Below, in pieces: positions 1 to 64,000 of a DNA stretch of 64,000 nt. The stretch covers positions 3,179,501 to 3,243,500 of the forward strand of contig NZ_CP035490.1 in NCBI RefSeq assembly GCF_004135205.1, given 5' to 3'. Under the pieces are notes generated by a model. The model made no database searches, was not told the origin of the DNA, and saw nothing but the letters and a program-made list of their open reading frames with translations. How positions within the stretch are numbered: position 1 is the stretch's first letter; every line of letters starts with the position of its first letter. Source of the DNA: Hahella sp. KA22 (GTDB lineage Bacteria; Pseudomonadota; Gammaproteobacteria; Pseudomonadales; Oleiphilaceae). A program made the translations under genes and the position numbers.

Positions 1-1
1 C

Positions 2-160
2 AAGGCACTGGAGGAACGGCTGGAGATGGCGCTTTCCGTCCGCAATGTGTTTGATCGCGAAGCCTACGCGCCCAGCACATCCCGGCCAATGGTGGCGATT
101 CCAGGAGACCTGCCCCTGGAGGGGCGCAGCCTGTATGGAGAGGTCTCCTATCGGTTTTAG
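2..160 (+). CDS. TonB-dependent receptor, C-terminal fragment
   Basis: The open frame enters from the left window edge and ends at TAG 160, giving the last 52 residues. The tail reads like the final beta strands of a TonB-dependent outer-membrane receptor: an RNVFDREAY segment (the common LxxxNLFD/RNVFD strand) and a GRSLYGEVSYRF end with a terminal aromatic residue, as expected for BamA-dependent insertion. Such receptors import siderophores, cobalamin or other scarce ligands. The plug, TonB box and ligand specificity lie outside the window. The next gene converges on it from the other strand. Confidence 0.7.
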   Translation, partial: KALEERLEMALSVRNVFDREAYAPSTSRPMVAIPGDLPLEGRSLYGEVSYRF

Positions 161-171
161 GAAAGAAAGGA

Positions 172-927
172 TTATTGGGCGGTATAGCCGCCATCAATAG
201 AAATTGTCTGCCCGTTTAAATAAGACGCGGAATCCGACAGCATCCAACATACCGCTTCTGCGACTTCCTGCTGCGTACCCAGACGTCCCTGCGGGTGCAG
301 AGATTGAGCGAAAGCCATGACCTCGGGATTGCTCAAAGCCTGCTCGTTGCCGGGAGTGGGAATCCAGCCGGGACATATCGCATTGATGCGAATATTGCGC
401 GCGGCGTATTCCAGAGACGCGGCTTTGGTAAGACCAATGATGGCGTGCTTGGAAGCGACATACGCCGCCAATCCCATGCCTGTGCCCACTAGGCCATAAA
501 TGGACGACATATTTACAATCGCCCCGGACTTATTGCTTAACAGTGCCGGGATCTGGTGTTTCATGCACAACCAGGCGCCTTTGGTATTGATGCTGAAGAC
601 TCTGTCCCATTCCTGCTCGGACAACTCCGTCAAAGGTCCGACCGGCTCCGCCGCTCCCGCATTGTTAAACGCGCCGTCCAACTTACCGAACGTCTCAATA
701 ATTTGAGCAAGCGCGTTTTTGATATCGCCTTCCGAAGAAACGTCCGCGGGGATGCTGATGGCCTGTCTCCCGGCTTCAGTGATGTGTCGCACAGTGTCTT
801 CGGACTCTCTCGATCTGCGTGCGATAACCGCTACTTTGGCGCCGTAGTCCGCCAGCTTGATTGCCGTCGTTCTTCCGATACCGGAACTGGCGCCCGTGAC
901 CATCACCACTTTTCCATCCAGCTTCAT
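172..927 (-). CDS. SDR-family oxidoreductase
   Basis: A 251-residue classical short-chain dehydrogenase/reductase, the normal length. The Rossmann cofactor motif TGASSGIG is at residues 11-18, the NNAGA motif is near residue 88, the catalytic Ser is in VNMSSIYG, and the Tyr/Lys pair is in YVASK. It ends with the usual NGQTISIDGGYTAQ. Glucose-1-dehydrogenase and 3-oxoacyl-ACP-reductase-like proteins share this architecture, so the substrate cannot be told. It starts 55 bp after the second citrate-synthase-like gene on the same strand with no visible terminator between, so it may be the last gene of that operon. Confidence 0.9.
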   Translation of the reverse strand: MKLDGKVVMVTGASSGIGRTTAIKLADYGAKVAVIARRSRESEDTVRHITEAGRQAISIPADVSSEGDIKNALAQIIETFGKLDGAFNNAGAAEPVGPLTELSEQEWDRVFSINTKGAWLCMKHQIPALLSNKSGAIVNMSSIYGLVGTGMGLAAYVASKHAIIGLTKAASLEYAARNIRINAICPGWIPTPGNEQALSNPEVMAFAQSLHPQGRLGTQQEVAEAVCWMLSDSASYLNGQTISIDGGYTAQ

Positions 928-982
928 GGAGTAACCCTCTTAAATGTATAAATGAGCCTGTTTGCGTCTAACGGAGTTTGCC

Positions 983-1774
983 TCACCAACTACGCCTCTC
1001 CGGCCCGGAGTACTGAATCGACTCGCAGCGCATGGGGAAAACGCTGCCCTCGGGTTTGGCCGCGCCGTCGAGATAGCAGGGAACCATACCGGCGATAAAG
1101 CAGGGCGTCAGGTAAAGCTGATACTCTTCCGGCGACATGCCGAAGTCCGCGCCGATGGCCGCAGCCAGGGCGGCGACGTTGATCGTCAGGCGCTTGTTCT
1201 TTTTGAGATAGTGGTAGATCTCCAGCGCCAGAGTGAAGTGGGCGCCATCCGCGAAGCCCAGGTCACGGGCCTTTTTAACCAGGTGCAACACGCGTTCATC
1301 CAGGCGCGCCAAGGGGCGGCCATAACCGTAGATGACGCGGTATTTTTTCAACGCCGCGTTGATCAGATCCGATAGTTCCTCCCCGGCGTCCAATGCTTTG
1401 CGAGTGCGCTGCAGAAAGTCGATGGCGCGGCGGTCCGGTCTTCTTCCGTAAATAGAAGCCTCGGAAATGGACAGTCCGCTCATCAAAGATAGCGACGGCG
1501 TACTGCGTACGTTGCCAGCCAGTTCCGCGACATGGTTTGGCCAGATGCTCGGGTCCGGGTAGCTGGTGCATACCCAGATGTAATTCAGCATGCGCATCTG
1601 TTCCGGGGTGTAGAACTTGCCGGTGATGGAGTAGAGGTAAAGTGAAAACCAGTCGCGCTCACTTAACTCCTGATGCAGATCTTTACCGCGAAACACGACG
1701 CGTTCGCACAAAAACGCTTTGCCCATCGCGGTTTCGTGGGCGGTTTCCTGTTGGCGCAGATGTTTGTTGCTCAT
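983..1774 (-). CDS. Citrate-synthase-like protein B (divergent active site)
   Basis: A 263-residue protein with the citrate-synthase fold pattern, closer in length to citryl-CoA-lyase-type proteins than to 400-residue synthases. The segment YGYGRPLARLDERV aligns by eye with the GFGHxVY..DPRA block, but the catalytic His is Arg. The later NVDFYSG block appears as NVAALAAAIG, so the catalytic Asp is Ala. A C-terminal ESIQYSGPERR resembles the CoA/citrate-binding RPRQLYxG end. Its ATG overlaps the stop of the upstream paralogue by 4 bp, so the two are translationally coupled. I infer a hetero-oligomer, or a non-citrate-synthase reaction, together with the ThDP enzyme upstream. No function is assigned. 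Confidence 0.7.
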   Translation of the reverse strand: MSNKHLRQQETAHETAMGKAFLCERVVFRGKDLHQELSERDWFSLYLYSITGKFYTPEQMRMLNYIWVCTSYPDPSIWPNHVAELAGNVRSTPSLSLMSGLSISEASIYGRRPDRRAIDFLQRTRKALDAGEELSDLINAALKKYRVIYGYGRPLARLDERVLHLVKKARDLGFADGAHFTLALEIYHYLKKNKRLTINVAALAAAIGADFGMSPEEYQLYLTPCFIAGMVPCYLDGAAKPEGSVFPMRCESIQYSGPERRSW

Positions 1775-2601
1775 AGCCCAAGCTCCTCTGCATTGGGTAA
1801 TTCGAAGGGGCCGGGGTCATCCGTCAGCTTGATGTGGTCGCCGTAGAACGGAAACATCTTCCAGCCCAGATCCCGTTGTTCAATGGCGTGTGCGGCGGCG
1901 CCGGGTAACCGCAACATCAAATACAGCATGACGGCGGCGTGCTCGTTCATCGCCAGATCGTGCAGCGCCGCCGCGGCCACGCCGGACAGTGACAGCGGCG
2001 CGTCCGCGATGGCTTCCAGTTCCTGGCGATGTTGCGCCAGCCAGCGCACGGTAATAGCGCAAGGAATTTCCGCCAGCGCTTCCAGCACCTGACGCACCGG
2101 TTTTGGACAGCTCTCGCCGTTGGGATCGAAACCGGGTGCGTGCTCCATGGGCCGCCAGATATCTTCCCGCGTATCGCTGACCGGGGAGGGGAGGCGGGCT
2201 CGCCATTGCGCCATATCGGTTCCGCATTCCCGCCAAAGCTGCATCAAAATGTAGACTTCATGTCCGCCGCCATACTGGCCCGCGCCGACGGCCAGGGACG
2301 CCATCAGCGAAGCGGCGTGCGGACAGCCGCCAACGCCGCCGTTCATCGCCGCGCGCACGCTGGCTTCGCGGGGGCCTGGGTTGGCGAGGGCGATCGCCAG
2401 TTTTTCCAATAGCTGCGCCTGATCCGCGTTGGGCTTCTCACCCCTGAACAACAGATACAGGTACTCGAACCAGCTCGCCTTGGTCAGGATGTCGCCGTAG
2501 ACATCGTAGCCATAGCAAAGGGCGGAGTGTGCGGCGAAGGGGTTGTCGGCTTCAGGTTCTTCAGACCAGACTTTCGTCCGGTATCCGTATTTGCTGCTCA
2601 T
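1771..2601 (-). CDS. Citrate-synthase-like protein A (divergent active site)
   Basis: A 276-residue citrate-synthase-superfamily protein. The block SLAVGAGQYGGGHEVY corresponds to the canonical HGGANE helix, with Tyr where the first catalytic His sits. PGFDPNGES replaces the GFGHPVY loop. It begins behind a strong AGGAGG Shine-Dalgarno that lies inside the end of the upstream carboligase gene (41-bp overlap), and it overlaps paralogue B by 4 bp. The three genes are clearly one translationally coupled unit. The size fits citryl-CoA-lyase-like proteins. Whether the pair makes, cleaves or merely binds an acyl-CoA adduct cannot be seen. Confidence 0.7.
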   Translation of the reverse strand: MSSKYGYRTKVWSEEPEADNPFAAHSALCYGYDVYGDILTKASWFEYLYLLFRGEKPNADQAQLLEKLAIALANPGPREASVRAAMNGGVGGCPHAASLMASLAVGAGQYGGGHEVYILMQLWRECGTDMAQWRARLPSPVSDTREDIWRPMEHAPGFDPNGESCPKPVRQVLEALAEIPCAITVRWLAQHRQELEAIADAPLSLSGVAAAALHDLAMNEHAAVMLYLMLRLPGAAAHAIEQRDLGWKMFPFYGDHIKLTDDPGPFELPNAEELGL

Positions 2602-4315
2602 GATTGCCTCCTGTCAGAACTTTGGTGCGTTGGCGCATGGGGGGAACTTGTTCGCTGTCGACGACCACATCAAGAACAAATGGGCCGGGTTTGGAGAAAA
2701 GGTTGTCGAGGCCGATTTCATCCAGTTCTTTAAGCCGGGTGATACGCTGCGAGGGTAAGCCGGCCGCTTTGGCCATAGCGGCGAAATCCACTTGCGGCAG
2801 ACGATTGGCGATATCCTCCGCGCGACCCAGGCGTTGGCCGTGTTTAATCATGCCCAGGTGACTGTCGTTCAGAACGATGAACAGAATGTTCAAATCCAGC
2901 TCCCGCGCGACGGTGATCTCCTGACCGCTCATCAGCATGCTGCCGTCGCCGGTGAAACAAATGACAGGCGTATCCGGTTTGGCGAGCGCCATGCCGACTG
3001 CGGCTCCGATAGCCCAGCCCATGGTCGCGAATCCCATGCCTATGTGGAACAGTTTAGTTGAATCTGACAAGGGCGGATTGGTGCGCCAATAGTGCACGCC
3101 CCACAGGAAACTATTGCCAGTGTCCATCAATACCGGCGTGTTGCGCGGGCAGGCCTGACTCAGCGCCCAGTACAGCGCTTGCGGTTTGACCGGCGCTTCC
3201 ACGTCGAGGCAGGCTTCCTTGTCTGCATAGATGACGTGTTGAGGAAATCCGTCAGCCCCCGGAGAATACTTCTGTTTACGCGGCGCCGCATGTTTCAGGT
3301 ATTTGGCGAAGGGCTCTAACAGTAAGCGTGGCGAACCCAGTATCGACAGTCTCGACATCACCGACCGGCTCAGATGATCTGGGTTGCCGGACAGATGTAT
3401 CAGGCGGTTGGAGAAAATCGCGTTGGGGTCCCAGCCACCGGTCGTGACTTCATCCAGCGCGGAGCCAATGACGATGACGCGCTCTGCATTGTCGGGATGT
3501 AAGGCGTCGCGGGCGCTTTCATGTCCGCCGAGGCCGAATACGCCTCTATATAAAGGGTGATATTCCGAAACTAACCCCTTGCCCATAGGCGTGGTGACGA
3601 TCAACCAGTTGCGTGACTCCGCCAGAGCGAGCAGTGGCTCCATCGCGCCTGCGCAACCTTCTCCGATCACCAACGTGGCTTTCTGCACATAGGCGAGTTC
3701 TTTCAGTAATCGATGCACTGATTCGGCGCTGGGAACCACTTCATGATTGATAAAGGCGCGCATATTGAAAATACCCGCCGGATCGGGAGATTTGGCCCGC
3801 ATGATGTCCAGGGGAACGCTCAAATGCACTGGGCCTGGCTGGTTACTGAGCGCGTAACCGATCGCCATCAGCAGCTTGTGTTCCAACTGGGCGGAATGCG
3901 ACACCAGTGTGTTGAAGCGGGTGCAACTGTCGAAGATGCTGACAGTGTTGATGCCCGTACAGGAGCCTTCCTGAAACGCGCCCAATCCGAAACGCTCAAT
4001 AGAAGGCTGCGCGGTTATCACCAGCATGGGAATGCCGTCGGCATAGGCGTTGGCCACGCCTGTCAGCAGGTTGGTGGCGCCAGGGCCTGAAGTGGAAATG
4101 CACACCCCAAGTTTGCCTGTCGCTCTTGCATACCCGTCCGCCATGAAGGCCGCTCCGGATTCGTGTCTCGCCAACACCGCCTTTGGTCCGCCCCGGCGCT
4201 CGCTGCGGGCGAGGGCGTTATAAAGTGGTTCAATACTGCCTCCTGGCACACCGAATACGTACTTCACTCCCAATCGTTCCAGATAGTGGAGTATCAAATC
4301 ACCATTCTCGATCAT
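2561..4315 (-). CDS. ThDP-dependent carboligase, acetolactate-synthase-like
   Basis: Three-domain thiamine-diphosphate enzyme of 584 residues, similar in length to acetolactate synthase catalytic subunits. The N-terminal PYR domain has GVPGG and the cofactor-activating Glu in RHESGAAFMADGYAR (ALS has HEQGA). The C-terminal PP domain has the diphosphate motif GDGS followed by VLNDSHLGM. ATG 4315 is preferred over an upstream extension because it is preceded by AAAGG and leads straight into the conserved start. No regulatory ilvN-type gene follows. Instead it is coupled to two citrate-synthase-like genes, so branched-chain amino-acid synthesis is unlikely to be its main role; a 2-oxoacid carboligation feeding an acyl-CoA reaction is an inference. 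Confidence 0.8.
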   Translation of the reverse strand: MIENGDLILHYLERLGVKYVFGVPGGSIEPLYNALARSERRGGPKAVLARHESGAAFMADGYARATGKLGVCISTSGPGATNLLTGVANAYADGIPMLVITAQPSIERFGLGAFQEGSCTGINTVSIFDSCTRFNTLVSHSAQLEHKLLMAIGYALSNQPGPVHLSVPLDIMRAKSPDPAGIFNMRAFINHEVVPSAESVHRLLKELAYVQKATLVIGEGCAGAMEPLLALAESRNWLIVTTPMGKGLVSEYHPLYRGVFGLGGHESARDALHPDNAERVIVIGSALDEVTTGGWDPNAIFSNRLIHLSGNPDHLSRSVMSRLSILGSPRLLLEPFAKYLKHAAPRKQKYSPGADGFPQHVIYADKEACLDVEAPVKPQALYWALSQACPRNTPVLMDTGNSFLWGVHYWRTNPPLSDSTKLFHIGMGFATMGWAIGAAVGMALAKPDTPVICFTGDGSMLMSGQEITVARELDLNILFIVLNDSHLGMIKHGQRLGRAEDIANRLPQVDFAAMAKAAGLPSQRITRLKELDEIGLDNLFSKPGPFVLDVVVDSEQVPPMRQRTKVLTGGNHEQQIRIPDESLV

Positions 4316-4739
4316 GCTTTGATACCTTTTCGGACATGTATAAATTTTGAGCGCGAATTCTTGGGTAAGATGACCGGAAAAGATAGGGCCTAAATGTAAA
4401 GCATTGAAAAACAAGAATTTTATGGACTAGTCCTATCGGACGATTGTTGCTTTTGCTGTGGACGTTGCGACATGAAACAGAAAATAGAATGACTTTTCGG
4501 TCTGAGTGATAGGGTGTTACAGCCTGGTTTTTAGATTAACGGGAGGCGATGAATTACCCGTAGATACTGTGAACTGGCGCAAAAAATGGACTATCTGGAC
4601 AGGAAATATCCATAAATTCACTTTTTCTTATTTTTCTTTAAATACATTGCAGGTTCGGCTTGACAGGTTCGGCTAAAAACGTAAACTAAGCGCCACTCCA
4701 GCAGAGAGACGCGAAAAACTCACTGCTCAAGAGTGATAT
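4316..4739. promoter_or_regulatory. Divergent intergenic region between carboligase operon and tRNA genes
   Basis: This 424-bp stretch has no plausible gene. It must carry the leftward promoter of the carboligase operon and the rightward tRNA promoter. A perfect 10-bp palindrome, GGACTAGTCC at 4424-4433, lies about 110 bp upstream of the carboligase start and could be an operator. The 10-mer AGGTTCGGCT occurs twice, at 4651-4660 and 4665-4674. Confidence 0.4.
4660..4687 (+). promoter_or_regulatory. Promoter of the tRNA cluster
   Basis: A perfect -35 hexamer TTGACA (4660-4665) and a -10-like TAAACT (4682-4687) are separated by 16 bp. A GC-rich discriminator (AAGCGCC) follows, as is common for stringently controlled stable-RNA promoters. 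The first tRNA begins about 50 bp downstream. Confidence 0.7.
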
Positions 4740-4815
<76 letters not shown>

Positions 4816-4824
4816 AGATTTCCG

Positions 4825-4849
4825 AAACCCCGACAAGCTCGGGGTTTTT
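4825..4849 (+). terminator. Terminator-like hairpin between tRNA-Gly and tRNA-Cys
   Basis: AACCCCGA and TCGGGGTT flank a short CAAGC loop, followed by T residues. It has the form of a Rho-independent terminator or a processing hairpin, although two more tRNA genes follow on the same strand within 150 bp. Confidence 0.7.
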
Positions 4850-4871
4850 AGCTCTAGAAGTCTTGATTATA

Positions 4872-4945
4872 GGCGCGGTGGCAGAGTGGTCATGCAGCGG
4901 ACTGCAACTCCGTGTACGCCGGTTCGATTCCGACCCGCGCCTCCA
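4872..4945 (+). tRNA. tRNA-Cys (GCA)
   Basis: A 74-nt cloverleaf with acceptor arms GGCGCGG/CCGCGCC, anticodon loop CTGCAAC (anticodon GCA), T-loop TTCGATT and encoded CCA. Confidence 0.97.
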
Positions 4946-4971
4946 TGTTTTCTCCGGCAAAAGCCTCCCTC

Positions 4972-5059
4972 GCCTGGGTGGCGAAATTGGTAGACGCAAG
5001 GGACTTAAAATCCCTCGGTATTTGATACCGTGCCGGTTCGATTCCGGCCCCAGGCACCA
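4972..5059 (+). tRNA. tRNA-Leu (TAA)
   Basis: An 88-nt class II tRNA with acceptor arms GCCTGGG/CCCAGGC, anticodon loop CTTAAAA (anticodon TAA), a long variable arm and encoded CCA. A broken tyrosine recombinase begins about 170 bp downstream, so the 3' end of this gene is the likely integration site of the accessory segment. I did not find a second copy of its 3' end in the window. Confidence 0.97.
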
Positions 5060-5232
5060 ATCCCTATTTTTACACATAATACTAAATCATCCCAAACCCT
5101 TTAAATTCGCGGCTTTGCGGCGTTTTTCGGTGTTTTCGGAGATTTACTAAATACCCCCCTTACAACCACTTTTTGTCGTAGCACTACGCCAAAATTACGC
5201 CAGATTTACGCCAAGGGAGTACGAGGAAGTTT

Positions 5233-6042
5233 AATGGCAACTTTTCGAAATGGCGCGTTGAGGTCAATGTAAAAGGTCAGCGCGATTCTGCAACTAAAGA
5301 TACAAAGGCCGAGGCTCAGGAATGGGCCGCCAGACGAGAAATTGAACTGCGGTCTCAGTTCGATGGCAGGAGCCTGACTCATATTGTCAGGGATGTTTTT
5401 GAGAGATACGGGCAAGAAGTCAGCCCGTCAAAACGAGGTCAGGACAAGGAGTTGTTGCGGCTTGCCAGTTTCTGCCGCGATCAAATAGCGGATATAAAAC
5501 TGGCGGATCTTAACGCATCCCATATCGCCGACTGGCGAAACCGTAGACTTAAGCAAGTATCATCCAGCTCAGTTAATAGAGAGCTTAACCTGATGTCTCA
5601 CGCGTTTGAAATTGCGCGGAGAGAATGGCGCTGGCTTACTGAGTCACCGACGCGTGATGTCACCCGTCCTAAAAATCCTCCGCCGCGAGACCGGAAAATT
5701 TCTGACGATGAAATAGAACGCGTTTGTCTGTCGCTTGGCTTTGTTGATGGCGTTACGCCTGAAACTAAAAGCCAGCGGGTGGCGATCGCCTTTTTATTTG
5801 CTATCGAGTCGGGAATGCGTGCAGGTGAGATCTGTGGTTTAACCTGGGATGCCGTAAACGGCAACGTTGCTTATCTACCTAAAACCAAAAATGGCACGTC
5901 TAGGAATGTTCCTCTTTCATCGCGTGCGTGTGAGCTGCTTTCTTTTCTCCCTGTTGATGGAGAATCTGACTTTCCATGATACCCGCCACGAGGCAATTAC
6001 TCGCCTCGCTAAAAAGATTGATGTATTAGAGCTTGCGAAAAG
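5233..6042 (+). pseudogene. Tyrosine recombinase (phage-type integrase), degraded
   Basis: Pieces of one integrase lie in different frames. ATG 5233 gives MATFR and then hits a stop. The N-terminal arm-binding region WRVEVNVKGQRDSATK continues in a second frame. The core-binding and first catalytic segments, with the active-site Arg in SGMRAGEICGLTWD, follow to a stop at 5979. The HxxR box HDTRHEAITRLA then appears in another frame with the linking segment missing. The C-terminal Tyr box is absent. At least two frameshifts or deletions and a lost nucleophile make it inactive. Its place just behind tRNA-Leu marks an old tRNA-targeted integration. Confidence 0.85.
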
Positions 6043-6151
6043 GGCGAGAAATAGAAAAAGTGTTAACCCATGCAGGTGCTGAGTCTCTTTATCCTTTGGC
6101 AAAAATAAAAGTAAAATCGGCTTCGCAAAAAATGGAAGTTAAAGGTATATG
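6043..6151 (+). pseudogene. 3' remnant of a cassette gene fused to the integrase ruin
   Basis: After the integrase HxxR segment the expected GH.....Y region is missing. Instead an open frame with a different character (GREIEKVLTHAGAES and so on, about 36 residues) runs to TGA 6151, 17 bp before the first attC-like site. This is the spacing expected for the end of a cassette gene. I read it as the tail of a cassette whose 5' part and attC were deleted together with the integrase C-terminus. The product is unknown. Confidence 0.45.
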
Positions 6152-6168
6152 AAAGCGACTGTATCAAA

Positions 6169-6214
6169 ACCTAACAAGCGGCATCAGTCTGACAGCCAGT
6201 GCCGGGCGTTAACT
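6169..6214 (+). repeat. attC-like site 1 (short)
   Basis: Begins ACCTAAC (R'' box) and ends GTTAACT (R' box, one mismatch to GTTRRRY). Inner arms GGCA and TGCC can pair. At 46 bp it is shorter than most attC sites. It precedes cassette 1. Confidence 0.65.
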
Positions 6215-6219
6215 GTCAT

Positions 6220-6510
6220 ATGAGCTTCAGAGAAAAATTAGAGAAGAAGTGGAAGATTACTATCGCCTTGTTAAGCGAGGCTAGCGTAGTTCTTTGTGAA
6301 TGTCAGGGTGTTGGCAAATATATCGCCGAGTACGATGAATACCTTGATCACAACGAGCTAGAACTAGCTCTGGACATGCTAGAAGAAGCTGCACTTGAGG
6401 CAACGAGTAAGCCACCAAAAGAGATTTGGGTAAAGCTCAAAGAGGCTGCAAAGTCTATGGGCTTAGAGGATCGCTGTGAATTCTACGATCAGCAAATACA
6501 AAACAGTTAA
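6220..6510 (+). CDS. Integron cassette 1: MafI-like immunity protein candidate
   Basis: A 96-residue acidic, all-helical-looking protein. ATG 6220 is used because it lies just after the R' box of attC 1; an upstream start would fall within the attC. The core EYDEYLDHNELELALDML, then a proline break (SKPPKEIW) and KLKEAAKSMGLED, matches by eye the layout of MafI-type immunity proteins of polymorphic-toxin loci. That is a pattern resemblance only. Its stop TAA lies inside the next attC, as is typical for cassettes. No toxin partner is adjacent, so it would be an orphan antidote. Confidence 0.6.
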   Translation: MSFREKLEKKWKITIALLSEASVVLCECQGVGKYIAEYDEYLDHNELELALDMLEEAALEATSKPPKEIWVKLKEAAKSMGLEDRCEFYDQQIQNS

Positions 6511-6582
6511 CAAGGCCAAGCAGCATCGCGCACTACGTGCGCTGGACCTCGCTACGCTCGGCCGCTGTTGGCGGCGTTAATC
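6505..6582 (+). repeat. attC site 2
   Basis: A 78-bp imperfect palindrome with outer boxes AGTTAAC and GTTAATC. Inner arms GCCAAGCAGC and GCCGCTGTTGGC pair with extrahelical bases, and GCGCACTACGTGCGC forms a central hairpin. This is the classical integron recombination-site architecture. Confidence 0.85.
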
Positions 6583-6585
6583 AGT

Positions 6586-6873
6586 ATGCATAGCCAACAG
6601 ATACAAAAATTGATTGATGCTGTAAGGAAAGAGTTTGGAGAAATTCATTACTTTGGATCTTCCAAAGAAGAGAGACACGGAGTTGGATTCGCGATTTCCG
6701 ATGTCAAAGCTACGTTTTCTATCTCTACATTGGGTGGTGATCTAAAGAGCAGTTACGATATTCAAGTAGAAGGTATACCCGCTGGTGAGTATATTTTTAC
6801 TAATGAAGTTTCACTGGGTGAATTTTTGAATCTCGTGAAGATATTTAGAGGTCCTGAGAGTGAGTGGCTATGA
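6586..6873 (+). CDS. Integron cassette 2: hypothetical protein
   Basis: A 95-residue protein starting at ATG 6586, four bases after the R' box of the preceding attC. A TTG-initiated extension would run into the attC. The N-terminal half has a helix (IQKLIDAVRKEFGEI). A beta-rich region follows (ISDVKATFSISTLGG, SYDIQVEG) and then a helical end. I recognise no family. The compact alpha-beta form and company would suit an immunity protein, but nothing specific shows it. Confidence 0.65.
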   Translation: MHSQQIQKLIDAVRKEFGEIHYFGSSKEERHGVGFAISDVKATFSISTLGGDLKSSYDIQVEGIPAGEYIFTNEVSLGEFLNLVKIFRGPESEWL

Positions 6874-6877
6874 ATAC

Positions 6878-6951
6878 ACCTAACAAGTCAAACCAGCAAG
6901 GGCCCTTCGGGCCGGGACGCGCTTACGCGCCACCTGTTCGAGGCGTTAAGT
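6878..6951 (+). repeat. attC site 3
   Basis: 74 bp, outer boxes ACCTAAC and GTTAAGT. It contains the nested hairpins GGCCCTTCGGGCC and GCGCGCTTACGCGC-type arms. It follows the stop of cassette 2 by a few bases. Confidence 0.85.
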
Positions 6952-6969
6952 TAAGTGTCAGGCGTAACG

Positions 6970-7248
6970 ATGAAAATTATTAGACCAAAAACAGAGATCT
7001 TGTGGTTAGGAACAGTGGATGATGGAAAGAAGCTACTTATTAATTCCGAAATCGAAGGGGTTTCCTATGACCTGGTTACTGTTACCGCCGATGATGAGGA
7101 TGAGTCGCTTTGGTTTGAAATTGTAGTGAACGATTACGTGGTGCAGATACCTATGTCAGTTGTACAAAAGGCAATTGAATCTGCATCTGATGAAGTTCAT
7201 TCGGAATCTTGGTATGAGAAAAATGTATACACAACCAACGACACTTAA
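6970..7248 (+). CDS. Integron cassette 3: hypothetical protein
   Basis: A 92-residue acidic protein (many Asp/Glu; TADDEDESLWFEIVV). ATG 6970 is chosen; GTG 6955 is a possible earlier start just after the attC. The predicted pattern is several beta strands followed by a helix (VVQKAIESASDEV) and a WYEKN end. No family is recognised. Its size and acidity resemble small immunity proteins, which is a weak argument. The stop overlaps the next attC. Confidence 0.65.
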   Translation: MKIIRPKTEILWLGTVDDGKKLLINSEIEGVSYDLVTVTADDEDESLWFEIVVNDYVVQIPMSVVQKAIESASDEVHSESWYEKNVYTTNDT

Positions 7249-7299
7249 CAAACGCAAGCAGCCGATTCGCTACGCTCTCGGCTGTTGCTGGCGTTATAG
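7243..7299 (+). repeat. attC site 4
   Basis: 57 bp, outer boxes ACTTAAC and GTTATAG. Arms GCAAGCAGCCGA and TCGGCTGTTGCTGGC pair. This is the lower end of the usual attC length range. Confidence 0.85.
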
Positions 7300-7308
7300 G
7301 TAATCGAA

Positions 7309-7548
7309 TTGGATAAAGAAATCAAAAATTTATTAGGAAAACTGTGCGTAGACTTGGGGTTCTGTTTACCGCCTATAGAGCAAGATCGTATCGCATCTCT
7401 TGGAGTTTGGAGGGCGGACGAATTTGCGAAGGATGTTATTTCTAGTGAAGGGCTTAATCCAGAGTATGAGAAAAAATGGTTGCGAGAAATTCGAAATCGA
7501 TTTGTTGCTCATTTTGGTAGTAACGAGTATGAAAGCAAAAATTCATAA
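7309..7548 (+). CDS. Integron cassette 4: immunity-like small protein
   Basis: A 79-residue helical protein with a TTG start at 7309, ten bases after the attC R' box; no in-frame ATG is available nearby. The features DLGFCLPP, SEGLNP and a basic WLREIRNRFVAHFG end recall a family of short proteins found beside polymorphic toxins, by memory of the pattern and not by search. The stop codon again sits in the following attC. Function unproven. Confidence 0.6.
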   Translation: MDKEIKNLLGKLCVDLGFCLPPIEQDRIASLGVWRADEFAKDVISSEGLNPEYEKKWLREIRNRFVAHFGSNEYESKNS

Positions 7549-7617
7549 CCAGGCGTGGTTGTCGCCTTCGGCTGGGACGGCGCAAAAAGCGCGCAGCCCC
7601 AACACTTGACGTTATAC
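7543..7617 (+). repeat. attC site 5
   Basis: 75 bp, outer boxes TCATAAC (imperfect) and GTTATAC. The interior has GTCGCCTTCGGC and GGCGCAAAAAGCGC hairpins. Confidence 0.75.
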
Positions 7618-7644
7618 CTTTACAGCCGGCTAGCAAAATAATAT

Positions 7645-8379
7645 ATGAGAGAAGATATCTATCTAGTTGATGATCGCCTGAATTTGGTTACTGAGGATGA
7701 AATAGATGCTGCGGAGGATCGGCTTGGTATAAATCTTCCTCAGGGATATAGGAATTTCCTGCTTCAATTTGGAAAAGGGACGCTGTGTGGACTTATTGAT
7801 ATACCCTCTCCTGATAAAATTATTCAGGTTTCGCTGAATTGTCGCTGGGCCAGAGGGCGAAATATTCTGGACGAAGCCGAAATAATTGCGTCTTTCGAGA
7901 TTGCATCAACAATCGATGCTGATTCGATTATATATTGTCCGGGTAGCGAGCGAGATATATATATTTTACCTCGACACGATGACACCATATACTGGATAGA
8001 TAAATGCTTTAGTGACCCCACTATCTGGTATTCAGATGTCGGTGTGGTTCGCGAAAAAGAGCCTTTCAAGTATTTCGAATCCTTGGTGGATCGCTCTTGT
8101 ATAGAAGTCATATTTCCAGATGACCACCTTGCTTCTCAAAAAGTTGTATCTTCAATCAAAGCGACGTTTGAAGAAAGCGGTAGTGTATTGCATCGTGCAT
8201 ACAAAGAATGTCAGTTGATATTTGTGAGAGAACTTTCTGCGATTATTGAGGTTGGTCAAGCTCGTAATTATATCCGTTTTGATTTTAACCCAATGAATGA
8301 AAGTAGAATTTTATCACTGATTTCAAGTTTGGAATCTGAGGGTATGTTCAGTGGCTGTAAATTGATTTTTCACATGTAG
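7645..8379 (+). CDS. Integron cassette 5: SMI1/KNR4 (SUKH) immunity-type protein
   Basis: A 244-residue protein whose N-terminal half has the SUKH-superfamily signature: EIDAAEDRLGINLPQGYRNFLLQFGKG, where a helix, a conserved LP..YR.FL and a G-rich turn are diagnostic. SUKH proteins are immunity factors for many nuclease and other polymorphic toxins. Residues about 60-145 continue as beta-rich SUKH core. The last about 90 residues are an extra domain without a recognised family. It is the largest cassette of the array and lies between attC 5 and the shortened attC 6. No cognate toxin is adjacent. Confidence 0.8.
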   Translation: MREDIYLVDDRLNLVTEDEIDAAEDRLGINLPQGYRNFLLQFGKGTLCGLIDIPSPDKIIQVSLNCRWARGRNILDEAEIIASFEIASTIDADSIIYCPGSERDIYILPRHDDTIYWIDKCFSDPTIWYSDVGVVREKEPFKYFESLVDRSCIEVIFPDDHLASQKVVSSIKATFEESGSVLHRAYKECQLIFVRELSAIIEVGQARNYIRFDFNPMNESRILSLISSLESEGMFSGCKLIFHM

Positions 8380-8385
8380 TCAACG

Positions 8386-8428
8386 GTATAACAAGTTGCA
8401 GCAAGGGCCCCAGTGCAAAGCGTTATGA
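8386..8428 (+). repeat. attC-like site 6 (short, last)
   Basis: 43 bp, outer boxes GTATAAC and GTTATGA with a short TTGCA/TGCAA stem. It looks truncated compared with sites 2-5. An IS3 remnant begins 14 bp further on and may have removed the rest of the array. Confidence 0.55.
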
Positions 8429-8442
8429 GTAATTCAATGAAG

Positions 8443-9315
8443 TGATCCTGCCCAGAAAGATTAGACACGCCATTAAGCGACTTTCGATGCCTCATAACTC
8501 TCTGGACTGAGATAGCCATTTGCGCTATGAAGGTGGGTCCGGTTGTAATCCACTTCGATATACTCAAACATGGCTTCACGCATTTCTTGTCGGGTTGCAT
8601 AATGCTCCCCGTGAATCACTTCCACTTTCCGCTCATGCTGCAGCGAAGCCCATGCGCCTGAATCAACACCTGATAGGCTTCTGAGCAATACTAGGAGCCT
8701 CAATCTGAGTGGACGATCACCTTTTTGGGCTGACGTCGCCGCCACAACGCAATGCGTCGCACACCAGTTCCGACTTCATTCGCGAGCTCATGGTCCAACC
8801 GATAACCTGACGGCTGAACAGGTCCAGCACAACCGCCAGATACAGCCAACCTTCTTCCGTCCATAAATAGGTGATGTCGCCCGACCACTTCTGGTTAATG
8901 TCTGTCGCGTTAAAGTCCTGCTGAAGAAGATTTTCCGCCACGGGCAGACCATGCCTGGAATGAGTAGTGGCTTTAAATTTTCTGACCGCCTTCGCTTGCA
9001 AGCCCTGGCGTTGCATGCTCCTGGCCACCGTTTTACGGTTCGCCTGGATTCCCTATTGCGCAAAGCCTATAGTCAGCCGGGGCGCCCCATTACGCTTTTT
9101 AGCTTTATCAAAGGCGGCTCCAACCTGGATGTCCAGGGATTGCTGGCGCTGTCGTCGCAGAGAAGGGACTTTCTGCCGATAGGGCCAAACATAGTAGCCG
9201 CTTCTTGAAATCTGGAGCCGCTCTCGCCATGCAAGTGATGCGAAAAAGACCTGTGTGAGATTGTATAAAGGCGTACCTCGCTTAACAGGGTGTCTATCAT
9301 TGGTGGGTAGGATCA
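8443..9315 (-). mobile_element. Decayed IS3-family insertion sequence
   Basis: Terminal inverted repeats are visible: TGATCCTGCCCA at 8443-8454, and at the other end the reverse complement TGATCCTACCCACC (9302-9315). The 873-bp length is well below the 1.2-1.5 kb of intact IS3 elements, and orfA is missing from the right end. No clear target duplication is seen. The element abuts the last attC-like site and closes the accessory block on the right. Confidence 0.8.
8473..9315 (-). pseudogene. IS3-family transposase OrfB, frameshifted
   Basis: Three reading-frame pieces make one rve-type integrase. The N-terminal part contains LQISRSGYYVW. The middle has the first catalytic Asp region [28 protein letters not shown]. 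The C-terminal part has MREAMFEYIEVDYNRTHLHSANGYLSPESYE, the typical OrfB end. Frame changes near 9030-9050 and 8720-8745 and a disrupted DDE triad show it is dead. Confidence 0.85.
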
Positions 9316-9716
9316 AGCCTCAATATAGGCGACTACATTCTTATCGTAAATCGACTCAGTATTGAGATGTGTAAGGTGAATAAGGTATTGAGCTGCCACA
9401 TTATTGCTGAAGCTCGCAAGGGGGAGTTGGGAAGGCGAAATCCGGCGAGAAGTTGATCTGAGTTTGAGCAACACATCGTTGGTTACGGAGAATCATCTAT
9501 GCGCATTAACTTTCTTTAATGTATAATGCTGCGGCAGCCAATATCATATTGTTAAAATATGTAATTTTAAACATATATTTAAAAAAACCGTTACATTACG
9601 TGTTCGCTTTGTTACGTGTTTGATATGTTTTATTATAGGATTTTATGAGTGATATTTGATTGGCAATCGCATAAATATTTTTACGAATTTAATATGGTTA
9701 GTTAGTGAGAGACTCG
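9316..9716. other. AT-rich non-coding stretch
   Basis: About 400 bp between the IS remnant and the lipoprotein gene, with no supportable ORF or RNA. It is very AT-rich from about 9530, where promoter elements for the lipoprotein gene may lie. Confidence 0.5.
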
Positions 9717-10184
9717 ATGACCAAAAATATAATTTTGATATGTATTCTATCACTCCTGTTTTCTGGGTGTGCTTCTGTCCAGATGGAAAGTGTAGAAAAA
9801 TCAGATCAGGCCAAAATGTTTAATCTTCCAAAAGGTGACAGTTCTGGTATCTATGTATATAGATCTGGGGTTTTTGGAAGTGCGTTAAAAAAGGATGTTT
9901 GGATTGATGGTAAATGTATTGGTGAAACTGCTCCAAATATATTTTTCTATGAGGAGGTGGGATGTAATGAACAGCATACTGTTTCCACTGAGTCTGAGTT
10001 CTCAGCTAATGAATTGGTGCTAACGACTGAATGCGGGAAGAACTATTTCTTAAGGCAGTACATCAAGATGGGGGTGTTCGTAGGAGGAGCAGGGATTGAA
10101 CAGGTTAGTGAAGAAGAAGGTAAAAAAGAAGTTAAAAGCTTAAAACTGGCTGCGAAAGGGAACTGTAGCGCCACAAATCCATAA
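9717..10184 (+). CDS. DUF2846-type lipoprotein
   Basis: A 155-residue lipoprotein. ATG 9717 (MTKNIILI) is preferred to GTG 9705 because it begins a proper type II signal peptide ending in the lipobox LFSGC, Cys at about residue 19. The mature part has GIYVYRSGVFGSA, DVWIDGKCIGE and a Y-E-V pattern typical of DUF2846 proteins, which share a small beta-sandwich-like domain of unknown role. The C-terminus is charged. It stands alone, AT-rich like the preceding accessory segment. Confidence 0.75.
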   Translation: MTKNIILICILSLLFSGCASVQMESVEKSDQAKMFNLPKGDSSGIYVYRSGVFGSALKKDVWIDGKCIGETAPNIFFYEEVGCNEQHTVSTESEFSANELVLTTECGKNYFLRQYIKMGVFVGGAGIEQVSEEEGKKEVKSLKLAAKGNCSATNP

Positions 10185-10399
10185 TCATCCCCCTTATTTC
10201 TGAACTTTTGGTTTGATTCTATCTCAATCACGGAATCACTAAGACCAGTGACCACTTTTTCTTTTTAAGTTATATCTGTCACTAACATAAGATGCGGAGG
10301 GTTTGAGCTGCATGCTCATCTCAGGCGATCAGGTGTTGGGCGGATGAGGAAAGTGGTCAGAGATTTACTTTGTATGAGTAACTTAGTCGCTAATATGAT

Positions 10400-10422
10400 G
10401 CCCGCCTAGCGGCGGGCTTCTT
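10400..10422. terminator. Rho-independent-type hairpin
   Basis: GCCCGCC-TAGC-GGCGGGC followed by TTCTTCC. It sits downstream of the lipoprotein gene and just beyond the end of the convergent membrane-protein gene. Confidence 0.65.
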
Positions 10423-10478
10423 CCTACTTACGTAGCTTATGTTGATAACAGAGACGCGCTTGAACGCCATTGATACTG

Positions 10479-10805
10479 TTACATACGAACATATGGCATA
10501 CCATAAAGAAATATGGGGACAATAATCGCCCAGTACTCAATAGGGATAAAAAAGAATGCATGTGCTGGAGATTTTATTGGCTTTTTTAAAAACTCGTTTT
10601 CCGTAACTACTCTAAGTTTATAGTTTGCAATATATCCCAATAGTGCGGTGCTCAGGCAGAATGCAATTACACTGGTCAGGAATATGGTGTCCTGGTTTAA
10701 CTTATTCTCGATCGGCGCCAGTTCTGCTAGCTTTGGCATAGCCCAAAATATAAAAATAAAAATTATAGGTACGAGTATCCCGACCCCTCTCCAAATGAAA
10801 ATCAT
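10479..10805 (-). CDS. Small integral membrane protein, hypothetical
   Basis: A 108-residue hydrophobic protein with three likely membrane segments: residues about 7-24 (GILVPIIFIFIFWAM), about 42-62 (TIFLTSVIAFCLSTALLGYI) and about 84-104 (AFFFIPIEYWAIIVPIFLYG). A basic loop follows the second. No family is recognised. It begins with ATG at 10805 and stands alone, convergent with the lipoprotein gene across the hairpin at 10400. Confidence 0.6.
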   Translation of the reverse strand: MIFIWRGVGILVPIIFIFIFWAMPKLAELAPIENKLNQDTIFLTSVIAFCLSTALLGYIANYKLRVVTENEFLKKPIKSPAHAFFFIPIEYWAIIVPIFLYGMPYVRM

Positions 10806-11541
10806 GAGCCCCTTCCAAAATAGAGTAATTAGTAACGCTCGGTCCAGTTATGGCTTTGGTGGAGCGACTTCTTATGATGTTTGACGGCGGTGTGTAACAC
10901 AGACGTTGCGTAGAGCCAGCCGTAAGCCGGAGATTATACCATGGGATATCAACTCAGGAGGACTGTGTTGCTAACAGGCCAACAGGATGCATTTGGCCAG
11001 CATATTGTGATGAGCTTTTGTGGAACAAACAATCAGCCAGTGACCCGAGTCGAAAGGACGACTGTCGAGGCGCAGATACTAAATGGCGGTAACGGTACAA
11101 GGGCTTTCTACGGCAGGCCTGCTTGGTTGGGAGCATGAATGCCGGAAGTCCTGAGCATTAGCATTAATACGCACATAGCTCGGCGCTATTGTGGGTGTGG
11201 CGTTATCGATCACACCCACTTTCGTCATTAGAGGGTAAATACAAAAGCTCTGATCACAAAGTTTTTGGGGGGCGCCGGGGCAGAGTTCTGGTTAATGCAC
11301 TGATTTAATAAGGCTTCTACGGTTCTCGCCTCAATCTCACCGAACCTAATCCTTTCCATTCCCTTAATCCCCTGTCGATTCAGAATAAGTCGTCTAAATT
11401 TAATATTAAGTGCATTGGATCTCTGTCTTTGTCGTCGTCCGCTCGGGGATAACTAGGCGAAGGAGGGCTGGCGTTTTTGTGATGTGGAGTTGGCGAACAC
11501 TGGTGTAATTAACATAATTTTCGGCGGTAAGAGGTGGTGTT
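10806..11541. other. Long intergenic stretch without a convincing gene
   Basis: About 735 bp. A 65-codon open frame at 10941-11138 has no recognisable product and I do not call it. A strong hairpin is formed by GTGGGTGTG (11191-11199) and CACACCCAC (11211-11219). The right end carries an AAGAGGTGG ribosome-binding site for the next gene. It may be decayed accessory DNA. Confidence 0.4.
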
Positions 11542-12432
11542 GTGTTACATTTTAAGTCGCTGATATCTCGAGTGATTCCTCTTTTTGCGTTGTTTGCTTT
11601 CAGTTTGGTCGCCGAGGCGAGAGCGGAGATCATTATCAAGCACTATCAGCATCAAGATAGATACAAATACGGGCTTAAAGTATTGGATCTCGCGCTGAGC
11701 AAACTGAACGTCCCTTACAAAATACAATTCCCCGAATTTTTAGATGTCAGCATCAATGAGGCGAGGGGGGAGCTCATGGTTACAAAAGGGGTTTTGAATC
11801 TTGAGTTCATGTCTACAAACCCGGAGCGCGAAGAAAAGATGATTCCTATAAGGATTCCGATTTATCGAGGAATTCTGGGGCTCAGACTTTTATTGGTGAC
11901 CCAGGAAAAGAGTGAAATTTTCAGCAAGATAGACGACATTGAAGATCTCAGGCAGTTTGTCGGCGGACATGGGGTGCACTGGGGAGATCTGCCTGTCTAT
12001 AGCGCAAATGGATTGAAGGTTGTCACAAGCTCTCAATACGAAACCTTATTTACTCTGTTGAGAAATAATAGATTTGATTATTTCCACCGTGGTTTCCTGG
12101 AAGTTTGGGATGAGCTGGACAGGAATGAGGATCGGCTTGTTGTCGCGGATAACATTATGTTGTTTTATCCGCATCCCGTGTATTTTTTCATTTCTAGAAA
12201 TGAGCCTGAATTAGCCAGGAAGCTGGAGGAGGGATTGAATATTGCTATTGCCGATGGCTCCTTTAAAAAGCTTTTTACAGAGGAGATGAAAGGCTATTTA
12301 GCGAAGGGAAATCTATCGTCCAGGAAGCTCATCATATTGAAAAACCCCGTTGTGCCTGAAAATAGCCCCGCCATTGACGCCAGTTGGTGGCTTCCGGAGA
12401 AATTTCAAAAGCAGTTGGCGGCGTCGCAATAG
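11542..12432 (+). CDS. Orphan periplasmic solute-binding-like protein
   Basis: A 296-residue protein with a GTG start behind AAGAGGTGG and a Sec signal peptide (VIPLFALFAFSLVAEARA, cleavage near residue 28). The mature part has the two-lobed type II binding-protein pattern (LDLALSKLNVPYKIQF, an NNRFDYF segment, VYFFISRNEPELARKLEEGLNIAIADGSF near the end) seen in distant SBP_bac_3 relatives. No ABC permease or ATPase is nearby. It probably binds a small solute as a scavenging or sensory protein; ligand unknown. Three further proteins of this general type follow within 11 kb. Confidence 0.65.
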   Translation: MLHFKSLISRVIPLFALFAFSLVAEARAEIIIKHYQHQDRYKYGLKVLDLALSKLNVPYKIQFPEFLDVSINEARGELMVTKGVLNLEFMSTNPEREEKMIPIRIPIYRGILGLRLLLVTQEKSEIFSKIDDIEDLRQFVGGHGVHWGDLPVYSANGLKVVTSSQYETLFTLLRNNRFDYFHRGFLEVWDELDRNEDRLVVADNIMLFYPHPVYFFISRNEPELARKLEEGLNIAIADGSFKKLFTEEMKGYLAKGNLSSRKLIILKNPVVPENSPAIDASWWLPEKFQKQLAASQ

Positions 12433-12641
12433 CTCGATCGGACTTCCGTCGGTCGCTAAATAGTCCTCCACTTATGGCTCTTACTATTACTACCGAACAA
12501 GTAAAAAACGTCTAACTTTATTACAGGTCGCAGAAAACACAGGTCTAAACCTGGGCGCGAATAGCGACGACTTTCTCTGACGTAGCCATATCAGCGGCGA
12601 TTGTATTTGATTGTTGAGATTTGATTATTAGGAGCAATGCG

Positions 12642-13631
12642 ATGGGAATGAATAAATGTACACTTGCGATATTTTGTTTGTTTTTGTTGTTTGCTGAGAG
12701 ATCTTTTGCGGAGACGATTCTGGTTATTCAGAGCTACCACATTGGCTACCCTTGGGATAAGAGTTATATCGAGGGACTGGAGTCCGAGTTGGGCGGTAAG
12801 CACAAAATTGAGCGCTTTGAAATGAATACCAAACGCATTCCCAAGAGCCAATATCAGGATAAGGCGAATGAGGCCTGGAACTACTACAACCAGGTTAAGC
12901 CAGATTTGGTGATCCTCGGCGACGATAACGCGATGTCTTACTTGGGAAAAAAGATTAACGATGCAGGTACGCCCGTGGTCTTTCTCGGAGTGAATGGAAA
13001 CCCGCGAGAGCTGGGTATTGATAAGATGGAGCATGTAACGGGTGTGCTTGAGCGCCCTTTGTTTAAGCGATCGATCAGTGAGATTCGCCGAATTATGGGG
13101 GGTGAATTGGGCAAAGCGCTGATCCTTTTTGACTCGGGGAATACGTCCTCAACGGCGGTTGCGGAAGCCTTCAATGGAAAGATGAGTTCCAAGGCGGCGG
13201 GAGTCACCGTGGATATCAAGCAGGTAGGTACAGAGCAAGAGTGGAAGGATGTGATACTGCACTCGAAGGATAATGGGTACAACGCTGTAATTATCGGACT
13301 GTATCAAACCCTGGTTGACGATGAGCAGAAAAGTGTCGATGCTGAAGAGATTCTCGCTTGGACATCCGCTAACACTCCCATCCCCAGTTTCGCATTCTGG
13401 GACTTTTCAGTTGGCGCCAACAAGGCCATTGGCGGATTGGTGCTGTTCGGGAAAACTCAGGGAGAAGAAGCGGGCAAGATCGCTTTACGGATATTGGCGG
13501 GAGACAAGCCCAACATGATCAATCCGATGGTGGGAGAAAAAGGTAGATATCTGTTCAGTAAGTCTGAAGTCACAAGATGGAAAATCCAGTTGCCGGGCGA
13601 TTTGCTTGAAAAAGCGGAATGGGTCGATTGA
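12642..13631 (+). CDS. Periplasmic ABC sub_bind-like protein
   Basis: A 329-residue secreted protein. The start at ATG 12642 follows AGGAG at 12630-12634. Signal peptide CTLAIFCLFLLFAERSFA, then ETILVIQSYHIGYPWDKSYIEGL. The repeating alpha/beta pattern (PDLVILGDDNAMSYL, GTPVVFLGVNG, KALILFDSGNTSS, NAVIIGLY) is that of type I periplasmic binding proteins, closest to the ABC sub_bind family. It has no transporter partners beside it. Related domains also serve as sensors, so a sensory role is possible. Confidence 0.75.
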   Translation: MGMNKCTLAIFCLFLLFAERSFAETILVIQSYHIGYPWDKSYIEGLESELGGKHKIERFEMNTKRIPKSQYQDKANEAWNYYNQVKPDLVILGDDNAMSYLGKKINDAGTPVVFLGVNGNPRELGIDKMEHVTGVLERPLFKRSISEIRRIMGGELGKALILFDSGNTSSTAVAEAFNGKMSSKAAGVTVDIKQVGTEQEWKDVILHSKDNGYNAVIIGLYQTLVDDEQKSVDAEEILAWTSANTPIPSFAFWDFSVGANKAIGGLVLFGKTQGEEAGKIALRILAGDKPNMINPMVGEKGRYLFSKSEVTRWKIQLPGDLLEKAEWVD

Positions 13632-13636
13632 GTAGG

Positions 13637-13660
13637 GGCAGGTAAGTAGCCTGCCGCTTT
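13637..13660 (+). terminator. Weak terminator-like hairpin
   Basis: GGCAGG and CCTGCC flank a seven-base loop, followed by GCTTT, directly after the stop of the preceding gene. Confidence 0.4.
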
Positions 13661-13803
13661 GGTTGGCGTAATGCCCGTTTCCTATTCGCTCAGGCCTGCT
13701 CGGCAATTGAACTATACTAAATACGTTTCCAGAAACCTGATCAATGGGGCGGTAGCCGCCGCATGGTTGTCTCCATTCGTTTTTGACGCCTGGAGGTTGT
13801 CGA

Positions 13804-14586
13804 ATGACGCTTGCTGCATTGCGTTGTATTGGCGCACTTTTATTGCTGGTGTGGAGTATTGCGGCCCTGGCTGCTAACTCTGTCAATACGCCTGGCGCCA
13901 AGCAAAGCAAAACCGAGATTCGCGTCGCCATAGACGCTTGGCCGCCTTTTCGTATTTTAGATAGTGAGGAAGGGTATAGCGGGATCGATTTTGACCTATG
14001 GGCCCGGCTTGCGAGTGAATTAAAGCTCGATATTGATTACGTGCGCTGTCCGTGGGTGCGTTGCCTGAAAATGATGGAGGACGGCTCTGTGGACGCCATG
14101 AGCGGCTTGGCGCTAAGACCCGATCGCGCTCTATATATGGATTATCTGGAGCCGCCTTATTACAGCTGTTCAACGGTGTTCTATGTCAGAAAAGGACGGG
14201 GAGGGATAGTTCAGGATTATGAAGACCTCTATCGCATTGACGTCGGCATCGTCACGGGCTCAGCTTATTTTCAGGCCTTTGATGAAGATGAAAAGATTAA
14301 CAAGGTCGGCGTCAGCACCGAAAAGCAGTTAGTGGACATGTTGGGACGTTTGCGTTTGACGGCAATAGTCGGGACAGACTGCCAGGCGGACTATGAAATT
14401 GCCCAGTCCCCCTATAAAGGCCAGTTCGACAAAGCCGAATATCGCCCCGGCAACAGTGTTGACTTATATTTCGCCATATCCAAAAAATCCTCCTTTCGTG
14501 AAAAAAAGGATGAGTTCTCGCAGGCCCTTACGCATCTTCTGCAAGCAGGAGCCATCGAAGAAATTCGCCATCAATATTTGCATTGA
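13804..14586 (+). CDS. SBP_bac_3-type periplasmic binding protein
   Basis: 260 residues from ATG 13804, preceded by GGAGG. Signal peptide CIGALLLLVWSIAALAA. The mature protein starts TEIRVAIDAWPPFRI, the standard opening of family 3 solute-binding proteins, and has GYSGIDFDLWARLASEL, GSVDAMSGLALRPDRALYMDYLEPPYY and a C-terminal QALTHLLQAGAIEEIRHQYL helix. The CPWVRCLKMM segment has a Cys pair that could form a disulfide. No permease is adjacent; ligand unknown, amino acids being common for the family. Confidence 0.85.
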   Translation: MTLAALRCIGALLLLVWSIAALAANSVNTPGAKQSKTEIRVAIDAWPPFRILDSEEGYSGIDFDLWARLASELKLDIDYVRCPWVRCLKMMEDGSVDAMSGLALRPDRALYMDYLEPPYYSCSTVFYVRKGRGGIVQDYEDLYRIDVGIVTGSAYFQAFDEDEKINKVGVSTEKQLVDMLGRLRLTAIVGTDCQADYEIAQSPYKGQFDKAEYRPGNSVDLYFAISKKSSFREKKDEFSQALTHLLQAGAIEEIRHQYLH

Positions 14587-14716
14587 ACTATTCAAAAGTT
14601 CCTCGGTCTAACAGGGTTGGCTATAAACTCTGGCTTTGACCGGGCGCCTCAGTAAGCATCACAAATCAGTCCTCTGACTTATCAATCGATTACAAATAAC
14701 GAATTAAGGAATCACG

Positions 14717-15535
14717 ATGGAGAGCTATCCGTTCTTATTTCTTGGCCATGGCGTTGGTAACTTATCGAGCGGTTTTGATGCGCATATTCTTTTTGCCGAG
14801 CGACCGGATGAGCAATCCAGGGCGGATATTCAAGTAAAGCTTCAAGGTTTTGGAGAAATCCGCTGGAGCGGCAATAGCGCTTCTTTTTGTTTGTCTGATA
14901 GCCAGATAAAAGGGGCCATGAAGTATGATCCTACCTATAGCGATAACCCGCAGATGCTCGATGCCCCGGAGATCTATAAGGCCTTTGGTTTGGTTCAGAG
15001 CAAGTTGAACGACATACAGCAACGGCTGGCGCATTTTTATTATGATTTTCAACTTACTGTGCAGGAAATTCATCAGACCTTTCCGCTCTCTTTATGCCTC
15101 ATCCAACAGGGACCCAGAGTAAAGTTGACCCCATGGCATACATGGAGCGAGGAGCGATTGCCGCAGGCATTTGATGTGTTGTTGGGCTATTTCAGTCGTG
15201 AGGATGTACGCAGAGAGCGCTTTAAAGATTACACCGAGGTTTCTTACTACGACGCCAATGCGGTCATTCTATGCCACTTTATTGAGACAATGGTGAGGAA
15301 AAAGGCGGATGTAAAGAAGCTCTCACCTGAGACTGTGTCCCGCCTGATCGACGTTATAAAATCCGCGATCGGCTACTCAAATAACACGGATAACTTTCTG
15401 CTTAGCGCTGCCCTTTATTTGGGGGGAGTGGAGATGGAGGACATCATTGTGGATTTTCCTGAACACGCATTGGCGGCGCTGGAAGAGATTAACGAAGACT
15501 TGCCTCTGGACGAGCGATTTCCAGAAGGGTTGTGA
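14717..15535 (+). CDS. Hypothetical cytoplasmic protein
   Basis: A 272-residue soluble protein with no signal peptide or membrane segment. ATG 14717 follows TAAGGA. The N-terminal half mixes strands and helices (IQVKLQGFGEIRWSG, YKAFGLVQSKLNDIQQRLAHFYYDF). The C-terminal half is mainly helical (ETVSRLIDVIKSAIGYSNN, FPEHALAALEEINEDL). I recognise no family. It lies alone between an orphan binding protein and an HD hydrolase. Confidence 0.6.
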   Translation: MESYPFLFLGHGVGNLSSGFDAHILFAERPDEQSRADIQVKLQGFGEIRWSGNSASFCLSDSQIKGAMKYDPTYSDNPQMLDAPEIYKAFGLVQSKLNDIQQRLAHFYYDFQLTVQEIHQTFPLSLCLIQQGPRVKLTPWHTWSEERLPQAFDVLLGYFSREDVRRERFKDYTEVSYYDANAVILCHFIETMVRKKADVKKLSPETVSRLIDVIKSAIGYSNNTDNFLLSAALYLGGVEMEDIIVDFPEHALAALEEINEDLPLDERFPEGL

Positions 15536-15685
15536 GACAACGATGGCGCAATTTGCTCTGACATGACAAGAGTGACGATCTCGCCGTATTTTTAGTCAGC
15601 TCTCGCTCTTTCCAAGTATTGGACGGGGCAGAGTTGATGCTGCATTATGGCGTGGTTGTAAGCCTGTGAAACGAGGTTTGATTTC

Positions 15686-16240
15686 ATGCTTGTCGAAAGA
15701 GCGAAGGTATTCGCCAGCGCCGCCCATGCCGCTATCGGTCAACGAAGACGTTATACCGATGAACCTTATATCGTGCATCCTGCCGAAGTGGCGGGAATCG
15801 TTGCGTCGGTGGGAGGTGACGAGGAAATGATCGCCGCCGCCTACCTGCATGACATCGTTGAAGACACCCAGATCACTCAAGAAATGATCCTGGAATTCTT
15901 TGGCCCCTCCGTTGCGAAACTGGTCGAGGAACTGACTGACGTGAGTCGTCCGCAAGACGGCAATCGCCAGGCCCGCAAGGAAATAGACCGACGGCGCCTC
16001 GGCAACGCCTCTCCACGAGCGAAAACCATCAAACTGGCGGACTTGATCAGCAACTCAACCAATATCATTCAGCATGACCGCTGGTTCGCCAAAGTCTATA
16101 TGCAGGAGAAAAAACTCCTGTTGGAAGTGCTTAGCGAAGGGGATTCAAGCCTGTATCAAAGAGCTCAGACCATCGTCAGTGAGTATTACGCGGAACAGGA
16201 AGCTCGTCGGTTGTTAAGACGCGGCGAGCAAGACGTCTAA
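15686..16240 (+). CDS. HD-domain hydrolase, SpoT-hydrolase-like
   Basis: A 184-residue single-domain protein. The metal-binding HD signature is complete: YIVHPAEVAG, AAYLHDIVEDT and IKLADLISN, the same spacing as in the hydrolase half of RelA/SpoT and in small MESH1-like alarmone hydrolases. No synthetase, TGS or ACT domain follows. A (p)ppGpp or related nucleotide pyrophosphohydrolase is the likely activity, but other HD_4 proteins act on different nucleotides. Confidence 0.8.
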   Translation: MLVERAKVFASAAHAAIGQRRRYTDEPYIVHPAEVAGIVASVGGDEEMIAAAYLHDIVEDTQITQEMILEFFGPSVAKLVEELTDVSRPQDGNRQARKEIDRRRLGNASPRAKTIKLADLISNSTNIIQHDRWFAKVYMQEKKLLLEVLSEGDSSLYQRAQTIVSEYYAEQEARRLLRRGEQDV

Positions 16241-16284
16241 ATTAGCGGCCGGATGTTTCCGGCTATTTGGATGCTTCTTTTTGT

Positions 16285-17082
16285 ATGGATAAATTTAACT
16301 TACTGGCGCTAAGTGGCGTCATTCTGTTTGTTGTCGCGACGCCATATGCGTCGGCTGTGGATTTGATCTCAGACCTGCAAACGAGTCCCGCAAGGGAAAC
16401 GGAATATGCGTTGATATATAACGGACCTGTATCGGATGCCGACAGCTCGAAAGCCATCGCGGACGTCGCCGTCCAAGCGGGGCTGACAGTGAGGTATATC
16501 GCGGACCTGAAAGCGCTGCCGGACATGCTGAGTGGGGCGAAGGTTTTCATTATCGGCGGTACAGAAGACGACGTTGAACCTCTGGTTGACGCCTTTACGC
16601 CAGATCTCTCGGCTTCGTTAAAGGCATACTTGAACAATGGCGGACGTTACCTGGGGATTTGTGGCGGCGCCTACGTTGCGTCAGTGGGGTGGGCTGAAGA
16701 AAATCGGTTTGTGGATGCGTTAGGCATCGCGCCGGCGGAGTCCGATAATTACGACAGTGACTTCGCCCCGAAAATCTATCCTGTCACTTGGTCAGGGGAA
16801 GAGCGTCAGATGTACTATCAGGCCGGCCCTGCATTCAAACTGACGCAAAGCAATGAGCAGGTTCGCAACATCGCCTACTTTGAAAACCATCAAATCGCCG
16901 CACTCATAAGCTCCTACGGGAAAGGTAAAGTGGCGGTATCCGGCCCGCACCCGGAAGCCCCTGAGTCATGGAAAGAAAATACCTTGGACGGCGCCGAGAT
17001 GGAATCCAACCTGGACCTGGCTATCAAACTGTTGCAGGAATTGTTATCCGACCGGCCCGTTAATGGCTCTGGTGGTGTTTGA
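16285..17082 (+). CDS. Secreted BPL_N / glutamine-amidotransferase-like protein
   Basis: 265 residues from ATG 16285, chosen because it opens a signal peptide (LLALSGVILFVVATPYASA). The mature domain has the class I amidotransferase-like fold of BPL_N proteins. FIIGGTEDDVEP is an early strand-loop. The nucleophile elbow is GGRYLGICGGAYVAS with Cys in place. GKVAVSGPHPEAPESW supplies the late His. Such proteins are usually cytoplasmic; a secreted form suggests binding or hydrolysis of an envelope substrate. The reaction is unknown. Confidence 0.7.
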   Translation: MDKFNLLALSGVILFVVATPYASAVDLISDLQTSPARETEYALIYNGPVSDADSSKAIADVAVQAGLTVRYIADLKALPDMLSGAKVFIIGGTEDDVEPLVDAFTPDLSASLKAYLNNGGRYLGICGGAYVASVGWAEENRFVDALGIAPAESDNYDSDFAPKIYPVTWSGEERQMYYQAGPAFKLTQSNEQVRNIAYFENHQIAALISSYGKGKVAVSGPHPEAPESWKENTLDGAEMESNLDLAIKLLQELLSDRPVNGSGGV

Positions 17083-17097
17083 GGACTGTCAGAGCAA

Positions 17098-17316
17098 ATG
17101 TCTTACTCACAGTTTTTATTGCTATTCGAAGAAGCCATATCTGACTACCCCTACAACGCCGGGCTGGTGGAGCAGTTCAAGTGCGTTGGTTTAGGCGTTA
17201 ATTTAAAGCCCTCATTTGGCGCTGCTGGTAGATTTAAATTGCCAAGCTATGAAATGTATATTCTAGATCACTCAACAAATAATACTGAGAGCTTTATGGG
17301 GAGACTGTTAGACTAA
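17098..17316 (+). CDS. Small hypothetical protein
   Basis: 72 residues; its stop overlaps the start of the next gene (TAATG at 17314-17318), which supports a real coupled pair. The sequence is AT-richer than the upstream gene. No family is recognised. It may be part of the orphan immunity-type gene group that precedes the toxin remnant. Confidence 0.45.
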   Translation: MSYSQFLLLFEEAISDYPYNAGLVEQFKCVGLGVNLKPSFGAAGRFKLPSYEMYILDHSTNNTESFMGRLLD

Positions 17317-17741
17317 TGGGATCAAATGTGAAGTTTTCCTTTAAAGTTTCGGAAAGAAACAGAAATGGTTATTTTTTGTTTAAAGATTATATGGATAAAT
17401 TAGGCATAGAATATGGTGGGAGCTGCACTGAGTATATTAAAGGTAGAGAAATCCTGGCTGGAGAGCCTGCAGGAACATTTATGGAAGATGATTTTGACTT
17501 TCCAGAACTGGTTGATTTTTTTTCCAGTGGCAATAGGCAGCTTATATCCGCGTGGCAAAAAGATGAGTATGAATTTGAACTTGGAAGTGTAGAGTATGGT
17601 GGCGAGCTATATTTTATCTTTCATATTTCAGATAGATACTTTTCTAGCCTTGGTTGGTGTTTGGAGGAGAAAGGAGAGTCTTATGTTATGTTTTTTTTTA
17701 AATGTTTGAAATTTTCTGTGGTACTTCTGGATATTTGCTAA
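17316..17741 (+). CDS. Hypothetical protein, possibly frameshifted
   Basis: 141 residues in frame, but the last about 17 residues after YVMFFF look like read-through in the wrong frame behind a run of eight T at about 17691-17698. The core (KVSERNRNGYFLFKDYMDKLGIEYGG, FDFPELVDFFSSGNRQLISAW, VEYGGELYFIFHISD) is a plausible compact alpha-beta protein of immunity size. It is coupled to the preceding small gene. No family is recognised. Confidence 0.5.
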   Translation: MGSNVKFSFKVSERNRNGYFLFKDYMDKLGIEYGGSCTEYIKGREILAGEPAGTFMEDDFDFPELVDFFSSGNRQLISAWQKDEYEFELGSVEYGGELYFIFHISDRYFSSLGWCLEEKGESYVMFFFKCLKFSVVLLDIC

Positions 17742-17965
17742 CAGATGCGACATTTATTTATTTTTTGAGGCTTTTTTCATCTGGAAAAGATGTCCAGCCA
17801 TATAGTAGGAAGCTTATTCCTCGATTAGCTTTTAATGATGTTGGAAATGAAATTCTGTATGCAGAAGAGGTTACCGTCGGGGGCGTAAAAGTATCCTTAA
17901 ACGGCTTTCATGGAGCCCTTAGGAGTAATAGTTTAGAAGCTGAATTTGTTGGCGCTAAAAAATAG
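17702..17965 (+). CDS. Hypothetical protein or frameshifted continuation
   Basis: An 87-residue frame overlapping the end of the previous gene by 40 bp in another frame, starting right after the T tract. It could be an independent small gene, or the true C-terminal part of the 17316 gene separated by a one-base slip. No clear ribosome-binding site precedes ATG 17702, which favours the second view. Confidence 0.4.
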   Translation: MFEIFCGTSGYLLTDATFIYFLRLFSSGKDVQPYSRKLIPRLAFNDVGNEILYAEEVTVGGVKVSLNGFHGALRSNSLEAEFVGAKK

Positions 17966-18062
17966 TTTGACCTGACATTGTGTCTAAGTATGGCTGACCT
18001 TGTGATGGAAAATCAGCTTCACTTGAATTTATCATGGGGGGGGCTTAGGCTTTCTGTTCCCC

Positions 18063-18102
18063 CCTAATCAGAATAAGCACTCAAATACTTGTCATAACTC
18101 CC
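18063..18102. repeat. 40-bp direct repeat, left copy
   Basis: Forty bases beginning CCTAATCAGAATAAGCACTC match exactly the stretch at 21027-21066, which is the 3' end of a solute-binding protein gene. Read on the minus strand, this copy still encodes the tail GSYDKYLSAYSD plus stop, preceded by DIEM instead of the MMSD of the intact gene. Confidence 0.9.
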
Positions 18103-18133
18103 ATCTCTATATCAATAGGGTCAGAGCCATTGA

Positions 18134-19936
18134 TCCTTAAGGTCAGGGCTTACTGCCGCTGCGACGGCGGGTGTCGCAGCGTATGCAAACACAGCTAAAT
18201 GGGCGAAAGATTTACCTCAATGGGCTAAAAACGCGGCTACAGCTGTAACAGGCGTCGGTTCAAATTATCTCGCAGGCAAAGCCACAAATCTCCCTGCTAC
18301 TTTCCGCTGGAGAGACGTCGCCACTAGCTTTGCTACTGCATCAGTGATGGACGGCATTGGTATTGGGGATAAGAATGCGTTTTACAACCAAGGACTAAGC
18401 AGCTACGTCGATGGTTTTCTACCAGGCAGTATTAGAAACAATGACATCGCCCGCAATGCCATCCAAGGCCTCACCGCCGGCGCAGTATCCGAAGCCGTTC
18501 GCGTAGCAGTCTATGACAGCGAAGACTATCGCCCTGATTATGTGGGGATGATAGCGGGGGTTGTTGGTAGTACGTTGGGAGGCTTGACTGTCGATGGGCT
18601 GGCAGGGGCGGAAGGCCGGAAAGGCGCATGGCAGATAGCTACAAGTGAGACGGAGGGTGCTGCGGAAAGTTGTAGCGTTTATGGTCAAGGATACGGCTCT
18701 AGCGGAGCTGCTGGCGGTAATGTCGGATCGCTTCCTGGCTCTGTAATGGGGCTCTTTGATAGCTTTGGCAACGGCTCAAATGGAATGAGAGGAGGCGGAC
18801 CGTCATTCCGTATTATGAGTGACGAGGAATTAGATCCTATCAATGCATATACGCAAACGATGGCTGATGCAAATGTCGATCACTCAGTAAGAAAAATTGT
18901 AGATAGTTACTTTCTAGCTATGAATGCAGGCGATTCAGCTGAGATGGAGATAATATATAAAAGCTTGGAGCCTTATATTCCTGAGGAAGCAAAGCCTATG
19001 GCAGGTCTCGGCGTCGGTGCATTCCTCGCAGTTGGATCTATTACCTCAGACACGGTTGCAGATACTTTTAATACCGCTGAGATGGCGGTTAAGTTTGGTG
19101 TAGGCGCAATTGATTATGCCCTTTATGAAATCACAAATGGAAATAGAGCCTTTCAAGAAGGAGCTAAGTCGTTTAGGAATGATTTTCAAGGGTTCATTGA
19201 TTTTCTCAAAAATATAGATAGGCTACCTAAAGATGCTGCTCAAAAGTATAAAGATACCTTTGATAAAGCGGATGGGTACTGGGCTGAAAAGGATTACGTT
19301 GGCGCAGGTAGATACTATACTGAGGGTGCTGTAGGAGTTGTTTTGCTTGGGGTGAGCGTGGGAACGTTTATTAAGACCCTTCCCAATGGCACAATATACG
19401 TCAACTCAGCAAGTGAAATACCACTTTCTCAACGAGGTGCTGGGAACAATCAGCGTGGTGGTCAGAAGCGGAATTATGTTGTTGTTCCGAATGGTGTTGA
19501 ACTCCCTGGTAATGCAATATCAAGACCGATCATAGACCTAATTGATGTGGCTTCAAATGCACATTTGGTTGATTTACCTATCCATAAAGATCCTAGCCGA
19601 TTCTTTGTTCGTGCTGATGAGCTATTGAATAATGACAATATTATCCAACGTCATGCTACTAATTCTGAGCAACGATTAGGTTCTCCGTTAGTAGGTCATA
19701 ACGGGGTACAAAATCTATCAAATGATGATCTATTACATTTTGGTGGGCCCAATACAACAAAGCCGGACCCCATTAGTGGATTTAGAGAGTTCCAATTAGG
19801 TGATGATCTGAAATTGCCTGGCTCGAGATTTAATATTGAAGCTGGTCATCATAGATTGGAAGAAATTGAAAGGCGCGTCAGAGAGGGTAAAATTGCTCCA
19901 GGCACCCTAATTGAAGTACAAATTTTAGAGCCCTAG
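18134..19936 (+). pseudogene. Polymorphic toxin, C-terminal part (5'-truncated)
   Basis: An open frame of 600 codons with no proper start: codon 18131-18133 is a stop and the frame opens mid-protein; ATG 18344 is the first Met. The N-terminal part is Ala/Gly-rich pre-toxin sequence (SNYLAGKATNLP, GSTLGGLTVDGLAG) of the kind found in large contact-dependent or Rhs-like exoproteins. Residues about 120-200 contain a glycine-rich linker. The last about 100 residues form the likely toxin tip, with IEAGHHRLEEIERRVREGK, a motif recalling ParB-like nuclease folds. An immunity candidate follows at once. The delivery N-terminus is lost, so it is an orphan toxin module. Confidence 0.6.
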
Positions 19937-19952
19937 ATGTTGAGGTTTTTTT

Positions 19953-20294
19953 ATGGCTAACCTGATAAGATGTGAGAGTTTAAGTAATCCCGATTTTAAT
20001 GTCCAGATTATAGAGCATGAGGGCAGAACTTGGATCCGTTTGTCTGATTCTGAATTTAAAAAATTCTTTGGGTTTTGGTCTACTCAAAATTTGAATGAGT
20101 ATATTTCTTTGAGTGATGTCGTAAAAGAGATTTCTCGTCGTTTGCAGGGGGTGGATAAGGGATCTAACATAAGCGTTAAAGACGCAATAAGCTACTGGCC
20201 GGATGGCTGGGATTATTGGTCATTAGGTGTCCCAGCCCCCTTGGCTAACTATATTAATTATGAGTTTAAAGATGATCTTGAAAAGTTAATATGA
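19953..20294 (+). CDS. Probable cognate immunity protein
   Basis: 113 residues starting 16 bp after the toxin stop on the same strand. It is acidic and soluble, with a Trp-rich C-terminal third (SYWPDGWDYWSLGVP). Position directly behind a polymorphic-toxin tip is the main argument for immunity function; I recognise no named Imm family. It overlaps the end of the convergent gene by 9 bp. Confidence 0.6.
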   Translation: MANLIRCESLSNPDFNVQIIEHEGRTWIRLSDSEFKKFFGFWSTQNLNEYISLSDVVKEISRRLQGVDKGSNISVKDAISYWPDGWDYWSLGVPAPLANYINYEFKDDLEKLI

Positions 20295-20819
20295 GGATTG
20301 GTTTATTCTGTTGTTGATATTCCAATGTTTGCTTAATTTTGAGTCACACACCGCACAATAAAAGACAGACTCTTTAATGATGTTTATTGTTTTGCAGTGT
20401 GTGCATATTCTAAATTCAAACGACTCTGTAAATCCATTTACTGTTCTCATCGAGGTTTTTTCTAAGGCTTTTCTTAGCTCATTCCAACATGATTTCTCTG
20501 GGCAATATCCAGTCGATTGGTTTGTTGCTCCTATAATAGATACTTGGTGGGTGGTTATTTCAAAAGTAATTTCTCCGGCAGCCTTAATATGGTCGCCAAT
20601 TGCACATGAAACATGTTCCATGTGCCTGTCTCCGATGTAGAGAGTATCGTTTGTGTCGATAATGTAAGTTGCAGTTATAGTCTTGTCTTTTTGTAATGTT
20701 TGTTCTGTCTTGGATTTCCAGTCAAGAACATCTAAATGACTATAAATTGCAAAACGCTCAACATCATTGTCGACTAGTAGTAGTAAATCTTTAGGGCCAA
20801 CATAACTATAAAGGGGCAT
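20286..20819 (-). CDS. Hypothetical protein with C-terminal zinc ribbon
   Basis: A 177-residue soluble protein. The N-terminus MPLYSYVGPKDLLLL, the centre DRHMEHVSCAIGDHIKAAGEITFE and a TGYCPE segment are reminiscent of a widespread uncharacterised family. The C-terminus has two CxxC knuckles (CTHC and CAVC, 15 residues apart between the pairs), a likely zinc ribbon. It is convergent with the immunity candidate and AT-rich. Function unknown. Confidence 0.6.
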   Translation of the reverse strand: MPLYSYVGPKDLLLLVDNDVERFAIYSHLDVLDWKSKTEQTLQKDKTITATYIIDTNDTLYIGDRHMEHVSCAIGDHIKAAGEITFEITTHQVSIIGATNQSTGYCPEKSCWNELRKALEKTSMRTVNGFTESFEFRICTHCKTINIIKESVFYCAVCDSKLSKHWNINNRINQSSY

Positions 20820-21026
20820 GTTAATGCGAAGCTCTGATTCGTTGGGTGTAAGGTTTAATGGTCAAAATTATCCGCACTATTCGTGCAAAGGAGTCGCTCA
20901 GTATTCTGAGACTTTTCCTTGCTATATGCAAAAAAGCACTATGCAAGTTTTGGGGCATAGTGTTGCGAACCTTGTAACTGTTCTCCTTAAAAAACATAGC
21001 AGGGGCTTTAGAGCTTCTTAAGTGCT

Positions 21027-21066
21027 CCTAATCAGAATAAGCACTCAAATACTTGTCATAACTCCC
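21027..21066. repeat. 40-bp direct repeat, right copy
   Basis: Identical to 18063-18102 over 40 bases. This copy is native: it is the stop codon and last codons of the minus-strand solute-binding gene. The two copies enclose about 2.9 kb containing the toxin remnant, its immunity candidate and the zinc-ribbon gene. Confidence 0.9.
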
Positions 21067-21771
21067 GTCCGACATCATCTCTTTCAACGCACCGTCGAAT
21101 TTGTCCCTCAGGCCGGCGAGGTCTTTCTTTTTTGAGAAGGCGATGTAGCTGGGGACGCTTTGGATGGAGGGGGTGAGTTCTTTGAACTGTCCGGCGAAGC
21201 CGAGGTTTTTGAACATCGCCAGGGCGGTGTATTTGTTGCTGATGAGCAGGTCGATGCGTCCGGATTCGAGTTTTTTAACGCTCTGCTCCAGGTTGGTGGT
21301 TTCGGAGATTTGTTTGAACATGCCATTTTTACGGGCTTCGTCGAAGGTGCTGCCGTAGCTGATGTCGCGCACCACACCGATTTTTACGTTGGCGAGGGCG
21401 GTCAGGTCGCCATTGAAGCTGATGTTGCTGTCTTTTTTGGCGAACAGGACGATTTCCTGTGGCATTAAAACCACATTGGAGTAATGCAGGAATTCTTCGC
21501 GTTCGGGAGTTTTGTACGCGGTGAAGATGGCGTCGGCCTGTCCGCTTCTCACCATTTCCAATGACCGAGGCCAGGCGTTCAGACGGATGTTGGTGTCCAT
21601 GCCCACACGACGGAAGGCCTCATTGACGATGTTCACTACCAAACCTTGTACTTCATCTTCTTCCTGATACTGGTAAGGAGGGTATTGCAGGGTGACGAGT
21701 TCTACAGTCTCTGCTTTAACTATGCCTGACATCATGATGAGGCTGATTAACGCTAAATAAAGTTTTTTCAT
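21028..21771 (-). CDS. SBP_bac_3-type periplasmic binding protein
   Basis: 247 residues from ATG 21771, chosen because it begins a Sec signal peptide (MKKLYLALISLIMMSGIVKA). A longer frame upstream lacks a signal. The mature start VELVTLQYPPYQYQ, then VVNIVNEAFRRVGMDTNIRLNAWPRSLEMVRSGQADAIF, and a late GALKEMMSDGSYDKYLSAY helix, are standard for family 3 binding proteins. No permease or ATPase is next to it. Its last 40 bp recur at 18063. Confidence 0.85.
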   Translation of the reverse strand: MKKLYLALISLIMMSGIVKAETVELVTLQYPPYQYQEEDEVQGLVVNIVNEAFRRVGMDTNIRLNAWPRSLEMVRSGQADAIFTAYKTPEREEFLHYSNVVLMPQEIVLFAKKDSNISFNGDLTALANVKIGVVRDISYGSTFDEARKNGMFKQISETTNLEQSVKKLESGRIDLLISNKYTALAMFKNLGFAGQFKELTPSIQSVPSYIAFSKKKDLAGLRDKFDGALKEMMSDGSYDKYLSAYSD

Positions 21772-22173
21772 AGCCGGTCCATGTTGAAAAGTAGCGAGTT
21801 GTTTTCTTTGCTGTAAGTATAGAAATAGATAGCTTAAGGCGACGGGATTATCCAATGGCTGTTCAAATTCCGCGCAGGGACGGTTAACTTTTTCGATATT
21901 GTCTGCTATTTGACCTGTTTTGCGGCTTTGGATATCCACACAACCTGTGGATATCTCTTTGGAAAACGCTGGCTTCCCTTTATTCCGTAGGGCTTCCGGG
22001 AATTTTTACAATTTATGATCAGTGTTGTTTTTATACAGGCGCGCCACGTCTGACGCTTGTTATTGGGTTGTTGGGAAGGCGTTGCGATTTCGAGCGCCCA
22101 GCAACGCAATTGCTCATGCGCCAGAACCTTGCCATCATGCCTTTGAAATACGTTTCCACAGAGGAGAAAGAGA
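21772..22173. other. Divergent intergenic region with a long dyad
   Basis: About 400 bp with no supportable gene. It holds the leftward promoter of the binding-protein gene and the rightward signals of the next gene, plus the perfect inverted repeat at 21931-21955. Confidence 0.5.
21931..21955. repeat. Perfect 10-5-10 inverted repeat
   Basis: GATATCCACA, spacer CAACC, TGTGGATATC. Each arm contains ATATCCACA, eight of nine matches to the DnaA box TTATCCACA, so it may bind DnaA or be an operator for another dimeric regulator. Confidence 0.6.
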
Positions 22174-22458
22174 ATGACGCTGAAAGAAAAAGCGACCCGG
22201 CATATCCTGGAGATCTACCGCGATAACTATGATGACGATAAGTCTGACGAGGAGATTCTGGCCTTTGATCCGAATGAATACGACGTGGACCCGGAAAACT
22301 TCTATGAAGACGTGCTGTACTCTTTTTTCGGTATGGGAACGGATGTTGATATTCAGGGCGGCACGGTTCAGGAGTTGATCGATCAGGTGGCTGCGAAGTG
22401 GGACGGCTCCGATATTGATCGAGACTGGATGGAAAACGCCATGCCGGATGATTTTTAA
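22174..22458 (+). CDS. Small acidic hypothetical protein
   Basis: 94 residues, strongly acidic (NYDDDKSDEEILAFDPNEYDVDPENF), with a good GAGGAG ribosome-binding site before ATG 22174. It has no signal peptide or membrane segment. Helical ends (EKATRHILEIYRDNY, VQELIDQVAAKW) flank the acidic centre. No family is recognised. It stands alone. Confidence 0.65.
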   Translation: MTLKEKATRHILEIYRDNYDDDKSDEEILAFDPNEYDVDPENFYEDVLYSFFGMGTDVDIQGGTVQELIDQVAAKWDGSDIDRDWMENAMPDDF

Positions 22459-22611
22459 GGCCAGGCTCGCAACAGGTCGCCCGATGCTTATCAGTGTGGG
22501 CGACTATTTTTCCGATTAAGCGGCGGCATATCTCAAGGCTCATTGCCGCCTCTTCGCCGACCGTCTAAGCTTATCTTTACAGACCAATGCTTCTCTGAAT
22601 GAAGGAGTCTT

Positions 22612-23385
22612 ATGGCGGTATTCCTGGGGTGGTTCAGGGGATTGGCGGTAGTTGTCCTGCTGTCGCTCGCGATGGGGGCGGGGGCGAAACCGCTTATCGT
22701 GGTAGGGACGCCTGAACTGCGTTATCGAATGGAGCTAAACGGCGTTTTCACGGGCATCGATATTGAGATCGTGAGGGCTATTCTCAATGACCTGTCGATT
22801 GAGCATGAATTCCAACTGATAGAGTCCGGCGCCCGAATAATTCGCGAAGCCCATCAGGGCCGAGTGGATATGGTGATGAGCTTTTCTTTCAAAGAAGAGC
22901 GCGCCGAATATTTGAACTATCCTCAGGCAGCCTATAAAGACCTGAGCTGGCACTTCTTTGTTCTCAAGGACAATCAGCCCTATATCACTTTCAATACGCT
23001 GGAGGACCTTAAAAACCTGCGTATTGGCGCCGTGAACGAGTGGGCGTATACGCCGGAATTCTGGAACTCTGATTTGAATATCGTCAAGGTGAGTCGCCAT
23101 ACCCTGCTGGTGGAGATGTTGCTGAACCGGCGCATAGAAGCCGCGCCGATGAACACTCAGGAAGCGCTTTACGATTTGCGCCAGAGAGGTTTGGATAAAC
23201 TTATTACCTATCTACCCAAGCCACTGGTCAGTCGCCCCTACTACAATGTATTTGTGAAGGCTTCCGTGCATCCGGAGATGGCGAGACTGCAAGCCGGCTA
23301 TGATCAGTCGCTCAAGAAACTGGAAGCGTCCGGCTTTGTGGCGGACGTCTTCAAACGTTTTCTGGGGCAATTCCCCCTGGAGTGA
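22612..23385 (+). CDS. SBP_bac_3-type periplasmic binding protein
   Basis: 257 residues with a good AAGGAGT site and a signal peptide (GLAVVVLLSLAMGAGA). The mature start is KPLIVVGTPELRYRMELNGVFTGIDIEIVRAILNDL. Later HQGRVDMVMSFSFKEERAEYLNYPQAAYKDLSW and a C-terminal SLKKLEASGFVADVFKRFL helix fit family 3. The IDIEIV acidic motif of the ligand pocket is conserved. No transporter genes accompany it. Confidence 0.85.
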   Translation: MAVFLGWFRGLAVVVLLSLAMGAGAKPLIVVGTPELRYRMELNGVFTGIDIEIVRAILNDLSIEHEFQLIESGARIIREAHQGRVDMVMSFSFKEERAEYLNYPQAAYKDLSWHFFVLKDNQPYITFNTLEDLKNLRIGAVNEWAYTPEFWNSDLNIVKVSRHTLLVEMLLNRRIEAAPMNTQEALYDLRQRGLDKLITYLPKPLVSRPYYNVFVKASVHPEMARLQAGYDQSLKKLEASGFVADVFKRFLGQFPLE

Positions 23386-23402
23386 CCTCGCTGCGCAGGC
23401 CT

Positions 23403-23756
23403 TTATCTTTGCGGAGTGTCTTCCTGGGACTCATTGATATTGAAATGCTTGTAGTAGTAAGTGGCCCACTTGCGGAACAGACTGTCCTCAGGATAGTCGT
23501 TCGACACCATCTGTTGCTCAATAAATTGCTGCATTGCGCTGATATCGGCGTTATTCAGCGCCATGCCATACCAGCGATGTAGCTCAACTGCTTTTTTGGC
23601 GATGGACATTTGGTTATGTCTCCCCGCTGCTTCGATGATTTTTCCTGACATGATGTAAAGAGAAGCGCTAAGCCGAGTGCGCTCCTCTGAAGGGGTAAAT
23701 GCGGCGAACTGCTCCGTGTTGGCGACCGTTAGTTTGGAAATGAAATTTTTTATCAA
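23403..23756 (-). CDS. Hypothetical protein
   Basis: 117 residues, mostly helical, no signal peptide. The start appears to be TTG 23756 with only a weak purine stretch upstream, so the true start may be internal. The features EERTRLSASLYIMSGKIIEAAGR, ISAMQQFIEQQM and WATYYYKHFNI do not identify a family. Convergent with the preceding binding-protein gene. Confidence 0.5.
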   Translation of the reverse strand: MIKNFISKLTVANTEQFAAFTPSEERTRLSASLYIMSGKIIEAAGRHNQMSIAKKAVELHRWYGMALNNADISAMQQFIEQQMVSNDYPEDSLFRKWATYYYKHFNINESQEDTPQR

Positions 23757-23899
23757 AACGAAGGTTCCCCATAAAAGCGTCGGAGTTTCTGTAAAAATCC
23801 GCGTGCAAGCAGAAAAATGATCTCTAAATAGGGTACGGTGGATGCCGGGTTGAGCGTATTCGTAGGGTTACCGAATTATCCGTAAGTTCCTGCGTAGTT

Positions 23900-24871
23900 C
23901 TACGGAGCGCTGTCACCAACCATATTCCCATTCACCAGCGGACTAAAGTTCTTCCTGTGCAATGTTGGCGTGATGCCGAATTCTTTGCGGAAGTGGTGGC
24001 GCATGGTGGTGGCGTTGTCAAAGCCGGAGAGCGCGGCGACTTTTTCGATGCTGTAGTTTTGATTTTCCAGAATCTCTTTGGCCAGATTCAGGCGTTGATG
24101 GGTCAGCCACTCTTTGGGCGTGATATTAAAGTCCGCGCGGAATTTACGGTCGAAGGTGCGGCGGGACATACTGGCTTTTTGGGCGAACAGATTGATGTCT
24201 ATGGATTTATCCAGATTGCGTAGCGCCCAGTCAATCGCATTGTGAAACTGACTGTTGTTTTCCGGCACCGGCGTTTCCGCAAACTGGGCCTGTCCGCCCT
24301 TACGGTGGGCGGACAGCACCATGCCCCGCGCCATGCGGTTGGCGACTTTATAGCCATAATCGTCACGAATCACCTCCAGACAGAGGTCTATCGCAGCGGA
24401 ACTGCCCGCTGAACAGCCGATCACGCCATCGTATACATACAGCACGTCATCCACGTAGTCGACGCCGGGATAGCGGCTTTTGAACTTGTCGCCGTAGCGC
24501 CAGTGGGTGGTCGCCTGACGTCCCTCCAGCAATCCTAATTCAGCCAGCAGAAACGCCCCGGAGCAGAGAGACAGCAGGCGTTTGCCCTGTTCGTAAAAGC
24601 GCGTGACGGCGGTTTCAATAGGCTCGGGAATAGCGGTGAGCTGGGTGGGCCAGCTGGGAATGACCAAGGTGTTAAAGGCATCTAGGTTATCCACCTGACG
24701 GGCGCAGATCTGAAAACCCGAGGTGGTCGTCAGCGGTCCGGGAGTGAACGCAACGAGATCGCACTGATACCAGTCTTCGATGCCCGGACGGGGCAGGGCG
24801 AACAGCTCCACTGCGCAGCCCAGCTCAAAAAACGCCACGTCTTCAAACGCCAGAATGGCCACGTTATGCAT
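23900..24871 (-). CDS. ftrA: FtrA-type AraC/GlxA regulator
   Basis: 323 residues: an N-terminal DJ-1/PfpI-like domain (residues about 5-180) with the nucleophile-elbow-like SLCSGAFLLAELGLLEGRQATTHW, and a C-terminal AraC helix-turn-helix pair (residues about 215-305, FAQKASMSRRTFDRKF and VAALSGFDNATTMRHHFRKEFG). This is the GlxA/FtrA architecture. It is divergent from a rhodanese gene, the arrangement typical of ftrA, and a paired ATTGG/CCAAT dyad lies between them. It probably activates the rhodanese operon; the signal is unknown. Confidence 0.8.
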   Translation of the reverse strand: MHNVAILAFEDVAFFELGCAVELFALPRPGIEDWYQCDLVAFTPGPLTTTSGFQICARQVDNLDAFNTLVIPSWPTQLTAIPEPIETAVTRFYEQGKRLLSLCSGAFLLAELGLLEGRQATTHWRYGDKFKSRYPGVDYVDDVLYVYDGVIGCSAGSSAAIDLCLEVIRDDYGYKVANRMARGMVLSAHRKGGQAQFAETPVPENNSQFHNAIDWALRNLDKSIDINLFAQKASMSRRTFDRKFRADFNITPKEWLTHQRLNLAKEILENQNYSIEKVAALSGFDNATTMRHHFRKEFGITPTLHRKNFSPLVNGNMVGDSAP

Positions 24872-24936
24872 CGACTATCTCCTGTTCATCTCCTCGATAG
24901 AGGTTGGCTTGATATTAACGAACAATGTCTTTAAAG

Positions 24937-24966
24937 CCAATGGCGGATTGACATTGGAAAACCAAT
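24937..24966. promoter_or_regulatory. Candidate FtrA operator
   Basis: CCAAT and ATTG alternate here: CCAATGGCGGATTGA (24937-24951) is followed by the perfect dyad ATTGG-AAAA-CCAAT (24953-24966), about 33 bp upstream of the rhodanese start. Repeated half sites upstream of a divergently transcribed target suit an AraC-family activator. Confidence 0.5.
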
Positions 24967-24998
24967 AATGATCACTCACTAACCCAAAGGAGAATCTT

Positions 24999-25403
24999 AT
25001 GTCATCTGTTGTATCCAGAATTCCCGCCGCAGACAGCCAAACCGCCTTGGCGCACTTTCAGGCGTTATTGCAGTTTGAAACTGACTGTTGGGACGTTCAT
25101 CACGCGATCAGTAATAAGCGTCAGGACTTTGTGTTGCTGGACGTGAGAGGCGATGAAGCCTATCGCAAAGGCCATATCGCCGGCTCCATCAGCCTGCCGT
25201 ATACGCGTCTGAATGAGCAGAATCTGGCGGCGTATCCTGCGGATACTCTGTTTGTGGTGTACTGCGCCGGGCCTCACTGTAATGCGACGGAGAAGGCGGC
25301 GATCAAGCTGGCGAGTCTGCAACGTCCGGTCAAGAAAATGATCGGCGGCGTGACGGGATGGATTGATGAAGGCTTCACTTTGGAGACGGATGCGGATGCC
25401 TAG
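24999..25403 (+). CDS. Rhodanese-like sulfurtransferase
   Basis: A 134-residue single rhodanese domain. DFVLLDVRGDEAYRKGHIAGSISLPY is the N-terminal signature. The active-site loop CAGPHCNA has the catalytic Cys, and GGVTGWIDEGFTLE closes the domain. It follows a strong AAAGGAG. Divergent from the FtrA-type regulator and overlapping the next gene, so both are probably under that regulator. It transfers sulfane sulfur; the acceptor is unknown. Confidence 0.9.
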   Translation: MSSVVSRIPAADSQTALAHFQALLQFETDCWDVHHAISNKRQDFVLLDVRGDEAYRKGHIAGSISLPYTRLNEQNLAAYPADTLFVVYCAGPHCNATEKAAIKLASLQRPVKKMIGGVTGWIDEGFTLETDADA

Positions 25404-25887
25404 CGACAATCCCTGCGTCATACGTCCGGCGCGACCGGAAGACGGACCGCGCCTGCTGAGCATGATGCGGCAACTGGCCGAGTTTGAAGGCTATGCTGAG
25501 GACTTCGCCGTCACGCTGGAAGAGCTGGAGCGGCGCTTATTCGTCAACCGCGATTTTGGCGTCTATGTGGCGGAGTCGGATGGCCAGGCGGTGGGTATGC
25601 TGGTGTATTACAGCTTGCCGTTCACCTATGATCTGACGCCCTGGTTCTACATCAAGGAGCTGTTTATCGAACAACAGTATCGCTATCTGGGGCTTGGCGG
25701 AAAGCTGATGGCGGCGCTGGCGCGGGAGTGTCTGCGTGAAGGGGGGCGCAGGATTCGCTGGGATGTCCTGACTACGAACGAGCCGGCGGCGATGTTCTAC
25801 CGCTCCCAGGGCGCGAAGTGCGAGGACAACTGGCGCCTGTTCAGCCTCAATGCATCGGATATTTCCAAGCTGGCCGGTTACGCATGA
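25390..25887 (+). CDS. GNAT-family N-acetyltransferase
   Basis: 165 residues from ATG 25390, overlapping the end of the rhodanese gene by 14 bp; ATG 25396 is an alternative with better spacing from GGAG. It has IRPARPEDGPRLLSMMRQLAEFE at the N-terminus and the acetyl-CoA motif A ELFIEQQYRYLGLGGKLMAALARE (a Q/RxxGxG variant). A C-terminal AAMFYRSQGAK follows. It resembles diamine acetyltransferase-like members. Translationally coupled with the rhodanese. Confidence 0.85.
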   Translation: MRMPSDNPCVIRPARPEDGPRLLSMMRQLAEFEGYAEDFAVTLEELERRLFVNRDFGVYVAESDGQAVGMLVYYSLPFTYDLTPWFYIKELFIEQQYRYLGLGGKLMAALARECLREGGRRIRWDVLTTNEPAAMFYRSQGAKCEDNWRLFSLNASDISKLAGYA

Positions 25888-26025
25888 AGGTATTGAAGTG
25901 ACGAGCATGTCGCCATGTGAACTTCCTGGCGTAGGGATGCGCCTTAGCTCCGTCGCAATGTTTGATTTGTCTTAGCTTTGGCGGATTTGCTAATTGCAGC
26001 AACTGAATAACTGTAGCCGCACCAG

Positions 26026-26329
26026 TTAATCCTGCTCCAGACTCAATCCTTCCGCGCGCAGTATTTCCTCCAATTCCCGATAGCCCTCCAGCTCCATTAG
26101 TAACCGCGTCTTTTCTGACTTGGCGATTTCCATCCAGTGGCGGTCTTCCACTGCGCCGACCATGGCGTATAAAAAGTTAAGACTGGGTTTGGCGGCGCTG
26201 GCTTGCTTCAACATCAGAAACGTTCTGACCGGACCGATTTCCCCTGAGCTTTTCCGGCGTATCGACGCCGATGGCGATGAGGTCTTTTTCTGACTTGGGT
26301 CCAAGCCCTTTAAGGTCTCTGAGGCGCAT
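26026..26329 (-). pseudogene. TfoX C-terminal-domain protein, single frameshift
   Basis: Read from ATG 26329 the protein begins MRLRDLKGLGPKSEKDLIAIGV with TPEKLRG, a helix-hairpin-helix TfoX_C start. It then runs out of frame near 26240, and the continuation EIGPVRTFLMLKQASAAKPSLNFLYAMVGAVEDRHWMEIA appears one frame away to the stop at 26026. Together they make a complete TfoX_C-type protein of about 100 residues; the span is 304 nt, one base over a multiple of three, at a GGGGAAA run. It may be a real recent mutation or a base-calling slip. Such proteins resemble the C-terminal half of the competence regulator TfoX. Confidence 0.75.
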
Positions 26330-26473
26330 AATAATGATGTCTCTGAACAATGAGGCGGGACGCCCGGCGGAGCCATATTATCACCTTTTCGCCCGAACCC
26401 AGGAATAGGGCTATATTTGAAGCGTTGACTAAAGAAACGCTGCCGCAGCGCTGTTTATAAATGAGGCCAGTTC

Positions 26474-27097
26474 ATGGAGATAGCCGTTCATCTGCCAGAT
26501 GTAACGCTGCTTGATATGTTACGCGTACGCTCTATCTATCCCATCGCCGCGATTGGGCAAACAGTGCAAAAAGGGCAGGTGATCTGCAGATTGAATCTGG
26601 CGGGCGGCGAAATCGACCTGGTGAGCCCGGAAAGCGGGCGGCTGGAATATCTGGATGTCTACGCGCTGGAAAAGGTTAAACCTGAGCGTCCACTGTTATT
26701 TCGTGTCGGCTCCATTCAACAAAACCGGGTGAACACGGAGGCCATCGCCAGGGATATCTGGCAGAGTCTGCTCAAACTGTTTGACCAGCGCACGCAAACC
26801 ATCAAAGACGACATAAAACGGGATAAAACCGCGCGCTGGGCGTTGCCCCTATGCTTCTTTGCGTTCTTTCTGGTGGCCTGGGCCCTAGCGGAATCCGTAC
26901 AGCATTTCTCCGGCGATACCGCCGCCTACAAAATTGCGCTGATCTTTCCAGCGGTTTCGTCGGTCGGCGTGCTCATTTCTTTGGTAGCCCCGATTTTTCT
27001 GCGCAAACAGATACGGGACAGTGAAGGGCGTTTGGCCCGGCTAATGCAGCTCGACATCATACGCCGTTGTCGGGATACGATCGCCATTCTGCAATAG
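26474..27097 (+). CDS. Membrane protein with N-terminal biotinyl/lipoyl-like domain
   Basis: 207 residues. Residues 1-78 read as a hammerhead/lipoyl-like barrel (IGQTVQKGQVICRLNL, IDLVSPESGRLEYLDV), the type found in HlyD adaptors and biotin carriers but without a modifiable Lys in an MKM-type motif. A charged helical linker follows (LFDQRTQTIKDDIKRDK). Two membrane segments lie at about 125-142 (LPLCFFAFFLVAWALAES) and about 155-175 (IALIFPAVSSVGVLISLVAPIF), and then a basic cytoplasmic tail. No transporter partner is adjacent. Role unknown; a scaffold or small-molecule sensor is a guess. Confidence 0.6.
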   Translation: MEIAVHLPDVTLLDMLRVRSIYPIAAIGQTVQKGQVICRLNLAGGEIDLVSPESGRLEYLDVYALEKVKPERPLLFRVGSIQQNRVNTEAIARDIWQSLLKLFDQRTQTIKDDIKRDKTARWALPLCFFAFFLVAWALAESVQHFSGDTAAYKIALIFPAVSSVGVLISLVAPIFLRKQIRDSEGRLARLMQLDIIRRCRDTIAILQ

Positions 27098-27132
27098 CGC
27101 GCGCAGTGGAAGTAAAAAGCGCTTTTCTTTGA

Positions 27133-27152
27133 TACTGTATTTATATACAGTA
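27133..27152. promoter_or_regulatory. LexA (SOS) box
   Basis: TACTGTATTTATATACAGTA differs from the gammaproteobacterial consensus TACTGTATATATATACAGTA at one central position; the CTGT-N8-ACAG core (27135-27150) is perfect. It ends six bases before the start codon of the following gene, overlapping where its ribosome-binding region would be. Confidence 0.9.
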
Positions 27153-27158
27153 TTATGC

Positions 27159-27485
27159 ATGAGAAAGAGTAAACCCATCAGAGCTGAACTGGAAGAGTGG
27201 CGCTGTAAGAAGTGCTGGCTGGGCGTATTGCGGGCCACCGACGATCACCCGGAGCTGCGGGACTATCTGACCCAGATGCCCGAGTCCATTTACCACGTGC
27301 GTTGGCCTCACGCCTGTTCCCATTGCGGTTATGTCTACGACTGGTCGGACAGTTGCCCGGTGATTTTATACGGCGGACAACGCTGGGTGCTGGAGAAAGC
27401 GGTTAACAAAAAGCTGTTCGCCTTGCTGGAGCACCTGAAGCGCTCCAAGGATTTGGAGAATATGCCGGGTGGAAATCTGTGGTGA
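27159..27485 (+). CDS. SOS-controlled zinc-binding small protein
   Basis: 108 residues from ATG 27159. Two CxxC knuckles (CKKC near residue 16 and CSHC near residue 50) should bind one zinc. The rest is basic and Trp/Tyr-rich (YHVRWPHACSHCGYVYDWSDSCP, GGQRWVLEKAVNKKLFALLEHL). A near-consensus LexA box sits immediately upstream, so it is expected to be DNA-damage inducible. No family is recognised. There is no Shine-Dalgarno between box and ATG, which hints at a short or leaderless transcript. The macrodomain gene follows after 68 bp without a terminator. Confidence 0.75.
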   Translation: MRKSKPIRAELEEWRCKKCWLGVLRATDDHPELRDYLTQMPESIYHVRWPHACSHCGYVYDWSDSCPVILYGGQRWVLEKAVNKKLFALLEHLKRSKDLENMPGGNLW

Positions 27486-27553
27486 CTTGTTGCGGCTGAT
27501 CGTCTACATTCCTCCCCCTTGCGGCCCATACTGGGTTGTCTAAAGGAGGTTGC

Positions 27554-28153
27554 ATTTTTAGCATTCAATTAGTGGCGTACAGTCTGGATCTGTTTTACGC
27601 CTGGAAACGCCAGTTTGATGGGCTGGCGAATGTAGAAGTCATCGATGGCGATATTCTGAAACAGGTCGCCGACGCTATCGTCAGCCCCGCCAACAGCTTC
27701 GGTTACATGGACGGCGGTCTGGATCTCAAATACAGCCTGCACTTTGGCTGGGAACTGGAAGCGAAAGTACGTCAGGCGCTGGAGTCTGAATACTTCGGTG
27801 AGATCCCCGTTGGACAGGCGATCGTCGTCGAAACTGATCATCAAAGCATTCCTTTCCTCATTTCCGCTCCCACCATGCGCGTTCCTATGGACGTTTCGCA
27901 AACCGCTAATGCGTATTTGGCCTTCAAGGCGGTGCTGCAAGCGGTGATTCGTCACAATCGGATGAATGAACAGGGCGGCCGCCAGATTCGCTCAATCTTG
28001 TGTCCTGGTCTGGGAACTGGCGAAGGATGCATGCCGGCGCATCGATGCGCGGCGCAAATGCGTAGGGCCTATGAGGTGTGCGTTAAGGGGCGGTATGAAA
28101 CTCAGGGTGGGCTTGCGGCGGCGGTGAAAGACCATATGGCGCTGCTGGAGTAG
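27554..28153 (+). CDS. Macrodomain (ADP-ribose-binding) protein
   Basis: About 199 residues. The macrodomain core is clear: EVIDGDILKQVADAIVSPANSFGYMDGGLDLKY (the ADP-ribose Asn in PANS), and later SILCPGLGTGEGCMPAHRCAAQMRRAYE for the phosphate loop. Macrodomains bind or hydrolyse ADP-ribose derivatives. The start is odd: a strong AAAGGAGG at 27542-27549 is followed by ATT at 27554 with no ATG or TTG at proper spacing. GTG 27572 is 22 bases away, and TTG 27536 lies before the ribosome-binding site. An AUU start is therefore my preferred reading. Probably co-transcribed with the SOS gene upstream. Confidence 0.8.
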   Translation: MFSIQLVAYSLDLFYAWKRQFDGLANVEVIDGDILKQVADAIVSPANSFGYMDGGLDLKYSLHFGWELEAKVRQALESEYFGEIPVGQAIVVETDHQSIPFLISAPTMRVPMDVSQTANAYLAFKAVLQAVIRHNRMNEQGGRQIRSILCPGLGTGEGCMPAHRCAAQMRRAYEVCVKGRYETQGGLAAAVKDHMALLE

Positions 28154-28282
28154 GTGCTTCGCCAGGCGCTCTGAAAATGACAGCAACATGATGAATTTTT
28201 AATTGCGGGTTTGATGGCGTCCAGACGCTTGGACTTGTATTGTGCAGAGAGCTTATATTCAGCCATATCAAGGAGTTGTAAC

Positions 28283-28969
28283 GTGGATAACCGCAATACC
28301 CAGTTCATCAGCGATCCCATTGCGTTTCTGAACAACAATACGATCAATCATCGCTGGTTCGATGAGCATATCCAAAGACGCAATAACAATCCGCAGAGCG
28401 TTTCCATGGCTGAAAGGGCCGCAGTGGACTTGTTGCCGTATACGAAAATGGGAAGTTTCGACTTGCAGCCCGCCGCGACGCCAGTGGGAGGCCGACGTCA
28501 ATCGCGATTTGCGGTGATCCATGATCACCCTGCGAATGACAGCGCGTTGACGGGCTACTGGTGTCCCTATGTCAACGGCGCCGGGCTGCCGGGTTTTGTC
28601 GACGTGCCGCGACATAATCCGCAACATAGATTTGTGTTTACCGCAGCCATGAACGGTTGCGCCTTCTTCATTACCGAATCGCCTCTTGGCGGCGCTTACT
28701 TTCGCGTCTATCACCACCAGCATCCCGGCAATGCCGCGGTCAATAACCTGATCAGCGCCGTAACGCCAAATGTCATTTCGGTCTTCGACTTCAGTCAGTA
28801 TGGCAATGACAATCTGCCGGGTCTTAATCTTCCAGTGGCGTTTAACTTTTTGTACTACCGCAACAGCGGCTGGGTGGTCGTCAGCCACGCTACCGCCATG
28901 GACGCCCATACGGGCGTCGTGCGCTTTGATCCCGCCAAGCCGACATTGGTGACGGACACCTTCGTGTAA
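28283..28969 (+). CDS. Candidate CNF1/BLF1-fold deamidase-like protein
   Basis: 228 residues from GTG 28283, with AGGAG seven bases upstream. It is soluble with no signal peptide. The centre has FTAAMNGCAFFIT (Cys126), followed after 18 residues by VYHHQH (His144/145/147). A Cys in an (S/N)GC turn at a strand start and a His on a nearby strand is the layout of the glutamine-deamidase superfamily that includes CNF1, BLF1 and CheD. Size is close to BLF1 (about 210 residues). The overall similarity is not demonstrated; it could equally be another Cys-His protein. It lies behind the macrodomain gene, 129 bp away. Confidence 0.4.
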   Translation: MDNRNTQFISDPIAFLNNNTINHRWFDEHIQRRNNNPQSVSMAERAAVDLLPYTKMGSFDLQPAATPVGGRRQSRFAVIHDHPANDSALTGYWCPYVNGAGLPGFVDVPRHNPQHRFVFTAAMNGCAFFITESPLGGAYFRVYHHQHPGNAAVNNLISAVTPNVISVFDFSQYGNDNLPGLNLPVAFNFLYYRNSGWVVVSHATAMDAHTGVVRFDPAKPTLVTDTFV

Positions 28970-28984
28970 ATGAAAGTAATCGTT

Positions 28985-29018
28985 CTCCCGCAGACGTCAG
29001 GTTTGTGGGAGGGCTTTT
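28985..29018 (+). terminator. Rho-independent terminator
   Basis: CTCCCGCA and TGTGGGAG (one G-T pair) flank an 11-base loop, followed by GGCTTTT, just after the preceding stop codon. Confidence 0.65.
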
Positions 29019-29114
29019 AATGCTTTGATAAACATGGAATTATTTCTGGTTCGGGCGTTATAAAAGATTGCGCTCAGCGCAGAATTTTTTATCGATTAAT
29101 CAACTAAAAATCAG

Positions 29115-29128
29115 TTGATCTCCATCAA
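29115..29128. promoter_or_regulatory. FNR/Anr-like box upstream of hsp20
   Basis: TTGATCTCCATCAA is a perfect match to TTGAT-N4-ATCAA. A second dyad, ATCAACT (29099-29105) with AGTTGAT (29113-29119), overlaps its left half. The box centre is 131 bp upstream of the Hsp20 start, so a class II promoter would give a leader of about 90 bases. Confidence 0.65.
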
Positions 29129-29252
29129 TATTCAACCTGACTCCATCACTTCAAAACACCTTGCAGCGCTAAACTGTTTCTGAGTCGGCGTTTCCATTTG
29201 GCGGCGCGTCGGCGACGCATTTATCCATGGAAAGAAAAGCGAGGAGGTCGAT

Positions 29253-29792
29253 ATGAATCTGAAGAAATGGTCTCCCTGGAACTGGCTGCACCAGGAAGGT
29301 AAAACAGCGAGTGAGGTCCCCGTCAGTTCACGTCAATCCAGTAACTATCCCATGGCGAGGTTCCGTCAGGAAATGGATCGCCTTTTCGATGACATGCTGC
29401 ACTCCTTTAAATTCCCGGAACTGCCGGAATTCGGCCTGGGGCGGGAGTGGGCAGGTTTACTGAAACCTAACCTGGATATTTCCGAAGGCAAGGAGTCCTA
29501 CAGTATCAGCGTCGAGCTGCCGGGCGTATCCAAAGAGGACGTGAAAGTCAGCCTGGATGGCCAACGGTTGACCATCAGCGGCGAAAAGAAGCATGAGTCG
29601 GAAGAAAAAAGAGAGGATTATCACTGCGTGGAGCGCAGCTACGGCAGCTTTATGCGTATCCTCACTCTGCCGGACAACGCTGACGGCGAGCGTTTACACG
29701 CCAACTTCAAGAACGGCGTATTAACGTTGAAGGTGCCCAAGGCCGGCGATGTGGCGGTGAAGGGCAGGGAAGTGGAAATCAAAGGCGATTAG
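29253..29792 (+). CDS. Hsp20/alpha-crystallin small heat-shock protein
   Basis: 179 residues with a strong GAGGAGG site. The N-terminal arm is hydrophobic (residues 1-70). The alpha-crystallin domain runs from about 72 to 165: LKPNLDISEGKESYSISVELPGVSKEDVKVSLDGQRLTISGEKK and FKNGVLTLKVPK with the conserved A-x-F-x-N-G-V-L-x-L. It is an ATP-independent holdase. A convergent FtsH-like gene lies downstream across a shared hairpin. An FNR/Anr-like box upstream suggests oxygen-linked control; I saw no clear sigma-32 promoter. Confidence 0.93.
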   Translation: MNLKKWSPWNWLHQEGKTASEVPVSSRQSSNYPMARFRQEMDRLFDDMLHSFKFPELPEFGLGREWAGLLKPNLDISEGKESYSISVELPGVSKEDVKVSLDGQRLTISGEKKHESEEKREDYHCVERSYGSFMRILTLPDNADGERLHANFKNGVLTLKVPKAGDVAVKGREVEIKGD

Positions 29793-29807
29793 CGCATTCT
29801 CGCCAGT

Positions 29808-29850
29808 GAATGCCTTCGGGGCGTTACGACGCCCCGGTTTGCAGGCATTC
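29808..29850. terminator. Shared bidirectional hairpin
   Basis: Outer arms GAATGCC (29808-29814) and GGCATTC (29844-29850) enclose an inner CGGGGCGT-TACG-ACGCCCCG (29817-29836). The inner stem overlaps the stop codon of the FtsH-like gene. It can end transcripts from both convergent genes. Confidence 0.6.
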
Positions 29851-31683
29851 GTCTATCTGCGTCTTATGCAGCGTCTCTGAACGCTCCAGTAGCGACACCA
29901 GTTTGTCCAACCTTTCCCGGTGCGCGCGAATCAGGTCGGCGGCGGTGGTTTCTGCGGACATCAGCAGCTCACGCACGGCCTTGTCGATGATTTCCGCTGA
30001 GAACTCGCTGTGGTGGTGCGGTTGGGCCATTTCGCGGCCGAGGAAGGGATGTTCTTCACTGTCGCGCAGATCCACAGGACCCACTTCTTTCGACATGCCC
30101 CAACGACTGACCATGGCGCGGGCGAGCCCCGTCGCCTGATGAATGTCATCGTCAGCGCCGGTGCTGACGCTGCCCAGCAACTCACGCTCGGCGATGCGCC
30201 CCGCCAGCATTACGGCGAGCTTGTCGCGCAGATACTCTTCCGGGTAAGTGTGCCGCTCCTGCAAGGGCATTTGATGGGTGCCGCCCAAACTGCGTCCATG
30301 TGGGACGATAGAGACTTTATACAGCGGATCGGTATTGGGCAGGTAATAGGCGACCAGGGTGTGCCCGGACTCATGCACGGCGAGACGGTGTTTCTCATCC
30401 GGCGGAATAATCAGAGTGCGCTCCGCGCCCATGATGATCTTATCCCTGGCGATATCGAAATCCAGACTGTGTACGTGGTCTCGATTTTCCCGTGCGGCCT
30501 GAATGGCGGCTTCGTTTATCAGATTTTTCAGGTCTGCGCCGGAGAACCCCGGCGTTCCCGCCGCGACTTGGATGAGATTGACGTCGTCCGCCAAAGGAAT
30601 GCGTTTGGCGTGAACCTTGAGGATCGCGACGCGACCTTCCTGATCCGGCAAGTCCAGGGTGACATGACGGTCGAAGCGGCCGGGGCGCATTAACGCTGGG
30701 TCCAGTACATCCGGACGATTGGTGGCGGCCAATACGATGACGGCGTCGTGCCCGGCGAAACCGTCCATCTCGGCGAGAATCTGGTTCAGAGTTTGTTCCC
30801 TTTCGTCATGGCCGCCGCCATAGCCGGCGCCGCGCGTGCGACCGACGCTGTCGAGTTCATCAATGAAAATGATGCTGGGAGCATTCTCTTTGGCGGTTTT
30901 GAATAGCTGGCGAACCCGCGACGCACCGACGCCGACGAAGACTTCAATAAACTCAGAGGCGGACATGGGATAGAAATTGACGCCGGCTTCTCCGGCCAGG
31001 GCTCTGGCCAGCAGCGTCTTACCAGTGCCGGGCGGCCCCATCAACAAGACGCCCCGCGGAGCCAAAGCGCCGACGCGGTGGAAGCGGTCAGGATCGCGCA
31101 GGTATTCCACCAGTTCCTGTACTTCCCGTTTGGCGTTAGTTTGCCCGGCGACCTCGTCGAACGTGGTGTCCGGCTTCTGGCAGACAAACTGGGTCTCCAG
31201 CCGTTTGTCGAAATCGAAGGCGCCGCCCCGGCCGGAAAAGTTACGCAGCGTGCGGCGCGACAGCCAGAACAGAATGATCATGAACATGATCCAGGGCAGG
31301 TAGGACAGCAAAATTACTTTGGAGCTGCTGGCGTCGTGACCTTCTTTCACTTCCAGCGGAATATTCTGCTCCTCCAGCTCCGCTAAGATGGCCTCATTGC
31401 CGAAATCCGGCAGTTGGGTCAGAAATCGGGAGTATTGGCGCCGCAGTTCAGGAAACATGCGGGGGGTGATGAATTTGCCGTCAAGCTCACTGCCGCGGAT
31501 GGTGACGCTGCTGATTTGCCCCTCCCGCAACAGCATTTTGAATTCACTGTAGGGCAGTTTAACGGCGGGTTCCGGGCGCTCGCGCATGGAGGGCAGGTAA
31601 TAAAGCATCAAAGCGACCGCCAGGGTCCACACAACCCAGTTCAAAGGCAGTTTCTGTGGTGGTTGAGGATCAGTATTGCTCAT
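29824..31683 (-). CDS. FtsH-like membrane AAA+ zinc metalloprotease
   Basis: 619 residues. Two membrane segments (about 14-30 and 128-146) flank a periplasmic domain. The AAA module has Walker A GPPGTGKT, Walker [12 protein letters not shown], and [23 protein letters not shown]. The protease site is HESGH with the third zinc ligand in a [12 protein letters not shown] region. All catalytic residues are intact. The N-terminal periplasmic part and lack of neighbouring rrmJ/folP suggest a second, accessory FtsH and not the housekeeping copy. Its pairing with Hsp20 points to protein quality control. Confidence 0.9.
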
Positions 31684-32005
31684 GTGCTGTCCATTAACTC
31701 ACTGATTCAGTGCTCATCATTATTGATAGAGGTTTTCGCCGCGTTGACGTAGAGCAGCTTGTCGCCGCTCAGAGCCGACGCGACAGCCGCTGTTTGACCA
31801 AGCACCAACAAACGCGACTGCCCCTCACTTTGAATATAGCAGCGCGGAGGAATTTTCGGAGTTAAGGACGCGCATAAAGTTGAAGCCAGAAGAATGAGAA
31901 GGATGAGATGAATGAGTTGAGGTGGATGTCACGAGTCATTATGATCTGGCGGCTTAAAGATCATGGTGGCGTCCAATGATGCGGCGCTAAGCGGAAGTGA
32001 CCGGT
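31684..32005. other. Divergent promoter region
   Basis: About 320 bp between the FtsH-like and the L,D-transpeptidase starts. No gene or clear motif is visible to me. Confidence 0.4.
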
Positions 32006-32752
32006 ATGTCGAAGAAGTTCAAGTTTGTCATGGTGGGCGTATCGCTGGCGGCGACACTGGCCCTGATCTGTTTTTATAAGTTTGGGCGCTCGATCTGGGT
32101 TCCTCTGTACCTGGATATGAAAGGGCGACGGACGGTCGATGATGTGATGCGCAATATCGGCCCGGTGGTGGAGCCGGGCTTGCAGGCCGCTTTCGCCAGG
32201 GCGGGCGTCACGTATCCGCCGCAACGCATAACCCTGCTGGCGTTCAAAGAGGAGAAGCGATTGGAGTTATGGGCGGAGCAGGATGGCGCCCAGGTTCTGG
32301 TCAGCGCCTATCCCATTCAGGCCGCCAGCGGCGTCGCCGGTCCCAAGTTACGCGAAGGCGACCGACAGGTGCCGGAGGGTTTTTATCGGATCGAAGGCTT
32401 CAATCCCAACAGCAGTTTCCACCTCTCTATGAAACTGAACTACCCCAATCCGTTCGATCTGGAATACGCCAGAGCGGAAGGGCGTACGTCGCCGGGCGGG
32501 GATATTTTCATTCACGGCAAGGCGTCATCCGTGGGATGCCTGGCGATGGGCGACCCGGCGGTGGAGGATTTGTTTATCCTGGCTAACCGAGTGGGGGCGA
32601 GCAATATTGATGTGATCATAGCTCCACAGGACTTCCGGCTGCGCGCCCTGGAGTCGCCGCCTCAGAACGCGCCGGCGTGGTTGCCGGAGCTGTACCAGAA
32701 TATCCAGCAGGCGCTGCGACCTTTCGCCGTCAGCGACGTCAAATCCAGTTAA
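32006..32752 (+). CDS. L,D-transpeptidase (YkuD) family protein, YafK-like
   Basis: 248 residues. ATG 32006 is preferred; GTG 31997 is three codons earlier. An uncleaved signal anchor or signal peptide (FVMVGVSLAATLALICFY) precedes the domain. YkuD features: VPEGFYRIEGFNPNSSFHLSMKLNYPN and the catalytic FIHGKASSVGCLAMGD with His and Cys in place. YafK-like members cut or remodel peptidoglycan-Lpp links and do not always make 3-3 crosslinks. It stands alone. Confidence 0.88.
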   Translation: MSKKFKFVMVGVSLAATLALICFYKFGRSIWVPLYLDMKGRRTVDDVMRNIGPVVEPGLQAAFARAGVTYPPQRITLLAFKEEKRLELWAEQDGAQVLVSAYPIQAASGVAGPKLREGDRQVPEGFYRIEGFNPNSSFHLSMKLNYPNPFDLEYARAEGRTSPGGDIFIHGKASSVGCLAMGDPAVEDLFILANRVGASNIDVIIAPQDFRLRALESPPQNAPAWLPELYQNIQQALRPFAVSDVKSS

Positions 32753-32786
32753 GGTTTCGATGTTATATGGAGCGTCGTCAGAGGCT

Positions 32787-33083
32787 TCAATAAGGCGGGT
32801 CAGGCTCCGCGTAGGAAACGATGGTTTCGGGGCAGACCAGCCATAGAAACCACTCGGCCATATCTACTTTCTTGTCCACGAAAGAACCGAAACTCAGGCC
32901 CAGGCAACGAAACGCCTGTTCAAGTTCAAGAGGGGAAAAGTCGCGGTCGACGACTATTTTACGTTCGCATCTGCCGTGAGCCTTTGCCTCCCTGACCATC
33001 TCCCAGATCATCCATGAGTTTTCAAAACTGTCGATTACCGCCTTGGCTTTGGCGGGTTTTAGTTTGCTTATCGCGTCCTTCAT
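32787..33083 (-). CDS. Hypothetical protein
   Basis: 98 residues from ATG 33083 behind AGAGGTG. Helical N-terminus (AKAKAVIDSFENSWMIWEMVREAK), then a basic strand (CERKIVVDRDFSPLELEQAFRCLGL) and a Trp-rich end. No family is recognised. It is on the same strand as pgsA but about 270 bp downstream of it. Confidence 0.55.
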   Translation of the reverse strand: MKDAISKLKPAKAKAVIDSFENSWMIWEMVREAKAHGRCERKIVVDRDFSPLELEQAFRCLGLSFGSFVDKKVDMAEWFLWLVCPETIVSYAEPDPPY

Positions 33084-33351
33084 ATTTGCGCACCTCTACA
33101 CCCTTACCTCTAGTCTTGGCCAAATAATGAGGTTTCGCCAGTTTTCCCGGGGAGTTTTTTGTTACATCAGATTGGCGATCAGGCGCTTTGTTATCGGCCT
33201 GTTGCGGTTTCGCCGTCAGCTGTAGCGTTGTGCAGCGGAAGCGGCGACAAGTTAACCAGAGGGTAACGTCAAGGTCGCCGCGAAGGTCCGACGCAGGGCG
33301 TCAATATACCTTCAGGCAGTACGCCAGTAGATCTTCAGACAGTGCGGGGAA

Positions 33352-33942
33352 TCAGGAGTCCCGGGTCAGTTCCGGCCAGGCCGCCCGCAGATAGACGAAC
33401 ATGGACCAGATCGTGAGCAGGGCGGCGATATAGAGCAGCGCCAAGCCGGCCCAGGCTTCTTTCATCCCCGGCGGAAACGCGAGCAGGGCGGTGATGGCGA
33501 GCATCTGGCAGCTGGTTTTGACTTTGCCGATGAAGTTCACGGCGATACTGGCGCGTTTGCCCATTTCCGCCATCCATTCCCGCAAGGCGGAAATGACGAT
33601 TTCCCGTCCAATGATGACAATGGCGGGAGCGGTAAGAGCCAGATTGTGATGAGCCTCCACCAGCATGGCCAGCGCTACCGCCACGATGACTTTGTCCGCC
33701 ACCGGGTCGAGAAACGCGCCAAAGGGCGTCATCTGGTTCCAGCGTCGGGCCAGGTAGCCGTCCAGCCAGTCCGTCGCCGCCGCCAGTGCGAAAATCGCCG
33801 CCGCCACCACGTAATTGCCCTGAAAGGGAAGGTAATAAATCACGACAATGACGGGAATCAGGACAAGTCTGCCCAAGGTCAGGATGTTGGGGAAATTGAG
33901 AAAAACCGACTTTTTTGAGCGTTTATTCATGGAAGGCTGCAT
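33352..33942 (-). CDS. pgsA: CDP-diacylglycerol-glycerol-3-phosphate 3-phosphatidyltransferase
   Basis: 196 residues, or 192 if ATG 33930 is used. The CDP-alcohol phosphotransferase motif is complete: DGYLARRWNQMTPFGAFLDPVADK fits DG-x2-AR-x8-G-x3-D-x3-D. About five membrane segments. It makes phosphatidylglycerophosphate, the committed step to phosphatidylglycerol and cardiolipin. The start overlaps the end of uvrC by 20 bp, the conserved uvrC-pgsA linkage. In Pseudomonas the Gly-Cys-Leu tRNAs follow directly; here they are about 28 kb away on the opposite strand. Confidence 0.95.
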   Translation of the reverse strand: MQPSMNKRSKKSVFLNFPNILTLGRLVLIPVIVVIYYLPFQGNYVVAAAIFALAAATDWLDGYLARRWNQMTPFGAFLDPVADKVIVAVALAMLVEAHHNLALTAPAIVIIGREIVISALREWMAEMGKRASIAVNFIGKVKTSCQMLAITALLAFPPGMKEAWAGLALLYIAALLTIWSMFVYLRAAWPELTRDS

Positions 33943-35761
33943 AAATTGTTTGAGCTATCACTTCACTAATGCCAGGCACGCGCTTGATTTCCTCAAGGCT
34001 GGCTCGTTCTATGTTGCGCACGCTGCCGAAATAATTGAGCAGGTCCCGTCTGCGTTTGGGACCAATGCCGGGCACGGCGTCCAAAACCGATTGCGTTCGC
34101 TTTTTGTTGCGCTGGTTCCGGTGTCCAGTGATCGCAAACCGGTGAGCCTCATCCCTGATCTGCTGAATCAGATGCAGGGCGGTGGAGTCGCCCGGCAGAT
34201 TCAGGATCGAATTATCCGCGGAAATGAACAAGGTTTCCATGCCGGGTTTCCGCGTTACGCCTTTGGCGACGCCAATCAGCGTGACGCCGGTGATTTGCAG
34301 CTCGTCAAAGACCTGATGCGCGATGCCGAGTTGTCCCTTGCCGCCGTCGATCAGAATGATGTCGGGGAGGCCGACATCACTGTCTTTCAGCTTGCTGTAG
34401 CGCCGCGTCAGCGCCTGCTCCATGGCGTGATAATCGTCGCCGGCGGGCACATCCTTGATATTGTAACGGCGGTACAGATCCTTGATCGCCCCTTCCGGTC
34501 CGAACACCACGCAGGAGGCGACGGTGGCTTCGCCGAAGGTGTGGCTGACGTCAAAACATTCTACCCGCTTCACGGAGGCTTCCAGGCTCAGCGCGTCGCA
34601 GAATGACTGCCAGCGTTGCAATTGCGCGTCCTGGGACTGCATGCGTGTGCTCAGCGCCTGATTGGCGTTGGTTTGCGCCAGATGCAGCCACTCCGCCCGG
34701 TTGCTGCGCACATTGTGCTCGATCCGCACGTTGCGATTGAAAACTTCTTTAAAGGCGGCTTTGAGCGCGTCTTTGTCTGTCAGGCCGACAGAGGTGGTGA
34801 TTTCCTGAGGCAAACCGTAAATAGCGTGTTCGCCAAAGTAGTACTGATTGAGGAAGGAGGACAATAGATCGCCATCATCGCTCTCCAGTCTCTCCGACAA
34901 ATAAAAGGACTTGCTGCCGACTACACGACCGGCGCGAATAAACAGACCATGCACTACCACCAGCTCCAGTGAGGAAGAGAGCGCGAAGGCGTCGATGTCG
35001 CGAGCTACGCCTTCAATCGCCTGCTGCTCCTGCACCCGACGCAGATAATCCACCTGATCGCGCAGCACCGCCGCCCGCTCAAAATCCAACTGCATCGAGG
35101 CGGCTTCCATTTGCTGAATGGTCTCGTTGATGATTTCCGGGTTACGCCCCTCCAGAAACATGGTGGCGTGGGACATATCCTCCGCATAGCTCTGCGGATC
35201 GATCAGCCCCACACAGGGCGCGCTGCAACGCCCGATCTGATGTTGCAGGCAGGGACGGGAGCGATTGCTGAAAAAACTGTCTTCGCACTGACGGATGCGG
35301 AAAATCTTCTGCAACAGCGCCAGGCTTTCGCGTACGGCGGCGGCGCTGGTGTAAGGTCCGAAAAAACGACCCTTGCCGGTCTTTTTCTGCCGTACCCGCC
35401 GGAAAGTCAACGAAGGGTAGTCCGAGTGGGACGACAGATAGATATAGGGATAGGATTTATCGTCCCGCAGCAGAATGTTGTAGGGTGGCTTGAGCGTCTT
35501 GATCAGGTTCTGTTCAAGCAGCAGCGCTTCGGTTTCGCTGTGGGTGATGGTGATTTCAATGTCGGCGATTTTCTCCACCAGCGCGCGGGTCTTGATGCTG
35601 ACGCCGGTGTTGCGGAAATAACTGCTGACGCGGTTTTTCAGATTGCGCGCCTTGCCGACGTACAACACCTCGCCGCGGGAGTCCATCATGCGATAGACGC
35701 CGGGATGCGTGGTGAGTTGTTTGAGAAATGATTTAGCGTCGAAAATGGATTGCGATTCCAC
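33923..35761 (-). CDS. uvrC: Excinuclease ABC subunit C
   Basis: 612 residues, full length. N-terminal GIY-YIG nuclease (GVYRMMDSRGEVLYVGKARNLK) makes the 3' incision. A Cys cluster follows (RQCEDSFFSNRSRPCLQHQIGRCSAPC), then the UVR motif (AAVLRDQVDYLRR). The C-terminal RNase H-like domain (ECFDVSH, DDYHAMEQALTRRY, ILIDGGKGQLG) makes the 5' incision and is followed by helix-hairpin-helix motifs (VPGIGPKRRRDLLNYFGS). Works with UvrA and UvrB in nucleotide excision repair. Sits between gacA and pgsA as in pseudomonads. Confidence 0.97.
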   Translation of the reverse strand: MESQSIFDAKSFLKQLTTHPGVYRMMDSRGEVLYVGKARNLKNRVSSYFRNTGVSIKTRALVEKIADIEITITHSETEALLLEQNLIKTLKPPYNILLRDDKSYPYIYLSSHSDYPSLTFRRVRQKKTGKGRFFGPYTSAAAVRESLALLQKIFRIRQCEDSFFSNRSRPCLQHQIGRCSAPCVGLIDPQSYAEDMSHATMFLEGRNPEIINETIQQMEAASMQLDFERAAVLRDQVDYLRRVQEQQAIEGVARDIDAFALSSSLELVVVHGLFIRAGRVVGSKSFYLSERLESDDGDLLSSFLNQYYFGEHAIYGLPQEITTSVGLTDKDALKAAFKEVFNRNVRIEHNVRSNRAEWLHLAQTNANQALSTRMQSQDAQLQRWQSFCDALSLEASVKRVECFDVSHTFGEATVASCVVFGPEGAIKDLYRRYNIKDVPAGDDYHAMEQALTRRYSKLKDSDVGLPDIILIDGGKGQLGIAHQVFDELQITGVTLIGVAKGVTRKPGMETLFISADNSILNLPGDSTALHLIQQIRDEAHRFAITGHRNQRNKKRTQSVLDAVPGIGPKRRRDLLNYFGSVRNIERASLEEIKRVPGISEVIAQTIYAAFHE

Positions 35762-35863
35762 CGATCAGAGTTTTCCGTCGGATTGCTGTCAAATACGCCG
35801 TTTTCCGCTTGTGCGGAGCGGCGCCCGGGCTGGCGACGTTTTATGTCGCCAGAGTCCTCAAGT

Positions 35864-36523
35864 TCAGGTTTTCAGGCTGCCGACCTGATTGGCGTCGAGC
35901 ATACCATGCCGGATGGCGAGAAGGGTGAGTTCAACATCGCTGTTGATGTTCAGTTTCTCGAAAATACGATAGCGGTAGCTGTTGACCGTTTTCGGGCTCA
36001 GGCAGAGTTTGTCGGAAATCTCCTGCACCTTATGACAATTCACGATCATCATGGCGATCTGCATTTCCCGCTCGGACAAACTCTCGAAAACGTCGCCTTC
36101 TTCCGCATCGAACGGACGCAGCGCCATTTTCTGCGCGATGTCCGGGCTGATGTAGCGTTGCCCTGCGTGCACCACGCGGATGGCCTTGACCATCTCGGTA
36201 ATATCCGCGCCCTTGGTGATGTAAGCGGAAGCGCCAGCTTTCATGACCCGTGAAGGAAACGGATCGTCTTCACAGGCGGTGACCGCCACCACTTTTACGC
36301 TTTCATCAATACGATGAATGCGGCGCATGGCTTCCAGCCCGCCAATACCGGGCATGCGGATATCCATGAGAATAATATCGATAGGATGCTGGCGGACAAT
36401 ACTGACCGCTTCCTCGCCCGAGCGGGCTTCAGCGACTACTTCAATACCGTCTTCATCTTTTAACATTCTGGACAAGCCGGCGCGCACCAGCTCGTGGTCA
36501 TCAACAATTAACACCCTGATCAA
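35864..36523 (-). CDS. gacA: GacA/UvrY-type response regulator
   Basis: 219 residues. Receiver domain with the acidic pair VDDHELVRAG, phospho-Asp in ILMDIRMPGIGG near residue 54 and Lys in AYITKGA. LuxR/NarL helix-turn-helix LSEREMQIAMMIVNCHKVQEISDKLCLSPKTVNSYRYRIFEKL. Length and linkage to uvrC identify the GacS/GacA regulator that switches on small RNAs sequestering RsmA/CsrA, controlling secondary metabolism and motility. The cognate GacS kinase is not in the window. Confidence 0.93.
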   Translation of the reverse strand: MIRVLIVDDHELVRAGLSRMLKDEDGIEVVAEARSGEEAVSIVRQHPIDIILMDIRMPGIGGLEAMRRIHRIDESVKVVAVTACEDDPFPSRVMKAGASAYITKGADITEMVKAIRVVHAGQRYISPDIAQKMALRPFDAEEGDVFESLSEREMQIAMMIVNCHKVQEISDKLCLSPKTVNSYRYRIFEKLNINSDVELTLLAIRHGMLDANQVGSLKT

Positions 36524-37027
36524 AGTATCACCTCGCAGTCTTCCTTGTTGATCCTTGTTCGAGCCGACCGGGCGTAAATTCCCAAAACACTCGCAAATCT
36601 CAACAGAGCTAAGGCGCTCATTATAAAAAACGTGTAACTAAAACGATAGACGAAAAAGTCGGCTACCTTTAGACATTATCACGATATGAAATCGCTGTCG
36701 GATTAAATTTGCATCCGCCATTTTTAAAGCGCCGTCGCCTACTTGTATGGCGAGAGATTCCGCTCATTCGAATAAATAAATATCATCGATATTTGTTGCA
36801 GGTTTTGATCAAAAACACAGCGCCTTCACGTATAAGTATAGGTTTGGAAAAGCGCGACTAAAATGCGACGTCGTGCACAGGGAGCTTAACGTATATTAAT
36901 CTGAATATTTGGACAACTTTATAAGTGCTTGTTTAAATAAAGCTAATATTTTTCATCCAAAGCGCTTCCCTGTATTCAGCCGCGCAGTGTCGCGGAAGCA
37001 GGGAAGTCAAGATAACTAAAACTGGGA
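36524..37027. other. Divergent intergenic region with several dyads
   Basis: About 500 bp, no gene. Visible structure: AAATATC-ATC-GATATTT near 36778-36794, the palindrome TTTTGATCAAAA at 36803-36814, and CTTCCCTG paired with CAGGGAAG around 36965-37007 just before the next gene. Promoters for gacA and the GNAT-nitrilase gene must lie here. Confidence 0.4.
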
Positions 37028-38590
37028 ATGGATATGAAAGACGATAAAATTAAAGAGGAAAGCCTTGATCATCACTTAATACTGCGCCACCTGTTATTGG
37101 CGGATTACAACGACATCAAGGAGGTGATGGACAAGGTTTACCACAACCTGGGCGGCGCCTGGACCAAGCGTAAATTTCGCGCGCAGCTGAAAACCTTCCC
37201 GGAAGGCCAGATTTGTATCGAAGATAACGGCAAGGTGGTTGCTGCGGCTTTTTCGGTAATCATCGATTATCACAAATTCGGCGATCAGCACACCTATGAC
37301 GAGGTTACCGGCGACGCTTATCTGACCACCCACGACCCCAATGGCGATGTGTTGTACGGCGTTGATGTGTTCGTCGATCCGGATTACCGCGACATGCGCC
37401 TGGGGCGTCGTTTATATGAAGGCCGCAAAGAGTTGTGCCGCAACCTGAATCTGCGCGCCATCGTGGCCGGGGGGCGTATCCCCAATTATCAGTCCTACGC
37501 GAAAAGCATGACGCCGGAGGAATACCTCGAAGCGGTCAGTCGCAAAGAGGTATACGACCCGATTCTGACGTTCCAGCTGTCCAATGACTTCATGGTGAAA
37601 AAAATCATTACCGGTTACCTGCCGGAGGATAAGGAATCCAAAGGCTACGCCACCCTGTTGCAGTGGGATAACCTGAACTATGAACCTGGCGCCAAGCAAC
37701 TGATCGGCGCCGCCAAGACCACCGCCCGGGTCGGCTGTGTGCAGTGGCAGATGCGTCAGATGCGCAGCGCGGAAGAAGTGTTGCAGCAGGTGGAGTACTT
37801 TATTGACGCGCTGTCGGACTACAAGTGCGACGTGGCGCTGTTCCCCGAGTTCTTCAACGCGCCGCTGATGGGGCTGGAGCGTCACGCCAACTCTATAGAC
37901 GCCATCAAGTATCTGGCGGGCTTTACTGACAAAATGCTGGAGGAAATCTCCCGTCTGGCGGTCAGTTACAACATCAATGTGGTGGCAGGCAGCATGCCGG
38001 TGATCGAAGACGGCGAACTCTACAACGTCGCCTACATGTGTCGTCGTGACGGCGGTATTGAATCCCAATACAAACTGCATCCTACTCCTCATGAAAAGAA
38101 AGAGTGGACCATGCAGGGCGGCGATGCGCTGACGGTGTTCGACACGGATTTCGGCAAGGTGGGCATTCTGATCTGCTACGACGTGGAGTTCCCGGAGCTG
38201 GCGCGACTGCTGTCGGATCAGGAAGTGGAGATTCTGCTGGTGCCGTTCTGGACCGACACCAAAAACGGCTATTTGCGCGTACGTCGCTGCGCCCAGGCGC
38301 GGGCGATTGAAAACGAATGCTACGTGGCCATCGCCGGTTCGGTGGGCAACCTGCCCCAGGTGGATAGCGTGGATATCCAGTACGCCCAGTCAGCGGTGTT
38401 TTCTCCCTCAGACTTCGCCTTTCCCCACGACGCCATCATGGCGGAAACCACGCCGAATACAGAGATGACGCTGATTGTCGATCTGGATTTGAACAAGCTG
38501 CAGGAACTGCAGAACGAAGGCTCCGTGCGTAATTATCTGGACCGTCGCCGCGATTTGTATCGCATCGAATGGCAGGGAGAGCAGGAGTAG
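37028..38590 (+). CDS. GNAT acetyltransferase-nitrilase (carbon-nitrogen hydrolase) fusion
   Basis: 520 residues. An N-terminal GNAT domain (residues about 18-200; VDVFVDPDYRDMRLGRRLYEGRKELCR is the acetyl-CoA loop) is joined to a C-terminal carbon-nitrogen hydrolase (about 230-505). The nitrilase Glu-Lys-Cys triad is visible: ALFPEFFNAP, HPTPHEKKEW and GILICYDVEFPE. This bifunctional arrangement is a known but uncharacterised family; acylation followed by amide hydrolysis or ligation on one chain is an inference. Monocistronic. Confidence 0.9.
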   Translation: MDMKDDKIKEESLDHHLILRHLLLADYNDIKEVMDKVYHNLGGAWTKRKFRAQLKTFPEGQICIEDNGKVVAAAFSVIIDYHKFGDQHTYDEVTGDAYLTTHDPNGDVLYGVDVFVDPDYRDMRLGRRLYEGRKELCRNLNLRAIVAGGRIPNYQSYAKSMTPEEYLEAVSRKEVYDPILTFQLSNDFMVKKIITGYLPEDKESKGYATLLQWDNLNYEPGAKQLIGAAKTTARVGCVQWQMRQMRSAEEVLQQVEYFIDALSDYKCDVALFPEFFNAPLMGLERHANSIDAIKYLAGFTDKMLEEISRLAVSYNINVVAGSMPVIEDGELYNVAYMCRRDGGIESQYKLHPTPHEKKEWTMQGGDALTVFDTDFGKVGILICYDVEFPELARLLSDQEVEILLVPFWTDTKNGYLRVRRCAQARAIENECYVAIAGSVGNLPQVDSVDIQYAQSAVFSPSDFAFPHDAIMAETTPNTEMTLIVDLDLNKLQELQNEGSVRNYLDRRRDLYRIEWQGEQE

Positions 38591-38648
38591 CCGTCAGGCT
38601 GCTCCGCTTTGATCAAATCGGGGGTAGAGAGGACCGGGAAGGGGCTGT

Positions 38649-39941
38649 CTACAGCAGGTGTTTGTAGTCAGCTTCCAGCTGATTGAAATTAAGCTGTCCG
38701 ATAAAGCGGGAGAAGCTCATCCACGCCGCCAGTCCTTTCAAGTCCTGGAAGAAGGGCGGCACATAGCGGGGCGCGGTAATGACGCCTTGCTCTTCCAGAT
38801 CATGCAGGCTGGCCAAATCATCCAGTACGATCTTGCCGCAGAACAGCATGGGTAAACGGTCGATCTTGCCTCTGGCGAAGGCCAGACGCAGGAAGTTGTA
38901 AGTCAGCACAAAACCCTTGATGTAGGTGATGTCCTTGGCGAAGGGCCCCAGATTGGGGGTGCTGCCGCGAAACACCCTGGCGGCCAGGGTAAAGCTCTCG
39001 TCCTCACTGATGCCTTTATCACACAAGTAATGAAACACGTCGTTAAAGGTGGCTCCGTCCTCAGCGAGAGTGACTGCGCGCACCCGATTGATGAGCTTGA
39101 ACAGACGCGTCGGGCCCGAACGCAGAGTAAGAATTTCACTCAATACCGCCAGGCCTTCCTGGGTGATTGTCGCGGAGGGCGGTCCCTTGCTCAGAAAGGT
39201 GCAGTAAGGTTGGCTGCCGCCGTTTAGAGTGGTGCCGAGATGCACCCAGCCTTCGTGAACTTCCAGCACATCCACGTCCTGCTGGTTGAACAGGGCGTCG
39301 TTGCGGATCTTGATATAATCCGTGCCCGCCGCCGCATCGGCGGCGATGCCGTCGGAGATCATGACGCGAATACCTGCGCCGACGAAAAAGTTGGACAGGC
39401 GGGCGTTCAATTCGTCCACCACATACTGCGCGGGTAAATTCTTTTCCGACTCCTGCATGGAGTCGTCTTTTAGCAGGTTGGACAGGGTCATCTCCATCAT
39501 TTCGCCGAGTTCCGCCAGAGTGGGATCACCGGCATGGAACGCGTCGCTGGGGGAGCCGTAAAGCTCCTGGGAGATGTAGCTGAACTCCGGCGTGCCCCGC
39601 GCTTCCAGCATGCGCACCACCATCTGATATTCCCGGCATACGCGGCGCATGATCTGGGTGACCGGGTTCATTTGCCCCAGTTTTTTACTGATCTCGCGCT
39701 CTATTTCGTAGAACTCGGCTTTTTTGGCGGCGGGGTCGAATCCCAGCGGACAGTTTTTCTGGTAGTACTCAATGTCCACCTGGGGCGCTTTTTTAAAACC
39801 GGAGTCAAAAAACTGCTGACGGATCGACGGCGACCATTTGATGGCGTCCAGGATGCGGATAGGCTTTTGCGCCTCCACGATGCGTTCAGAGAGCGATTTC
39901 AGGGTTTGGAGGTACGACTCTCCCATTTGATTGGACGGCAT
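38649..39941 (-). CDS. DUF1704 QEGLA-motif protein (MATCAP-like peptidase fold)
   Basis: 430 residues. The central metallopeptidase-like block VLEVHEGWVH (HExxxH type) and TQEGLAVLSEIL (the QEGLA motif) define DUF1704, annotated in bacteria as flavohemoglobin expression-modulating QEGLA proteins. The eukaryotic relatives MATCAP/TMCP are tubulin carboxypeptidases, so a proteolytic role is plausible; the bacterial substrate is unknown. No flavohemoglobin gene is adjacent. Confidence 0.85.
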   Translation of the reverse strand: MPSNQMGESYLQTLKSLSERIVEAQKPIRILDAIKWSPSIRQQFFDSGFKKAPQVDIEYYQKNCPLGFDPAAKKAEFYEIEREISKKLGQMNPVTQIMRRVCREYQMVVRMLEARGTPEFSYISQELYGSPSDAFHAGDPTLAELGEMMEMTLSNLLKDDSMQESEKNLPAQYVVDELNARLSNFFVGAGIRVMISDGIAADAAAGTDYIKIRNDALFNQQDVDVLEVHEGWVHLGTTLNGGSQPYCTFLSKGPPSATITQEGLAVLSEILTLRSGPTRLFKLINRVRAVTLAEDGATFNDVFHYLCDKGISEDESFTLAARVFRGSTPNLGPFAKDITYIKGFVLTYNFLRLAFARGKIDRLPMLFCGKIVLDDLASLHDLEEQGVITAPRYVPPFFQDLKGLAAWMSFSRFIGQLNFNQLEADYKHLL

Positions 39942-40233
39942 AGACTCTGTGAATTCCTATTGTTGGACGGCTGCATTCCGGTTGGTTGGCGTCAGGAAAA
40001 GTGCGGCGCCTGGCGCGGTCCGGCAGTTTCGATTCTAGTGGCGTTTCCGGCCTCGCGCCAAGCCAATTTATGCGTTTCGTCGTCGCCGATCACCCAAGCC
40101 GTGTCGAAGGCCGCGCAGGCGGTGGCGTAATGGCCGGTTTGTCTGTAATCTTCTTTAAATACGTGCGCTTGCGCGCGCGCCAAAGGGTTTCCGCCGGAGC
40201 CTGGGAGTCCGGCGCTATGGGGAGTTCAAGGGG

Positions 40234-40536
40234 ATGAGCACGACGCAGTATGCAGATAGTCTGAGAGAATTTCTGGTTCGGAAGATTGTTAAAGCGGAAA
40301 GAGAACTGCAGCAACTGAAGATGGACTACTGTCGGTTCATCTACGGTATTTCCCATCGCACCAAGATCAAGTTCGAAGGCGGCGTTTATCTGGTGCAGTC
40401 CGTGGATCTGGACTCCATGCAACGCCTGGATAACGGCGAGTGGGGCAAGCCTTGCGTCACCGCGACCAGACTTGACGGCGGGGAAAGCGATGGAGCTTCC
40501 CCCAGACAGATTTCTTCCCAATGGGAGCTGTGCTGA
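40234..40536 (+). CDS. Hypothetical protein
   Basis: 100 residues from ATG 40234 preceded by AAGGGG. The N-terminal helix is charged and heptad-like (REFLVRKIVKAERELQQLKMDY), the rest beta-rich and then polar. No family is recognised. It ends one base before the end of the convergent gene. Confidence 0.55.
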   Translation: MSTTQYADSLREFLVRKIVKAERELQQLKMDYCRFIYGISHRTKIKFEGGVYLVQSVDLDSMQRLDNGEWGKPCVTATRLDGGESDGASPRQISSQWELC

Positions 40537-40537
40537 T

Positions 40538-41128
40538 TCAGGCCACCAATCCCCAGGCGTTAATGCTGTTGAACAAACTGCACTCTTTGGGAAATTCCTG
40601 GCTGTACAGCCACTGCTCGGCGGCGCAATGGCCGGCGACGTACATCTCTGTGTGGCGGTGAGACTGGGCCCGCTCAATCAATTTTAAATCGCTGTCGTCA
40701 TGACCCGGCGCGCCCAATCCTTTGGCGATGAGATAGCACTGCATTTGCAGACGCTGACGATCGCTGCACTGAAAAAACTCCGCCGTTGCATCCGCCGCGC
40801 CCTGCAGATAATCCAGCGTATGTTCGAACAGAGCAGGGTGCAGCAGGATGTCTGGGGCAAAGCCGTTCAGGCGCATTTCCAGCACCTGGGTTGACCAGAA
40901 CATCTGCAGTTGTTTGATGGATTCGGAGGGCGCGCAGGAACAGCGCGGATCTTTGCGCACGGAGTTGACGCTGAGGTTGCCGAGGACGACGTGTTCATTC
41001 GCGTCCTTTTTCATGGCTTCAGTCAGACTGTATATCAGGCAGACAATAAGACCGAACAGTATTGCCTCCATCCCGTGGATCAGCCATTGCATAAATTGAT
41101 GTATCCCTATTATTAACCAGGCAGACAA
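40538..41128 (-). CDS. Hypothetical protein with one membrane segment
   Basis: 196 residues if TTG 41128 is used; ATG 41092 and ATG 41071 are alternative starts. A hydrophobic stretch (GMEAILFGLIVCLIYSLTEA) anchors the N-terminus. The remainder is soluble and Cys/His-containing (RCSCAPSESI, MYVAGHCAAEQWLYSQEF). No family is recognised. The TTG start lies inside a perfect inverted repeat at 41122-41150. Confidence 0.5.
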   Translation of the reverse strand: MSAWLIIGIHQFMQWLIHGMEAILFGLIVCLIYSLTEAMKKDANEHVVLGNLSVNSVRKDPRCSCAPSESIKQLQMFWSTQVLEMRLNGFAPDILLHPALFEHTLDYLQGAADATAEFFQCSDRQRLQMQCYLIAKGLGAPGHDDSDLKLIERAQSHRHTEMYVAGHCAAEQWLYSQEFPKECSLFNSINAWGLVA

Positions 41129-41150
41129 ATAGCTTCCTTCTATTTGTCTG
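41122..41150. repeat. 11-bp inverted repeat (hairpin or operator)
   Basis: CAGACAAATAG and CTATTTGTCTG with a seven-base spacer, perfectly complementary. It overlaps the putative TTG start of the minus-strand gene, so it may be an operator, or the start is one of the later ATGs. Confidence 0.6.
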
Positions 41151-41613
41151 CAACGACAGGTCCCGCACAGGTCAGGCCCTGTCTCCCGCGGCTTGTCGCC
41201 GCGCAGGCGCGTCCATGCGCCTGGTGATTAACATGCCAATATCATCGCCATGTTCATAAAAGACTCTCTGGCGGCTAAGCGCGCAGGGTGATGTCTTGGT
41301 TTCCGTCTCTTTTACTGCTTTGACCTGTCAGCGTTTTGTCCTTGCTCGTGCGGCGTCCGTATTCTGTCTGGCTTCAGCAACGCATGCTTATAACTGCTGG
41401 AAATCAAGTTATACGAATCGGGTAGAAGCGCCTGTGATCCAGGTGACATTTTGTTTTATGTCGAAAGGATTAGGCTGAAACTGTGAAGAACCGCATGCGC
41501 GATTCGTTAACCAGGACGACTTATTGGCGCGCAGGACAAAGTGTCGGTGCGCTCGGGGTATGAAGAGCAGAGAAGAAGACTAGAGAAGAATAGAAGAATA
41601 AGATAGTGACGGC
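41151..41613. other. Intergenic stretch, no gene seen
   Basis: About 460 bp with only short, unconvincing frames. A purine-rich run GAAGAGCAG-AGAAGAAG at about 41560-41600 lies just downstream of the GGDEF-EAL gene end. I see no other feature. Confidence 0.4.
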
Positions 41614-43527
41614 TCAAGCGGTCTGCTTGAGCTTGTGCTCGTTCAGGTAGATGTAGAGATCTTCGAAGGACAGGGGCTTGCTGAAGAGATAACCCTGGGC
41701 GAAATCGCATTGATTGGCGATCAGGTATTCTTTCTGATCGACCGTCTCCACGCCCTCCGCCACGACCTTCAATTGCAGTTTGTGGGCGACGGCGATAATC
41801 GCCGAGGTGATTTCCATGTCGTTGCTGTCTTCAGGAATATCGCGTACGAACTCCCGGTCGACCTTCAGCGCATTCACCGGCAGCTTTTTCAGATAGCTGA
41901 GTGAAGAATATCCGGAACCGAAGTCGTCGATAGCCAGACTGACTCCGGTTTGTTTGAGGCGCTTCAGTTTGGCGGTGACGGCTTCAATATCGCCCATCAA
42001 CATACTTTCGGTGACTTCCAGCTCCAGCCATTGCGGCTCCAGGCCGGTTTCGTTGAGCACTTCCTCAATGCTTTGCTCCAGTTTCGGGTCATCGAACTGG
42101 CGCGCGGACAGGTTGACGGCGATTTTGATGGCGGACCCGGTCAGGTCCTGCAGCATTTTCATCTGCATACAGGCGTTCTTCAGCACCCAGCGGCCAATAG
42201 GATTGATGAGGCCGGTTTCTTCCGCCACGCTGATGAAACTGTCCGGCATCACCAGCCCTTTGCTGGGGTGATGCCAGCGAATCAACGCCTCAACGCAGAC
42301 GATCTTGCCGGAAGCCAGGTTGACCTGGGGCTGAAAGCCGAGGGTGAATTCTTCGAACTGCAGCGCGTGGCGCAGCTCCTGCTCCATCAGCAATTGCTTG
42401 AGGGCGTGGGCGTTCAGTTCTTCCGTATAAAAGTGATACCGGTCGCGCCCATGTTCTTTGGCCCGGTATAGCGCCAGATCCGCGTTCTTCATCAGCACGT
42501 CCGCGTTGGCGCCGTCCGCAGGGGCCAGGGTGACGCCGATGCTGGTGGAAACGATCACCTCATGCTTTTTGAGTTTGATGGGTTCCTTGAGCGCTTTCAG
42601 GATTTGCGTGGCGACGGGGGTAACGGAAAACGTGTCGACAATGTCGGTCAACAGCACGGTGAACTCGTCGCCGCCCAGGCGGGCGACGGTGTCTTTGGCG
42701 CGCACGCAGTTTTTCAGGCGTTGCGCCACGGTTTGCAGCAGGCTGTCGCCGGCGTCATGTCCCAGAGTGTCGTTGATGCGCTTGAACTGGTCCAGGTCGA
42801 GAAACAGCAGGGCGATTTGCTTACGATCGCGGCGGGCGGCTTTCACCGCCTGCTCCAAACGGTCCACGAACAGGCGACGGTTGGCGAGTCCGGTGAGGGA
42901 GTCGTACAGCGCCATTTGCTGCATCTTGCGGTTGGCTTCCTTCAGCTCACTGACGTCCACCCCGGAGATCACATAGTTGGTGACGGTGTTGTCGCTGTCG
43001 CAGACGGTGGATACGGTCACCGCCCACCAGAAATCATGGCCATCCCGGCGGCGGCTTAATACTTCGCCTTCCCAGCCATCGTAAAGAATTTCGCTTTCCC
43101 AGATTTGCTCCTGCGGTTTTTCCTCGTCCATGTCTTTGGGATTGAGGATGTCGAGGAAGCGGCCGCGGGCTTCTTCCTGGCCATAGCCGGTTACATTGAC
43201 GAACTTGTTGTTAACAAACTCAATGCGGCCAAGACGGTCTGTAATGATGATCGAACAGCCGCTGTTGGTGACTGCGCTACTTAGCTTTTTTAATTTGAAG
43301 TCGCGCTCATGCAGCGCTCTGACCTTGGCGGAAAGCTGACGGTTGAGGCGGATTTGAATCAGGGATAAAAATGCGAAGATAACGGCGATGCTGAGGGTGG
43401 TCAGAATTGGCCAGGACAGGCTTTCGCCCTCAAAGTAATACAGTGAAGCCAAATGGATGGTTGCGACGCTTCCCAGCATAAGCAACGAGATAGGTAGTAC
43501 GTTCCAAAACTCACCATGTTTTCGCAT
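41614..43527 (-). CDS. PAS-GGDEF-EAL membrane protein (c-di-GMP turnover)
   Basis: 637 residues. Two N-terminal membrane segments (about 12-32, 38-60), a short coiled stretch, one PAS domain (about 82-200, LGRIEFVNNKFVNVTGYGQEEARG), GGDEF (about 205-370, RLGGDEFTVLL with DLDQFKRINDTLGHDAGD) and EAL (about 380-630, VEALIRWHHP, NLSARQF, IDDFGSGYSSLSYLKKLPV, KVVAEGVET). Both GGDEF and EAL signatures are intact, so synthesis and hydrolysis of c-di-GMP are both possible. Monocistronic. Confidence 0.93.
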   Translation of the reverse strand: MRKHGEFWNVLPISLLMLGSVATIHLASLYYFEGESLSWPILTTLSIAVIFAFLSLIQIRLNRQLSAKVRALHERDFKLKKLSSAVTNSGCSIIITDRLGRIEFVNNKFVNVTGYGQEEARGRFLDILNPKDMDEEKPQEQIWESEILYDGWEGEVLSRRRDGHDFWWAVTVSTVCDSDNTVTNYVISGVDVSELKEANRKMQQMALYDSLTGLANRRLFVDRLEQAVKAARRDRKQIALLFLDLDQFKRINDTLGHDAGDSLLQTVAQRLKNCVRAKDTVARLGGDEFTVLLTDIVDTFSVTPVATQILKALKEPIKLKKHEVIVSTSIGVTLAPADGANADVLMKNADLALYRAKEHGRDRYHFYTEELNAHALKQLLMEQELRHALQFEEFTLGFQPQVNLASGKIVCVEALIRWHHPSKGLVMPDSFISVAEETGLINPIGRWVLKNACMQMKMLQDLTGSAIKIAVNLSARQFDDPKLEQSIEEVLNETGLEPQWLELEVTESMLMGDIEAVTAKLKRLKQTGVSLAIDDFGSGYSSLSYLKKLPVNALKVDREFVRDIPEDSNDMEITSAIIAVAHKLQLKVVAEGVETVDQKEYLIANQCDFAQGYLFSKPLSFEDLYIYLNEHKLKQTA

Positions 43528-44003
43528 GTATCTGCTTCTCTGTGTCCAGGTTCCATCCGGTAACCTACTGCGGGCCTACTCTTAAGACTCCCAGTGTAGA
43601 AGCTGGCCTAAGGTTGCTACAGTCAGATTTTGTAACCATCGTAACCATATGTAAAGCGACAAAGCCGTAGTGTGACGCTCCTCAAAAAAAGCGCCCGGGT
43701 CTGATTACGGGCGGTAAACTGTTAAAAAATTTTTACAAAGCCCATGCCGGCGGACTTGCATTGGTCATGGCAATTTCCCTGTATTAAGACCGCGAGACTA
43801 GGTCGTATGTGTGGATGTTTTATCGACAATGCGGAATCGCTGAGTATCAATCATTAAAAAAGGGATAGGTTAGATCGAAAGCTCGCCAATCGTAGATGAC
43901 AGTGGTGTCAAAATCGGTAGCCGGGGAGTAGAATCCGAGCGCAAAATAATCAACCGCCTGTGGCCATATTAAAAAAGAACACAACCTTAGGTCGGACCCT
44001 TAC
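43528..44003. other. Divergent intergenic region
   Basis: About 475 bp, no gene. A GC stem CGCCCG/CGGGCG around 43692-43713 is followed by an A/T run. Promoters of the two flanking divergent genes are expected here. Confidence 0.4.
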
Positions 44004-45032
44004 ATGTCGCAAAAATTAGTCATCCGAGTCAAAAATGCGGAGTCGTTGGCGGACGCGTCCGCCAAGCCGCCGCAAACTGTTACGGTTTACCATTGGAATC
44101 GCATTATCGCCGCTGGCTGCGCAGCATTCGCGTTGTTCGCCGGGGCGTTTTGGGGCGTATATCGCTGGTCGTTCGCCACGCCGCCGGACGCTTCACAGAC
44201 GGATCTCGTCGCACAGAACGAGCCTCCGGTCATAGCGAACGAACGGCCTGAGCAAGCGGTTGCGTCGACGTCAGTCTCATTGGCCGCCGAAGATCGGCGT
44301 GAAGCAAGTGTCGATAGCCGTGCAGAATTGCCGATAGATGGGCCCATCATCGCAGACGCTGCGCCCGAGGTCGCGGCGGAGCCGGTCGTAGCGCCGGACC
44401 CTGTCGCACCGGAAAGCAGGCTTGAAGAGCGCATCGTCATGGCTGAGCCAGCCGCCGCTGGCGCATTGCCGACGACGCCAGAGCCGGAAGCGCCGCAGCA
44501 AGTACAAGAAGCGCCGCAAGTACAAGAAGAGAGCAACTCTGCCGACGCCACACTTGCCCAGGAAGCCCAGCCTGAAGTGGAGACGCTTGAAGACGTTGAG
44601 CAAGTCGACGTAGCGCAAGACTCAGAAGAAGAGTCTGTCGATCCCACTAAACGCAGACATCTGGAAACGGTTTCCAGCGGCGGCGAGCCGGTGAAAATCT
44701 TCTCGGACGCCATCAGTCGCGCGCAATTAACCCAAGAGCTGGATGATAGCGAGCCGACCAACGCGCTACGTAACAGCATCGTCATGAACGATGAAGGCCT
44801 GCTGCGCATCTATCTGTTTACGGAAATGATGGATATGACCGGGCAGACGCTTTATCACGATTGGTATCGCGGCGATAAGCGGGTGGCGCGGATAAGAATT
44901 CGGCCACACCGTTCGCCCATGCGCGCTTCCTCCAGTAAATTTATTGACCGGCATATGCTGGGGCAGTGGACGGTCAAAGTGACGGGACCGGAAGGCGATA
45001 TACTGGCTGAAGCGGCTTTTTCGGTGAATTAA
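44004..45032 (+). CDS. DUF2914 membrane-anchored protein
   Basis: 342 residues. Short cytoplasmic N-terminus, one membrane segment (about 34-53, IIAAGCAAFALFAGAFWGVY), then a long Ala/Pro/Glu-rich low-complexity linker (about 60-215) containing a tandem QVQEAP/QVQEES repeat. A C-terminal DUF2914-type domain (about 225-342) has AQLTQEL, LYHDWYRGDKRVARI and LGQWTVKVTGPEGDILAEAAFSV, an immunoglobulin-like beta domain. It is presumably periplasmic and spaced from the membrane by the linker. Function unknown. Weak ribosome-binding site. Confidence 0.75.
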   Translation: MSQKLVIRVKNAESLADASAKPPQTVTVYHWNRIIAAGCAAFALFAGAFWGVYRWSFATPPDASQTDLVAQNEPPVIANERPEQAVASTSVSLAAEDRREASVDSRAELPIDGPIIADAAPEVAAEPVVAPDPVAPESRLEERIVMAEPAAAGALPTTPEPEAPQQVQEAPQVQEESNSADATLAQEAQPEVETLEDVEQVDVAQDSEEESVDPTKRRHLETVSSGGEPVKIFSDAISRAQLTQELDDSEPTNALRNSIVMNDEGLLRIYLFTEMMDMTGQTLYHDWYRGDKRVARIRIRPHRSPMRASSSKFIDRHMLGQWTVKVTGPEGDILAEAAFSVN

Positions 45033-45053
45033 GCAATAGCTGAATAATCGAAT

Positions 45054-45077
45054 GAATAAATGAATAAATGAATAAAA
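45054..45077 (+). repeat. Short tandem repeat (GAATAAAT x3)
   Basis: Three consecutive 8-bp units, the last with one change, between the DUF2914 stop and the terminator. It could vary in copy number by slippage. Confidence 0.75.
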
Positions 45078-45109
45078 GAAAGCCCGATGCAATATCGGGC
45101 TTTTTCTTT
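45075..45109. terminator. Bidirectional Rho-independent terminator
   Basis: AAAGCCCGAT and ATCGGGCTTT pair around a five-base loop, flanked by A and T tracts on both sides. It serves the two convergent genes. Confidence 0.9.
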
Positions 45110-45142
45110 GGATAGTCAGCGGATTGGTGTAAGCGTGGCCGC

Positions 45143-45502
45143 TCAGCGAGGGACCGGATTGCAGTTTTTGATAACCACCTTGCCTTCCAGCATCGCCCCC
45201 CGGGAATACTCCTGAAAATAACAGGTATTGGTCTTGGGGTCGTAATTTTCGATCCACATGTTGTCGTCTTTCCAGGTCGCTGCGACATGCTGCATACCTT
45301 CGGGGACCGACAGGCTCATAGTGCCGCCCCAGCGCTTCACGAACATTTGCTGCAGGTAGAAATAATAGAAGGAGGCGCAGACCACCAGAATAACGCCGCT
45401 GACTACCGCGGCGGGTATCCACTGTTTAAGTTTTATGCCAAGCAGGTAAAGCGTACCTCCGGTGAGGGCGAGGACGAAAATCCAATATATATAAGTTATC
45501 AT
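45143..45502 (-). CDS. Small membrane protein, hypothetical
   Basis: 119 residues. Two membrane segments, about 4-22 (YIYWIFVLALTGGTLYLLG) and about 30-50 (AAVVSGVILVVCASFYYFYL), then a soluble C-terminal domain with two Cys residues (NTCYFQEY and KNCNPVPR) that could form a disulfide if periplasmic. No family is recognised. Confidence 0.6.
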   Translation of the reverse strand: MITYIYWIFVLALTGGTLYLLGIKLKQWIPAAVVSGVILVVCASFYYFYLQQMFVKRWGGTMSLSVPEGMQHVAATWKDDNMWIENYDPKTNTCYFQEYSRGAMLEGKVVIKNCNPVPR

Positions 45503-45841
45503 CGTTAACTTCCAAATTTTCCTTTATCGATTTAAAGTGTGAGTCGGCGCAAACGACTAGTCCCGGTGGCGCGTTGCCAGTTCAAGACTGCCAGGCTGAC
45601 CGGCGCGGGCGTTGCTCCCGAAAACCCGTATACGGGCCATGCAATTAATCAAAACGTCGTATTCAGATTTACAGCGACCGCGGTGAAACTGAAACTGTAG
45701 TACGTTGCAGGGCTAAGGTTAAGCCCTTGTTTTGCATTTATAAAATATTAAGCGCAGAGCCGCCTCTCCGGCAGTCTCACCGCGGCGCGCCCGCCCGCCG
45801 TATTTCTGCGCCGCACGAGTCACGAAATGGAGAAGACACTG
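45503..45841. other. Promoter region of the RND operon
   Basis: About 340 bp, no gene. A TATAAAAT-like -10 occurs near 45740. No repressor operator is recognisable and no regulator gene is adjacent to the efflux operon. Confidence 0.4.
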
Positions 45842-46990
45842 ATGCGCACGCGCATACCCACCTATTGGATTTCATTCGGAATAATCGTCGCATTGGCTGT
45901 CTGGCTGATGGCGGGGCCTGTGCAGACTGCCCAGACCGAAGCGCCGGAGGCGACGAAGCAAGACAAGGTTGCGCCGACTAAAGTGGCTTATAAAGTCGCG
46001 CAGGCTGAAACGATCAAGAAAGCGCTGGAGATCCAGGGCCAGATTGGTGTCTGGCGTGAGGTGAATCTGCAATCCCGCCTGGGCTCTACGGTTGAAAAAG
46101 TCGCTGCGGAACGCGGTCGTCGCGTCAATCAAGGCGATCTTTTGTTGACCCTCAGCGAAGAAGATCTGCCGGCGCAAATGGCCAAGGCCAAAGCGCAGGT
46201 GGACGTAGCGCGCAGTGAATTGAAAGCCGCCAAATCCCTGATGCAGAGAGGTCTGCAGGCGGAAACTGAACTGATGGCGAAGCAGGCCGCCCTGGCCAGC
46301 GCGGAAGCCGCTGTCGCCAGACTGGAGCAGGATCTGAAACACACTCGTATTCACGCGCCGTTCGCCGGCGTGATCGAAGAGCGAATGGTGGAGCTGGGGC
46401 AGACCGTTCAGGAAGGCGTAACCCTGGTGCGTCTTATCGATGATCAAAAATTAAAGCTGATAGGGCAGGCGCCCCAACAACAGGTTGGATTGATCAGTAT
46501 GGGGCAGCCGGTGACGGCGCATTTGCTGAATGGAGAAACCCTGACCGGCAAAGTGTCATATATCGCCGCTCAAGCCGACGCCAATACCCGTTCTTTCAAT
46601 GTCGAGGCGGAGCTGGATAATCCTCAGCGTCTGCGTGTGGCAGGTTCTACCGCCACCTTGAACATCGACGTCGGCGATGTCCTGGCCCACCGTATTTCCG
46701 CCGCTTTGTTGAGCCTGGATGAAAAAGGCCGCCTCAGCGTGGAATATCTGGATGCGGACCAGCGCATCGCCCGCACGCCGGTTGAGCGCATTCGCGCCAG
46801 CAATACGGAACTCTGGGTCAGCGGCCTGCCGGAAACCGTCAAGCTCATCACCATGGGACGCGGCTACGCCAAACTGGGTGAGAAAGTCGACGCGACGCCG
46901 GAAGAAGAGTTGCTCAAACACGATCAAGACAAAGATGAAGAGCCGGATGCGGATAGCGCCAGTCTGGCGATGAAACAAGCGGTGAACTGA
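45842..46990 (+). CDS. RND efflux periplasmic adaptor (HlyD/MFP family)
   Basis: 382 residues from ATG 45842, chosen over ATG 45827 because GGAGA lies seven bases before it. One N-terminal membrane segment or signal (YWISFGIIVALAVWLMAGP), lipoyl half motifs (GSTVEKVAAERGRRVNQGDLLLTL and HAPFAGVIEERMVELGQTVQEG), a coiled-coil hairpin (about 115-170) and a beta-barrel. It bridges the RND pump to an outer-membrane channel. Its stop overlaps the start of the permease by one base. No TolC-type gene is in the operon. Confidence 0.92.
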   Translation: MRTRIPTYWISFGIIVALAVWLMAGPVQTAQTEAPEATKQDKVAPTKVAYKVAQAETIKKALEIQGQIGVWREVNLQSRLGSTVEKVAAERGRRVNQGDLLLTLSEEDLPAQMAKAKAQVDVARSELKAAKSLMQRGLQAETELMAKQAALASAEAAVARLEQDLKHTRIHAPFAGVIEERMVELGQTVQEGVTLVRLIDDQKLKLIGQAPQQQVGLISMGQPVTAHLLNGETLTGKVSYIAAQADANTRSFNVEAELDNPQRLRVAGSTATLNIDVGDVLAHRISAALLSLDEKGRLSVEYLDADQRIARTPVERIRASNTELWVSGLPETVKLITMGRGYAKLGEKVDATPEEELLKHDQDKDEEPDADSASLAMKQAVN

Positions 46991-49900
46991 TGGATAAGCT
47001 CATACGTGCGACGATGGATCGCTCGCGAGCGAGCGTGATTGTATTGCTGATGTTATGGCTTGGCGGTTATTGGGCGTTTATGACCATGCCCAAAGAGTCC
47101 AATCCTGACATCACTATTCCCATAATCTATGTCTCCGTGTCTCATGAAGGCATCGCGCCTGAAGATGCGGAGCGCCTGCTGGCCCGTCCTCTGGAGCAGG
47201 AGCTGCGCTCTCTGGAAGGGCTGAAGGAAATGCGTTCGGTGGCGGCGGAAGGTTACGCCTCAGTGACCCTGGAGTTCCTGGCCGGTTTCGACCCGGATCA
47301 GGCTTTGACGGATGTTCGCGAAAAAGTGGATACCGCCAAAGCCAAACTGCCGGTGGAGAGCGATGAGCCCCGCGTTGTGGAAATCAACGTGTCGCAGTTT
47401 CCGGTGCTCAACCTGAGTCTGTCCGGTCCTTTCGCTGAAGATCAATTGGTGCGCATCGCCCGGGAGCTGAAGCGGCATATCGAAGGTATTCCTGAGGTAT
47501 TGAAAGTAGAGATCGGCGGCGACCGTGAGGATTTGCTGGAGCTGGTGGCGGATATGCAGGTGCTGGAACGTTACGGCATCGACTATGCGCAGCTGTTCTC
47601 CCTGATCTCCAATAACAACCGTCTGGTGGCCGCAGGCAATATTGATACTGGCGCTGGGCGCATGGTGATCAAGGTGCCAGGGGTGATTGAAAATCTGCCT
47701 GACCTGTTGGGCATGCCGATCAAAATTCATGAAGGTCGCGTCATTACGTTTGGCGATGTCGCCACCGTGCAGCGCACTTTCAAAGACCCGGGCGGCTTCG
47801 CCAGAGTGGACGGCAAACCCGCCGTGGTGCTTGAAATCTCCAAGCGGGCCGGCGCCAATATCATCGAAACTATTGAGACGGTAAAGGCAGTGGTCAATAT
47901 CGCGGAAGAGCGCTGGCCTTCCAGCCTCAAGGTGACCTACATCACTGACGAATCCAAGCAGATTCGTGAGATGTTGCGCGACCTGCTCAACAACGTGCTG
48001 TTTGCGGTGGTGCTGGTGCTGATAGTCATGATCGCCGCCATGGGCATGCGCCCGGCGTTGTTGGTGGGACTGACCATTCCCGGCGCCTTCCTGGCCAGTT
48101 TGCTGGTGATCCAGGCGCTGGGTTTTACGCTCAATATCGTGGTGCTGTTCAGTCTTATTCTGGTTGCGGGCATGCTGGTGGACGGAGCCATCGTTGTGGC
48201 GGAACTGTCGGACCGTAATCTGGAAAGCGGCATGTCGCGCAAAGAGGCCTATGCGCAGGCGGCCTATCGTATGGCGTGGCCGGTTATCGCCTCCACCGCC
48301 ACCACCTTGGCGGTGTTCATGCCTTTGCTGTTCTGGCCGGGCATGGTGGGCGAGTTCATGAAATATCTGCCGGCGACAGTGATTGTCTGCCTCATCTCTT
48401 CGTTGCTGATGGCGCTAATCTTCATGCCGGTGCTGGGCGGCGTCTTCGGACGCTCCAAGGCGCCGGTCAACGCCTCCAATGGGCCCAGTCGCTTTACGCA
48501 CTGGTACGCCGCGGCGCTGGCGCGATTGCTGGCGGCGCCCGGGAAAACGCTATTGATGTTCCTGGCGTTGCTGACGCTGACCTATGTCGCCTATGGACGC
48601 TACAACTACGGCGTTGAATTTTTCCCGGAAGTGGAGCCTGATTCCGCCCAAGTGCTGGTGCACGCCAGAGGCGACCTGTCGGTGTACGAAAAAGACACGA
48701 TGTTGCAGAGCGTGGAGCAGCGCCTGTCGGGCATGCCGGAAGTGCGGGCGTTGTATGCGCGTTCCTTCGCCATGGCGGACGGGGATATGGCGGAAGATGT
48801 CATCGGCGTCATCCGTTTTCAGTTGATCGACTGGCATGAGCGTCGTCCCGCCAATCGCATATTGGAAGACATGCGCCTCCGCGCTCAGGACCTGCCGTTG
48901 AAGCTGGAGTTCCGCAAGCAGGAAGACGGCCCGGCGCAAGGCAAACCGGTCAAGGTGCGTCTCTCCGGCTCCACTGAGGAAGTGGAGGAAGCGGTGGGTC
49001 AATTGCATGAGCGTCTGCAGGAGCTGGGCGGCTTTATCGACATCTCCGACAATCGCCCGCTGCCGGGCATTGAGTGGCGCATTGAAGTGGATCGCGAAAA
49101 AGCCGCGCGTTATGGCGTGGATGTGGCCACCGTCGGCAATGTGGTGCAATTGGTGACCACGGGTCTGAAGCTGGCGGACTATCGTCCCGATGATGCGGAG
49201 GAAGAAGTGGATATTCGCCTGCGCGCGCCGTTGGAGCGACGCACTCTGGACTCCTTGAGCGGACAGATGGTGAGCACCGCCATGGGACCGGTGCCGGTTT
49301 CCAACTTCACCCGCCTGATTCCCGCGCCGAAAACCGGCACCTTGCACCGGGTGGACGGCGAACGCTCGCTTACCGTGGAAGCGGACGTGGCGGAAGGCGT
49401 GCAGGCGGACGAGCGTATTACTGCGTTGAAGGAATCTCTGGCCGAACGCCCTCTGGATGACGTGATGGTGAAATTCGCCGGTGAAGACGAAGACCAGCGT
49501 GAAACCATGGTCTTCCTGGCGCAGGCTTTCCTCATCGCCATTATGCTGATGGCGCTGATTCTGGTGGTGCAGTTCAACAGCATCTATCAGGCGGCGCTGG
49601 TGCTGTCCGCCATTGTATTTTCCACCGCAGGCGTATTGCTGGGACTGATGATTACCGGGCGTCCTTTCGGCATTGTCATGGTGGGGCTGGGGCTGATCGC
49701 CCTGGCGGGTATCGTGGTGAACAACAATATCATTCTGATCGACACCTACAACCAGATGCGCGCTTCCGGGGCGTCGCCCTACGAGGCCGCGTTGGAAACC
49801 GGAAAAGTGCGTCTGCGACCGGTGTTATTGACGGCGGTGACCACAGTGCTGGGGCTGATGCCCATGGTGCTGGGGGTGAACGTCGACTTGATGACGCCGT

Positions 49901-50166
49901 CACTGGGCGTTGGCGGACCCTCCACGCAGTGGTGGACGGAGCTGTCCAGCGCCATCGCCGGCGGTCTGACTTTCGCGACCTTCCTGACTTTGCTGATTAC
50001 ACCTTGCCTGTTGGTGATCGGCGAGAAAACCGGCGCCAGGTTGCGCTCATTCTGGCGGCGTAAATTCCGCCGCCGTGAGCGGGAGGAGACGGAGCTTGAG
50101 CCGACACCGCCGGTGCGTGGCCTCAGCAACGCTCCACGACCCAAAGAGGAGATCTTCGGCAAGTGA
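46990..50166 (+). CDS. RND-family efflux permease
   Basis: 1058 residues, full length, with twelve membrane segments in two halves and two large periplasmic domains (NPDITIPIIYVSVSHEGIAPEDAERLLARPLEQELRSLEGL). The transmembrane-4 motif reads GMLVDGAIVVAEL near residue 395; drug-type HAE pumps usually have the pair Asp-Asp (LVDDAIVV), here Asp-Gly. A second-half GLIALAGIVVNNNIILIDTYNQ and GKVRLRPVLLTAVTTVLGLMPM are typical. Substrate unknown. Coupled with the adaptor gene. Confidence 0.92.
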   Translation: MDKLIRATMDRSRASVIVLLMLWLGGYWAFMTMPKESNPDITIPIIYVSVSHEGIAPEDAERLLARPLEQELRSLEGLKEMRSVAAEGYASVTLEFLAGFDPDQALTDVREKVDTAKAKLPVESDEPRVVEINVSQFPVLNLSLSGPFAEDQLVRIARELKRHIEGIPEVLKVEIGGDREDLLELVADMQVLERYGIDYAQLFSLISNNNRLVAAGNIDTGAGRMVIKVPGVIENLPDLLGMPIKIHEGRVITFGDVATVQRTFKDPGGFARVDGKPAVVLEISKRAGANIIETIETVKAVVNIAEERWPSSLKVTYITDESKQIREMLRDLLNNVLFAVVLVLIVMIAAMGMRPALLVGLTIPGAFLASLLVIQALGFTLNIVVLFSLILVAGMLVDGAIVVAELSDRNLESGMSRKEAYAQAAYRMAWPVIASTATTLAVFMPLLFWPGMVGEFMKYLPATVIVCLISSLLMALIFMPVLGGVFGRSKAPVNASNGPSRFTHWYAAALARLLAAPGKTLLMFLALLTLTYVAYGRYNYGVEFFPEVEPDSAQVLVHARGDLSVYEKDTMLQSVEQRLSGMPEVRALYARSFAMADGDMAEDVIGVIRFQLIDWHERRPANRILEDMRLRAQDLPLKLEFRKQEDGPAQGKPVKVRLSGSTEEVEEAVGQLHERLQELGGFIDISDNRPLPGIEWRIEVDREKAARYGVDVATVGNVVQLVTTGLKLADYRPDDAEEEVDIRLRAPLERRTLDSLSGQMVSTAMGPVPVSNFTRLIPAPKTGTLHRVDGERSLTVEADVAEGVQADERITALKESLAERPLDDVMVKFAGEDEDQRETMVFLAQAFLIAIMLMALILVVQFNSIYQAALVLSAIVFSTAGVLLGLMITGRPFGIVMVGLGLIALAGIVVNNNIILIDTYNQMRASGASPYEAALETGKVRLRPVLLTAVTTVLGLMPMVLGVNVDLMTPSLGVGGPSTQWWTELSSAIAGGLTFATFLTLLITPCLLVIGEKTGARLRSFWRRKFRRREREETELEPTPPVRGLSNAPRPKEEIFGK

Positions 50167-50362
50167 TAAATGGCTCCGGCGCGGAATAAAAACTACACTG
50201 TAAACGGCTGCCGCCTGAAATCCAGACGCGCCCTCGACGGGACATGAGGTCAGTGCGTGGGGAAGAGATAAACGCCGAAACTGCTTCGGCGTAGCTTGAG
50301 GCAGTGTAGAGCAACGCGCCGGACAACTCTGCTTGTTCGGTCTCTGTTCGCCTGGGGCCGAA

Positions 50363-50782
50363 ATGGAAGAGAAAGAATTTTATAGGGAACTGTTCAGAGG
50401 GCTTCGCGCGGTGGCGGAGTCCGCCTTTCCAAAGCGCTGCAACACATGTGGCCGCGTCTACGAGACAGCAGAACAATTCCTGTCAGAAACGGAAAACATC
50501 CGCAACACCCGCAGCGGCATGAAAGAGTCTGAGGACGACGATGGCTCCATGATCGTCGAGGTGTTTCGCAATTGCGCCTGCGGCTCCACGTTGATGGACG
50601 TATTCAATAACCGCCGCGACCTGTCCGAAGCCGGCCTCAGACGCCGTAAACGCTTCGGCGATTTCCTTGAGTTTTTGGTGGAGCAAGGCGTTGACCGGGA
50701 ACTGGCGCGAGGCGAATTGCTGAAAGTGGCGCGCGGCATGCGCAGCCATGTTCTGGAGAAAATCCGTCCGCCCAAAATCTGA
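50363..50782 (+). CDS. Small Cys-rich (zinc) protein at head of signalling cluster
   Basis: 139 residues from ATG 50363. Cys pairs CNTC (residue about 26) and CAC (about 75) probably bind one zinc. A polar acidic loop (KESEDDDGSM) separates them, and a basic helical C-terminus follows (RRRKRFGDFLEFLVEQGVDRELARGELL). Eighty-eight bases separate it from the REC-PAS gene on the same strand. I do not recognise the family. Its position suggests a role linked to the following two-component genes, which is inference. Confidence 0.6.
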   Translation: MEEKEFYRELFRGLRAVAESAFPKRCNTCGRVYETAEQFLSETENIRNTRSGMKESEDDDGSMIVEVFRNCACGSTLMDVFNNRRDLSEAGLRRRKRFGDFLEFLVEQGVDRELARGELLKVARGMRSHVLEKIRPPKI

Positions 50783-50870
50783 TCTCATCCCACGCCATTC
50801 ACCTGCAATTATCCCCTTCCGCATCGCGTCGATGTCGTGTCGTTTTCATTGCGAGGCCCCCGGCTGACGT

Positions 50871-51746
50871 TTGCGCAACAGCATATCGCTACTACACTAT
50901 GTGGAGAGAGTTTGGAAGGAATCAAAGAGACTGTTAGTGGAAACAGATCAGCTCCCCGACGCCCTATTACTGGTGGACGATGAAGTTAATATTCTCAGGT
51001 CCCTCACGCGCCTGTTTCGTCGCGAAGGATACCGGATTTTAACCGCCAACTCCGCGCAGGAAGGCCTCGACATACTGGCGCAGGAAAAGGTGGCGGTGAT
51101 TCTGTCGGACCAGCGTATGCCGGGTATGACCGGGTCGGAAATGTTCAAGGAAGTGAAGTCCCGCTATCCAGACACCATTCGGCTGATCATGAGCGGCTAT
51201 ACCGAGTTGGAAAGTATCACTTCCGCCATCAACGACGGCGCTGTCTACAAGTTTTTGCTCAAGCCCTGGGAAGACGAAAAGCTGCTGCAGCATATCCGCG
51301 AGGCGTTTTCCATCCATGAGCTGAAAAGTAAGAACGCCCGCCTGAATGAGCAGCTCAAGGAACTGAATCGTCAGTTGGAGCAAAAGGTGGAAGAACAGAA
51401 TCTGGAGTTGATCTTGAATGTGCGTTCGCTACGCGCCTCGCAGGAAATTCTTGAACACTTGCCTGTCGCTATCGTCGGCGTCTCTGACGACGGCATGATC
51501 GTGGAAGTGAACGCCGCCGCTCGCGCCCTGTTGGGCGAAGGGCTGCAGGTCGGCATGTTCGTGATGCAGGTGTTTCCGGAGAATGTATTCCACAGCTACA
51601 TGGAGGCGGTTAAATCCTCAGTAGGAGAGGTCGTGCAAGTGGCGGCGGTCATCGGTGGCCAGTCCACGCATATGCTGATTAAACGTTTCAGCGGAAATTT
51701 CAACGTTTCAGGCACCGTCATGGCGATGTTGTCCGCACAACAATAA
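50871..51746 (+). CDS. Response regulator with C-terminal PAS-like domain
   Basis: Up to 291 residues from TTG 50871; GTG 50937 (22 codons in) is a likely alternative start just before the receiver domain. Receiver: LLVDDEVNILRSL, phospho-Asp in AVILSDQRMPGMTG, Lys in FLLKPWED. A coiled coil follows (about 150-185, LNEQLKELNRQLEQKVEEQNLEL), then a PAS-like sensor (PVAIVGVSDDGMIVEVNAAARALLGEG). The KPWED receiver subtype is shared by the two other receivers in this cluster and is typical of RpfG-like regulators. Confidence 0.85.
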   Translation: MRNSISLLHYVERVWKESKRLLVETDQLPDALLLVDDEVNILRSLTRLFRREGYRILTANSAQEGLDILAQEKVAVILSDQRMPGMTGSEMFKEVKSRYPDTIRLIMSGYTELESITSAINDGAVYKFLLKPWEDEKLLQHIREAFSIHELKSKNARLNEQLKELNRQLEQKVEEQNLELILNVRSLRASQEILEHLPVAIVGVSDDGMIVEVNAAARALLGEGLQVGMFVMQVFPENVFHSYMEAVKSSVGEVVQVAAVIGGQSTHMLIKRFSGNFNVSGTVMAMLSAQQ

Positions 51747-51781
51747 ACAGCGCCGTGGGGATTTAATCAGGAGAGAAGGAT

Positions 51782-52633
51782 ATGACCTGGAATGTGGAGG
51801 AGATCAAAACCAAACTTTCCGAGCTTTCATCGCCCAACCCGGAAATTGAAGCCATTATCAAAATGATGGACGACGGCGTCAGCGACCTGGGCATCATCGG
51901 TAAAAAAGTATTGGCCGACCCTGTGCTGGCGGCCCGTATTCTGCAACTGGCCAACAGTTCGTTCTACGGCTTCACCAAGGAAGTGAAAGACGTGGACATG
52001 GCCTGCGTCATTCTTGGCGCCAACACTATTCGTAACCTGATTTACACCCTGGTGGTGCTTTCCCGTTTTAACGGTCCCCGACAGGATACTCAGCTGGACT
52101 ACACGCAAATCTGGCGGCATAGCCTGATGACCGCTTGTATATCCCAAGAGTTGTCCCGGCGTCAGGGCATCGACTTTCTGACCGCCTTCACCGCCGGCCT
52201 GTTCAACAACCTGGGCGTGGTGCTGATGGATTATTTTTACGGGGATGAAATTACAGAGTGCGTGAAGGTCGCCCGCCAGGAGAAAAAGCATCTGGTGTCG
52301 TCGGAGCGCAGCATTCTTGGCAAAGATCATCGAGCGCTGTCCGCGATTGTCCTGGAGTGCTGGTCATTCCCCCAGGACATTGTGCAGGTGTTGAACGCCG
52401 GCAGTGAAATCAATACGCCCATGGCGTTGGCGGTCAGCCTGGGGGATGTGCTGGCCACCAGTATTGTCGGCAATTGCATCGCCGGGGTGCAGTTACATTG
52501 CATCGCTCCCTGCAAAGTGGAAGCGAGCGGCGTGGATATCTCAGAGGTCCCCGCCATGACCCTCAATGGCTTGAAGTTGTTCAAGGAGTTGGCGTCGGAA
52601 TTTATTCCCAAAGGCAAGAAAAACGGCTCCTGA
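51782..52633 (+). CDS. HDOD-domain protein
   Basis: 283 residues, HDOD from about 8 to 210: LGIIGKKVLADPVLAARILQLANSSFYGF, VILGANTIRNLIYTLVVLSRF, IWRHSLMTACISQELS and FTAGLFNNLGVVLMDYF. The HD metal ligands are not kept (NN in place of HD in LFNNLG), normal for HDOD. These domains act as signalling adaptors downstream of receivers. Good ribosome-binding site (AGGAGAGAAGG). Between the REC-PAS and kinase genes, so part of the same phosphorelay cluster. Confidence 0.88.
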   Translation: MTWNVEEIKTKLSELSSPNPEIEAIIKMMDDGVSDLGIIGKKVLADPVLAARILQLANSSFYGFTKEVKDVDMACVILGANTIRNLIYTLVVLSRFNGPRQDTQLDYTQIWRHSLMTACISQELSRRQGIDFLTAFTAGLFNNLGVVLMDYFYGDEITECVKVARQEKKHLVSSERSILGKDHRALSAIVLECWSFPQDIVQVLNAGSEINTPMALAVSLGDVLATSIVGNCIAGVQLHCIAPCKVEASGVDISEVPAMTLNGLKLFKELASEFIPKGKKNGS

Positions 52634-52658
52634 GCCCCTGTTAGATAGGATAAACGGA

Positions 52659-54482
52659 ATGTTGCTTTATAAGGTTGTTCATGACGCTGGCGGAAACCAG
52701 GGCAATATCAGTGAGTTGCTGGAAGCGCTGTTCGCTGAAGACGAAGGCGTTTCGGTAAGCTGGATGTGGCTGGACCCGCAAAGTCAGTATATTGCGCAAC
52801 ACCTGCAAAGTTCGGTTATTTCATTCCGCTTCAAATGGGGCGATGAAGCGATCAGCACTCTGCGCGAACGGGTGGAGTCGTCGGAGCCCAACGCCTGGAA
52901 CGAGTTTGAGCTGCCTCTGGCCAACGGTAAAATCCTGCATGGCTGGCATATCAAGATCAAACTGAGCGAGAGCGCCTCCAGCGGCATCGCCGTGTGTGCG
53001 GATGAGCCGTTCAAGTTGTCCGAGCGACTGGACAGCAAACTGAGTTGGGCGATGACTACCCTGGGGCTGACCCGGCGTAACGAAGTCCTGCAGTATCAAC
53101 TGACCGATTTGCAGAAATTGATGCTGTTCCAGGTGGTGTGGGCGGAGACCCTGGAATGGATCAAAGGGGTGGAAAACGAAGACGACGAGTTTTTCCGCGA
53201 GTTACTGGTGCGTCTGGAGATTGTCACCGGCGCCAGCGGCTCCGCGCTGGAGTTGCGGGGCCAACGGGGTGAGCCGTCGAAATGGCTGGAGAAAGGGCTG
53301 ACCCTGGCCAAGCTGAAAAGCATCTCCGCCGCGCTGGGCGACGAGTCGATCCTGGAGTCGGAAAAATCGCTGTGTCTGGGCGACCTGTCTGAAAAGTGCC
53401 AGCCGCCGGGCAGTTGCCACGAAATCGACCAGTTGAATATCTTTCCTATTCAGACCGGCGACGGCGTGTGCAAAGGCACTTTGTATCTCGCCAAGAGCAA
53501 AGGCAAGCCGGTGTTCTCCCTGGCGGATGAAATGTATATCTCGCAGATGGTCAGCCAGGCGTACAGCGGTTTTGAGAAAAACGCGCTGCTGGCGGAACTG
53601 GAGAAAAGCAACCAGCAACTGGTGCTGGAGCGACAGCAACAGGAGAAACTGATCAGTCAGCTGCAGGACACCCGGGCGCAACTGCTGCAGTCGGAGAAAC
53701 TCGCCTCCATCGGGCAACTGGCGGCCGGTGTGGCGCATGAGATCAATAACCCCATCGGCTATGTCAGTTCCAACCTGACCACCCTGAATGAATACATCAG
53801 CACATTGTTTGAGTTGCTGGACGAGATCGAAGAGCGTCTCGGCGGCGACAAGGCGGAAGTAAAAGCCATCTTCAAGGAACTGGAGGAGAAGTACGAAACG
53901 GAATATATCCGGGGCGACGTTACGGACCTGATGAAGGAATCCAACGAGGGCATCTATCGGGTCAAGCAGATCATTCAATCCCTGAAGGATTTCTCGCGAC
54001 CGGACACTGGTCAATTCGAGCTGGGCGACCTGAACCAGTACATCAACAAGACGCTCAACATTGTCCACAACGAAATCAAATACAAGGCGGAAGTCATCAA
54101 GGATTTTGGCGATTTGCCCAAGATCGAAATGGTGGAGTCGCAGATTGGCCAAGTGATTCTGAATCTGGTGGTCAACGCCGGTCATGCGATCGAGCACAAC
54201 GGCGTTATCAGGGTTTCCACCAAAGTGGTGGAGGACGGCTTCATCTGCGTCTCCGTGGCGGACAACGGCAGCGGCATCGCCAAGGAAAATCTGTCCAAGC
54301 TCTATGACCCTTTCTTCACCACCAAGCCGGTGGGCCAGGGCACCGGGCTGGGTCTGGCGTTGTCCTACGGCATCGTCAACAAGCACCATGGCCGCCTGGA
54401 AGTAGAGAGCGAACTGGGCAAAGGCACGACGTTTTACGTTTACCTGCCCGTTAAGCAACCTAAACAGGGAGAGGAGCAATGA
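52659..54482 (+). CDS. Soluble sensor histidine kinase
   Basis: 607 residues without membrane segments. The N-terminal 310 residues contain two GAF-like sensory regions (one around 150-300). A coiled coil precedes HisKA with the H-box [23 protein letters not shown], phospho-His near residue 360. HATPase_c has VILNLVVNAGHAIEHNG (N box), VADNGSGIAKE (G1), [23 protein letters not shown] (F/G2). It overlaps the next gene by 4 bp. It likely phosphorylates one or more receivers of the cluster. Confidence 0.93.
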   Translation: MLLYKVVHDAGGNQGNISELLEALFAEDEGVSVSWMWLDPQSQYIAQHLQSSVISFRFKWGDEAISTLRERVESSEPNAWNEFELPLANGKILHGWHIKIKLSESASSGIAVCADEPFKLSERLDSKLSWAMTTLGLTRRNEVLQYQLTDLQKLMLFQVVWAETLEWIKGVENEDDEFFRELLVRLEIVTGASGSALELRGQRGEPSKWLEKGLTLAKLKSISAALGDESILESEKSLCLGDLSEKCQPPGSCHEIDQLNIFPIQTGDGVCKGTLYLAKSKGKPVFSLADEMYISQMVSQAYSGFEKNALLAELEKSNQQLVLERQQQEKLISQLQDTRAQLLQSEKLASIGQLAAGVAHEINNPIGYVSSNLTTLNEYISTLFELLDEIEERLGGDKAEVKAIFKELEEKYETEYIRGDVTDLMKESNEGIYRVKQIIQSLKDFSRPDTGQFELGDLNQYINKTLNIVHNEIKYKAEVIKDFGDLPKIEMVESQIGQVILNLVVNAGHAIEHNGVIRVSTKVVEDGFICVSVADNGSGIAKENLSKLYDPFFTTKPVGQGTGLGLALSYGIVNKHHGRLEVESELGKGTTFYVYLPVKQPKQGEEQ

Positions 54483-55822
54483 CGCAAGACCTGGCTTCGC
54501 CGGATTCCGCCTCACCCGCGGCCTCTGATGCGGACGTTGATTATGTGCTGTTTGTCGACGACGAGAAGCCGATCCTCTCTTCCATTCAGCGTTTACTGCG
54601 CAAACAGGATTTTAAGTGTCTGTTTGCGGAGAGCGGAGCGGATGGGCTGAAAATTCTGGAGTCGCAGCGAATCGATCTGGTGATCTCCGACATGCGCATG
54701 CCGAATATGGACGGCGCGCAGTTCTTGTCTCAGGTGAAAGCGCGCTGGCCGTTGACGGTGCGTATGCTGCTGACCGGTCACTCGGATATTTCCGCCACGG
54801 TGACCGCCCTCAATGAAGGCGGCATCTATCGCTACATCAGCAAGCCCTGGGATGACGAAAATCTGATTGAAGTGATTCACGAAGGCCTGCGCATACGGCG
54901 TCTGGAGCGGGAGAAAAAACGCCTGCTCAATGTGACTCAGCAGCAGAACCGGGAGCTGCAGAAGTTCAACAAGGATCTGGAAAAGATGGTCGCCGCTCGC
55001 ACTGAGGAAGTGCGGCAGACCGCGGACATGCTGGAGCTGGCGTACCAGCAACTGAAAGACAGCTATGACGACTTCGTCAGAGTGTTTTCCACCTTTATCA
55101 CCAGCCGCGGCTACTTGATCAAGGGGCATTCACAGAGTGTGGCGGACTTATCGAAAACCATCGCGGAGGCCATGGAGCTGCCGGAAGCGGACGTCAAACA
55201 TATCTATTACGCCGGCTTGTTGCACGAGGTAGGCAAGCTCAGCCTGTCTGACGATGTGTTGAGTCGGGCGGAAGCCAAACTGACCCGGCAGGATGTGGTG
55301 GAGTATCAACGTTATCCTCTGCTGGGGGAAATGGCGCTGACGGCGATTGCGGAACTGGAGCCGACGTCCCGCTTTATCCGGCACCATACGGAATACATGG
55401 ACGGCAGCGGTTTTCCGGACAGGTTGAAAGGCGACGCCATTCCCATGGGCTCGCGCATTATCCGCGCCGTGCGCGACTTTGTGGGGCTGCAAAGCGGACT
55501 CATGCGCACCGACGCGATGACCAAGGACGACGCCTTCAAGCTGATCCAGGACAACGCCGGCAAACGCTACGACCCTCAGGTGGTGAAACTGCTGGCGCCG
55601 CTGGTGGAAAGTTATACCGGCGACGATGTGTTGCCTCATGAAGATAAGCTCGGCGTGGGAGCGCTGGTTCCCGGTATGCGGTTATCCCGGGACTTGAAAA
55701 ACACCAATGGCATTCTGCTCATCGCCAAAGGCCATGTGCTGACGGAAAAAATCATCGAAAAAATGCTGTCGTTGGAGAAATTGGAAAACCGCAAACTCAG
55801 TGTGTTCGTAATGAAAAGATAG
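54479..55822 (+). CDS. Response regulator with degenerate HD-GYP-like domain
   Basis: 447 residues. Receiver at about 20-140 (VLFVDDEKPIL, phospho-Asp in LVISDMRMPNMDG, ISKPWDDE), a coiled coil, then an HD-GYP-like domain (about 200-385). Deviations: the HD pair is His-Glu (LLHEVGKLSL), the following HP is YP (RYPLLGEMAL), and GYP is GFP (HHTEYMDGSGFPDRLKG); the HH pair and the late Asp are kept. Canonical HD-GYP enzymes hydrolyse c-di-GMP. Here catalysis may be weak or lost. A C-terminal beta domain (GALVPGMRLSRDL) follows. Confidence 0.88.
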   Translation: MTQDLASPDSASPAASDADVDYVLFVDDEKPILSSIQRLLRKQDFKCLFAESGADGLKILESQRIDLVISDMRMPNMDGAQFLSQVKARWPLTVRMLLTGHSDISATVTALNEGGIYRYISKPWDDENLIEVIHEGLRIRRLEREKKRLLNVTQQQNRELQKFNKDLEKMVAARTEEVRQTADMLELAYQQLKDSYDDFVRVFSTFITSRGYLIKGHSQSVADLSKTIAEAMELPEADVKHIYYAGLLHEVGKLSLSDDVLSRAEAKLTRQDVVEYQRYPLLGEMALTAIAELEPTSRFIRHHTEYMDGSGFPDRLKGDAIPMGSRIIRAVRDFVGLQSGLMRTDAMTKDDAFKLIQDNAGKRYDPQVVKLLAPLVESYTGDDVLPHEDKLGVGALVPGMRLSRDLKNTNGILLIAKGHVLTEKIIEKMLSLEKLENRKLSVFVMKR

Positions 55823-55834
55823 GCGGGAGTCTAT

Positions 55835-56374
55835 ATGACTACATTGGCGATTATCGATGACGAAGAAAACGTGCTGCGCGCCTTACAACGCATATTACGC
55901 AAGAAGCCCTGGAAGGTGTTGACCTTCAGCGATCCCTATGAAGCCATCGACGCCCTGCGTAAAGAACCTGTAGACCTGGTGATTTCCGATTACCGAATGC
56001 CGGAAATGAACGGCGTGGAACTGCTTAACTCTCTCAAGGAAGTGCGCCCGGAAGCGCTGCGCATCCTGTTGAGCGGACAAGCGGATATTGATGGCGTGAC
56101 CTCGGCCATCAATGACGCGGAAATTTATCGGTTTATCTCCAAGCCCTGGTCCGACGAGGACCTGTTGATGACTCTGGAGAACGCCCTGGAGCATAACGCT
56201 CTGATGCGGGAGAACCGCCGCCTGCTGGATCTGGTGCGCAAACAGGAAGGCGCGCTGAAGAAACAGCTGGAAGAACTGCAGCGGCTGGAAGCCGCGACGC
56301 CTGGCATTACCCAGGTGAGTTGGAATGAAGACGGCAGCATCGATCTGGTGGACGAGGACTTCGACGAACTCTGA
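55835..56374 (+). CDS. Response regulator, receiver plus coiled coil
   Basis: 179 residues. Receiver with IIDDEENVLRAL, phospho-Asp in LVISDYRMPEMNG and ISKPWSDED. Then a coiled coil (RENRRLLDLVRKQEGALKKQLEELQRLEA) and an acidic tail (NEDGSIDLVDEDFDEL). No output domain is present, so it acts by protein contact, probably as a phosphate shuttle or adaptor. It follows the REC-HD gene by 12 bp. Confidence 0.88.
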   Translation: MTTLAIIDDEENVLRALQRILRKKPWKVLTFSDPYEAIDALRKEPVDLVISDYRMPEMNGVELLNSLKEVRPEALRILLSGQADIDGVTSAINDAEIYRFISKPWSDEDLLMTLENALEHNALMRENRRLLDLVRKQEGALKKQLEELQRLEAATPGITQVSWNEDGSIDLVDEDFDEL

Positions 56375-56505
56375 CGTCGAAGCATTCCGGAGCTTTTAAG
56401 CGCTCCACAGCATAAGGCGACCCCGCAAGGGAGCGCCAGGGAAAACCCGGCCGCGCGACATCCTCATGATGAGGGAGAAGTAAACGTCGTATGGATAATT
56501 AGGGC

Positions 56506-58284
56506 ATGGAAATATTGTTGAAGGCGGGCTATTTTCGCAGATTAAGACTCACCCGGCGCTTGATGGTCGCCATCGCCGGGGCGTTGCTGTTGTTTTACGG
56601 GGGCTTCGCCTTTTACACGCTCTCCAGTCTAAAAAAACAGGTGTACGAAGACTTCTACGCCCGCGCCGACTATCTCATGGGAATCGCCGTGCAGGCGAAC
56701 GCCCAGAACATGTGGGATTTCGACCTGAGCAAAAGCAATCAGTTCGCCAAATCCCTGTCCAAAGACCCCATCGTCAGCGCCGTCATTTTTGAGGTGTATG
56801 ACGCCGTTCAGAACGGCGGCAGCTTTTTTACCGGCAATATCGGCGGCATCGAAGAAGTGCGTCAGCGCTCTCCCAGCCTGGACGTGCTGGAACCGGAACG
56901 CAGTCGTTACGTATTTCGTCAGGAATGGGAAGTGGTGTGGGAAAACTCAGTCATCGGCCGCGCCTATCTGTATTTCAGCGATCGTCCCGTGCAAGCCAAA
57001 CTGGAAGAACAAACCGCCAGCTTTGTGCTGGCTTTGCTGGGTTTTTTGTTTCTCTACTTATTAGCGCTTTTCTATATTTTCAGCCATTGGTTTAGTCGGC
57101 CGTTTTTAGGCATGCATCAACTGGCGGTCAGCCTGGGCGGCAGTCTGGATAAGTACCGCCGTGAGATGGAGCAGGGCGATCATAATGAGAGCGCGCTTCC
57201 AGACCTGGGAAAGCTGCTGCAGCAGAGCAATGTCGACACCCATCGGGAAGATGAGATGGGGGATTTCATCCGCGCCTTCGCCCAGGTCATGCAGGCGTTT
57301 ACCGTGGTGGCGTCGGAACTGTCGCAACGTTCGCAGCATGTGAGCAAATTGAATGAAGAACTGGAGAACCGCATTCAGGAGCGCACCTGGGAGCTGAAGC
57401 GCGCCAACGCCAGCCTGCAGGAGTCGCTGGAGTCGTTGCAGGTGACCCAGTCGCAGATGGTGCAGCAGGAGAAGCTGGCGTCCCTGGGGCAATTGGCGGC
57501 GGGCGTCGCCCACGAAATCAACAACCCTATCGGTTATGTCGCCAGCAACATCAACCGGTTGAAAGAGTACTATTCCGACTTCGAAAAGCTGTTCCAGGTG
57601 GTGGAGGCGCACCATGATCGCCTGCCGATGGAAGTGGCGACGGAACTGGATCGGGTGAAGGACGAGATTGATTACGAATTTCTAAAAGAGGATTTACCCG
57701 AACTCCTGCAAGACTGCCTGGAGGGCAGTCGCCGGGTACAGGAAATCGTCGAAAACCTGAAGAACTATTCTCGTGTGGATCAGGGCGATGTTCATCTGGA
57801 CTTCAATATCAACGATGTCATCACCAGTACGCTCAAACTGGTGTGGAACGAGCTGAAATATGACTGCGACGTGGAAACCGATTTGCAGAACACTGAGCTG
57901 ACCTGCGGCAACCAGGGGCAGATCAATCAGGTGGTCTCCAATATTCTGGTCAACGCCAGTCACGCCATCAAAGAAACGCAACGACATGGCAAGGTGCGCA
58001 TTCGCACCCACAGCGACTCGGAATGGGTGTATGCGGAAGTGTCGGATACCGGCTGCGGCATTCCCCAGGATATCGTCTGCAAGATCTTCGACCCGTTTTT
58101 CACCACCAAGCCGGTGGGCAAGGGCACCGGGCTGGGCCTGAATATTTCCTACGACATCATCGTCAATAAGCATCGTGGCGACATTAAAGTGGAGAGCCGG
58201 ACAGGCGTAGGGTCGACCTTCATCATCAAATTACCGATCGCCCAGCGCAAGGCGCAGCCGGAGCGCCCTTCCTCCGCCGCCTGA
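56506..58284 (+). CDS. Membrane sensor histidine kinase
   Basis: 592 residues. Membrane segments at about 20-40 ([20 protein letters not shown]) and about 172-195 ([20 protein letters not shown]) enclose a periplasmic sensor of about 130 residues. A HAMP-like linker and coiled coil follow, then HisKA with [23 protein letters not shown] (His near 335) and HATPase_c ([50 protein letters not shown]). The kinase core is a close relative of the soluble kinase two genes upstream. The 131-bp gap before it may hold its own promoter. Confidence 0.93.
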
Positions 58285-58547
58285 GAGAAGATGCTTCCGT
58301 CGAGAAAATTAGGCCTATTGTCAGGCGGCAAATTTCCTTAGAATTCCATGCTTCATGAGAAAGCGGGAAACTCATCCGTTATGTCGCTTTCCTAATCCAT
58401 ACAAGAAATACCAGAGAGGGTCGCCAAAACACTGGCCGGCTCTCATTGCTTGTGACGCATGAAAATTTGAAACATCGATGTGGCTTAACAAGTAAGCACA
58501 GATAGACAACCCAATACTGACAGATAAAGAAAAGGAGACCCGTACGC

Positions 58548-59489
58548 ATGGCGTCAGGTTCTAAAAAAGTGATTTATGCGGCCTTGATCGGCAACGCAAT
58601 GGTCGCGCTCACTAAATTTGCGGCGGCGGCCTTCACCGGCAGCTCGGCGATGTTTTCCGAAGGCGTTCACTCTGTGGTGGACACCGGTAACCAGGTGTTG
58701 TTGCTGCACGGAATGAAGCGCTCCCAGCGCCCCGCGTCAGAAGACTTCCCCTTCGGACACGGTAAGGAAATCTACTTCTGGTCCTTTATCGTGGCGATCC
58801 TGATTTTCGCCCTGGGCGCAGGCATCTCCATCTATGAAGGCATTGAGCACATTCTGCATCCGCAGGTGGTGGAAAACCCGGTGGTCAACTATATCGTGCT
58901 GTCTTTGGCGATTCTTTTTGAAGGCTTCGCTTTCTTCATGGCGATCAAGGAATTCCGCAACGCCAAAGGGCAGATGGGATACGTGGAAGCGGTGCAGCGG
59001 GGCAAAGACCCCTCTATGTTTGTCGTCCTGTTCGAAGACGCCGCCGCCATGCTTGGCCTTGTGGTGGCGTTGGGCGGCATTGTGCTGGGACAGGTGACTG
59101 GCAACCCGGTTTACGATGGCGTCGCCTCGGTTATCATCGGCTGTATTCTCGGTCTGACTGCGCTGTGGTTGGCGGTGGAGACCAAAGGGCTGCTGATCGG
59201 CGAAAGCGCCAACAAGAAGGTGGTGAAAGGCATTCGTGAAATGACTCAGGCTATACCAGGCGTGGAGCACGTCAATGAAGTGCTGACCATGCACATGGGC
59301 CCTGACTTCGTACTGGTGAATATCTCGGTGGATTTCAAAGACAGCATTTCCGCTGGCGAGATTGAAACCCGCATCGCCAGCCTCGACGAACAGATCAAAT
59401 CTTCCTTCCCTGAGTGCAAGCGTATTTTCGTGGAAGCGGAAAGCCGTCGTAAAAAGGCGGCTGTCGCTGCGCCGACGGTCGACGTATAA
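58548..59489 (+). CDS. Cation diffusion facilitator transporter
   Basis: 313 residues, about six membrane segments. TM2 has the metal-site region MFSEGVHSVVDTGNQ, with Glu/His/Asp ligands. The loop FPFGHGKEIYFWSF is the CDF signature after TM2. TM5 has VLFEDAAAMLGLVVALGG and VYDGVASVIIG. A C-terminal cytoplasmic ferredoxin-like domain (GVEHVNEVLTMHMGPDFVLVNISVDF) is present. Exports divalent metal by proton antiport; Zn, Fe or Mn cannot be told apart by eye. Confidence 0.92.
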   Translation: MASGSKKVIYAALIGNAMVALTKFAAAAFTGSSAMFSEGVHSVVDTGNQVLLLHGMKRSQRPASEDFPFGHGKEIYFWSFIVAILIFALGAGISIYEGIEHILHPQVVENPVVNYIVLSLAILFEGFAFFMAIKEFRNAKGQMGYVEAVQRGKDPSMFVVLFEDAAAMLGLVVALGGIVLGQVTGNPVYDGVASVIIGCILGLTALWLAVETKGLLIGESANKKVVKGIREMTQAIPGVEHVNEVLTMHMGPDFVLVNISVDFKDSISAGEIETRIASLDEQIKSSFPECKRIFVEAESRRKKAAVAAPTVDV

Positions 59490-59503
59490 CCCCATTCGAT
59501 ATT

Positions 59504-59535
59504 AACAGCGGACCCGCCTGGCTCCGCTGTTTTTC
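59504..59535. terminator. Rho-independent terminator
   Basis: AACAGCGGA and TCCGCTGTT pair around a ten-base loop, followed by TTTCT, just after the CDF gene and before the end of the convergent lipoprotein gene. Confidence 0.85.
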
Positions 59536-59561
59536 TACTTCTAACCTGTGTGTCTGTGTCT

Positions 59562-60692
59562 TTAAGACTCTGATATGAGGCCTTGCTGGATCAGTTTGTC
59601 TCTGGCCTCTTCCTGTATCAGCAGGCAGGCGTCAGAATCGTGCAGATTCAGGGACAAAGGCGCACGGGTCAGTTTGTTGCCGTAGCTTGACTTGCCTTCG
59701 AATAAGACGCCTTTCTCCGTGATCAGTAAATCCTCGCCGTCAAATAGAGGGCCTTGGCCGATCGCCAAAGCGCTGGGGTTTTCGAAGGCGAACCAGGGAG
59801 TGGCGTACAGCTCTGGAAAGTATTCGCGGCCCGTCGCGGGATCGGTGTATGAGGCGACATAGTGCAAGCGGCCGCTGAGAAAGCTGGTCAAAGCGACGCC
59901 GCCGCAATAAGGCATGATGTCGTCCACGATTGCGCCGGGCTCGCGCCAGAGAGTAACGCCCAGGTTAGTTTGATAAGCGCCGTTGCGGTCAGTGACCAGC
60001 GCTGGAATACCGCCTCCGGCATCAAACTGGAAGCGCTTCACGCTGTCGCCATCACTGACGAAAAGCTGATCGCCCACCACTCTGACGCCATTGGGGGAGG
60101 CAAGTCCATGCTCCCCTGCGATCCAATCCCGCTGAAACCCAGTGATTTGCGGCGTCTCGGCGGAGCCCGCTTCAGGAAACGCCAGCGTAATGCGCGACAG
60201 GCCAGAGGTAGCGAAGAAATTTTCATCCGCCACCAGCAAGGCGCCATCCGGAGCGAAGGCGACGCCATTGGGGATCGCCAGCGCATCGAAAGGGTCCTGC
60301 GTATCATCCCGGCGCGTTACGAATTCGAAGCGATAGTCGGGGTGTGTCAGATTGGCGGCCAGCAGGTGATTGTTGCGAATGACCAGCCAGCGCGTCTCTA
60401 CACAGGACGTCAACACCCAGTCGCCGTGCTGCGCCATACCGGTGTAATTGCAGCTCTCCAGTTGCGGGGGCGACAGTTCCTTGGGAACGTAGACGACCTC
60501 GCCATTGGCGTCTGTGCGGACATCGATGCGGTATATGCCTTTGCCTCCGGTCACCAGTAATTGGCCGTCCGACGTAAACAGAATATTTTCTGCATCGGGA
60601 ATGGCGACCAAAGTCTGTTTTTCCAGGCATCCGCCCAATAACGACGGCAGGATGGCGGCTGCGATTGCAGCGCGCCAGTTATAACGATTCAT
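59562..60692 (-). CDS. Lipoprotein with SMP-30/beta-propeller-like repeats
   Basis: 376 residues from ATG 60692, preceded by AGGAAGGAAA. A longer frame lacks a signal peptide, while this start gives AAIAAAILPSLLGGC with a lipobox, Cys at about residue 22. Repeated propeller-like units: TLVAIPDAENILFTSDGQLLVTG, PNGVAFAPDGALLVADENFF, SPNGVRVVGDQLFVSDGD, LGQGP-type loops. This resembles SMP-30/gluconolactonase or NHL folds, with no catalytic assignment. Envelope location by lipidation. Confidence 0.7.
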   Translation of the reverse strand: MNRYNWRAAIAAAILPSLLGGCLEKQTLVAIPDAENILFTSDGQLLVTGGKGIYRIDVRTDANGEVVYVPKELSPPQLESCNYTGMAQHGDWVLTSCVETRWLVIRNNHLLAANLTHPDYRFEFVTRRDDTQDPFDALAIPNGVAFAPDGALLVADENFFATSGLSRITLAFPEAGSAETPQITGFQRDWIAGEHGLASPNGVRVVGDQLFVSDGDSVKRFQFDAGGGIPALVTDRNGAYQTNLGVTLWREPGAIVDDIMPYCGGVALTSFLSGRLHYVASYTDPATGREYFPELYATPWFAFENPSALAIGQGPLFDGEDLLITEKGVLFEGKSSYGNKLTRAPLSLNLHDSDACLLIQEEARDKLIQQGLISES

Positions 60693-60788
60693 GGATTTCC
60701 TTCCTGATGATTTATTGTTGTTGGAAGGAAAATTGTCTTCGTTTAACCAAAGGCGAACATCACTCAAACGAGTGGCGCGTCCGCACTC

Positions 60789-61427
60789 TTAAGCCTTGCG
60801 ATTCACTAGCCATACCGCCGCTTCGACCCGGGAGCGCATGCCCATCTTTTTGAGAATGTGCTTCACGTGGACTTTCACGGTGCCGTCTGAGATGTTCAGA
60901 TCGCGGGCGATGACTTTGTTGCTGTGGCCCTGTGCGATGCGGGTGAGAATCTCATATTCACGGCTGGTCAGGGACGCGGAAGGATCGGCGGCTTCAACAG
61001 GTTTGCGCAGGGCGGAGGCGAGAATCTCCGTCAAGCGCTCGCTGATCGCCATTTTACCCAGCGTCACTTGTTTGATCTTTTCCAGAATATCTTCCGGCTC
61101 CATGTCCTTCAGCAGATAGCCGTCAGCGCCAGCGCGGAAACAGTTCACCACATCGGCTTCGTTATCGGACACCGTCAGCATGATGATGCGCGAGTCCACG
61201 CCGGCGGCGCGAATGGCGCGTAAGGTATCCAGGCCGTCCATGCCCTGCATGTTAAGGTCCAGCAGAATCAGATCCGGCTCCAGTTCTTTCGCCTTGGTCA
61301 GGCCTTCTTCGCCGTTTTTGGCTTCGGCGACGATATCCAGCTCATCCTCCAACTCAATCAACTGGCGGATGCCTTTGCGAAACAGGGGGTGGTCGTCCAC
61401 CATCATGATCGTTGCTTTTGCGCTCAT
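60789..61427 (-). CDS. narL: Nitrate/nitrite response regulator NarL
   Basis: 212 residues. Receiver (MMVDDHPLFRKGI, phospho-Asp in LILLDLNMQGMDG, YLLKDMEPEDI) and LuxR-type helix-turn-helix (LTSREYEILTRIAQGHSNKVIARDLNISDGTVKVHVKHIL with KMGMRSRVEAAVW), the typical NarL pattern. Divergent from narK across a region with an FNR/Anr-like box, which supports a nitrate-respiration role. The sensor NarX is not in the window. Confidence 0.88.
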   Translation of the reverse strand: MSAKATIMMVDDHPLFRKGIRQLIELEDELDIVAEAKNGEEGLTKAKELEPDLILLDLNMQGMDGLDTLRAIRAAGVDSRIIMLTVSDNEADVVNCFRAGADGYLLKDMEPEDILEKIKQVTLGKMAISERLTEILASALRKPVEAADPSASLTSREYEILTRIAQGHSNKVIARDLNISDGTVKVHVKHILKKMGMRSRVEAAVWLVNRKA

Positions 61428-61530
61428 CTCAGCTTCACCTTGTCATTCTTTTCATATACATCCAGCACAGCCTGGCGTTTTTCAGCATAACACGAACCCA
61501 GGGCAGCCCCTGCGATGGCGCGATAGGGAC

Positions 61531-61544
61531 TTGATCCATATCAG
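61531..61544. promoter_or_regulatory. FNR/Anr-like box between narL and narK
   Basis: TTGATCCATATCAG matches TTGAT-N4-ATCAA at nine of ten fixed positions. It is 104 bp upstream of narL and 288 bp upstream of narK, so either or both promoters may be oxygen-regulated. Confidence 0.7.
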
Positions 61545-61831
61545 GTTTGCCAACGATGACCCTGAGCTGCGCATACCGAATACGTACCGCTTTGGCGCCG
61601 GATTTGTCTACCTCATTGGGGGTAGCGGAAGTCTTTCACAGATTCTCGAATATCGCACTAACGCTATGAAAATACAGGAAATGGCGGCGTAATTTAAAGT
61701 CACTTATGTGCGGGAAGTTAACCCGGCCCCGACTTTGAGCGCTACCCCCTCCGGAGCATTGTCGCCCCATCCATTTATAAAGATAGTTGAGCCGAAGATT
61801 ATTATTCAGGCCCAACGCAGAGGTAAGGCAT

Positions 61832-63448
61832 ATGGCGGACATCACTGCTGGCTGGAATCCAGAGGACAGCGGGTTCTGGCAAAAAACAGGTAAGAAAGTA
61901 GCGAACCGGAATTTGTGGATCTCTATTCCGAGTTTGCTGTGCGGCTTCGCCGTGTGGTTGTACTGGGGCGTCATCACAGTACAGATGTTGAATCTGGGCT
62001 TTCCGTTTCAGGCGTCGGAATTGTTCACATTGATGGCGATTTCCGGTTTGACCGGCGCCACGCTGCGCATTCCCAGCAGCTTTTTTATCCGCCTGTGCGG
62101 CGGTCGTAACACGATCTTTTTTACGACGGCGCTGTTGATGATTCCAGCAGTTGGCGCAGGCATCGCCCTGCAAAGTAAAGACACGCCCCTGTGGGTGTTT
62201 CAGGTGCTGGCGTTACTGTCCGGTCTGGGCGGAGGCAACTTCGCTTCTTCGATGTCCAACATCAGCTTTTTCTTTCCCAAGAAACAGCAAGGGCTGGCGC
62301 TGGGCCTGAACGCAGGACTGGGTAACTTCGGCGTCACCACCATGCAGATACTGGTGCCGCTGTTCATGACGTTCGGCGCTTTCGGCGCGGCGGGCGGCGA
62401 CCCAATGACTTTGGTCAATCCCTCCGGCACGCTGATCGGCAAGATTCCTGCCGGGTCTGAAACCTGGATTCAAAACGCAGGCTTTGTGTGGCTGCTGTTC
62501 CTGGTTCCACTGGCGTTCGCCGGCTGGTTCGGCATGAACAATATTCGCACCGATGAAGTGTCGCCGGATATTGGCGGGCCTGTCGGCTCCTTCTCCAAGA
62601 TCACCTTCATGCTGCTGATCGGCTTCCTGACTTCCATCGCCGGACTTTGGCTGATGTTGCCCGAGTCCGCCAATGGCGCAGGGTGGGGCATCCCTAAAGA
62701 ACTGGTATTGGTGGCCGTCATCGCCGCTACGGTGTTCTTGCTCAAGTTATTGCCAGGGCAGATCCGCACAAGTCTGAATCGTCAGTATCGTATCTTCGGC
62801 AACCGTCACACCTGGGTGATGAGCGTTATCTACACGATGACCTTCGGCAGCTTCATTGGCTATGCGGCGGCGTTTCCGCTGGCGATCAAAGTGATCTTTG
62901 GTTACAGCCATGTGATGGTGGACGGGGTGATGACTCATAACACCGTTAATCCCAACGGTCCCAGCGCACTCATGTACGCCTGGATGGGCCCCTTCATCGG
63001 CGCGCTGATTCGTCCGGTAGGTGGTTGGATTTCCGATAAATTCGGCGGCGCGCTGGTTACTCAGATCTGCTCTCTGGTGATGGTGGTGTGCGCCCTGGCG
63101 GTCGCCTATTACATGAGCGCAGCCTATAACTCCGCAACCCCTGAAGAGTTCTTTGCGCCTTTCTTTATCCTGTTCCTGGCGCTGTTCGCGGCCTCTGGTA
63201 TCGGCAACGGCTCCACTTTCCGCACCATCGCCATGGTGTTCCCGAAAGAGCAGGCGGGCCCTGTACTGGGCTGGACATCTGCGGTGGCGGCCTACGGCGC
63301 TTTTTACATTCCCCAGGTGTTCGGCGAGCAGATCAAAGCCGCCACACCGGAATACGCGCTGATCGGTTTTGCGGTGTTCTACGCGGTATGCGTTCTGGTG
63401 AACTGGTTTTTCTATCTGCGGAAGGGGGCTGAGTTCTATAACCCTTGA
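61832..63448 (+). CDS. narK: NarK-type nitrate/nitrite MFS transporter
   Basis: 538 residues from ATG 61832. Twelve-segment MFS with the nitrate signatures: GLGGGNFASSMSNISFFFP and GLNAGLGNFGVTTMQ in the first half, GIGNGSTFRTIAMVFP and GWTSAVAAYGAFYIP in the second, and the substrate Arg residues in ATLRIPSSFFIR and FGSFIGYAAAFPLAI neighbourhoods. It takes up nitrate and/or exports nitrite. Next to narL and an FNR/Anr-like box. narGHJI would be expected elsewhere. Confidence 0.93.
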   Translation: MADITAGWNPEDSGFWQKTGKKVANRNLWISIPSLLCGFAVWLYWGVITVQMLNLGFPFQASELFTLMAISGLTGATLRIPSSFFIRLCGGRNTIFFTTALLMIPAVGAGIALQSKDTPLWVFQVLALLSGLGGGNFASSMSNISFFFPKKQQGLALGLNAGLGNFGVTTMQILVPLFMTFGAFGAAGGDPMTLVNPSGTLIGKIPAGSETWIQNAGFVWLLFLVPLAFAGWFGMNNIRTDEVSPDIGGPVGSFSKITFMLLIGFLTSIAGLWLMLPESANGAGWGIPKELVLVAVIAATVFLLKLLPGQIRTSLNRQYRIFGNRHTWVMSVIYTMTFGSFIGYAAAFPLAIKVIFGYSHVMVDGVMTHNTVNPNGPSALMYAWMGPFIGALIRPVGGWISDKFGGALVTQICSLVMVVCALAVAYYMSAAYNSATPEEFFAPFFILFLALFAASGIGNGSTFRTIAMVFPKEQAGPVLGWTSAVAAYGAFYIPQVFGEQIKAATPEYALIGFAVFYAVCVLVNWFFYLRKGAEFYNP

Positions 63449-63474
63449 TTCCCGAGTCACTCCTGCGGAGTGGA

Positions 63475-63509
63475 GTTCCGTCCCGTCGTTCACGCAGCTG
63501 GGACGGAAC
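63475..63509. repeat. 10-bp perfect inverted repeat
   Basis: GTTCCGTCCC and GGGACGGAAC with a 15-base spacer, immediately after narK. It probably forms part of the transcript end, together with the terminator just downstream. Confidence 0.65.
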
Positions 63510-63517
63510 TTGATCTT

Positions 63518-63543
63518 GGCGCGCCTTAGGGCGCGCTTTTTTA
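63518..63543. terminator. Rho-independent terminator
   Basis: GCGCGCC-TTAG-GGCGCGC followed by TTTTTT. It lies between the convergent narK and SCO1 genes. Confidence 0.88.
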
Positions 63544-63574
63544 TTGCGCTGAGGCAGGTTGCGGCAGATAAGCG

Positions 63575-64000
63575 TCAGCTTTTGAGCAGCTGGTTCAGAT
63601 CCTTGGCGATCATATCGGAGCTGAGATCATCCCTCAGCAACAGGCGGGCCTTGCCGTCCGCGTCGAACACGAATGCGGCGGAGCTGTGGGAGACCTCATA
63701 GGCGCCAGTCTCATCGGGCTTGCCATAACCGAACGCTACACGGTAACGCTTGGTGAGAGTCTGTAGCGCGTCCATATCGCCGGTAAGGCCGATAAACTCG
63801 GAGCCGAAGGCGTCGGTATAGGCCTTGAGCTGTTCCGGCGCGTCTCTTTTAGGATCGACGCTGACAAACAGGATATTGATGCGCTGCTGTTCGGCGGCGT
63901 CCAGTTTACTCAACGCGGATTTCAGTCTGGCGAGGGTGGTGGGGCAGATATCCGGACAGTAGGTGTAACCGAAAAACAGGATGTTGTACTTGCCTGAGAA
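63575..64000 (-). CDS. SCO1/SenC/PrrC-family copper chaperone, partial
   Basis: The last 141 residues; the frame runs off the right edge of the window. The copper-binding motif GYTYCPDICPTTLARL (CxxxC) is present. The later conserved His is in YEVSHSSAAFVFD, and FVSVDPKRDAPEQLKAY is a thioredoxin-fold family block. SCO proteins deliver copper to cytochrome oxidase CuA or act in thiol redox. The N-terminal anchor and neighbouring genes are beyond the window. Confidence 0.92.
   Translation of the reverse strand, partial: FSGKYNILFFGYTYCPDICPTTLARLKSALSKLDAAEQQRINILFVSVDPKRDAPEQLKAYTDAFGSEFIGLTGDMDALQTLTKRYRVAFGYGKPDETGAYEVSHSSAAFVFDADGKARLLLRDDLSSDMIAKDLNQLLKS

Follow-up and report, generated by a model that had tools for sequence, protein, structure and literature searches.

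An attC cassette array without an integron integrase behind tRNA-Leu in the chromosome of Hahella sp. KA22

Background

A gene cassette consists of one small gene and an attC site, and the attC, folded as a single strand, is the substrate of the integron integrase (IntI). The authors of IntegronFinder (PMC9024848) define the CALIN as a cluster of attC sites lacking an integron integrase. The array described here, which lies behind a tRNA-Leu gene of Hahella sp. KA22, shares with such CALINs a minimum of two attC sites, the small ORFs that separate them and the absence of an integrase, and its six sites are a typical size. It differs in that five clusters occur in one complete, intI-free chromosome and that the sequences reveal the junction, the interspecies exchange and the relative age of the cassettes.

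We analyzed a window of 64 kb (64,000 nucleotides, C1:3179501-3243500) from the chromosome of this organism (C1), which is 6.96 Mb long and assembled as one contig. A second described system comparable to it is the Shewanella prophage M16-3, a cryptic prophage which is described as carrying an integron and a CALIN (PMC9892861). The likeness lies in the occurrence of a CALIN in a prophage with a broken phage integrase, and attC site 2 of our array shares 82% identity with 72 bases of M16-3 under which no feature is annotated. However, M16-3 has retained attI sites and an intact IntI, whereas no IntI was found in the window, and, unlike in M16-3, the recognised phage relic of the window is an integrase gene only. 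Integrons of relatives from the same family (e.g., loci L048, L058 and L064) have the same attC architecture and small ORFs, many of which are without a Pfam family, but their intI is open over nearly the whole model and the window is without any.

Organization of the locus

The locus begins with genes for tRNA-Gly, tRNA-Cys and tRNA-Leu, followed by a broken phage-type tyrosine recombinase, the array of attC sites and ORFs, and a decayed transposase unit, which we take to be IS3-like (Table 1). An earlier note on this DNA, made from the sequence alone, had described five small ORFs on the same strand alternating with attC sites, several with stop codons within the attC, as well as a broken phage-type recombinase adjoining tRNA-Leu. 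Both observations were confirmed: the recombinase was recognised by PF00589 in an interrupted frame, and the TAA stop lies inside the R'' box for three of the five cassette ORFs (6510, 7248 and 7548). The extent given for the array (5060..8428) had to be corrected, as 5060-6168 lies outside it and is occupied by the relic of the phage-type integrase and, from 6037 onwards, by the 3' portion of a cassette that is truncated.

Table 1. Features of the locus (window coordinates) and attC clusters of the chromosome (C1 coordinates, in kb)
Feature	Position	Strand	Remarks
tRNA-Leu(TAA)	4972..5059	+	Probable attachment target of the phage-type integrase; integrase region directly behind, here and in G005
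Phage-type tyrosine recombinase remnant	5234..6036 (start approximate)	+	PF00589, 42.1 bits; frame interrupted, 3' part missing from 6036
Truncated cassette, 3' part	6037..6168	+	G001 homology starts at 6037, within cassette ORF L087:10382-10672
attC site 1	6169..6214	+	24.7 bits (covariance model R2)
Cassette 1 ORF, 96 aa	6220..6510	+	Weak MafI-immunity-like match (read from 6217)
attC site 2	6505..6582	+	29.2 bits (R2)
Cassette 2 ORF, 95 aa	6586..6873	+	No family; second own-genome copy of the cassette at C1:1840890-1841256
attC site 3	6878..6951	+	27.7 bits (R2)
Cassette 3 ORF, 97 aa	6955..7248	+	No family over cut-off
attC site 4	7243..7299	+	38.4 bits (R2)
Cassette 4 ORF, 79 aa	7309..7548	+	No family; copies in G001 (two), G002 and G005
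attC site 5	7543..7617	+	23.2 bits (R2); sister-array homology ends at its R' box
Cassette 5 ORF, 244 aa	7645..8379	+	SUKH (SMI1/KNR4), immunity-type; PF09346, 38.8 bits (cut-off 25.4)
attC site 6	8386..8428	+	27.7 bits (R2); short, variable stem almost absent; fails strict motif
Decayed transposase unit, presumably IS3-like	8434..9315	-	Directly behind the array; many copies in sister genomes
attC cluster	1803.7-1806.9 kb		6 sites (R2)
attC cluster	1841.3-1844.3 kb		4 sites (R2), a fifth in another R2 run
attC cluster	Window array		6 sites (R2)
attC cluster	4215.3-4216.6 kb		3 sites (R2)
attC cluster	5968.6-5970.6 kb		3 sites (R2)

Identification of attC sites

Covariance model R2, which includes a bulged extrahelical base at column 16, was built from 43 attC sites of relatives and no window sequence. 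The training input was 50 regions that surround integron integrases or lie upstream of them; 48 came from relatives that do not belong to the genus. A structural scan of these regions gave 103 matches versus one in shuffled sequence. The 43 sites were picked by hand from 56 non-redundant matches, and the 13 excluded were evident false or reversed matches and further look-alikes.

In the window, R2 detected six attC sites between 6169 and 8428, all on the plus strand and with scores of 23.2-38.4 bits, and nothing further at E<=10. Genuine integron arrays score 16.6-49.5 bits with this model (151 sites at E<=1, including some used for training), and sites 2-5, each examined with our own model, lie within that range. 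A filter-free run of R2 returned only three of the window sites (6169, 7243 and 8386), the longer ones probably surpassing the length limit of that run, together with a chance match at 20162 (10.7 bits). A strict motif (TAAC[AC]A and [AG]CGTTA with at least 5/6 L pairs at fixed spacing) matched five of the six array sites, all on the plus strand, and nothing else in the 64 kb; in 200 dinucleotide shuffles of the window there was one match. The exception, site 6, departs from the attC pattern in its L arm. Through R2, the structure of attC, with R and L arms, extrahelical base and TAAC/GTTA core, was found in the window sites. Thus, the six attC sites of the earlier note stand, but the RYYYAAC and GTTRRRY ends ascribed to them fit poorly, these textbook consensus boxes being matched in 3/6 and 1/6 cases, respectively. 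TAAC and GTT are invariant in the attC sites of relatives, partly because the structural scan demanded [CT]AAC and GTT[AG].

When R2 was applied to genomes of the genus and to retrieved loci, at least five attC clusters with 23 sites in all (22 of them in a single run) were found in the KA22 genome (Table 1), and each of the seven Hahella genomes had at least one. The genus-wide scan scored 150 of 1,069-2,637 candidates per genome, so that cluster counts are minimum values.

Search for an integron integrase

A search of the complete chromosome with TIGR02249 gave a best score of 86.4 bits against a cut-off of 265, i.e., no intI above the curated cut-off, whereas 91 of 146 genomes (KA22 and relatives) exceeded it in the same search. 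The absence of an integron integrase near the array, noted previously, therefore holds at this cut-off for the entire chromosome, including any intI elsewhere. With six attC sites and no intI above the cut-off in the chromosome, the array is a CALIN, a known class, and one of ordinary kind: at least two attC sites are clustered, no integron integrase is nearby, and the intI that adjoins the array in a complete integron is missing. R2, the strict motif and TIGR02249 all agree with this assignment, which had already been proposed from the sequence.

With 31 IntI proteins as queries (tblastn, E<=1e-3), none of the five attC clusters of the genome yielded a remnant, so that intI may or may not have been lost at the window locus itself. 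No full-length open intI was found in the seven Hahella genomes searched, four of which are drafts of 130-160 contigs. The only Hahella genome over the TIGR02249 cut-off was G003, with a frame which matches positions 37-314/315 and is without the N-terminus. Both G001 and G003 have intI remnants beside other attC sites. In G001 (locus L093), a 74-residue C-terminal IntI remnant lies past the start of the array and is encoded on the other strand, which is the canonical divergent geometry of integrons. This locus is orthologous to one of the KA22 clusters (L094), with which it shares two blocks that are 95% identical and further ones at 77-87%; an IntI remnant was sought in L094 with the same 31 proteins (tblastn) and none was found.

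We also considered a TIGR02249 match of 71.6 bits at C1:1131141-1131422, which at first looked like a truncated intI. The corresponding 105-aa ORF (C1:1131150-1131464), similar to the N-terminal part of IntI and located 2.05 Mb from the array, was rejected as a remnant of a lost integrase. It is present in 7/7 Hahella genomes with dN/dS of 0.027-0.072 among near pairs (for distant pairs, 0.20-0.30 or not computable due to saturated dS), and short stand-alone IntI-like frames (<=164 aa among those listed) occur in 48 of 61 genomes of the family. Based on this conservation and occurrence, the ORF appears to be a one-domain family of its own; some of the short stand-alone frames may be truncated integrases.

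Cassette genes

Beyond the immunity-type protein of cassette 5, the contents of the array were poor in recognisable families. Cassette 1 matched NF033691 (MafI immunity) with 23.3 bits (E 4.2e-5), below the cut-off of 31; the one match from PADLOC was weak (type II methyltransferase profile, E 0.0046), and its predicted structure had a pLDDT of 64. Profile searches assigned no family above cut-off to cassettes 2-4. Scans for promoters (5900-8600) and terminators gave about the same result as shuffles, a search against plasmids had no match, and neither did a guessed DNA pattern across the whole genome.

To compare cassettes with other genes, leading ORFs were set aside and 75 Hahella cassette ORFs were retained out of 86 non-leading ones, after removal of 10 near-duplicates and an ORF for a transposase; 106 control ORFs were drawn from 109. 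Among the best 25 of 42 Pfam families matched by the cassette ORFs were SMI1/KNR4 (2), Tdi1_C (1) and Imm35 (1), and among the best 25 of 66 matched by the controls was Imm33 (1). Enrichment of immunity proteins is unproven on these numbers, and the possibility that Hahella cassettes serve as a bank of orphan immunity genes may be regarded as a lead. A literature search found no report tying integron cassettes to immunity proteins and SMI1, and one for Hahella and integrons returned nothing on the subject, as judged from its listing.

Comparison with sister arrays

Window positions 6037-7616 are 98.1% identical to positions 1486556-1488138 of G001. In addition, cassette 2 occurs as single copies at 1840.9-1841.3 kb of the KA22 genome and at 55.7-56.0 kb of G001, cassette 4 as single copies at 1497.9-1498.2 kb of G001 and also in G002, and cassettes 2-4 are present together in G005. 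With the 6037 junction excluded, nine of eleven ends of homology blocks, read from printed ends, fall within 6 bases of G^TT of the R' box, the predicted crossover point. The other two, the 3' ends of the cassette 2 copies of loci L093 and L094, fall at almost identical positions within site 3 and count against the main reading presented below. Beyond site 5, the window, G001 and G005 carry three different next cassettes, and that of G005 sits elsewhere in the G001 array. As far as can be read from sequence, the block ends near the crossover position suggest past use of the sites.

The cassettes are also less diverged than their surroundings. Between the window and G001, cassettes 1-3 pooled had a dS of 0.023 (4 synonymous and 8 nonsynonymous changes) and three flanking genes 0.269, 0.320 and 0.384, i.e., synonymous divergence of the cassettes was 12-17 times lower, although the estimate rests on few changes; further right in the window, G001 is 91% identical across 18.9 kb. 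Similarly, between the window and G005, cassettes 2-4 had a dS of 0.048, from only 8 synonymous changes, and two flanking or chromosomal genes had 0.174 and 0.262. Cassette dN/dS of 0.3-0.5, also derived from few changes, hints at weak constraint. These differences in dS suggest that the cassettes were exchanged between species probably well after the species split, and indicate rather recent swapping among Hahella species. The integrase relic, with a dS of 0.208 to its G005 homologue, is about as diverged as chromosomal genes and probably diverged along with the chromosome. Given young cassettes and a chromosome-like relic, the tRNA-Leu element is older than the array and probably did not bring it in.

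The homologue of the relic in G005 (locus L089) is an intact frame of 392 aa at the same tRNA. At 6036/6037 the homology to this integrase stops and gives way to homology to the G001 array, where the matching sequence starts within a cassette ORF; this point is, judging from the alignments, a deletion or recombination junction at which a truncated cassette was fused to the integrase relic. In G001, the matching cassettes are ~46 kb from tRNA-Leu, and the interval contains a prophage of another type followed by what are presumably IS copies and a reverse transcriptase gene. The corresponding G002 locus (L091), with the tRNAs and both flanks, had no attC match with R2 and no recognisable phage genes among the listed ORFs. 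The differing contents in the window, G001 and G002 suggest that the tRNA-Leu interval is a variable hot spot.

Origin of the array

The most likely source of the array is a dispersed, degraded integron, a fragment of which became caught at a tRNA hot spot. The cassettes would once have been shuffled by IntI, belonging either to the genus or to a visiting element, and the array would then have been stranded upon loss of the integrase. Deletion or recombination may have subsequently fused the interior of an upstream cassette to the phage-type integrase gene at tRNA-Leu, giving the array its present position. As long as IntI is missing, the cassettes probably stay frozen, with weak transcription; however, IntI acting in trans could mobilise them again. 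We assign a probability of roughly 0.8 to this reading, i.e., a CALIN of once IntI-shuffled cassettes, stranded by integrase loss and placed at tRNA-Leu by a junction event.

It is conceivable, though unlikely, that the cluster was seeded in place, with cassettes being excised from a different integron of the genus and inserted by IntI in trans at attC or secondary sites, so that an integrase never stood here. The lack of intI remnants at the five KA22 clusters fits this scenario, as does the recurrence of single cassettes elsewhere in KA22, G001 and G002, where the boundaries mostly fall at R'. However, G001 and G003 retain intI remnants beside other attC sites, and on its left the array begins with a junction that cuts a cassette, implying that an upstream part, with or without intI, was lost.

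A still more doubtful origin is that of cargo, the array having arrived as part of an island or prophage targeted to tRNA-Leu together with the now broken phage-type integrase. The array does adjoin the relic, the intact homologue occupies the same tRNA in G005, blast revealed a decayed tRNA-Leu 3' end downstream of the G005 array (contig C105; not among the matches of the 4-mismatch scan), and a CALIN in a cryptic prophage is already known (PMC9892861). Against this, the integrase has a chromosome-like dS of 0.21 as opposed to 0.02-0.05 for the cassettes, a different prophage separates tRNA-Leu from the array in G001, and the junction cuts through both cassette and integrase gene. In addition, neither an intact integrase nor two tRNA 3' ends, the marks of an island or prophage, were found: the frame is broken, and no second tRNA-Leu 3' end (25 nt, <=4 mismatches) was detected in the window. 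Finally, the idea that the sites are chance palindromes, for which one could cite the loose fit of R' and R'' boxes to the textbook consensus and the failure of site 6 in the strict motif, is refuted for practical purposes by R2 scores, spacing, shuffles and the breaks of homology at the crossover point.

Thus, of the two origins proposed in the earlier note, the tRNA-targeted island is disfavoured by the dS contrast, the placement in G001 and the missing second tRNA 3' end. The stranded chromosomal integron is better supported, in part because another KA22 cluster is orthologous to a G001 array with an IntI remnant, but not at this exact spot, the array being one of five dispersed clusters.

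Implications

With five clusters in one complete chromosome and a readable junction, the preferred reading, a stranded and relocated CALIN, provides a well-documented instance of cassette arrays outliving their integrase. It also presents a contrast in age, the chromosome and the phage integrase being old (dS about 0.2-0.4) and the cassettes young (0.02-0.05). It is a speculative possibility that Hahella cassettes still move between dispersed, integrase-less arrays and between species, in which case the arrays would be public reservoirs and not dead relics, served in trans by an integrase (visiting mobile integrons) or by another recombinase. If cassettes did move after the loss of intI, this would help to decide between a view of CALINs as dead ends and one of them as live reservoirs.

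Integrase fragments and the tRNA-Leu site in other Hahella genomes

Genome G003 had two copies of the integron integrase gene (intI), both broken, which shared 70% protein identity over the compared piece. The break was near the N-terminus, at the identical place in both copies. A search of 163 family genomes for the exact DNA word at this position gave two occurrences in G003, one in a second genome and none elsewhere. The neighbors of the class 1 IntI1-like fragment in G005, which carries one of the sister arrays, were what we take to be an IS26-like transposase and a resolvase. This fragment is either a remnant of a mobile element or assembly contamination.

In G001, which also carries a sister array, the tRNA-Leu was occupied by a prophage, presumably of the tailed-phage type (terminase-, portal-, capsid- and tape-measure-like genes), whose integrase faced the opposite way from its counterparts in the window and in G005. 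The reverse transcriptase ahead of the G001 array is probably group II intron-like. The decayed tRNA-Leu 3' end in G005 would fit the insertion of an older element, of the same type, at this tRNA.

Features detected in the Hahella genomes
Feature	Location	Strand	Remark
Stand-alone IntI N-terminal-like protein, ~105 aa	own genome C1:1131150-1131464 (L014:9648-9965)	-	homology to IntI N-terminal DNA-binding domain
intI, two broken copies	G003 contigs C109 (L059) and C4 (L116)		
Class-1-IntI1-like C-terminal fragment	G005 contig C71 (L060:3761-4285)		
Prophage	G001 C1:1440.5-1480 kb (L085-L087)		at same tRNA-Leu as the window's integrase relic
Reverse transcriptase gene	G001 L087:5715-6971		~1.4 kb ahead of the array's first attC
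Decayed tRNA-Leu 3' end and integrase leader	G005 contig C105 (L090:4839-5006)		downstream of the G005 array

A stand-alone IntI N-terminal-like protein

The small protein encoded elsewhere in the strain's own genome corresponds to the DNA-binding domain of integron integrases and has no catalytic domain. It was found in all seven Hahella genomes, with gene neighbors partly common to G000, G003 and G004, and its dN/dS was 0.027-0.072 between near Hahella pairs. Short frames of this type occurred in 48 of 61 family genomes, as counted from the listed rows. These stand-alone proteins look like a domesticated half-integrase family.
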